Source: a virus | Reading direction: 5' to 3' (one strand) | Length of the DNA: 23,769 nucleotides | IMG/VR virus record: IMGVR_UViG_3300009183_000367 | Span: 1-23,769 of that record | Shown: one piece after another, positions 1 to 23,769 of the stretch | How positions within the stretch are numbered: the stretch's first letter is position 1 | Layout: each line of letters starts with the position of its first letter | Notes under the pieces: generated by a model | Seen by the model: only the letters and a program-made list of their open reading frames with translations | Databases searched by the model: none | Told to the model about the DNA's origin: nothing | Position numbers and translations under genes: made by a program

Positions 1-621
1 CCAGATCGCGTCGGCGATACCAGACGCCTCGTCAAAGATCAACATCATTCCGTCGTGGTTGTGTACACCCGCGTAGGCGTCGGGATTTTCTTCTGACCAG
101 AGTTTGCCTTCCGCTGCCCAGTAGCGCGTCCCTTTCTTTAAGTCGCGCTCGACCAATTCGGTCAGCCACTGCGCCGGTACGATCTTAGTTGCGCTGATTT
201 CCCACCAGTGGCTGTTGATGATCATTGCTTGCCACTTGGTCAGTTCACCCCAGGTAACGGAGCGCAACTGCGCCTCGCTGTTGGCGCTCACGATGACCGT
301 CGAGCCGATCCGAGTAGACAGCATCCACAGGATCAGCCAGCTAACTAACGCCGACTTACCAATACCCCGCCCGCTGGACACCGCCTCGCGCAGCGTGTCC
401 ATGTTGACCTTACCTTCGTTGACTTTGATGTGCTTGGTAATGTCACGCAGTATCTCGCGCTGCCACTTGCGCGGGCCGCTGAACTTAGCTAACGGTGTGT
501 TGGGCTGACCCCAAGGAAACGCGAACAGTACAAACGCTTCAGGATCGTTCGCTATTGCGGGTGACCACAACCGCGTCATCAACGTCTGCTCTTCGGCTGA
601 TGTATAGATCGTTTTTTGCAT
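1..621 (-). CDS. terL: Terminase large subunit, N-terminal part (cut by window edge)
   Basis: This is the ATPase end of the phage DNA-packaging motor. Large terminases drive the genome into the prohead and cut it with a C-terminal nuclease, which lies beyond the window here. The visible 207 codons carry a Walker A motif (SGRGIGKS, about residues 83-90) and a Walker B motif (MMLIFDE, about 192-198), with AFPWG upstream as in many phage large terminases. The chosen start is the ATG at 621. An alternative ATG at 579 (MTRLWSP...) would also fit the family, and neither has a strong Shine-Dalgarno. The gene overlaps the 3' end of the small terminase by 83 bp in another frame, so the two are probably translationally coupled. 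Packaging identity is secure; the exact start is not. Confidence 0.93.
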   Translation of the reverse strand, partial: MQKTIYTSAEEQTLMTRLWSPAIANDPEAFVLFAFPWGQPNTPLAKFSGPRKWQREILRDITKHIKVNEGKVNMDTLREAVSSGRGIGKSALVSWLILWMLSTRIGSTVIVSANSEAQLRSVTWGELTKWQAMIINSHWWEISATKIVPAQWLTELVERDLKKGTRYWAAEGKLWSEENPDAYAGVHNHDGMMLIFDEASGIADAIW

Positions 622-1000
622 TCTCTAACACTCTGGTTTGCGCGGCTTCTAGCGCCTGTGTGATGCTGATCCGCTGATACACATCAACGCTGACTTCCTG
701 CTTGGCCGTCCACTCGTGCCGGTGACGCAGGATCTCTAACGCAGCTTTAGCGTCGCCATTTAACGCCGCGTTATTGAGAACTTGCGAGATCTCTCTTTCA
801 TTGTCAGCGCGGCCTTTTTGTTCAGCCATTTCCGCTAACGGATCTAGCTGACACAGTTGCCGATACTCAGCGGGCAGCATACCAGCAGCCAGCGCCAGCG
901 AGTCACCTTTCAGACCTAACTTCGCCGCGTCATAGATTGACTGAAGGCGAGCCTCTGTTGCCTGAACATTTCTGACAGTTAGTGGCAAAGATTTGAACAT
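539..1000 (-). CDS. terS: Putative terminase small subunit
   Basis: This 153-aa protein lies directly upstream of, and overlaps, the large terminase, the usual place for the DNA-recognition subunit. The N-terminal half is helical and resembles a helix-turn-helix (residues about 20-50, including LKGDSLALAAGMLPAEYRQL). The middle has a helical LNGDAKAALEILRHRHEW segment of the kind seen in small terminases. The ATG at 1000 has no clear Shine-Dalgarno, and the upstream DNA is an A/T-rich stretch followed by a repeat array. By analogy with known phages the protein would bind a cos or pac site nearby, and the repeats at 1093-1305 are an obvious candidate, though that is inference. The call rests on size, helical pattern and synteny. 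Confidence 0.75.
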   Translation of the reverse strand: MFKSLPLTVRNVQATEARLQSIYDAAKLGLKGDSLALAAGMLPAEYRQLCQLDPLAEMAEQKGRADNEREISQVLNNAALNGDAKAALEILRHRHEWTAKQEVSVDVYQRISITQALEAAQTRVLENAKNDLYISRRADVDDAVVVTRNSERS

Positions 1001-1092
1001 GACTGAAGTGTAACAAAAAAAATTTTAAAAAATGTTTGCGGGGGGTGCGTGGACGTGACCAATCGGGCCAGGGCCCTACCCGGCCCCCGTCG

Positions 1093-1305
1093 TGTACCCG
1101 GATGTTTGCCATGTCCACACGGGTCGATGCGGCCGTGCGTTCCCCGATGTGCACCCGATGTGCGCCCCCGATGTGTACCCACTTGTACCCACATGTGAGC
1201 GTCTTAAAAAACCGTTATAAAGTGGAGTGGTATGTACCCGCATGTGAGCGGCACACAATAATCGTTCTATTTTTTAGTGTGTGAGCGTGTACCCACTTGT
1301 TAGCG
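1093..1305 (+). repeat. Iteron-like direct repeats (TGTACCC / TGTGAGCG family)
   Basis: TGTACCC occurs at 1093, 1174, 1184, 1233 and 1288, with an inverted copy (GGGTACA) at 1427-1433. The best copies are 18-mers, TGTACCC[A/G]CATGTGAGCG, at 1184-1201 and 1233-1250, which differ at one base. The 18-mers at 1288-1305 (two changes from the first) and 1093-1110 (about four changes from the second) are more diverged. TGTGAGCG is present at 1194-1201, 1243-1250 and 1280-1287, and its inverse CGCTCACA at 1489-1496 and 1500-1507. Such arrays usually bind a replication initiator, a repressor or terminase. Confidence 0.75.
1143..1175 (+). repeat. Three closely spaced CCCGATGTG repeats
   Basis: CCCGATGTG occurs at 1143-1151, 1154-1162 and 1167-1175, with starts 11 and 13 bp apart, close to one helical turn. 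The last copy runs into the first TGTACCC of the 1174 cluster, so the two repeat families abut. Helical phasing suggests cooperative protein binding on one DNA face. No known site was recognised. Confidence 0.6.
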
Positions 1306-1462
1306 TTTTTTGACCGGGTAAAAAATTCGCGCTGGGAAAATGCGCGCGGATTTTACGGCCGTCGTCCGCCAAATTTCCCCTATATATAAAACTCAACTTT
1401 TTTCAAAAGTGATATAGCTAACATACGGGTACACCCCGCAAACCCGCGCCAATCCTTGCGAA

Positions 1463-1520
1463 AGTGTGGACACTCGCACGCCAAAAAACGCTCACAAAAC
1501 GCTCACAAAGTGTCCACACT
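1463..1520. repeat. Paired dyads flanking tandem 11-mers, operator/origin-like
   Basis: AGTGTGGACACT (1463-1474) and AGTGTCCACACT (1509-1520) are exact reverse complements. Each is itself an AGTGT-N2-ACACT dyad. Between them are two perfect tandem copies of ACGCTCACAAA (1488-1498 and 1499-1509), which contain the inverted form of the TGTGAGCG element found upstream. The cluster ends 21 bp before the -35 box at 1542, so a bound protein could control the rightward promoter. Confidence 0.75.
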
Positions 1521-1541
1521 CACAAAAGCGCGCGAAACTTG

Positions 1542-1570
1542 TTGACACACACGGCCGAACGTGCGAATAT
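1542..1570 (+). promoter_or_regulatory. Predicted sigma70-type promoter for the small-gene operon
   Basis: A perfect TTGACA (1542-1547) is followed after 17 bp by GAATAT (1565-1570), a 3/6 match to the -10 consensus. Transcription would start near 1577, leaving a leader of about 48 nt before the first gene at 1625. The operator-like dyads immediately upstream suggest regulation. The -35 and spacing are convincing, the -10 is weak. Confidence 0.55.
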
Positions 1571-1624
1571 CTACCCGTGGCGCGCACGTCGCGCGTCATT
1601 CACTAACCTAAACGAGGGTAAACA

Positions 1625-1858
1625 ATGAAGATCAATCTTGAACATACCGACACCTTCGCGGGTGAGTCTAACTATTCATGGGTTCGCCGCGCGACGGTCG
1701 ACGCGCCCGACGCGCTATCGGACCGCGCTATCGTTCGCCGCGCGAAAGCGTGGGCTGGCCTCTCAGGTATCCGCTCACGCGTCGAAAAATTCGGCGACAC
1801 AATCGCCATCCATCCGGCCGGTATCTGCCACGTCGTTTTCGTCACGTTCGGAGAATGA
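1625..1858 (+). CDS. Small conserved-type hypothetical protein (77 aa)
   Basis: This is the first gene after the predicted promoter at 1542. The ATG at 1625 has a good Shine-Dalgarno (GAGGG, 1614-1618, six-base spacing). The product is a compact mixed protein with an arginine-rich helix (RAIVRRAKAWAGL, about residues 34-46) and a hydrophobic C-terminal strand (HVVFVTFGE). No enzymatic motif, signal peptide or membrane segment is present. It is adjacent to three further small genes of similar size, a typical layout for early phage genes that modify host functions. A longer overlapping reading frame beginning at 1638 is not preferred, because it lacks a ribosome site and its N-terminal part is the Ser/Arg-rich shadow of this gene. 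Function unknown. Confidence 0.75.
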   Translation: MKINLEHTDTFAGESNYSWVRRATVDAPDALSDRAIVRRAKAWAGLSGIRSRVEKFGDTIAIHPAGICHVVFVTFGE

Positions 1859-1862
1859 CGCC

Positions 1863-2102
1863 ATGCAAGCAATCGTCACAAAATGGATTGGCCCGACTAA
1901 TCATCGCGGCGACCGTATCAAGGCGACGGCGGCCGCTGGAAGTGTAACGGTCCCATATAAAGGCGGGGCAGATACGCTTGACGCGCATCGCGTCGCGGCC
2001 GTCGCATTCTGCGCGAAATTCGGATGGGATTTTGATCACGTGTCGGGCGACCTGCCCAATGGGTCGCTCGCATGGGTTCGCTTACCAAAAAAAGGGGTTT
2101 AA
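1863..2102 (+). CDS. Small hypothetical protein (79 aa)
   Basis: The ATG at 1863 lies 4 bp after the upstream stop, with GGAG (1850-1853) as ribosome site. The protein begins MQAIVTKWIGPTNHRGDRIK and has a TVPY strand and an alanine-rich helix (HRVAAVAFCAKFGWD). This N-terminal pattern recalls a small protein type I associate with phage and plasmid accessory regions, but I know no function for it. The same frame is open back to 1638; the shorter start is chosen because it follows a ribosome site and avoids the overlap with the 77-aa gene. There are no membrane segments or catalytic motifs. It is probably co-transcribed with its neighbours from 1542. Confidence 0.75.
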   Translation: MQAIVTKWIGPTNHRGDRIKATAAAGSVTVPYKGGADTLDAHRVAAVAFCAKFGWDFDHVSGDLPNGSLAWVRLPKKGV

Positions 2103-2104
2103 TA

Positions 2105-2386
2105 ATGGATTGGATACGCGTTAAAAACGACGTCAACGGCAACTCTCGTTGGGTATGCCATTGGTTGACGTTTAAACCGGCCGCCGATACTTATGAGACC
2201 GCGCTCGCGTTGGCGCGCAAGATTGGCGGGCGCAAGTATCACAATAAACAATACGGCGGTGGCATTGTTTTTCAATGCTACGGCCCCGACGATATCGGCC
2301 CGCATATCGCGCGGGTTCTGGCGCGCGCCAAAACGGCCGACGCTATCGCGCGTCGTGTTATTCCACTAGTTAAGGTGACCACGTGA
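2105..2386 (+). CDS. Small hypothetical protein (93 aa)
   Basis: The chosen ATG at 2105 follows an AGGGG ribosome site and starts three bases after the upstream stop (TAATAATGG junction); an in-frame ATG at 2072 would sit inside the previous gene. The product starts MDWIRVKNDVNGNSRWVCHW, continues with an alanine-rich helix and the basic GGRKYHNKQYGGG segment, and ends in a basic helical tail. The aromatic/basic composition might suit nucleic-acid binding, which is only a guess. It overlaps the next gene by four bases (GTGA). Confidence 0.72.
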   Translation: MDWIRVKNDVNGNSRWVCHWLTFKPAADTYETALALARKIGGRKYHNKQYGGGIVFQCYGPDDIGPHIARVLARAKTADAIARRVIPLVKVTT

Positions 2387-2571
2387 ACCACTACACAGCA
2401 AAATTCAAACGCTACACGGACGAAATGCTGAAAACAGCGTTAGCGGATTGTCACATTGCGCTTGGCGTCGGAGAGACGCTTTTTAGCCCCGCCTACATTG
2501 CAAAATTGTGGGCTGAAATTGACGCGATCCGCGACGTTCAACTTTCACGCAAACCAAAGGCCAAACAATGA
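2383..2571 (+). CDS. Small hypothetical protein (62 aa), GTG start
   Basis: This gene starts at GTG 2383, overlapping the previous stop as GTGA, with AAGGTGA just upstream as ribosome site. The 62-aa product is helical (DEMLKTALADCHIALGV, then AYIAKLWAEIDAIRDV) and ends with a lysine-rich tail (RKPKAKQ). No known domain was recognised. It could be a small DNA-binding or inhibitor protein of the early operon. It overlaps the next micro-ORF as ATGA. Confidence 0.7.
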   Translation: MNHYTAKFKRYTDEMLKTALADCHIALGVGETLFSPAYIAKLWAEIDAIRDVQLSRKPKAKQ

Positions 2572-2666
2572 AGCTCGAAACTTACGCAACGGCCGCGTTA
2601 ATCGGTTGGGTTATTGTGACTAGCGTCATCTTATGCGACGCAATCGTCGCGGCCCTATGTCGTTAG
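2568..2666 (+). CDS. Predicted single-pass membrane microprotein (32 aa)
   Basis: ATG 2568 overlaps the preceding stop codon (ATGA). The 32-aa product reads MKLETYATAALIGWVIVTSV and then a hydrophobic stretch ending in CR, so about residues 7-30 can form one transmembrane helix. It has no clear Shine-Dalgarno of its own and would depend on translational coupling. Small phage membrane peptides can act on the host envelope or lysis, but nothing in the sequence identifies the role. Confidence 0.5.
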   Translation: MKLETYATAALIGWVIVTSVILCDAIVAALCR

Positions 2667-2716
2667 TGATCGCGGCCGTTCTGGCCGCCATCCTAGTGAT
2701 CATCCTAGACTTATGA
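2657..2716 (+). CDS. Possible 19-aa hydrophobic peptide
   Basis: The ORF MSLVIAAVLAAILVIILDL begins inside the end of the 32-aa gene (10-bp overlap, different frame) and stops immediately before the terminator hairpin at 2717. Sixteen residues in a row are hydrophobic apart from alanines, enough for a short membrane helix. It has no ribosome site, so it may be translated by re-initiation or not at all. Its hydrophobic purity and its fit between the previous gene and the terminator are the only support. Confidence 0.35.
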   Translation: MSLVIAAVLAAILVIILDL

Positions 2717-2738
2717 AAACGGCCCGAAAGGGCCGTTT
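2717..2738. terminator. Bidirectional hairpin terminator between convergent operons
   Basis: AAACGGCCC, GAAA loop, GGGCCGTTT forms a perfect 9-bp stem. The plus strand continues TTTCTCATT and the minus strand GTTTTCAT. It sits between the end of the rightward small genes (2716) and the end of the leftward primase gene (2740), so it can serve both transcripts. The U-tracts are short. Confidence 0.75.
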
Positions 2739-2739
2739 C

Positions 2740-4989
2740 TCATTGTGCCGGGTTATAGTCCGGCTCTACCATCCGACGCAGCGTAGACGCGCCCACGGCC
2801 GCAAGATCGGGCGCGCAGTACACGTGACGCTTAGACTCAAGCCCGCGCGCAGCGACGCGCCCACAATCGATCCAACCCGCCTCTTTAATCGCTTGCAATA
2901 ACGCTTGTTGGTACAGCTTCAAACCGGCCGGGGCCGATCGCGCTAGATCGTCAAGTACAGCTTGCAACGGCGCCGCGATCACGCCACGGGTGAACACACC
3001 CCTACGGGCGCGCATGAGTTCCAGAATGTAACTCTCCGCGCCCGATAGCGAATTTTCCGTCATCGTTTGTTTAAATTCCGTCATCGGCGGAGCCGCGCCC
3101 GGATTGAAGCGACTAACGTCGCGAGCGTGCAACCAAGCCGCCACGGCCGCGCGGCCGCCAGTGCGGAGCCACTGCCAAATCGCGGCGCCATCAGCGTCAC
3201 TCATGCGCCCAACGTGCGACCATATGCAGAACCAACGGCGATCCTGCGCCGATATAGATATAGGCAGTAGGTCATTCGAAAACGCCAGCACGAACCCACG
3301 GTTCGCCATCATATAGGGATGAAGTCCCTTTCGATTCACCGCGAGAACCTCAGGCGGGGCCGCGATGATAGGCTTTAGCTTATTGGCTAGGACGCGCCGA
3401 TCGGCCGCAAGCGCCTCTTTAAGCTCGTTTATAACCAGAATCTCAGACTCTAGTTGATAACCCCACTGGGACGTGAGCGACTCATTGTCAACCAAGCCCA
3501 GATTATGCTTATTGTCCCCGCAGACGGCCCATATAAACGGGTCGTACATCGTATCCTTGCCCGACCCCTCATCCGACGCATGAAGGATCGCGTGATTGAT
3601 CTTGACGCGCGGGTTCTGGACCTTATAAGCCATAACGTCCCATATATGGTCAAGCTCTGACTGTACCGGGACCAACTTGCGGCAATGATCGATCCACGCT
3701 TGTATAGGCCCCGCCATAGGCGTCGGCCGCGCGTCAACCCAACGATTGGCGTATGGCAGGTTATCCCGTACGGCCAAAACCGACTCGCCCGCAGCATAAG
3801 TTAGGCCCGCCAGGATATGGCCGCCCGCGGCCGTTCGGTTCTCGTCAAACCATAGGGACGGGTTGATAATGCGCGCCTTGCCGCCATTGTTGTGCAGCGA
3901 ATGGCACATGATCCCGCGATAGGTCGCGTCGAACGCCCGACGCGATATAAGCACACGGTCTACTAGGTCGAAATAGGCGTCATCCGACTGAACATAGGCA
4001 AACCGTTTGAACCAATCGGCCCGCTCTACCCGCGCCCGCTCGCGCGCCTCGACCTGGGCAATCACGGCCTTAGCGTCATCGGTAAACATCTCCGTAGGCG
4101 TCAGTTTGGATAGCGCGCCGCCCATGACCGACGCGAGCAACTCATCACGTAGGCCATAGGTACGCTTAGGCCCGCCTTGCTCTTCAACCCACGCTAGGAA
4201 CCGCGCGGAGTCCCATTCAATGCAATGCGAATGCAGACAGCAATAAGCCCGCGAAGCGGGCATATAACGGCCCTCTGGATTGCCGTCCGAGTGTTCTGCA
4301 CTGTTAGGGCAGATGACGCCCCACCAGCCCGCAGAGTTGCCTTTCTGTGTGACTTCTTTACGCTCGACAAGCCACGCCAGCACATCATCCGACCCGTCAT
4401 CCTTTAGGACACCGGGACGGAATGTCGTGGTCTCGACCGCGCCGGGAACGACCGATAGAGCGCCGCAGATCTCTTCAAGACTAAACTCGCGCGACGGGTT
4501 GAACTCGACCAAACGCGCAGCAAAACGGCCGCGTCCGGGCTTTAGGTTGATCGAGCCGGGAATGCGAATATTGCGGACCGGATTGATCGCGCCGGGGTCC
4601 GTATAGCCCGCAGCGGCGATGGCCTTGATAGCGGCGCTATAGACGGATTTGTGGGGCTGATCGTCTAGCCGGAAAACGTAACACCATTGAAAGTTATCCT
4701 TCGACGTTTCAATGATCCACGTAGGTCTGATCGTAGGCGTCTTAGATTTAGTCCCGACGTCATCTAACACCAGACACCACACGTTCTCGCAGAACGCAGC
4801 ACCCGCCGACACTCTTTGACCGTCGAACCGCGACTCAATGAACGAGCCGATGTTGACGTACCAAGCGCCTTCACCGCGCGGCTTGCGAAACGCAGGATAG
4901 GCGTAACCGCCCTCACGCTCAACTTGTTTAGTGAATAAAACTACTTCACCCTCTGGCGCGAGGGCTATGATATGATCCACCAGTTCCAT
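2740..4989 (-). CDS. Primase-polymerase / SF3 helicase replication protein
   Basis: This 749-aa protein combines priming and unwinding for phage DNA replication. The N-terminal AEP/RepB-type primase part has LDDVGTK (about residues 75-81), a probable metal-binding acidic motif, and RNIRIPGSINLK (139-150), typical of this primase group. A Cys/His cluster (C227, H233, C250, H253, H255, C256) probably binds zinc. The C-terminal half is a superfamily 3-type helicase: Walker A in DEGSGKDT (473-480), Walker B-like ILVINE (517-522), a motif C asparagine in LAFSND (568-573) and a possible arginine finger DRRW (583-586). The ATG at 4989 has AGGAG upstream. It is the last gene of the leftward replication operon, separated from polA by a hairpin. 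CGGCCG is frequent in this gene and I saw none in polA. Confidence 0.88.
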   Translation of the reverse strand: MELVDHIIALAPEGEVVLFTKQVEREGGYAYPAFRKPRGEGAWYVNIGSFIESRFDGQRVSAGAAFCENVWCLVLDDVGTKSKTPTIRPTWIIETSKDNFQWCYVFRLDDQPHKSVYSAAIKAIAAAGYTDPGAINPVRNIRIPGSINLKPGRGRFAARLVEFNPSREFSLEEICGALSVVPGAVETTTFRPGVLKDDGSDDVLAWLVERKEVTQKGNSAGWWGVICPNSAEHSDGNPEGRYMPASRAYCCLHSHCIEWDSARFLAWVEEQGGPKRTYGLRDELLASVMGGALSKLTPTEMFTDDAKAVIAQVEARERARVERADWFKRFAYVQSDDAYFDLVDRVLISRRAFDATYRGIMCHSLHNNGGKARIINPSLWFDENRTAAGGHILAGLTYAAGESVLAVRDNLPYANRWVDARPTPMAGPIQAWIDHCRKLVPVQSELDHIWDVMAYKVQNPRVKINHAILHASDEGSGKDTMYDPFIWAVCGDNKHNLGLVDNESLTSQWGYQLESEILVINELKEALAADRRVLANKLKPIIAAPPEVLAVNRKGLHPYMMANRGFVLAFSNDLLPISISAQDRRWFCIWSHVGRMSDADGAAIWQWLRTGGRAAVAAWLHARDVSRFNPGAAPPMTEFKQTMTENSLSGAESYILELMRARRGVFTRGVIAAPLQAVLDDLARSAPAGLKLYQQALLQAIKEAGWIDCGRVAARGLESKRHVYCAPDLAAVGASTLRRMVEPDYNPAQ

Positions 4990-5008
4990 GTGCTCTTCTC
5001 CTGTGTTG

Positions 5009-5037
5009 AAGCCCGCCCTTCCCGGCGGGCTTTTTTT
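5009..5037 (+). terminator. Strong rho-independent terminator, plus orientation
   Basis: AAGCCCGCC (5009-5017), loop CTTCCC, GGCGGGCTT (5024-5032) forms a 9-bp stem, and the T run (5031-5037) makes it a textbook terminator for rightward transcription. Both neighbours are leftward, so it would stop antisense RNA. In the leftward mRNA the same sequence is a stable hairpin in the primase leader with A residues before it and only two T after it. Confidence 0.8.
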
Positions 5038-5055
5038 AACTCAAAATTTATTTAG

Positions 5056-6912
5056 TTACTTCCCGTATCGGGTCATCTGCTTAACTTCTGCCTTCAGGGG
5101 CAGACCCGCCGCCCACGGCGGTGACGTACACATCACCCGCGCCAATAGGTCGGGGTCTCCGTCCTCTAGGACGATCTCGTCGTGAACGTGGAGCACTACG
5201 TTATCTAGCTGACGTAGCGCGTAGCGCAAGACATCATTGGCGACTGCTTGGGTGATGTTCTCGCAAGCCAAGCCCTTCCATAGACGAGCGCGCGGCCATT
5301 CTTTAGCGTCAGCGGCGGGTTTCCAAGCGGCCTTGCAGTATGAAATGCCATCGTCTTCCAATTTGGCGAACGGGTAACACAGAACGCGGCCCGAAGGAAG
5401 AATGTACCAGAGATGCTGCCGGTCGAATAGATAAGTCACACGCCCCGCGCTGAACTCGGCGTTAGGCGTGTGCATGGCCGACGTGTAGGCCCGCTCCAAC
5501 TCCGACCAGAACCGCACGGCCCATTGATTAGACCGTCGCCAAGCGTCAACCATGCGCCGCGCGTCGGCCTCCGGTAGATGAATACCATAGGCCCGACCCA
5601 TAGCCGCAAACGCGCCCACACCGCCCGCATAGCCGCAACTAAGTTCCTGAACCTTGCCGATCTGACGCTGATCGTCGGTCACCTGATCGACCGAGCACCC
5701 GAAGGTCGCGGCGGCGTTGATCTTATAAATGTCCTGGCTGAACTGCTTGAGCTTTTCCTCGCCCATGCCGGACATCCAAGGATTGACGCGCGCCTCGATA
5801 GCAGACCAATCAGCGACTACGAAATTACCAATAAGCGCGGGTCGGAGCATCCCTTTGAGCACATCTGTAACTCTTCGTCCGTGAAGAGGGACAATTGCTC
5901 GACCGGCAGCCATGTCGTCTCGGACAGTTCCGGGGTCTCTGGCGGTCTTGCGAGTGAAATTGTGAACTTGTGCTCCGTAACTTGAAGCACGCCCAGTAGC
6001 GGACCCCCCAGCAAATACAAATGCACCCCGTACCCTGTCGTCTTCGACATCTGCTAACTCCTGTAAACGCTTAAATTTCGCAATCGAGGACGCCCATAGA
6101 TCGTCCGCGCATTGCACGACTTCACGCACATCTGGGTCTAGGTCATCACACGCCAATAGATTAGCGCGAACGGCCTTGTCGATGCTGTACTTTTCACCGA
6201 CCCACATGAGCTTCTTCTGCTCATCTGTGACGCGCGCCAGCACCCACTCGCGCATTCTTGGCGACCGCACGGCTAGACCGCCAGTAATCTCAGTTACGAT
6301 ACTTTGTATCTCAGCTAGTTCGGCGTCAGCGTAGCGGATAGCGGCTTTACAAAGTGTAATGTCGACCTTTACACCTCGGTCGTTTATACGCTCGTTGACG
6401 TGGTAGTCGAGCAATTCCTCGTCGGACAACTGACGCAGAGCCAAGCTCACGGCGCGCATAGCGCGCACGTCCTGCTCGCAGTACTCGATGAGTTCTGGGA
6501 TTAATTTATCATTGTAGGGCGGGACGCAGCACTGCCGTACAAGGTAGTCGCCCCGGCGGTCCTTTTTCATATCCGCACCGGCAAACCTGCCGACATCCTC
6601 AAGCGACCCCGGCGCGCAATTGGCGCGGGCTTGTGTTGCGGTGCAATAAAACTGCTCAAGATCGAAGTCGATCTGAAGCACGTACCAAAAGATCAGACGC
6701 TCAAACGCGGCGTTGTGCGCGCGGATCTGGCCTTTATGATTCTTTATCGAATCAGGGAATGGTTGATCGGGCGTCCATGTCTGAACGTCGCCATCGTCGA
6801 AAGCGTAGGACATACAGATGACTTCGGTTTCCAAGTCCTGCGCGTAATTATAGACACCCGCGACCCGAAGGTCGCAGGTGCTACGGGTTTCGAAGTCAAC
6901 CCAAAGGATCAC
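5056..6912 (-). CDS. polA: Family A DNA polymerase with 3'-5' exonuclease
   Basis: This 618-aa protein is a phage-type DNA polymerase I that lacks a 5'-3' exonuclease domain. Proofreading motifs are visible: ExoI DFET (6-9), ExoII AHNAAFE (65-71) and ExoIII EYCEQDV (143-149). Polymerase motifs follow: GRASSYG...HNF (about 307-319), motif A DWSAIEAR (368-375, D368 catalytic), motif B with R416, K420 and Y428 in the RQIGKVQELSCGY region, and motif C VHDE (576-579). All key residues are present, so it should be active and replicate the phage genome with the prim-pol next to it. The start is GTG at 6912, immediately after the upstream stop, with a weak AGGG site. Confidence 0.95.
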   Translation of the reverse strand: MILWVDFETRSTCDLRVAGVYNYAQDLETEVICMSYAFDDGDVQTWTPDQPFPDSIKNHKGQIRAHNAAFERLIFWYVLQIDFDLEQFYCTATQARANCAPGSLEDVGRFAGADMKKDRRGDYLVRQCCVPPYNDKLIPELIEYCEQDVRAMRAVSLALRQLSDEELLDYHVNERINDRGVKVDITLCKAAIRYADAELAEIQSIVTEITGGLAVRSPRMREWVLARVTDEQKKLMWVGEKYSIDKAVRANLLACDDLDPDVREVVQCADDLWASSIAKFKRLQELADVEDDRVRGAFVFAGGSATGRASSYGAQVHNFTRKTARDPGTVRDDMAAGRAIVPLHGRRVTDVLKGMLRPALIGNFVVADWSAIEARVNPWMSGMGEEKLKQFSQDIYKINAAATFGCSVDQVTDDQRQIGKVQELSCGYAGGVGAFAAMGRAYGIHLPEADARRMVDAWRRSNQWAVRFWSELERAYTSAMHTPNAEFSAGRVTYLFDRQHLWYILPSGRVLCYPFAKLEDDGISYCKAAWKPAADAKEWPRARLWKGLACENITQAVANDVLRYALRQLDNVVLHVHDEIVLEDGDPDLLARVMCTSPPWAAGLPLKAEVKQMTRYGK

Positions 6913-7542
6913 TTACCCTGCACGACGGCGACGCGTCGGCGCGGGGGCTTCCTGTTCCTCTTCGACGGGGCCATCCATCGACATAAACTCGACGATCTCG
7001 AAGATCGGCGTGTAAATGCGACCGTACGACTTGTGCTGATAGTGCTCTTTCTTAAGCAGCACCACAGGCACGGGCTTCGACTCATCCACCGACACTTGGT
7101 TGGCAAACGCGCTTGCCAGAGCCTCGTAAGAACGCTTACCGCCGACCGAAGTCGTCGAATAGCGCGCCTCTAAGCCCTTGTCTTCGCCCGTCAAACACTT
7201 CAGGCTAAACCCGACTTGCTTCTCCCAACCCCTTGCGGAGTTAGGCGGCGCGTCATCGGTATCGGGCAACGGGTCGGTCAACGCAACCATCTTCTCGCCA
7301 AGCACTACGCCGTCGCCCCAGGCGATCCAACCATGTACGAAACTGAACGGGTTTACGGCCCACTTTGAATCAGGCTCAACTTCAGTCTGATCCGCGCCGA
7401 ACACCCAATGACCGGTCTTGTCCATTTTCAGGATGACCGAGCCAGCAGATGCAGCGGGGGCAGCAACGGTCTTGATGGCCGTTGCGATTGCTGCGAGAGC
7501 GGGAAGACCAGCTTTATTGAAGGCTACTAAATTTGACATCAT
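6913..7542 (-). CDS. Replication-operon protein, possibly ssDNA-binding (209 aa)
   Basis: This gene lies between the Cas4-like nuclease and polA and abuts polA directly. The product starts with a helical alanine-rich segment, has a central beta-rich region with several aromatics (GHWVFGAD, SFVHGWIAWGD, KQVGFSL, HYQHKSYGRIYTPIF), and ends in an acidic patch followed by a basic tail (EEEQEAPAPTRRRRAG). The size, aromatic beta core, charged tail and operon position would suit a phage single-stranded DNA-binding protein. I see no diagnostic OB-fold motif, so this is inference from context. ATG 7542 has an AGGA site (junction AGGATGAAATG) and the upstream stop is one base away, so the genes are coupled. 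Confidence 0.85.
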   Translation of the reverse strand: MMSNLVAFNKAGLPALAAIATAIKTVAAPAASAGSVILKMDKTGHWVFGADQTEVEPDSKWAVNPFSFVHGWIAWGDGVVLGEKMVALTDPLPDTDDAPPNSARGWEKQVGFSLKCLTGEDKGLEARYSTTSVGGKRSYEALASAFANQVSVDESKPVPVVLLKKEHYQHKSYGRIYTPIFEIVEFMSMDGPVEEEQEAPAPTRRRRAG

Positions 7543-7543
7543 T

Positions 7544-8668
7544 TCATCCTAGTTTAAGAAGAGCAGTTTTCATCTGCTCGGGGAGGAACACAACCGCTGA
7601 CCGGGGATCACTCTCCGGGGCGATTGTGGTTCCCGACGACACCGCAACTACGATGTCATCGGGGAGGCTGAGTTTACTCCTTTTCAGGATCTTCTCAACC
7701 TTGGCGGGCGACAGCAGGGCTGTCTCCACCAATTCTTCACGGTCAACGCCTAGCTTAGTCAACGCGGCGTAAGCCTTGTCTTCGTCAACCCACTGACGCA
7801 ACGCGCGCTTAGGGACCAGTTTGTAACCCTGAACCGGCTCGCCTGATTCAAGAATCTGATGCGCCAAATCACGCAGATCGCCGATCCACTTCTCGACCAG
7901 ATCAGCAGTCGCTAAGTACTCGCCAATCTTCGCGGGGTCTAGATCCTTGATCTGCACCTTCAGCGCCCGCTCTGCCGCGCCGGTCATCTGCGGGCAGATC
8001 GGCTTGGCTGGGCAGTAGCGGCAATGGTCGCCAACCTTAAGCGGCGCGGAGGCGTTCTGTGACGCGGTGACGGCATGAACCAGATCACGCTCAAACTGCT
8101 TAACGCGCGCCACGGTAGTCGTCCACCGCTTAACCGCTGGCGGCTGGACAATGACCATCTCAATTTCAGATACGTCTTCAAACGCCCATTCTAGACCCTT
8201 GGTCCGCATGGCCGCAGCGGCGTAGAAGAGCAACTGCTCGTTCTCTTCGACGTCAACCTCGCCGCGTCCAAACTTCCAGTCAAGGATGACGGCGCGGTCG
8301 TCGATCCGACCGATCAGATCAGCAGACCCAAACACGCCGGGAAGTAGGTTGCCGAAGTTGACGTGCGACTCAACCTTGTACTCCATGTCACCGTTTGGGT
8401 CGATCTCATTCAACGCCGCCATCGCTGGGACGATCTTCTCATCGATCAGATCCTCGGTCATGGTCTGGTCGTTCTCAACCATGCCGAGCACACTTTTGAT
8501 CTCTAGGCTAGGATCTTCTAACAGCATCGCCATTGCGCTATGGCACAGCGTCCCTTGATCAGCGGCGTCGCTTCCCAATTTGGGAGGCATCTTCTGCACC
8601 AGCGCGACCGAGCCTGGGCAGTTGACGACGCGCTTGGCGGTTGAACCGCCTACGATATTAGAGTGCAT
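7544..8668 (-). CDS. Cas4/RecB-like PD-(D/E)XK nuclease (DUF2800-type)
   Basis: This is a predicted iron-sulfur exonuclease of the RecB/Cas4 group, 374 aa. Visible motifs are GTLCHSAM with H43, GSADLIG with D117, ILDWKFGRG with D130 and K132, and QLLFY (Q145, Y149), which together form the nuclease core. Cysteines C17, C216, C219 and C225 (NCPGS; CRYCPAKPIC) match the four-cysteine [4Fe-4S] arrangement of Cas4/AddB-like nucleases. The architecture fits what I know of phage DUF2800 proteins. It probably processes DNA ends for recombination-dependent replication, as part of the leftward replication operon. No CRISPR array or cas1/cas2 is nearby, so a CRISPR role is unlikely. The ATG at 8668 has AAGGGAAAG upstream and overlaps the preceding gene by 11 bp. 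Confidence 0.88.
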   Translation of the reverse strand: MHSNIVGGSTAKRVVNCPGSVALVQKMPPKLGSDAADQGTLCHSAMAMLLEDPSLEIKSVLGMVENDQTMTEDLIDEKIVPAMAALNEIDPNGDMEYKVESHVNFGNLLPGVFGSADLIGRIDDRAVILDWKFGRGEVDVEENEQLLFYAAAAMRTKGLEWAFEDVSEIEMVIVQPPAVKRWTTTVARVKQFERDLVHAVTASQNASAPLKVGDHCRYCPAKPICPQMTGAAERALKVQIKDLDPAKIGEYLATADLVEKWIGDLRDLAHQILESGEPVQGYKLVPKRALRQWVDEDKAYAALTKLGVDREELVETALLSPAKVEKILKRSKLSLPDDIVVAVSSGTTIAPESDPRSAVVFLPEQMKTALLKLG

Positions 8669-8957
8669 TTGCTTTCCCTTTGATCAGGTTCGTTAGTGAT
8701 TCCTGCGACAGCATCGCAGGATTGTGCCGCCCTAACATCTTAGTGACCCACCCGCGCGGCCAGAGCAGCGACAGCGACACTTTAGCGCCGAGCGCCAGCA
8801 ACTCTGTCGTGGTGTAGGTCTTGCCGCCGGGGGCGACCCAAGTGTTTTTGATACGCCAATGCGGCACACACATTATGTTGCCCTTGTAAAACACGGGGGT
8901 CAGGTCCAACGGCTCAAAGTCGCCGTTGTCGTCTTTCATGATGTGGATGAGGTTCAT
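8658..8957 (-). CDS. Hypothetical protein of the replication operon (99 aa)
   Basis: The start at 8957 is chosen because it overlaps the upstream stop as ATGA; longer in-frame starts give an Arg/Gln-rich extension that is the shadow of the neighbour. The 99-aa product contains CVPHWRIKNTWVAPGGKTY and a basic C-terminal half ending in GKANAL. It has no transmembrane segment or recognised motif. The tryptophan/lysine-rich middle could contact nucleic acid. It is encoded just ahead of the Cas4-like nuclease and may be an accessory of it. Confidence 0.7.
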   Translation of the reverse strand: MNLIHIMKDDNGDFEPLDLTPVFYKGNIMCVPHWRIKNTWVAPGGKTYTTTELLALGAKVSLSLLWPRGWVTKMLGRHNPAMLSQESLTNLIKGKANAL

Positions 8958-9115
8958 TCTGCGTTGTCCTCTTCGTGGCTGATGGTGACCTTGTACAGCG
9001 TGGAATACCCGCTGCAATCGAACTCTACTTTGTTGAACTTGGCGTTGGGCAGCAAGCTCTCAAGGTAGGTGATGAGGATGTTCTTGATCTCTTCGCGCTC
9101 TAAGATAATTTTCAC
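8954..9115 (-). CDS. Small hypothetical protein (53 aa), GTG start
   Basis: This is the first gene of the leftward replication operon. I place the start at GTG 9115 (upstream GGGAA), giving a compact alpha/beta protein starting MKIILEREEIKNILITYLES and ending HEEDNAE. The same frame is open to an ATG at 9235, but that would overlap the divergent nuclease gene and swallow the promoter region. The product is acidic, with no known domain. Confidence 0.6.
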   Translation of the reverse strand: MKIILEREEIKNILITYLESLLPNAKFNKVEFDCSGYSTLYKVTISHEEDNAE

Positions 9116-9151
9116 TTTGGATTCCCGTGTAGTGAAGTGGTTGGAGTCGCC

Positions 9152-9180
9152 ACTTTGCCCGACCACGATCTGCTTGTCAA
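9152..9180 (-). promoter_or_regulatory. Possible leftward promoter for the replication operon
   Basis: The minus strand reads TTGACA at 9180-9175, on the same bases that form the rightward -35 box. The element at 17-bp spacing (CAAAGT, 9157-9152) is only a 3/6 match to the -10 consensus. A promoter is needed between 9115 and 9209 for the leftward genes, and this is the best candidate, perhaps requiring an activator. Confidence 0.35.
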
Positions 9181-9202
9181 CAACTTTTTCGCAAGATATG
9201 AT
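9174..9202 (+). promoter_or_regulatory. Predicted rightward promoter for the nuclease/SNF2 operon
   Basis: TTGTCA (9174-9179) and TATGAT (9197-9202) are separated by exactly 17 bp, each a 5/6 match to the sigma70 consensus. Transcription would begin around 9208-9210, at the ATG of the VRR-NUC gene (9209), implying a leaderless or near-leaderless mRNA. Confidence 0.6.
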
Positions 9203-9208
9203 GACGGC

Positions 9209-9490
9209 ATGAAAGAAAGCGAGATCGAGCGTCACTTTGTCTGGACCGTCGAGACAATGGGCGGCAAGACGTACAAGTTCACCAGCCCCGGCGTTCGGGG
9301 CGTGGCTGACCGCGTAGCGTGTCTGCCGGACGGGTCGGTGTGGTTCGTGGAACTCAAAACCAAAGGAGGAAAGTTATCTAAATTACAAGAACACTTTGGC
9401 GCAACCATGCGCCAACTCAATCAAAACTACACAGTAATCTGGAACCTAGAAGGGGTAGCACAATGGTCCTTAGACCTTACCAAGAAGTAG
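9209..9490 (+). CDS. VRR-NUC domain nuclease (93 aa)
   Basis: This is a stand-alone VRR-NUC nuclease of the PD-(D/E)XK superfamily, a group that acts on branched DNA structures. The stretch SPGVRGVADRVACLPDG contains the active-site aspartate of the GVADR motif, and VELKTKGG provides the E-x-K pair, followed by the conserved glutamine in KLQ. The length is typical for phage versions. The start at ATG 9209 gives the expected N-terminus (MKESEIERHF). A GTG at 9137 would extend it across the predicted promoter and is rejected. The gene overlaps the SNF2 helicase by 28 bp, so the two are coupled and probably act together in recombination or replication restart. It has no Shine-Dalgarno. Confidence 0.88.
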   Translation: MKESEIERHFVWTVETMGGKTYKFTSPGVRGVADRVACLPDGSVWFVELKTKGGKLSKLQEHFGATMRQLNQNYTVIWNLEGVAQWSLDLTKK

Positions 9491-10785
9491 CCGCAGACTT
9501 TCTGTACGGCCAAGATCGCGCGATGATCTTAGCGCCCGTGGGGGCTGGCAAGACGGCGATTACGTTGACCGCGCTGTCGGCGCTGCTCAAAATCAAACGC
9601 AACGCATTAGTGCTTGCACCCAAGCGGGTAGCCGAGAGCGTCTGGGCGACTGAGGCCGCAAAGTGGGCACCGGAGTTGACCGTAGCAGTCGCGGTCGGCA
9701 CGCCTAAGCAACGCCAGAAAGCGTTTGAGTCTGGCGCGCAGGTAGTGGTGACGAACTACGACAACATCCAATCGCTGCCGCATCTGGACTTTGACTGCAT
9801 CATCTTTGACGAATTGACGCGGCTTAAAAACCCATACGGCGCGCGGTTTAAGGCGCTCGCCAAACTGATAGATAAGATCGAGATCCGGTGGGGCTTGACC
9901 GGATCGTTCACCAGTAACGGGTTGGAAGACGTGTACGGGCAGTGCAAGATCATCGACCAGACGCTACTCGGGCGCTCCAAGGGCGCGTTCTTGCAGCAAT
10001 ACTTCATCGCCATAAACCCAGAGTTCGGCCAATGGACGCCCCGCGTGGGCAGTCTGGAACACGTGATGGAGCGTATTAAACCGGCCACCTACGTCCTTGA
10101 ACCTGGGGAGTACAGCGACAAGCTACCGCCGCTGCACATCGTCCATGTGAACTGTGAGATGCCGATGGACCACTACAACAAACTCAAGAAAGAGTTTGTG
10201 TTGGAGTACGACACCGCAAACATCGTCGCTTTGAACGCTGGCGTGGTGACGGGCAAGCTGCAACAGATGGCGTCGGGGTTCGTATACGACACGTATCAGA
10301 CGCCCGATCTGGTTATGAAAGGTAAGTTCATCACACATCAGACGCCGATCTGGTTCTCAAAACATAAGTTTGAGGCGCTGGATGATCTGCTGGCCGAGAA
10401 CCAGCACGCCAACACAATTCTGGTGTACCAGTACCAAGAAGAACTTGTGGAACTGCACCGCCGTTACTCCAATCTAGTTACGCTTGACGATGATAACGCC
10501 ATCGGGCGCTGGAACGCCGGTCAGATTGAACTACTGGCAGTGCATCCTAAGTCTGCTGGTCACGGTCTGAACCTTCAGCACGGCGGCTGCAAGATGGTCT
10601 TTGTGTCGCTGCCGTGGTCGCTTGAGTTGTTTGAACAGACGGTCGGACGCCTACACCGCAGCGGCCAACGCCATGACGTCTGGGTCTACATTATGTCAAC
10701 TCAGAAGACAATTGATGAAAAAATTTGGTTGGCGCTCCAAGACAAACGCGCCGTTTCTGACATCGCTATGGAGGCGCTGAAATGA
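9463..10785 (+). CDS. SNF2-family DNA helicase/translocase
   Basis: This 440-aa superfamily 2 ATPase has the SNF2 layout with both RecA-like domains. Motif I APVGAGKT (24-31) binds ATP, motif II is DELT (116-119) in place of the usual DEAH, motif III is TGSFTSNG (about 146-153), a SAGHGLNLQ motif V lies in the C-terminal domain, and motif VI is QTVGRLHRSGQRH (about 392-404). Such compact phage SNF2 proteins carry no accessory domain and are thought to remodel DNA during replication or recombination. The start ATG 9463 has AGAAGGGG upstream and lies within the nuclease gene. It ends in an ATGA overlap with the next gene. Confidence 0.93.
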   Translation: MVLRPYQEVAADFLYGQDRAMILAPVGAGKTAITLTALSALLKIKRNALVLAPKRVAESVWATEAAKWAPELTVAVAVGTPKQRQKAFESGAQVVVTNYDNIQSLPHLDFDCIIFDELTRLKNPYGARFKALAKLIDKIEIRWGLTGSFTSNGLEDVYGQCKIIDQTLLGRSKGAFLQQYFIAINPEFGQWTPRVGSLEHVMERIKPATYVLEPGEYSDKLPPLHIVHVNCEMPMDHYNKLKKEFVLEYDTANIVALNAGVVTGKLQQMASGFVYDTYQTPDLVMKGKFITHQTPIWFSKHKFEALDDLLAENQHANTILVYQYQEELVELHRRYSNLVTLDDDNAIGRWNAGQIELLAVHPKSAGHGLNLQHGGCKMVFVSLPWSLELFEQTVGRLHRSGQRHDVWVYIMSTQKTIDEKIWLALQDKRAVSDIAMEALK

Positions 10786-10925
10786 GATACGGAATCCTTG
10801 ACGACGAGGGTAACGTCGTGCGTTGGGTCTGGCATATGCCGCCGTACCCGCACATCGTGCAAAAAATCAAACGCCAGCGCAAACTCAAGCTGGATCTATC
10901 TAACGTACCGGAGGCTTTGTTTTGA
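10782..10925 (+). CDS. Small hypothetical protein (47 aa)
   Basis: ATG 10782 overlaps the SNF2 stop as ATGA. The product starts MRYGILDDEGNVVRWVWHMP, a short beta-hairpin-like segment, followed by a basic helix (VQKIKRQRKLKLDL). I know of similar short proteins downstream of helicases in other phages but of no assigned function. Its 3' end carries the GGAGG ribosome site of the next gene. Confidence 0.62.
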   Translation: MRYGILDDEGNVVRWVWHMPPYPHIVQKIKRQRKLKLDLSNVPEALF

Positions 10926-11083
10926 GCGCAATCATTACCCCGCAACAGATGGTTGAGTACATGGTGGAAGTTTTAAATAACGCGGTGAAAGATTACCCCG
11001 AGGAAGAGCAAGAAGCTGCCAAAGTAAAAATACTGGATGCGTTTAGTGCGGCTATGTTTAAAGGACCAAAGGAGAAAAAATGA
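10922..11083 (+). CDS. Small hypothetical protein (53 aa), TTG start
   Basis: I place the start at TTG 10922 because GGAGG (10910-10914) lies seven bases before it and the codon overlaps the preceding stop (TTGA). The first in-frame ATG at 10949 lacks a ribosome site. The product (MSAIITPQQMVEYMVEVLNN...) is a short acidic helical protein ending KGPKEKK. Function unknown. Confidence 0.6.
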   Translation: MSAIITPQQMVEYMVEVLNNAVKDYPEEEQEAAKVKILDAFSAAMFKGPKEKK

Positions 11084-11250
11084 TCATCAACGGCAGAATC
11101 ATCAAAGACTGGGACAAGTCCCAGATCAGTACCGGCTACCAGCGCCCGCCACAGTTCCAGATCATCACGTGGGACATGGGCAGGGTTCAAAGCTGGCTAC
11201 TGGGTAAGCAACCGCTGGCGCGCACACTACTAGAGAAGGTGATCCGATGA
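11080..11250 (+). CDS. Small hypothetical protein (56 aa)
   Basis: ATG 11080 overlaps the previous stop (ATGA) and has GGAG at 11071-11074 just upstream. The protein starts MIINGRIIKDWDKSQIS, has a beta-like first half and a helical second half (GRVQSWLLGKQPLARTLLEK). No known domain is visible. It overlaps the next gene by ATGA. Confidence 0.62.
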   Translation: MIINGRIIKDWDKSQISTGYQRPPQFQIITWDMGRVQSWLLGKQPLARTLLEKVIR

Positions 11251-11465
11251 AGCTAGTCCGGGCAAAACTGATCGCCGCGCGGGAAGAACTTATAATTCGT
11301 CAGCGCGAATTGGCCGCAGCGCAACGCAACTACAACCGCGTTATTGAAACCCTTAAAGACTTAGAGGTGCGACTTGAATCACACTTGGCGGGGCTTAAAC
11401 GCAGCTCTGAAGACGCTGGACGAAAAGACTGTGCTGGAGATGCTGAACCACGAGAAAGCGACTGA
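11247..11465 (+). CDS. Coiled-coil hypothetical protein (72 aa)
   Basis: ATG 11247 overlaps the upstream stop and has AAGGTG nearby. Residues 3-48 are strongly helical and heptad-like (REELIIRQRELAAAQRNYNR). The C-terminal 20 residues (SSEDAGRKDCAGDAEPRESD) are disordered in character and lie over the beginning of the next gene, which reads the same DNA in a different frame. Unknown function; oligomerisation is likely. Confidence 0.6.
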   Translation: MKLVRAKLIAAREELIIRQRELAAAQRNYNRVIETLKDLEVRLESHLAGLKRSSEDAGRKDCAGDAEPRESD

Positions 11466-11565
11466 GGCTCGCGCCAGCATCCTGCGCCGTATACACCAAC
11501 GCTATAACGTGCTCCGCGTATCGCGCGAGCGTATCGAACTACTTCAAGAGGCTAAACAACCATGA
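11374..11565 (+). CDS. Small helical protein (63 aa), TTG start, nested overlap
   Basis: TTG 11374 is preceded by an AGAGGTG ribosome site. The product (MNHTWRGLNAALKTLDEKTV...) looks like a normal folded helical protein: a leucine-rich first half, then SILRRIHQRYNVLRVSRERIELL, basic and helical. It overlaps the 72-aa gene by 92 bp in another frame and the following gene by ATGA. Similar small helical proteins occur in early phage operons, but I know no function for them. Confidence 0.6.
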   Translation: MNHTWRGLNAALKTLDEKTVLEMLNHEKATEARASILRRIHQRYNVLRVSRERIELLQEAKQP

Positions 11566-11771
11566 CCGACTTTGCTGCATGGCGCTACGAGAACCTTGTC
11601 CAGTTTGCCAAGGAAGCAACCGAACGTATGACCTTGCTAAATGCGGAGGTTGATGCGCTAAACGCCGACTTAAAAGCGGCGATTAACGCCTACCGCGATC
11701 TACTTCGCCGCGACACCCCTGTACTTCTCGAAGCTACGCATCCCACCGAAGCCCAAAAGACCGGCGAGTAA
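11562..11771 (+). CDS. Small coiled-coil protein (69 aa), last gene of rightward operon
   Basis: ATG 11562 overlaps the preceding stop. The product is helical (FAKEATERMTLLNAEVDALN, then ADLKAAINAYRDLLRR) and would form a coiled coil, with a loose tail after residue 53. Its last 72 bp are also the end of the convergent holin gene on the other strand, and no terminator is visible between the two operons. Confidence 0.62.
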   Translation: MTDFAAWRYENLVQFAKEATERMTLLNAEVDALNADLKAAINAYRDLLRRDTPVLLEATHPTEAQKTGE

Positions 11772-12137
11772 GGTCATCAACTGTTCAACCTGGAGGTCTG
11801 GCGGCGCGGCCAGACCCTTCGGAATAATGTCCACGCCCTGCCCAAACGCCCACACCCACTGCATCAGTGGGTAGCCAAGAAATTGGTAAGCCAGACCTGC
11901 AACCCCAACCCAACCCACAGCAGGACGCCAGCCAGAGACAAATACGCTAGTAGACGCCGCTTCGATCTTGTTGATGTCCACTTGCGCGAGGTCTGTAGCT
12001 TGGTCAATGCGTTTCTCTTCAAGGTCGAGCTTGCGCTCTTCCAGCGCCATCTCTGCGCGTTCCTTGTCTGTCGTAATGAGGTCGCCCGCGACCTTGCCCA
12101 CGCCTTCAATGATGCTCCCAATACCAATCAGGTCCAT
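11700..12137 (-). CDS. Three-transmembrane-type holin
   Basis: This 145-aa protein matches the layout of the 3TM holin family: a short amphipathic N-terminus (MDLIGIGSIIEGVGKVAGDL), a charged helical segment rich in Glu/Lys (ERAEMALEERKLDLEEKRID), then GWRPAVGWVGVAGLAYQFLGY as the first clear membrane helix. Further hydrophobic segments (PLMQWVWAFG, MTLLAGLLGFGGMRSF) follow. Holins form membrane lesions that release or activate the endolysin and set lysis time. The gene lies directly after the endolysin with a TAATG overlap. Its 3' end overlaps the convergent rightward gene by 72 bp, so antisense transcription could reduce holin expression early in infection. Confidence 0.88.
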   Translation of the reverse strand: MDLIGIGSIIEGVGKVAGDLITTDKERAEMALEERKLDLEEKRIDQATDLAQVDINKIEAASTSVFVSGWRPAVGWVGVAGLAYQFLGYPLMQWVWAFGQGVDIIPKGLAAPPDLQVEQLMTLLAGLLGFGGMRSFEKYRGVAAK

Positions 12138-12652
12138 TATTTAAGCCCCGCCAGAGTGCGATTAATCCAACCTAATAAGAATTTAGACTGGGTACGATTC
12201 TTGTTGCAGATGTCAGCGTAGCGCGTAATCTTCGCCAGCGCGTAAGATTTTCTGAACGCTTCTGGTTCAACACTGTTGAACTTTTCCACGGTCTTGTCGC
12301 CAACTGCGCCGTCTGGTGTAGCGCCCACGATCAACTGCGCGAGCTTAACCGCGACGCCCATTCCGGTGTTTACGCCGAAGTTGAAAACCGATTCCGCAAC
12401 AGTTTGGTTCGTAATCTCATCCCCTCGTAAACGATCCCAAAACTCAGCTTTATAGAATCCACGTACCATTCCAGTAAGGAGCGGATTGTTGATTTCTTTG
12501 TGGTCGATGAGGTTCCATCCGCCCCATTGGGGGTTTTTGTTTCGTGCAATTCCAGCATAAGTCATCCCTCCGGTATCACCGGGAATAGTGTGTAGAACGT
12601 AGCCGCCTTCGTCGCGGATCATCTGTTCAAAGGCTTGCTCAAAGTTAGCCAT
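12137..12652 (-). CDS. Endolysin, GH108 N-acetylmuramidase-type
   Basis: This 171-aa lytic enzyme should cut the glycan strands of peptidoglycan. The catalytic region starts at residue 1, with the glutamate of DEGGYVL (E15) as predicted acid, followed by GDTGGMTYAGIARNKNP, the hallmark of glycoside hydrolase family 108. The C-terminal half (SVFNFGVNTGMG, ATPDGAVGDKTVEKFN) resembles the peptidoglycan-binding part common in this family. No signal peptide is visible, so export relies on the holin. It overlaps the gene upstream and the holin downstream by TAATG junctions, so the cassette is translated as a unit. Confidence 0.93.
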   Translation of the reverse strand: MANFEQAFEQMIRDEGGYVLHTIPGDTGGMTYAGIARNKNPQWGGWNLIDHKEINNPLLTGMVRGFYKAEFWDRLRGDEITNQTVAESVFNFGVNTGMGVAVKLAQLIVGATPDGAVGDKTVEKFNSVEPEAFRKSYALAKITRYADICNKNRTQSKFLLGWINRTLAGLK

Positions 12653-12963
12653 TATTTCCTCGCCATTCTGTCTTCGATGATACTGATGTGCTTCTGGTTG
12701 TCATGGATCATGTCGCGGTTGCGCTGAATCTCTTTCTCAAGCTCTTGCCGCAACTTTTCCCGCGCTAGTTCCGCACCGGAGTTCACGGCTTGTTTGTTGT
12801 CAGATGTAACAACAAGACTAATCTTGGCGTTAAGTACAGTGACCTCATGGGTCAACTTGTCTAGCGCGGACATCAGGTACACCACGCAGGTAAACAAAAT
12901 CGGAAGCACAGCAAAGGCGGTCTTCTCGATAAGCTGACTCTTGGCTTCAAGTTTTTCGCTCAT
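12652..12963 (-). CDS. Membrane-anchored coiled-coil protein, possible lysis accessory
   Basis: A 103-aa protein with a short cytoplasmic N-terminus, one transmembrane helix (about residues 15-33, TAFAVLPILFTCVVYLMS) and a long helical charged tail (35-103) with heptad character (REKLRQELEKEIQRNRDMIH). This topology is like that of an inner-membrane spanin (Rz), which suits its position next to endolysin and holin. No lipobox-bearing Rz1 partner was found, so spanin is a hypothesis only. It is joined to its neighbours by ATGA and TAATG overlaps. Confidence 0.78.
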   Translation of the reverse strand: MSEKLEAKSQLIEKTAFAVLPILFTCVVYLMSALDKLTHEVTVLNAKISLVVTSDNKQAVNSGAELAREKLRQELEKEIQRNRDMIHDNQKHISIIEDRMARK

Positions 12964-13118
12964 GGCTTGTCCTTCATCTTGTTGATGATCTCAAACGCGG
13001 ACTTGACTTTTTCCTCAAGCACGGCTACCCGCAAATCCAACTTAGACAGCACAATAATCAGCGTCACAAGACCAAGCAGTATTGGCCACGCCTTCAGAAA
13101 AAGTTCTGCGATTTCCAT
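12960..13118 (-). CDS. Small membrane protein (52 aa) in lysis cluster
   Basis: ATG 13118 overlaps the stop of the metallophosphatase gene (TGATG) and the gene ends in an ATGA overlap with the next. The 52-aa product has one hydrophobic helix (about residues 7-25, LFLKAWPILLGLVTLIIVL) and a charged helical tail (LRVAVLEEKVKSAFEIINK). It could be a holin-like or antiholin-like protein, or a partner of the 103-aa protein. The overlaps on both sides support it being real. Confidence 0.68.
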   Translation of the reverse strand: MEIAELFLKAWPILLGLVTLIIVLSKLDLRVAVLEEKVKSAFEIINKMKDKP

Positions 13119-14068
13119 CAGTACCCACTCACATCAATAAGTTGACCACGGAAGTCAATGATACCTTCGGCGTGTTTACTAACCAACTCAGGCCAAAGCG
13201 GTTTGCTGTCCTTCATAGTTACCACGGCAAAGCCGCTGCGCCAGTTGACAGGGCCATCTTCAAGGTAGTCGATGAACTGCGGCCCATCAATCTCAGCAAG
13301 CGTACCAGTATCTACACCCCATCGAGTCCCATTATAGTCCCCAAACGGCGTGACCTTGAGACTGTGTAAATGGCCGGTGATAGTCGTGACCCCAGAATTT
13401 ACGGTGTTGTTGTGAGTAGCGTGAACGCCGCCCTTGTAGCGGTGTTTGACCACTACGTTGTCTGATAACCAGCAAGACCAGCATGGATGCCACTTGGGGA
13501 AATGATCCTTAAGCGCCGTACCGCCGACTCCTTCAAATTGGGGTATGGCCTCGGATAAGCGCGTTTCAAAGCGCGAATCATGGTTACCTAGCGGCCAGAT
13601 CAGTTGTGTGTGATGGCGGGCCTTCTCGCAGGCGTCTTCAATCTCTTTAAGTGCTTCCTTGCAAGCGTCAAGTTCTTGCTTCACGTTTGGGACCGCGCCC
13701 CAATTTATTTTAGGGTGTCTGCTGATCGAACTTCCATCAAAAATGTCACCATTCGCTATGACAACGTGCGGTTTAAGTTCGTTTATCGCCCATAACAAGC
13801 CCTTGAAAGCAGTTGACCTGATCCCAGGCCAGAAGTGTGCGTCAGAAAAAATGATAGCAATGCCATCAGTCAGGCCAGCTTCGTGGCGGGCTTTCTGAAT
13901 GTGAATTGGTTTACCAATTGCCAGTTTGATGTTTAATTTGCTTTCTAAATTGCGCCGCCGAGTGTGCGCGCGGCGTTCAGAAATGCCAGCAATTCTAGCT
14001 ACTTTAAGTGGTGATTTGTGCTCTTCCCATAACCGCAAAAATTCTTCGTCCGTGATTTTTGGTGACAT
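13118..14068 (-). CDS. HTH-metallophosphoesterase fusion
   Basis: This 316-aa protein has an N-terminal helix-turn-helix-like segment (residues about 5-45, SPLKVARIAGISERRAHTRR) fused to a calcineurin-like phosphoesterase. The five metal-binding motifs are in order: SDAH (75-78), GDIFD (107-111), GNHD (161-164), a histidine motif around VKHRYKGGVH (208-216) and GHLH (232-235). All metal ligands look intact. Phage enzymes of this type are usually assigned as DNA or RNA phosphoesterases, but the substrate is unknown here. The HTH suggests DNA targeting. The gene is coupled by TGATG to the lysis genes, although it has no obvious lysis role. The ATG at 14068 has a weak ribosome site. Confidence 0.9.
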   Translation of the reverse strand: MSPKITDEEFLRLWEEHKSPLKVARIAGISERRAHTRRRNLESKLNIKLAIGKPIHIQKARHEAGLTDGIAIIFSDAHFWPGIRSTAFKGLLWAINELKPHVVIANGDIFDGSSISRHPKINWGAVPNVKQELDACKEALKEIEDACEKARHHTQLIWPLGNHDSRFETRLSEAIPQFEGVGGTALKDHFPKWHPCWSCWLSDNVVVKHRYKGGVHATHNNTVNSGVTTITGHLHSLKVTPFGDYNGTRWGVDTGTLAEIDGPQFIDYLEDGPVNWRSGFAVVTMKDSKPLWPELVSKHAEGIIDFRGQLIDVSGY

Positions 14069-14128
14069 TATTCTTCATCCTTTTAGGAGAAGCACCCCAA
14101 ATACCACAGTTTTGTTGCGGTTGGGTGA

Positions 14129-14149
14129 CCCCCCGAGATTATCGGGGGG
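14129..14149. other. GC-rich hairpin ahead of the metallophosphatase gene
   Basis: CCCCCCGA and TCGGGGGG form a perfect 8-bp stem around a GATTA loop, in the 84-bp gap between the acidic protein gene and the metallophosphatase gene. Neither strand has a T-run after it, so it is not a good terminator. It may attenuate, stabilise or mark processing of the leftward mRNA. Confidence 0.55.
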
Positions 14150-14157
14150 CCTAATCA

Positions 14158-14373
14158 TTACTCGTCAGTCTGTTCGTCAACTTCTTCAGCTTCCGCTTCT
14201 TCATCTTCAGTGTGAGCTTGGAAGAGGGCGTCGGCGGTCGAAGAGAAGAGGCTGCTCAGCGTGAACTCGTTGATGTTCGATGCTTTAGCAACGAGGAAAG
14301 CAACCGAGAACAGCGCATTCAGCGCGTCAACTGGCTCAGAAGCGTCAATAGCGGCAAGGATGTCGTCTTTCAT
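14158..14373 (-). CDS. Small acidic hypothetical protein (71 aa)
   Basis: The start at 14373 is chosen because GGAG lies six bases upstream; an in-frame ATG at 14400 has no ribosome site. The protein has an N-terminal helical part with hydrophobic patches (AAIDASEPVDALNALFSVAF) and a highly acidic C-terminal tail (EDEEAEAEEVDEQTDE). Such tails are seen in DNA mimics, chaperone-like and SSB-type proteins, but there is no further evidence. It lies between the metallophosphatase and the coiled-coil/TM protein, separated from both by short gaps. Confidence 0.68.
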   Translation of the reverse strand: MKDDILAAIDASEPVDALNALFSVAFLVAKASNINEFTLSSLFSSTADALFQAHTEDEEAEAEEVDEQTDE

Positions 14374-14422
14374 GTCAGGCTCCAAGAAAAGGAACTTCAT
14401 CTTACGAACTGACGATTACCGT

Positions 14423-14614
14423 TTAATGACCTTTCATTAGCATGGTCAGCAGCATCATAATGATAGCCCCGCCACCCGTGATTAAGATCTGCTCTAGACG
14501 CTTGATCCGGGCGTGGATACCGCGCGTCTCTTTCTCAATACCTTCGTACCGGATTGCGCAGACGTCCACGTGGGCGTCAATTTTGTGATCAACTTCAGAT
14601 AATGTAACCATCAT
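14423..14614 (-). CDS. Small coiled-coil/TM protein, XhlA-like
   Basis: A 63-aa protein with a helical N-terminal half of heptad type (EVDHKIDAHV... GIHARIKRLEQI) and a hydrophobic C-terminal segment (GGGAIIMMLLTMLM). This order, coiled coil then membrane tail, is that of XhlA-type lysis accessory proteins. The start (ATG 14614 or 14611) overlaps the ejection protein stop (ATGA). It could contribute to lysis or lie in the virion; the sequence does not decide. Confidence 0.7.
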   Translation of the reverse strand: MMVTLSEVDHKIDAHVDVCAIRYEGIEKETRGIHARIKRLEQILITGGGAIIMMLLTMLMKGH

Positions 14615-16932
14615 GGAGCCAATTGGTTTTGGTTTTGCAAACTACGCAGAATAATTTTTTCTTCTGCCGTAAGAGTTGCCGCCGCCCCTCGCTTCAATTT
14701 TTCTATAGCAGAATCGAGGGTGGTTTGTTGAGCAGAAACAACACTTGATCCAGACTGCGGCGTAATATTTCGCAACCCGGACGGGGGCGTAAATGATTCT
14801 GAAGAACCATAATTTTGATTACGACCTCTTTTAACTAAAAAATTTGGTATTTTGTCAGCGTAAAAAAATTCTATTTCTTGAATTTCTTTTTTTATTTCGT
14901 TTTGTTTTGATCTGTTTTTTGACCCTTTCAGATTTTTAAGTTCTTCTTTTAATTGTTCGACGTACTTCAAATCCCGCATCATTACGTTTTCTTGTAGCGG
15001 GGTAAAAGTTTCAGGACCTTTAACCTGCTGCCCCACGGGTTGTAGTTTACCCGTAAACGGATCAAGTTCGTAACTAACACCCGCCCCCGCCGATTGGCGC
15101 GGGCTTCGTTGTGCGGCAGCAGCGGCGGCTTCATCAGCGGCCTTATCGCGGGCGTAATTATAAATACGCTCTTGGACGGGACCTTCCGCTCCGGGCATTG
15201 GCAATTCTCGCGGTGCAGCAAATTGCATATCAGGGCCTAAACTACCTGTGCGCCGTAACCCAGCTTCTTGTTGCGCTCTTTGAACGGCTTCATACGCAGA
15301 ACGCGGCGCTGGCGGCGGCTCTTGAAATATAAAGTTGGGCGTGTACTCGGGCGGCAGTACAGCGTTTTCAGGATTGAAAATCGCCAAGTTAGACGACCCC
15401 GGCTCGACTGGGCGCAACATATTAGCTGGCGAACGGTAATCGCGCGGGATGGCGTTGGCGGCTTGATACGCGGGCGACGACATACGTTTAGCCATCAAAG
15501 CGTTGGCTACCGCACCGCTAGTTGTCCCAACGACCGCGCCAAGCGGCCCCATACCAAACGCGCTTCCGATGCCATAACCAAGTGTACCGCCCGTACCACC
15601 TCGCAATATTGTAGGAATGGCAGTAGTCCAACTTCCCGGTTTAACTTCAGATACACCGGGAAAATTAGCGGCAACAGTAGCAATATCCGCTGCTGTTCCC
15701 GTAAGCGGTTTTCCTTCCGTAATCTTGGCAAATTTAACAGGATCTAGGTGACCAGTTCGGGTGTCGGTAGCTCGTTGGTAGTCAAAAATTTTGGCCGATA
15801 ACGTCCGAGCGTTCTGAAACGCGCGCGCTTGCGTCCCCGTTAAATATAGCGACGCAGCGGCTTCAAGCTGATCGGCAAGTGCCATGCTTGCATCTGCAAC
15901 CGCCATAGATTCTGGCGATGGTGCGGTCATACCTTTTTTCTCAGCGCGGTAAATTCTTTGCGCTGATTGGCGAAAATCTTGTATGTTTTTTAAAATATCT
16001 TGCCCAGACATACCAGCACTAAGTCGCGCAATAGTTTCGTCAGCAAGTTTAGAAACCGCCGCTTGACTTGCTTCGCCGCCAATCAAAGACTCAGTTTTTA
16101 ATGCATTGATTTTATTGACTATATCTTGGTCAGCCGTGACGCGCCCAAGTTTACGAACTGTGTCGTATGGCTCAACTATCAACGGGTTTTTTAATGCCTC
16201 GCCAAACGCTTGATCGTTAAGCGTGGTGTTGGGCGACAGGCCCATATCTTCTTTGGCTTTTCTGGTCCATTGCGGCTCGTTTGTACGAGCCATTTTTGCT
16301 TCTGGATTTCCAGCTATAGCTCCAACAATTCTGTTACCTACGGTTGGATTGGTCACTGCTGGATTGACCGCAACGCCCAGACGATTTGCAGCATTTGCCG
16401 CGTCAATCAAGTTAGCGTTTTCGTAGCTCCGAGTGACAAGTTGCTGTTGACGTTGCGCGCTTCGTTCTGAAAACGGAATTTGTAGGGCTTTTATAGCTGG
16501 AGCCGCGCGAACGGCAAGAGCGTTAGCTCCTTGTGCAATCTGTCCTGCTTGACCAACAACTGGTATAAATGGAGGAAGGTTAGGCATTAAATTGCCAACC
16601 GATTGAATGTTGGCTTGTGCCGCAGGACTGATGGGGACATTGCCGCCAAGTTCCATAATCTGACGAAGGGTTTGCTCCTTAGGAGTACCCATCAGCATTT
16701 CTTTGCCCAAAGCAATTGGCGCTCCAACTACTCCAGTTAGGCCGCCATAGATCATTCTTGCTGCCGTTTCCGGCACTGCGCCTACTCTTTTAAAGAAAGA
16801 TGGTTCTTGAGTAAGTGCTGGCTGCTCTACTGCGCCCGGAATGTCTGCTGGTGTTGCGCTCGGTAAAGGCGCGACAAACTGAGCAAAAGGATTAGATTGC
16901 TTAACAAATTGGGCAAACGGATTTTCAGCCAT
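14611..16932 (-). CDS. Ejection / internal virion protein (gp16-like position)
   Basis: This 773-aa protein is probably ejected with the DNA into the host. It is the third of three large proteins after the cupin gene, the position of P22 gp16. The N-terminus carries two copies of NPFAQFV (residues 4-10 and 14-20), a short repeat type seen in phage virion and ejection proteins. Hydrophobic, glycine-rich stretches (MIYGGLTGVVGAPIALG, about 60-76; GGTGGTLGYGIGSAFG, about 447-462) could insert into membranes. Residues about 150-430 are helical and charged, and about 500-620 are Pro/Ala-rich. It abuts the upstream gene directly (TAAATG). I assign it by context and composition; no enzymatic motif was found. 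Confidence 0.72.
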   Translation of the reverse strand: MAENPFAQFVKQSNPFAQFVAPLPSATPADIPGAVEQPALTQEPSFFKRVGAVPETAARMIYGGLTGVVGAPIALGKEMLMGTPKEQTLRQIMELGGNVPISPAAQANIQSVGNLMPNLPPFIPVVGQAGQIAQGANALAVRAAPAIKALQIPFSERSAQRQQQLVTRSYENANLIDAANAANRLGVAVNPAVTNPTVGNRIVGAIAGNPEAKMARTNEPQWTRKAKEDMGLSPNTTLNDQAFGEALKNPLIVEPYDTVRKLGRVTADQDIVNKINALKTESLIGGEASQAAVSKLADETIARLSAGMSGQDILKNIQDFRQSAQRIYRAEKKGMTAPSPESMAVADASMALADQLEAAASLYLTGTQARAFQNARTLSAKIFDYQRATDTRTGHLDPVKFAKITEGKPLTGTAADIATVAANFPGVSEVKPGSWTTAIPTILRGGTGGTLGYGIGSAFGMGPLGAVVGTTSGAVANALMAKRMSSPAYQAANAIPRDYRSPANMLRPVEPGSSNLAIFNPENAVLPPEYTPNFIFQEPPPAPRSAYEAVQRAQQEAGLRRTGSLGPDMQFAAPRELPMPGAEGPVQERIYNYARDKAADEAAAAAAQRSPRQSAGAGVSYELDPFTGKLQPVGQQVKGPETFTPLQENVMMRDLKYVEQLKEELKNLKGSKNRSKQNEIKKEIQEIEFFYADKIPNFLVKRGRNQNYGSSESFTPPSGLRNITPQSGSSVVSAQQTTLDSAIEKLKRGAAATLTAEEKIILRSLQNQNQLAP

Positions 16933-18984
16933 TTAATTCCCCAGAACTTTTTTGGCCGAACCTGCGCCAAATTGAGCATCAAATTGTTCTCTTGTGCCAC
17001 GACCTTGCTTCAGAAAATCTATGGCGGCTTGAGGTATGTCTGATGGGGTTTTTGCAGCAGCAGGGGCGGCGGGTAACACTTTCTGGGTGTTAGGCGTTAA
17101 AAACTTAGATCTAAAATCGTCTCGGCCAGTTCCGGCTTTGTACTGGCCTTCCAAACTTTCAAGCTGCCCGCCAAGAAGTACTCTATAAGTGTTAATTACT
17201 CCTTTAAGCTGTTCTGGGCTGTTTGCCCTAGCAAAACTTTCCGCAGCTTCTTGACGTTCGGTCACCCCACCACCGTTATTAACAACGGCTTTAATAACTT
17301 CAGCGGCGACCAATTGCTTTGCTGCATTAAAGTTAGTTGGCGCAGGTTGACCAGTTGCTGTTGCAAACGCATTACCGGCAGCGTTAACTATCCTTATGTC
17401 TTTGTTGTTAAGATCGTTTGCTAACTCATACATTGTTTGCAAATGGTTGATGGCGGTGTTGTTTGAGGTAACCTTACGCGCCGATATACCAGATGTAAAA
17501 TCTGTCAACGTCTTTTTAGCCGCCAAAGTATTTTGTTGGTTGCCAATTATGTTTGACGCGCCAGCCGCCGCGTCTGTTCCGGTCATCTCAGCAACACGAT
17601 TCATCACTTGTACACGGGCTAAAGACGCATTTTTGCCGCTTCCTAGTGGTGGCATTACACCCGATTGAACAACCATTTGAGCCGCAATATCTAATGCTTG
17701 CGGAGACAACCCACCAGAACTATCAGCTTCTTCTTGCAGTCTTCTTTCAGCTTGTGCAGATAAATTTAAACGCTGCCGAGCAATTTTAAGTTGTTCTTGC
17801 CCGTTTACTGTAGAACTATCAAGTAGTGGTTTACCGTTAACTAAAACAGGAGTAACTATGTTGGTTCGTGGGTCAACCGCCATTACTCCCTGTTCCGAAC
17901 TAACATAGTGAGGAGTAGATTGTGTTAGTTTATCTATCGCGGCGTCAATTTCTTTAAGTCTAGGATCAGTTGGTGAAAGACGCGCTCTTGCTTCTTGTAA
18001 TTTTTCAATATCAGTTTTTGGAGAAAGTTCGCTGACTAATTTAGCCCGCTCCTCAACCGCAGCTTTAAGTGCGTCAGCAGCTTTTTTGTTTCCTGGGAAG
18101 CTGGCAAGAACAGTTTGCATATCACCAATTTCTTTCTCGACCGCAGCTAATCTTTGCTTTGCAAAAGTTGTTGCGGGCGCTGCTGCGGATTCTGGTGCTG
18201 CTGCGGGCGCGGGCGGCTCAGTCTCAAGCGAAAGTGACCGGGTCTTAAATTGAGGAGTTGGGACCGCCATTGCACTAACATTCTCGGCTACGGGCGTTCC
18301 TAAAGCAATCCCGGTTGGTGCTGGCACTGGCGCGCCGACCGCAGGTATTCTTGATGGCATTGCGCCGGGTTGAGACGGTAAACGCATTTGCGCCACTTCA
18401 GTCTGAGTTCGAATATAATCGGCAAGTTCTTTGCCTTTAAGACCCGACATATTTCGCAAAGTCGAAAATAATTCCCCCGAAGGATCATTTTCGGCTTGTG
18501 CAATCATCTCATCAGATTTTGTTTTATCAAAACCTATAGAAGCAAAATATTTTCCCAACCTAGAAGTAGGATCTTTATGAATTGAGTTGTGTATAGATTT
18601 ATATGATTGAATATTTGGCGCGGCGGCAAGAGCTTGTGACGAGCGTTCAATCTCAGAAGCCAATAAATCAGATTCTGTTTTTTGAAGTGTAGCGCCTTTT
18701 ACTCGTTCTTCTAAAAGATTTTTTGTGTATTCCTGACCTTTGCCCGGTGAAATAGCATATATCTGACGGACAAAATCTGGGCTTGAGCGGTCTACGTCTG
18801 CTCTACTAAACAACGCCCGAAGTTGGTTGTTTTCTTCTTCCCCGCGCTGCGCCGCAGACAACTGGTACTGCGCCAACGCATTCTGGTTCTGCGCGTTTTG
18901 AATTGTGGCAAATTTGCCGTAAACCGTCAGCGGGTCTTCAAGTTGAAGCGGCTTGACATTAAGGGCGAGGGAATAGTCTGCCAT
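16933..18984 (-). CDS. Putative ejection protein (gp20-like position)
   Basis: A 683-aa, largely helical protein, second of the three ejection-type genes. Residues 1-200 are Gln/Asn/Glu-rich helices (IQNAQNQNALAQYQLSAAQ). About 205-275 is a Pro/Ala-rich low-complexity linker, followed by coiled-coil helices (AVEERAKLVSELSPKTDIEK) and a helical C-terminal part with an APAAAKTPSDI linker. There are no catalytic motifs or transmembrane helices. The build resembles structural and injected proteins of podoviruses. A TAA/ATG junction links it to the next gene, and AGGA precedes ATG 18984. P22 gp20 is shorter, so homology is not claimed. Confidence 0.7.
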   Translation of the reverse strand: MADYSLALNVKPLQLEDPLTVYGKFATIQNAQNQNALAQYQLSAAQRGEEENNQLRALFSRADVDRSSPDFVRQIYAISPGKGQEYTKNLLEERVKGATLQKTESDLLASEIERSSQALAAAPNIQSYKSIHNSIHKDPTSRLGKYFASIGFDKTKSDEMIAQAENDPSGELFSTLRNMSGLKGKELADYIRTQTEVAQMRLPSQPGAMPSRIPAVGAPVPAPTGIALGTPVAENVSAMAVPTPQFKTRSLSLETEPPAPAAAPESAAAPATTFAKQRLAAVEKEIGDMQTVLASFPGNKKAADALKAAVEERAKLVSELSPKTDIEKLQEARARLSPTDPRLKEIDAAIDKLTQSTPHYVSSEQGVMAVDPRTNIVTPVLVNGKPLLDSSTVNGQEQLKIARQRLNLSAQAERRLQEEADSSGGLSPQALDIAAQMVVQSGVMPPLGSGKNASLARVQVMNRVAEMTGTDAAAGASNIIGNQQNTLAAKKTLTDFTSGISARKVTSNNTAINHLQTMYELANDLNNKDIRIVNAAGNAFATATGQPAPTNFNAAKQLVAAEVIKAVVNNGGGVTERQEAAESFARANSPEQLKGVINTYRVLLGGQLESLEGQYKAGTGRDDFRSKFLTPNTQKVLPAAPAAAKTPSDIPQAAIDFLKQGRGTREQFDAQFGAGSAKKVLGN

Positions 18985-18993
18985 GATTAATCC

Positions 18994-19725
18994 TTAATAA
19001 TACCCGTCGCCAAAATTACCGGAGGTAACTTGAGTGCCGCCATACGCGCCGCTGTAAGGGGTTAATCCATTAGGGTTTGGAAGCCGGTTAATATATTGCT
19101 GGTTTTGTGAATAGTTTAAACCAGTCCCAATCGCGGAGTTTAGCGCGTTCGCTCCACCAACGTACCCAGACGCCCTAGCTTGACCAATGTTGCCGTAGCC
19201 AGTTGCGTAATTTTGACCCATTTGACCGGCCATGCCAGATAGCGCATTTGTAGCTGTTTGACCTACACCGGCCAATGACTGAAGCGGGTTAAGTTGGGCG
19301 TTACGTTCGGTTTGGTAACGATTGAACGCATTCATGTACTCTTGCGAACCCATCTCTTGACCGTAACGCTGCGCCCCTTTAAGAGTAGACCCAGACAACA
19401 ATCCCCCACGCGCGGCGGCGGTGCGGTCCAACGCTTTCATTCCTTCAGACAGCCGAAAAGCGTACCCAGGATCGGCTTGGAATTGATTCATACCAAACTT
19501 GGTATAGTCAGATAGAGGAATAAGCTTGTTAAGCGCGTCTTGACCCGCCTTGCGCCACGGCTCTTGCAGTTCGGTCTGGCGTTCAAACATCCGTTCTTGA
19601 GCGTCAATACCTTGCTGGGCCGCAGCCGCTTGTGTGCCAGCCGCACTACGCGATCCTGACGCCGCTATAGCCCCGCCAATAAGAGCGGCTCCACCTCCAA
19701 TAATTGCTGCTGTGATAAAACTCAT
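18994..19725 (-). CDS. Putative ejection / DNA transfer protein (gp7-like position)
   Basis: This 243-aa protein has an N-terminal glycine/alanine-rich hydrophobic segment (ITAAIIGGGAALIGGAIAAS, residues 4-23). A Gln-rich coiled coil (QAAAAQQGIDAQERMFERQT) and a conserved-looking block with FQADPGYAFRLSEGMKALDR follow. The block is a signature I know from phage DNA-transfer and tail proteins. The C-terminal half is Gly/Tyr/Asn-rich, repetitive (GYGNIGQARASGYVGG) and probably flexible. Of the three ejection genes it comes first in the transcription direction, as gp7 does in P22. It overlaps the cupin gene by ATGA. Confidence 0.75.
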   Translation of the reverse strand: MSFITAAIIGGGAALIGGAIAASGSRSAAGTQAAAAQQGIDAQERMFERQTELQEPWRKAGQDALNKLIPLSDYTKFGMNQFQADPGYAFRLSEGMKALDRTAAARGGLLSGSTLKGAQRYGQEMGSQEYMNAFNRYQTERNAQLNPLQSLAGVGQTATNALSGMAGQMGQNYATGYGNIGQARASGYVGGANALNSAIGTGLNYSQNQQYINRLPNPNGLTPYSGAYGGTQVTSGNFGDGYY

Positions 19726-20165
19726 GGCGACACCTCAATTTCTATGTGTTTGATCTTATTGCCAATTGTAAACATTGACTTAGGATCGTCCTCAACAAGT
19801 TCGGACTCTGCGTCTTCTACAGTGTTTGACTCAACTCGATGAAACGTCATGCACAGCGCATCTGTTTCAGCAAATACTGCGCGTTTTGTCCCCGGTGTGC
19901 TACACAGCAACATCGGGCCGGTGATGGTTTGCAACCCATCATCAGTGGTCACTTTGACAGTGCCTGACACAACCATGTAAAAATGCTCTTTCTTGTGAAC
20001 TTTGCCAACAATCAAACACCCAGCTGGACGCCACACTTGACGACAATACATACCGCCGTGGAACACGTGTTCCGTTGGCGGCTCATATTGCGGCATTTGG
20101 ACCATTTCGGCCTGTAACCGCTCAATCTGCTCCCGCGAAGGAGCTATGTTAGCAAGATCGTTCAA
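19722..20165 (-). CDS. Cupin-fold protein in the virion gene block
   Basis: A 147-aa protein with a single cupin barrel (about residues 40-110). The HKKEHFYMVVSG segment supplies H57, E60 and H61 followed by the VVSG turn, close to cupin motif 1, and VFAETDALCMTFHR resembles motif 2. The N-terminal 35 residues are helical, and the C-terminal 35 form an acidic tail. The family holds sugars, metal ions or small ligands and has both enzymes and non-catalytic members. Its position between virion genes, with ATGA overlaps on both sides, favours a structural or accessory role rather than metabolism. The ATG at 20165 is inside the preceding stop. Confidence 0.82.
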   Translation of the reverse strand: MNDLANIAPSREQIERLQAEMVQMPQYEPPTEHVFHGGMYCRQVWRPAGCLIVGKVHKKEHFYMVVSGTVKVTTDDGLQTITGPMLLCSTPGTKRAVFAETDALCMTFHRVESNTVEDAESELVEDDPKSMFTIGNKIKHIEIEVSP

Positions 20166-20497
20166 GTCACTTCCCGCCCAGAAACCCGGATATTGATCGC
20201 GCTGGCCGTACCTGCAATTGTACTGATAAAGTCGCCAACCCCTAGAACTTGCCCAACCAACTCTGGGAACGTGTACACCTCAGACGCGGCGAGCGTCTTG
20301 GTCTTGGTGATCAAGTTGGTGTTTCCGGCAGAACCCGCCACTGTGACCAAGTTGACGGAAATTGTAGCAGCAGAGGCGCTGATGTTGGTCGCTGTAAACT
20401 TGTCAATAAGGGCAGTCACACCGTTGGCGGTGTACTGGGTTGTTTGCGTGTTTTCGGCAAACTTTGCCGGTACTAGGACTTTTACTGTGACGGCCAT
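20162..20497 (-). CDS. Beta-rich hypothetical virion protein (111 aa)
   Basis: ATG 20497 has a GAGG site and the gene overlaps the cupin gene by ATGA. The product is rich in Thr/Ala/Val (NISASAATISVNLVTVAGSA, then LITKTKTLAASEVYTF) and reads as a small beta-sandwich, like many phage decoration or tail-associated proteins. No motif identifies it. I infer a virion role from its neighbours and composition. Confidence 0.68.
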   Translation of the reverse strand: MAVTVKVLVPAKFAENTQTTQYTANGVTALIDKFTATNISASAATISVNLVTVAGSAGNTNLITKTKTLAASEVYTFPELVGQVLGVGDFISTIAGTASAINIRVSGREVT

Positions 20498-20507
20498 GAT
20501 AATTTCC

Positions 20508-20945
20508 TCAAACTATGCTGGTGATTATACCGTTTACCACAGTGACGATTTTTAAGTCTACAGTGGTAAAAAATCCTGTTGCGCCAATAATTTCACTGCG
20601 AGGTTCTAATTGCAACCCGTCAATTTGCTTTTGCTGCTCGGCAATCTGCGCCAGCAATCCAGAAGACAAATCAGCAATACCCGCATCATCAATCTGTTTT
20701 TGCAAATTGGCGCTTGGGTCTGGCGCAACAGGCTGTATGCCCACATCTTGCGTCAACTTTTGCAAAGCAGCATCGTACGAAGCAATCAGCGAATCAGCAG
20801 TCGGGCCAATACTAGGGTTGTCAATGACGGTTGTGGCAACATTGTTCAGAGACAGAAAGAACAAATACCAAGCGCGATCAATAAACCCCGTGCGCGGATC
20901 GACCAAAGGCACCCGTGGTGGGGTGATCGGCGTCACATTAGGCAT
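20508..20945 (-). CDS. Putative tail-associated protein, needle position (145 aa)
   Basis: I chose ATG 20945 (MPNVTPITPPRVPLVDPRTG) because its N-terminus is one I know from several phage virion proteins. A GTG at 20954 would add three residues (MAQ) and lacks a ribosome site. The N-terminal region up to YLFFLSL may anchor the protein to the tail. The centre is a helical coiled-coil-like stretch (QKQIDDAGIADLSSGLLAQI), and the C-terminal GFFTTVDLKIVTVVNGIITS is a beta segment often seen at phage protein ends. It follows gp10-like, the place of the P22 needle gp26, but is shorter, so I call the needle role tentative. It overlaps the gp10-like gene end by 8 bp. Confidence 0.68.
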   Translation of the reverse strand: MPNVTPITPPRVPLVDPRTGFIDRAWYLFFLSLNNVATTVIDNPSIGPTADSLIASYDAALQKLTQDVGIQPVAPDPSANLQKQIDDAGIADLSSGLLAQIAEQQKQIDGLQLEPRSEIIGATGFFTTVDLKIVTVVNGIITSIV

Positions 20946-22476
20946 TTGTGCCACTCAAAATCAATTCTGCACCCATGATCACTGTCTTGACAGGATCGGT
21001 CCCAGAAATTTCGTAGACCCGATCACGCAGCTTTAAGGTCATACCCAAACGCCGCCAGAACACGCGGTGTTGGTAGACGCCAATCTTCCCGACCGGTGAC
21101 CAGTGTTCGTTTGACCAAGTGTGGCCCCCATCATCCGACCAGCGCAGCATTACTTGAGGATCAGCGCCCTGCGTAGCGATTGCTTGCTGTTCTGCAATCA
21201 AATAGTCGCTGGCTTCAGTAATTAAATAATCGCCGTTTTCCGTTTGTAGGTAGATGTCTTCGTTTACAACAAACCCGTTCAAACCAACGCCAGATTCGCA
21301 ATCAAGTTGTAGGCTATGGTGCGCTGTACGCTTTAGGTTATTCTGACCAGTTGACAGCGCCCGCCATGAGCGCAGCCACTTTTGGATGCTGCCGTTGTCA
21401 GCATACACATCTAGGTCAAAAGCGTAAATGTTGCCGTTGGCATAGTCGCCAACAACAATCTGATTGTTAAACGACATCTGGCAGTTGCTGCGGTGACGGG
21501 TAAACTCACCGTTTACCCAACCAGCCCGTTCGTGCCACGCTTCTGTCGCCGCGTCGTACACCCAAGTAGCGTTGCCAGTTGGGAACGTCAGCACGTAAAA
21601 AGAATGACCGCCCTGCTGGTAAGTGTAGGCGATTGCGTCAGAGATGTCGCTGTACTGCTGAATCTGCCATTCAATCGCGTGGGTTGAGATCCGCTGGCCG
21701 GTGTATCCGTTGGCACGGTAAACCATACCTTGCCCGCGACGGTCGCGCCCTAGCCAGAACATTCCGTTGTCCATCTTGGCAACAGAATACGGCGCGGCGC
21801 AGCCTAGTTCGTTAAACGCGCCTTGAATGCGTTGCAGCGGAAAGTCCGTCGCGCCTGAGTCATACCAGACTTCAATTGAGTTAGTGCCAAACGCCCAGAC
21901 TTCGCGGAAGTTTGCGGCTACTGCAATCAAACCATCGGGCGAGCCTTCGGTGCTGGCAAACTCAAGCGGGTCAATAGACGTACCGTCTAGCAGCGCAGTC
22001 ACCCACAACTTCTGGCTGTTTGGCTCGTTGAACACAAAGTAACCGTCCAGATAGCAGACGGTTACAGCGCCGGGGAAGTCTGGATCGGTGATCTGCCCAA
22101 AGGCGTTGGTCGTGTTGTTGTAGATGTAGCTAGGGCCGTTAGCCGCAATAAACAACTGCGTACCGTTGTCAGCCAAGCTGACTGGGCCAGTACCTGCCAC
22201 AGTGCCAAGCAACGTGGGCGCATACGCGGTAGTGATCTTGTACAACTCTGTACCAGACACCACAAAGGCCGTGCTGTCGCTAGACGAGAACGCCCACAAA
22301 CCCCTGATTGGCCCAGTACCGATTGTTACCAAGAACTTGAGTCCTGGCGCTCTGTTTAGGAATGCTGGTTCCTTACCCGCTTCCGGCACAATTTCTGGGA
22401 ACAAGTTCACCATTCTGTTGTCGGCGGCGTTGACCGACCGAGCAACATACGCCGATCCCAGAATGGGAGTCTTCAT
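20938..22476 (-). CDS. P22 gp10-like tail accessory / DNA stabilisation protein
   Basis: A 512-aa beta-propeller-type protein, the second adaptor of the short-tail machine. The opening MKTPILGSAYVARSVNAADN and the NLFPEIVPEAGKEPA stretch are hallmarks of the phage stabilisation protein family (P22 gp10). Repeating beta blades follow (GPIRGLWAFSSS, GTNSIEVWYDSG, GNIYAFDLDVYADNG). Near the C-terminus three 8-residue units (IYLQTENG, DYLITEAS, DYLIAEQQ) lie in tandem. In P22, gp10 sits on gp4 at the portal and plugs the genome with gp26. The start is ATG 22476, overlapping the gp4-like stop (TGATG); a TTG one codon earlier is less likely. Confidence 0.87.
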   Translation of the reverse strand: MKTPILGSAYVARSVNAADNRMVNLFPEIVPEAGKEPAFLNRAPGLKFLVTIGTGPIRGLWAFSSSDSTAFVVSGTELYKITTAYAPTLLGTVAGTGPVSLADNGTQLFIAANGPSYIYNNTTNAFGQITDPDFPGAVTVCYLDGYFVFNEPNSQKLWVTALLDGTSIDPLEFASTEGSPDGLIAVAANFREVWAFGTNSIEVWYDSGATDFPLQRIQGAFNELGCAAPYSVAKMDNGMFWLGRDRRGQGMVYRANGYTGQRISTHAIEWQIQQYSDISDAIAYTYQQGGHSFYVLTFPTGNATWVYDAATEAWHERAGWVNGEFTRHRSNCQMSFNNQIVVGDYANGNIYAFDLDVYADNGSIQKWLRSWRALSTGQNNLKRTAHHSLQLDCESGVGLNGFVVNEDIYLQTENGDYLITEASDYLIAEQQAIATQGADPQVMLRWSDDGGHTWSNEHWSPVGKIGVYQHRVFWRRLGMTLKLRDRVYEISGTDPVKTVIMGAELILSGTNA

Positions 22477-23207
22477 CAATAATTACCGGCGTAGACGTTG
22501 AACCGCTGGCGTGTCGCAACGATTGCGTAAGGCATCGACATCACATCGTCAGGGTTGTTGATGCGCTTGAGGTTGCGTTTGCTAGTCATGGCAATACGCT
22601 GCACCTGCGGCGATGGTTCTACCCCAAACTCAGGCGCGATTTCCATAGCCAAGTTGTAGGTAAATGCCCGCAAGTATCCTGGAGGAAACGCTAGAACAGT
22701 AGCCAGCGTTGCCGGTTCGGACAACTCTTGAACGCTGACAAAATGGAATTCCAACAGGCGCGTGGGCTTTGGATAAATAAAGATGTCAATGTCGGGATAG
22801 GTCATGTTTACAAACATGACCTGCGGGTAGGTAGACGTTACGGTCTTGACCGCGATCCCGTTGTACTGCTGTTGATTAATCAGCTTGATCCCGTAAGACA
22901 CATTGGTCTGCGGGTCACGGAAATACGTCGCGTCGTCAACAAGAATGGGGCGAACGGCAGTACCGTTTAGACGTACCAAAGACCCTGACGGGCCTAGCGT
23001 GGCGTTGATTGAACCGACAGGCCAATTAACGATCTGGTCTATGGTTGAGAACACCGACAACCGCTCAGTGTTCCATGAATCAATCATCTGATTCATTGCC
23101 ATCAGTGAATCTTGCATCACCGACGCCGATGACGTCTCACCTTCTGCTAGAACACCCAACAGACGCAGGGCGCGGTTGATCTGATCGCCAGCCGAATATG
23201 TTGCCAT
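22476..23207 (-). CDS. P22 gp4-like head-to-tail adaptor
   Basis: A 243-aa protein in the place of P22 gp4. The N-terminal helices (AGDQINRALRLLGVL..., MAMNQMIDSWNTERLSVF) are typical of the gp4/tail accessory factor family. The beta-rich centre has FFRDPQTN-like and YPDIDIFIYPKP segments. The C-terminal RIAMTSKRNLKRINNP helix is basic. In P22, gp4 binds the portal, enlarging the channel, and recruits gp10. ATG 23207 has GAGG upstream, and the stop overlaps gp10 (TGATG). A UUCG-loop hairpin lies just upstream. Confidence 0.85.
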   Translation of the reverse strand: MATYSAGDQINRALRLLGVLAEGETSSASVMQDSLMAMNQMIDSWNTERLSVFSTIDQIVNWPVGSINATLGPSGSLVRLNGTAVRPILVDDATYFRDPQTNVSYGIKLINQQQYNGIAVKTVTSTYPQVMFVNMTYPDIDIFIYPKPTRLLEFHFVSVQELSEPATLATVLAFPPGYLRAFTYNLAMEIAPEFGVEPSPQVQRIAMTSKRNLKRINNPDDVMSMPYAIVATRQRFNVYAGNY

Positions 23208-23220
23208 CGTAAACCTCAGA

Positions 23221-23242
23221 AGGAGGGGCCGAAGCCCCGCCT
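23221..23242. other. UUCG-loop hairpin in the leftward virion mRNA
   Basis: On the minus strand AGGCGGGGC-TTCG-GCCCCTCCT forms a nearly perfect 9-bp stem (one mismatch) with a stable C(UUCG)G loop. It begins one base after the stop of the 152-aa gene and ends before the gp4-like gene. No long T-run follows, so it is more likely a stability or processing element, or a leaky terminator, than a strong stop. Confidence 0.6.
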
Positions 23243-23243
23243 G

Positions 23244-23702
23244 TTAAGTCAAGCAGTGAAGTACCGAAAAATTGATAACGACAGCTTCAGAATATGAAGT
23301 TGCGCTCAAATTACGCAATGCAATTACCGCAGATCCAGCAGTCATACTGCAAACATAAGTTGTGTAAGCCGCAGCGGTGCTACCAGTAGTAACGCTAGAG
23401 ATATTTACAATGATTGTGTCGTTACTTGAGATCAAACTATTGGTCAGCGTAAATGTTGCTACTGCACCACCAGCCAATGCTGCGTTGTTCATTGTGATGC
23501 GACCAGCAGACTTGTTTAGGGTAACACCCGTAGACTTGTCTGTTAATTGCGTCACAGCACCTTGGGCTGCTGCGCTGTAGCCGATTTCACTGGTAGCGTA
23601 AACGGTCGTGCCAACAATCGTCGATGGAATAACAGCGCCAATCGTACCGCCATCAATATCTTGATCGCTATAGGCAACGCCAATAGCTTTTGTATTACCC
23701 AT
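23244..23702 (-). CDS. Putative head decoration / virion protein (152 aa)
   Basis: The gene lies between a terminator and the gp4-like gene, and AAGGAA precedes ATG 23702. The product is Ser/Thr/Ala/Val-rich and strand-forming (TLNKSAGRITMNNAALAGGA, TNSLISSNDTIIVNISSVTT, TAYTTYV-type strands). It lacks charge, signal or enzymatic motifs. I know the pattern from phage head or tail beta proteins of uncertain name. With gp4 and gp10 downstream and presumably the capsid gene upstream, a decoration protein is the most plausible role. Confidence 0.72.
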   Translation of the reverse strand: MGNTKAIGVAYSDQDIDGGTIGAVIPSTIVGTTVYATSEIGYSAAAQGAVTQLTDKSTGVTLNKSAGRITMNNAALAGGAVATFTLTNSLISSNDTIIVNISSVTTGSTAAAYTTYVCSMTAGSAVIALRNLSATSYSEAVVINFSVLHCLT

Positions 23703-23713
23703 TTTTAATTCCT

Positions 23714-23747
23714 TTAAAAAAGGGGAGAGCTTGTGGCCCTCCCCCTT
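23714..23747 (-). terminator. Rho-independent terminator for the off-window upstream gene
   Basis: On the minus strand AAGGGGGAG...CTCCCCTTTTTT forms a 9-bp stem (one G-U wobble) followed by six T residues. It lies upstream of the 152-aa gene, so it would end transcription of the gene to the right, the expected position of the major capsid gene. Partial read-through would lower expression of the tail genes relative to it. Confidence 0.75.
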
Positions 23748-23769
23748 AGATTTAGGCTTTTAGCCCAAA

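Follow-up and report, generated by a model that had tools for sequence, protein, structure and literature searches.

Repeats beside terminase genes are known from the cosB and R sites of phage lambda, and the alpha protein of phage P4, which reads short repeats (ori/crr), combines a primase and a helicase with a winged-helix domain for origin binding at its C-terminal end. In SaPI Rep and SCCmec Cch2 it is the C-terminal domain that binds the iterons, and the origin lies downstream of the initiator gene; for SaPI Rep, binding by two hexamers has been reported (PMC7581432). In PLE satellites, ori and the DNA-binding domain of RepA co-vary and swap together, replication occurs only with a matched pair, and the phage nuclease Odn attacks one PLE origin type (PMC8263062). 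The NrS-1 polymerase (PDB 6k9c) reads an 8-nt sequence of which its genome has two copies; the portion of the source drawn on here describes no iteron array (PMC7102993).

We analysed a 23,769-nucleotide stretch of viral DNA (the window), in which an array of short repeats lies between a small terminase gene and a set of early genes. From sequence comparison we infer, for binding and initiation as well, that positions 1093-1519 are very likely an iteron replication origin read by the phage's own self-loading primase-helicase. The features on which the comparison turns are as follows.

539-1000, minus strand: terS, small terminase subunit, assigned from its position before terL; no co-variation with the repeats.
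1031-1090, no strand given: element that stays conserved whatever the repeat type (TTTGCGGGGGGTGCGT..GTGACC..GGCCCTACCCGG), a candidate cos/pac site on the basis of conservation.
1093-1109, plus strand: outlying iteron TGTACCCGGATGTTTGC, a diverged 18-mer copy.
1142-1180, plus strand: three CCCGATGTG copies forming a degenerate ladder in steps of 11 and 13 bp (repeat family D5).
1174-1201, plus strand: iteron cluster TGTACCC-TGTACCC-TGTGAGCG in 10-bp steps (word scan).
1233-1250, plus strand: iteron pair TGTACCC-N3-TGTGAGCG (word scan).
1280-1304, plus strand: iteron cluster TGTGAGC-TGTACCC-TGTTAGC (word scan).
1378-1416, no strand given: AT-rich element with TATATATA, the presumed unwinding element between opposed iteron arms (TATATATA-like string in 29/33 relatives; word orientation switches there).
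1417-1433, minus strand: inverted iteron pair TGTACCC-N3-TGTTAGC (pattern search, word scan).
1464-1519, minus strand: right arm, two TGTGAGC words (1490-1496, 1501-1507) with GTGTGGACAC (1464-1473) on one side and GTGTCCACAC (1510-1519) on the other.
1542-1571, plus strand: promoter-like TTGACA, then AATATC 18 bp on, directly before the early genes (TTGACA in 32/33 relatives; below the promoter-scan threshold).
1625-2571, plus strand: early genes e1-e4, a mosaic reassorting between repeat types.
2740-4989, minus strand: primase-helicase gene, 749 residues.
2743-4059, minus strand: residues 311-749, comprising the AAA+ helicase, DUF5906 and the C-terminal part, exchanged together with the repeat words.
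2809-3042, minus strand: predicted C-terminal winged helix, residues ~650-727, the presumed iteron-binding domain (structure prediction).
4060-4989, minus strand: primase half, residues 1-310, near-invariant across repeat types.

The arrangement resembles that of SaPI Rep and Cch2. Multiple short repeats are clustered in a single noncoding region and flank an AT-rich element, and near them lies the gene for an AAA+ helicase with a predicted C-terminal DNA-binding domain, the origin being downstream of the gene with small genes between. SaPI Rep is a self-loading AAA+ helicase that recognises the short iterons of a downstream origin by its C-terminal domain, and the present enzyme is proposed to act likewise. 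Unlike SaPI Rep, the present system belongs to a phage with its own polymerase, has a different, AEP-like primase fused to the helicase, carries 7-bp words in two opposed arms, and has several small genes between gene and origin. As with PLE RepA and ori, the origin and the DNA-binding part of the initiator swap as a module while the other domain and the backbone are conserved; PLEs, however, are satellites with a RepA_N initiator, an N-terminal binding domain, ~30-bp iterons and two specificity groups, whereas here a phage group carries many word types and it is the C-terminal helicase half that is exchanged, in reverse domain order. What sets the present system apart from SaPI Rep and PLE is a phage replicon with a different fused primase, a swap order reversed from that of PLE RepA, and more specificities. 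The primase domain of P4 alpha is unrelated to the one found here, and homology to its binding domain was not found in Pfam and PDB scans; unlike lambda cosB, the repeats do not follow TerS. NrS-1 polymerase (PDB 6k9c, PMC7102993) likewise joins a primase-polymerase to a ring-forming C-terminal region, and is the best structural match of the helicase half.

Across the window, the 7-bp words TGTACCC, TGTGAGC and TGTTAGC were found 13 times within 1093-1507 and only twice elsewhere, in a scan that also covered TGTGCCC. Nine words point rightward at 1093-1304 and four leftward at 1417-1507, with the AT-rich TATATATA stretch between the two arms, and successive words are 8-11 bp apart, approximately one helical turn (1174, 1184, 1194; 1233, 1243; 1288, 1298; 1417, 1427). 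None of 1000 dinucleotide shuffles of 1093-1305 matched the observed count of repeated 7-, 8- or 10-mers, and the observed 12-mer repeat count was reached in 1/1000. The intergenic region that houses these repeats (1001-1624) separates terS, on the minus strand, from the small rightward early genes. Much of the original prediction was borne out: the 18-mers TGTACCCACATGTGAGCG (1184-1201) and TGTACCCGCATGTGAGCG (1233-1250) differ at a single base, diverged copies begin at 1093 and 1288, the three CCCGATGTG repeats are spaced 11 and 13 bp apart, near the helical repeat, and, with terS starting at 1000 on the minus strand, the array from 1093 to 1305 lies 93-305 bp upstream of it, where 90-300 bp had been proposed. 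The repeats are real within the proposed packing of about 210 bp (1093-1305), but that span was too short. The array continues to 1507 on the minus strand, with further copies at 1417-1433 (pattern search), 1490-1496 and 1501-1507, and its symmetry becomes visible once the right half of opposite orientation (1417-1507) is included. Promoter and terminator scanning returned no call above threshold, and GC skew on 12 long contigs gave no origin signal, the pattern being dominated by gene orientation.

Relatives were collected through a TerS search of viral contigs, all metagenomic assemblies, which yielded 80 loci; layout was compared across 33 genomes comprising the window and relatives, with repeat types labelled by the author from word counts. 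The opposed-arm layout recurs in the 33 genomes, and in those with an exact TATATATA string the distances from that element are similar. Around it, type A words number 83 plus and 6 minus on the left and 36 minus and 0 plus on the right, and type B words 113 plus and 0 minus on the left and 37 minus and 1 plus on the right, with steps of mostly 8-11 bp in both types. The words themselves vary. Many loci with TerS 96-100% identical to the window's have none of its words and carry TGTCAGC, TGTAGGC or TGTTAGC (followed by AAT) at similar positions under the same orientation rule (for instance L006, TerS 100% identical, 0 of the window's words), while remoter relatives have TGTTGGC, TGTGGAC, TGGGTCA, TGGGGTA or TTAGGCAA at the same place. 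Within type A, TGTGCCC stands in for TGTACCC in some phages. An 18-mer scan of 2.9 million viral contigs found arrays confined to this phage group, bar one unrelated coding-like tandem repeat (L087), other single matches looking like chance. The check suggested originally, a search of related phage genomes for the 18-mer consensus upstream of terS, finds the array within the group, with the window's words absent from many phages that have 96-100% identical TerS. Loss of the repeats in close relatives, which had been put forward as grounds for rejection, is a misleading test, since words are swapped for others at matching positions and not lost.

Two local irregularities were also seen. In L026 (word counts are the same in L039), a type A origin is accompanied by three type B words (TGTAGGCAATGTAGGCAATGTTAGCAAT) beside terS, within the first ~50 bp upstream of it, probably a recombination scar. 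Several loci of a second clade (L072, L081, L083 and others) have perfect tandem arrays (GCCTGCCC, CCGCCAGC, CCGTCAG units) lying ~120-240 bp from terS on its upstream side, in the gap that separates the conserved element from the origin words, and these arrays differ among close relatives.

Word type is tightly co-segregated with the C-terminal half of the primase-helicase. In a gene-by-gene comparison, terL, terS, polA, DUF2815, exonuclease, VRR nuclease and SNF2 genes showed much the same similarity in type B as in type A, but identity in the primase-helicase dropped to 76-80% in type B, and all-against-all ORF clustering placed within-type similarity clearly above between-type similarity in two genes, the primase-helicase and an optional clamp-like early gene. 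Between types, the primase-helicase is mostly 90-100% identical up to a sharp break near residue 310 and ~65% identical after it. On gene trees, the A/B word label switches just once with the C half, as against 7 times with TerS, 5 with TerL, 4 with polA and 6 with the primase N half, and word type agrees with C-half type at 33/33 loci of the window's clade. Finer differences are less regular: TGTGCCC replaces TGTACCC without any fixed C-half residue, so that some tolerance of words is likely, and TGTGGAC and TGTTGGC phages have 13 fixed C-half differences, three of which (707, 713, 718) fall at the predicted wing, where a tie to the word change is suggestive only.

The clamp-like protein (199-213 aa) weakly matches the DNA polymerase III beta central domain; examples of its gene are L126 (G001), 15222-15827, and L133 (G004), 20187-20792, and their relatives. 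This gene is type-specific in the window's clade (67% between types) and common to both types in the second, and is missing from the window and about half of the 33 genomes; for this absence and its crossing of types it was rejected as the cognate factor. Another early protein, e3 (2105-2386 in the window), matches Pfam Phage_TreK (E 8e-18), a terminal-repeat-encoded protein of staphylococcal phages, far from its usual phages.

Residues 472-585 of the primase-helicase match DUF5906 in Pfam, and its N-terminal part weakly matches the RepB primase family. By sequence, the helicase half has a single, weak match in the PDB, the C-terminal region of NrS-1 polymerase (E 0.011), which is also the best result of the fold search (E 2e-8, ~14% identity), followed lower down by SaPI PriRep1 and the SaPI5 primase-helicase (both weak) and by D5/E5 helicases. 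No match to P4 alpha appeared in the Pfam and PDB scans. The full-length AlphaFold model gives the helicase core low confidence, while the better C-terminal model, of the last 150 residues, predicts a winged helix at ~650-727 with pLDDT mostly about 90; used alone in Foldseek, this domain returned weak matches (best E 0.036) to winged-helix and replication-terminator proteins. Relatives of the primase-helicase occur in several betaproteobacterial MAGs (Rhodoferax, Burkholderiaceae) and in others, binning being weak evidence of host.

A second clade, with TerS ~69% identical to the window's, displays the same association. TGGGGTA origins go with one C-half type at 24/24 loci and TGGGTCA origins with the other at 15/16, or 39/40 concordant loci in all, with enzyme type called from the best tblastn match, even though identity is mostly 97-100% for TerS and mostly 95-98% for the primase N half. 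The swap junction lies in the same inter-domain linker as in the window's clade, and the intragenic swap arose independently here. Phylogenetically independent pairs were concordant in 5/5 cases in the first clade (types A and C pooled against B) and in three in the second, with none opposed and one uninformative; pooled by hand, these give 8 vs 0 (sign test, p = 0.008), significance being out of reach for either clade alone. Origin and putative initiator form matched, co-varying pairs in both sets except at one locus, L072 (contig IMGVR_UViG_3300044911_001532), whose origin words do not fit its helicase type. It carries TGGGTCA words and a C-half ~98% identical to that of TGGGGTA phages, with an identical winged helix. 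It could represent a real recombinant with mismatched parts or a chimera assembled from strains whose TerS is identical, or else the enzyme may tolerate either word; as the contigs are metagenomic assemblies, single mismatches are untrustworthy either way.

Three readings, a terminase-binding site, an initiator array and a repressor array, had been offered originally, with a leaning to the first; it is the initiator that is supported. A terminase-binding (cosB-like or pac) site read by TerS would suit repeats 93-305 bp upstream of terS, but TerS proteins up to 100% identical accompany entirely different words, which makes TerS binding very unlikely, and the 96-100% identity of TerS across unrelated words contradicts the original leaning. 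Repeats and TerS do not co-vary, the A/B label changing 7 times on the TerS tree and 5 on that of TerL, and contig ends show no visible clustering at the array in the table of 80 TerS loci. Between the repeats and terS sits the separate element at 1031-1090, whose identity is equal within and between types (0.81-0.93 overall, 0.81-0.91 between types), most of the array being at or below 0.4 between types. This element, and not the array, adjoins terS and travels with TerS, and from its conservation would be the better candidate for a packaging (cos/pac) site.

That the repeats are operators for an early repressor or activator of divergent terS and early transcripts is, in our view, highly improbable. 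They do fill the divergent intergenic region, and the right arm abuts the TTGACA motif; yet the early genes reassort, none of them occurring in every type or tracking the words throughout, hardly any of the words occur outside the array, the protein that co-segregates with them is the primase-helicase, and opposed arms around an AT-rich centre better suit an origin. Autoregulation by the initiator is possible. Co-segregation might instead reflect physical linkage alone, a ~3-kb block from helicase C-half to origin recombining as a unit without the helicase reading the repeats. With only ~1.2 kb between origin and C-half, linkage should cause a degree of co-transfer, and both the type-specific clamp-like gene inside the block in the first clade and the L072 mismatch fit such an account. 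However, early genes between origin and enzyme cross types at up to 96% amino-acid identity, which makes linkage alone a poor explanation, and one that we regard as quite unlikely; in the second clade the clamp crosses types as well, both independent clades have the junction at the same inter-domain linker, and only the helicase/DNA-binding half is divergent. We read the near-absence of mismatched pairs, despite crossovers within the block, as functional coupling, not as proof of binding.

Under the origin model, short iterons in two opposed arms would flank an AT-rich unwinding element, and the primase-helicase (2740-4989, minus strand) would act as initiator. Its C-terminal half, probably through the winged helix at ~650-727, would bind iterons about one helical turn apart; the enzyme would then load helicase rings on both arms, melt the TATATATA element and prime synthesis. 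We infer binding, ring loading, melting and origin activity from the array, its layout and the co-segregation described above. Origin and helicase half together behave as a specificity module that can be exchanged while the rest of the backbone stays nearly constant.

On a near-constant genome, these phages may maintain many coexisting origin types, at least seven word sets, each exchanged jointly with its helicase half across one fixed point inside the gene. Some samples contain more than one type (type B L009 with type A L012, L018, L022 and L029 in 3300027971; L183 with L193 in 3300035665; L188 with L196 in 3300043786), which makes selection on origin identity plausible. Tentatively, this diversity could be preserved through selection against phages that share an origin type, for example where a common origin is exploited or attacked by satellites, nucleases or co-infecting phages, as in the arms race of Odn and PLE. 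If the origin model is true, these phages would provide a natural many-allele data set on the co-evolution of initiator DNA recognition and origin, including near-isogenic matched genomes in which origin words and their reader change together and which are ready swap partners. Words co-varying with the helicase C-half would also offer a general bioinformatic route to phage origins, and selection on origin identity could be tested in this group of wild phages.

Follow-up and report, generated by a model that had tools for sequence, protein, structure and literature searches.

The window (the whole stretch analysed) is a viral contig from IMG/VR, 23,769 bases long. Its repeat array at positions 1033-1520 is probably a replication origin, and the phage's own AEP-primase/SF3-helicase would read the iterons there through its C-terminal domain. 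The evidence comes from the anatomy of the array, its conserved geometry, a flip in the orientation of its half-sites, and the co-variation of the array with that C-terminal domain, all observed directly in the sequences compared. The preliminary description, which dealt with positions 1463-1524, had suggested an operator or an origin that might loop with the upstream array and control the -35 box; the conserved geometry, the iteron arms flanking an AT-rich stretch, and the co-variation with the primase-helicase speak for the second, as a putative origin. In the mechanism that we infer (binding, melting and origin activity), half-site iterons oppositely oriented on the two sides of the AT-rich stretch (1378-1416) would be read by the primase-helicase (2740-4989) through a winged-helix-like C-terminal domain; the protein would assemble on both arms, melt the AT-rich stretch, and prime synthesis for the phage-encoded PolA, in a phage that appears podovirus-like.

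Gene neighbourhood and anatomy of the array

The intergenic control region with the putative origin (1001-1620) lies between the leftward TerS gene and a rightward early-gene cassette. The TerS-position gene (539-1000, minus strand) is named by its position beside TerL, is without a family match, and is 92-100% identical in the dialect-2 relatives described below; beyond it lies a TerL fragment. The cassette (1625-2571, plus strand; ORFs 1625-1858, 1863-2102, 2105-2386, and 2383-2571) is highly variable among relatives, its slot holding 307 ORFs in 86 clusters across 35 loci. One 199-aa cassette family (11 of 24 dialect-1 and 9 of 11 dialect-2 loci) may, judged by eye, be sliding-clamp-like. 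ORF 2105-2386 matches the Pfam family Phage_TreK, a Staphylococcus phage terminal-repeat protein (E 8e-18); the host of the present phage is probably not Gram-positive. Past the primase-helicase gene come, all leftward, PolA (5056-6912), a gene at 6913-7542 with no match in Pfam that we take, from the gene order, to be DUF2815, and a DUF2800/PD-(D/E)XK gene. The MAG contigs carrying relatives are labelled betaproteobacterium or Rhodoferax, and also actinobacterium and Mucilaginibacter.

The left arm consists of forward half-sites of the form TGTnnnC, mostly in 10-nt steps: TGTACCC and TGTTTGC, 10 nt apart, at 1093-1109 (starting at 1093 and 1103); TGTACCC, TGTACCC and TGTGAGC in 10-nt steps at 1174-1200 (1174, 1184, 1194); TGTACCC and TGTGAGC at 1233-1249 (1233, 1243); and TGTGAGC, TGTACCC and TGTTAGC at 1280-1304 (1280, 1288, 1298), all on the plus strand. 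The AT-rich stretch follows at 1378-1416, a putative unwinding element with a mean column identity of 0.90 in 21 relatives; the AT fraction reaches 0.78-0.80 around 1380-1420, as would suit the AT-rich stretch between the repeats of an origin. The right arm holds reverse half-sites at 1417, 1427, 1490, 1501, and 1512, and opens with the inverted pair TGTTAGC/TGTACCC (1417-1433, minus strand). Counted with a word set picked from the region itself, half-sites are enriched, 21 in these 620 bp versus 9 in 23,149 bp, and the 23.8-kb window, itself a fragment, contains no second array of these words. The GC skew of the window marks no origin, and blastn of 1001-1660 against a phage collection returned chance-level matches only. 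Beside the TerS start, at 1034-1084, stands a block GCGGGGGGTGCG ... GGCCCTACCCGG that is kept in nearly all dialect-1 and dialect-2 relatives.

The two dyads and the tandem 11-mers of the preliminary description are the right arm of this larger array. They are as it had described them: the 12-mers AGTGTGGACACT (1463-1474) and AGTGTCCACACT (1509-1520) are exact reverse complements of each other, each a 5+5 bp dyad around a non-complementary 2-bp centre (GG or CC), and the tandem 11-mer ACGCTCACAAA occupies 1488-1498 and 1499-1509, the final A of the second unit being common to the right dyad (1509). The tandem units also carry, as claimed, the inverse of an upstream element, since TGTGAGCG occurs forward at 1194, 1243, and 1280 and reverse at 1489 and 1500; these five copies (3 forward, 2 reverse) are all that the whole 23.8-kb record holds. 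Among 1000 dinucleotide-preserving shuffles of 1001-1620, one gave a 12-mer together with its exact inverted copy within 60 nt, and an exact tandem 11-mer was equally rare (1/1000). Read as half-sites, this right-hand cluster runs from an outward TGTGGAC within the left dyad (1465-1471, plus strand) across 18 nt to three inverted half-sites with an 11-nt period: TGTGAGC (GCTCACA on the plus strand) at 1490-1496 and again at 1501-1507, both on the minus strand, and TGTGGAC within the right dyad (GTCCACA on the plus strand, 1512-1518).

The dyads had further been placed just ahead of a promoter. A -35-like box of a putative early promoter is indeed found (TTGACA, 1542-1547, plus strand, without a convincing -10), and 33 of 35 loci have a TTGACA downstream of their array; a sigma-70 scan of 950-1700 for -35/-10 hexamers at 16-18 nt found 0 sites, so the TTGACA box by itself now carries the promoter claim. 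Many relatives have a TTAGGGTTTCCCCTAG-type near-palindrome between the right dyad and TTGACA (the equivalents of window 1509-1541).

Repeat dialects on a conserved geometry

Two scans of viral contigs, with the primase and with TerS, yielded 52 and 80 loci respectively, some contigs contributing several of them. Of 21 close relatives, 5 have the exact left 12-mer and 16 have GTGTGGACAC in its stead; the right 12-mer is exact in 15, and the dyads are spaced by 46 nt in all except one (20/21; L056 is the exception). The preliminary description had made conservation of the dyad symmetry in relatives a test of its claim, and the outcome depends on the dialect, that is, on the spelling of the repeats. 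In dialect 1 (half-sites TGTGAGC, TGTACCC, and TGTGGAC) the dyads are among the best-conserved columns: in 21 aligned sequences, the window included, mean column identity reaches 0.93 in both the left dyad and the tandem repeat and 0.96 in the right dyad, versus 0.70-0.73 for the spacer and both flanks. In dialect 2, represented by 12 other loci with the same backbone, a TerS 92-100% identical to that of the window and the repeat TGTYAGCAAT, the place of the dyads is taken by another inverted pair, one without internal dyad symmetry. We therefore dropped the exact dyads as the essential element, because dialect 2 does not keep them.

What both dialects do keep is a spacing. The geometry [TC]GTnnnC-N18-(GnnnACA-N4)x2-GnnnACA is present in 33 of 39 sequences despite different letters (25/27 outside dialect 2 and 8/12 within it, by our own count from the match list), and is absent from L056, L036, L075, L067, L065, and L085. 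Judged from these alignments, the two dyads are the appearance that the half-sites take in the dialect 1 spelling, and the element conserved is the inverted half-site geometry.

The orientation flip was counted around an AT-rich peak sought only at 250-600 from TerS, and with half-site words of our own choosing. The 24 dialect-1 loci have 169 forward and 13 reverse half-sites to the left of the peak and 2 forward and 80 reverse to its right; for the 11 dialect-2 loci the figures are 107 and 0 to the left and 0 and 29 to the right. The flip is weaker or absent in other dialects: D11 has 35 forward and 6 reverse on the left and 10 and 11 on the right, D13 has 0 and 6 on the left and none on the right, and the flip in a D8 locus (L103) is also not clean.

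Farther out, at a TerS identity of 62-73%, the position is filled by other repeats: TGTTGGC, TGTGGACAA, GTGGGGTA, ATGGGTCA, TTCGGCA, TCTCGGCA, TCTCCGCA, TTTGGGC, and more. The labels D1-D14 were set with words chosen after the repeats had been seen (and L107 was wrongly labelled D10 by such words), so that the label-based table of dialects is partly circular and a word-free test was done instead (see below). Two dialect-1 loci (L078 and L088) carry the dialect-2 words TGTAGGCAATGTTAGCAA in the TerS leader, upstream of TerS, which marks a past recombination at the left border. A scan beyond the primase in eight loci gave clear TGTnnnC-type repeats in three (L134, L139, and L142), a GC-rich repeat in L141, a weak one in L137, and none in L135, with too little sequence in L136 and L140. 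Of complete named genomes MW202483 is the nearest (Podoviridae ctNMl277; circular, 38.8 kb; primase 48.7% identical). It has an array of TGTAAAC repeats between leftward late genes and rightward early genes, 28.1-28.8 kb holding 11 copies and the rest of the genome, counted on both strands, 4; the GC skew of this complete genome gives no origin signal. A gene annotated as a homing endonuclease (MW202483.1, 27644-28090) directly adjoins that array. Vibrio phage 1.021.A (primase 27.5% identical) has no array downstream of its primase.

The primase-helicase and its co-variation with the array

The proposed initiator, the primase-helicase (2740-4989, minus strand), combines an AEP/RepB-like N-terminus, an SF3 helicase (DUF5906) and a C-terminal domain. 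In Pfam it matches DUF5906, the RepB primase N-terminus staying below the cut-off, and phmmer against the PDB gave the NrS-1 primase as sole match (E 0.011). With a full-length model of low confidence (pLDDT 63), Foldseek found the C-terminal (SF3) region of NrS-1 (E 2e-7), the AEP domain of S-2L PrimPol (E 1e-5), and RepB' (7e-3). The C-terminal winged-helix-like domain, which we propose as the iteron reader, comprises residues 655-749 (2743-3027, minus strand). Residues 625-749, modelled alone (pLDDT 79.7, pTM 0.69), have the order H-E-H-H-E-E-H of a winged helix, and residues 713-718 join two strands at what would be the wing. The nearest folds are mostly winged-helix domains at Z 5-6.2, weak matches that may reflect only a common arrangement; Foldseek gave no match to this domain at E 0.001 or better, and Pfam only weak ones (GMT-wHTH, best E 0.028, in 6 of 34 members).

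It is this protein that changes together with the array. Where covered, the TerS, TerL, PolA, DUF2815-like, DUF2800 and SNF2 genes of dialect-2 loci are 92-100% identical to those of the window, the primase-helicase only 76-80%; two small ORFs (8658 and 8954) are variable in either dialect. By blocks of 25 residues, cross-dialect identity is 88-100% over residues 1-275 and 41-84% over residues 301-749, and fixed differences between 24 dialect-1 sequences (some partial) and 11 dialect-2 sequences number 0 in residues 1-300, 85 in 301-654, and 34 in 655-749. Among the 34 loci with TerS at least 85% identical there is no mismatch: the 23 with a C-terminal primase domain (PrimC) 88.8-99.3% identical, partial in 5 of them and down to 69 residues, are all dialect 1, and the 11 at 66.4-67.7% are all dialect 2. 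In the word-free test on 69 loci, array words followed the C-terminal domain (partial Mantel r 0.62 given TerS; 0/999 permutations, an optimistic figure because the sequences are related). Over 515 pairs with TerS at least 90% identical, the median array cosine was 0.52 where the C-terminal domain is at least 95% identical (154 pairs) and 0.00 where it is 50-70% identical (179 pairs). Between D4 and D7 (4 and 2 sequences) divergence is concentrated in residues 655-749, with 27 of the 42 fixed differences, and dialect-linked changes occur at residues 713-718 in 6 of 7 comparisons, some of the groups having 1-2 members and D12/D13 being the exception.

The array might instead be an operator with no role in replication, its repeats being bound by a regulator of transcription, either the primase-helicase regulating itself or a different protein; the early promoter (rightward) and the late operon (leftward) would then be under its control. 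We regard this as unlikely, though the divergent intergenic location, the TTGACA that follows the array in nearly all loci, and the helical phasing of the half-sites at 10-11 nt, as in operators, are all in its favour. A regulator encoded in the cassette was sought among the cassette ORFs as reader of the array and none was found: of 21 families present in at least 5 loci none is found throughout one dialect and nowhere in the other, and r2 with dialect is at most 0.46. Outside the cassette, the genes compared across dialects are 92-100% identical apart from the primase-helicase and two small variable ORFs, a comparison that covers the region within the fetched loci, a distant regulator falling outside it.

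Less probable still is that the array and the C-terminal half of the primase travel together by linkage only, as one recombination block of about 3 kb, which would make their co-variation uninformative about binding. Plain linkage does explain part of the association, since the array is only about 1.2 kb from the 3' end of the primase gene and cassettes are shared mostly within dialects (sharing is 0.28 among dialect-1 loci, 0.47 among dialect-2 loci, and 0.04 across the two). Yet even loci of one dialect exchange cassettes (among dialect-1 loci the median sharing is 0.13), some segments have crossed between dialects (408 bp of L025, 92% identical to L010; also in L030 and L085, and in pieces in L035), and this exchange leaves the pairing intact in 34 of 34 close loci. 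Moreover, the breakpoint in the primase differs between swaps, near residue 300 for D1/D2 and near 655 for D4/D7, and in the array the letters change while the spacing is kept. One locus does break the pairing: L120 has a ATGGGTCA-type array with a C-terminal domain 98-100% identical to that of GTGGGGTA-type phages (six loci); L119 matches its array region at 84%, and the other group matches its flanks at about 86-96%. A recombination may have left L120 with a mismatched pair, or its assembly may be chimeric, the contig being not obviously broken; the locus counts against a strict pairing of array and domain. A packaging (pac/cos) or TerS-recognition site, to which the position of the array directly upstream of the TerS start codon might point, is hardly credible and was discarded: TerS shows no change with the dialect, being 97-100% identical between many dialect-1 and dialect-2 phages with different arrays.

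Known systems and biological meaning

SaPIs have iteron arms around an AT-rich stretch; phage P4, a satellite that uses the host polymerase, has iterons at ori and two cis regions, ori and crr; and geminiviruses are ssDNA viruses with an unrelated initiator. The C-terminal domains of SaPI Rep and SCCmec Cch2 bind origin repeats (PMC7581432), and by analogy the phage described here would likewise have a helicase whose C-terminal domain recognises short origin repeats near its own gene; SaPI5 Rep, according to the same source, resembles it further in joining primase and helicase (PMC7581432). As in SaPI-type Rep/ori systems an SF3/AAA+ helicase is present, judged from DUF5906 and from the NrS-1 SF3 and AEP folds, and SaPI PriRep1 (7pds) is a weak Foldseek match to the primase-helicase (E 0.28). 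The SaPI origin is directly downstream of rep; here the array is on the downstream side, but the cassette of about 1 kb (1625-2571) intervenes. Unlike the SaPIs, moreover, this is a tailed phage with its own PolA, and its dialects differ between near-identical phages.

A parallel is found in PLE, the satellites of Vibrio cholerae phages, for which it is reported that the origin and the DNA-binding domain of RepA co-vary while the rest is conserved, that swapping recurs, and that exchanges proved cognate pairing, its authors proposing that an origin-directed phage nuclease selects for the swapping (PMC8263062). The RepA DNA-binding domain is N-terminal and that proposed for the phage C-terminal, and cognate pairing is experimental in PLE and suggested here by sequence co-variation. 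In contrast to the protein described here, PLE RepA is characterised as having no predicted primase or helicase activity; the same source presents the alpha protein of the phage satellite P4 as a fusion of primase and initiating helicase, like the present one (PMC7145576). The SF3 region of the NrS-1 phage primase-polymerase is the best PDB match by sequence as well as by fold (see above); its genome, however, has two copies of an 8-nt recognition sequence and not an iteron array (PMC7102993). Iteron divergence among close relatives also recalls the geminiviruses, in which closely related viruses often have different iterons read by a cognate Rep (PMC12548392).

The principle of a co-varying origin and initiator is thus already known; what is new is to meet it in a family of tailed phages that encode a primase-helicase and PolA of their own, and in many dialects built on a single scaffold. 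Our literature search, with subscription journals mostly outside its coverage, found no account of the origin of this phage family. The spelling of the array repeats and the DNA-binding tail of the primase-helicase look like a lock-and-key pair that has been repeatedly re-cut in evolution. More tentatively, we may be seeing a natural diversification of origin types: at least 12 iteron dialects on a conserved scaffold, with matching C-terminal domains, switched by recombination with variable breakpoints or by a few substitutions around the wing (713-718), and probably selected against origin-directed attack or against cross-replication by co-infecting relatives. If so, the natural series could be read as a code that connects wing residues with iteron letters. 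If the origin reading is right, dozens of origin/initiator swaps made by nature, in backgrounds that are nearly identical, are available in this uncultured freshwater phage family, and matched and mismatched pairs would be amenable to testing on plasmids. Two questions would then become testable: by what means a winged-helix domain attached to a helicase recognises the repeats of an origin, and what drives phages to respell their origins again and again, be it origin-targeting defence, satellites, or competition in co-infection.
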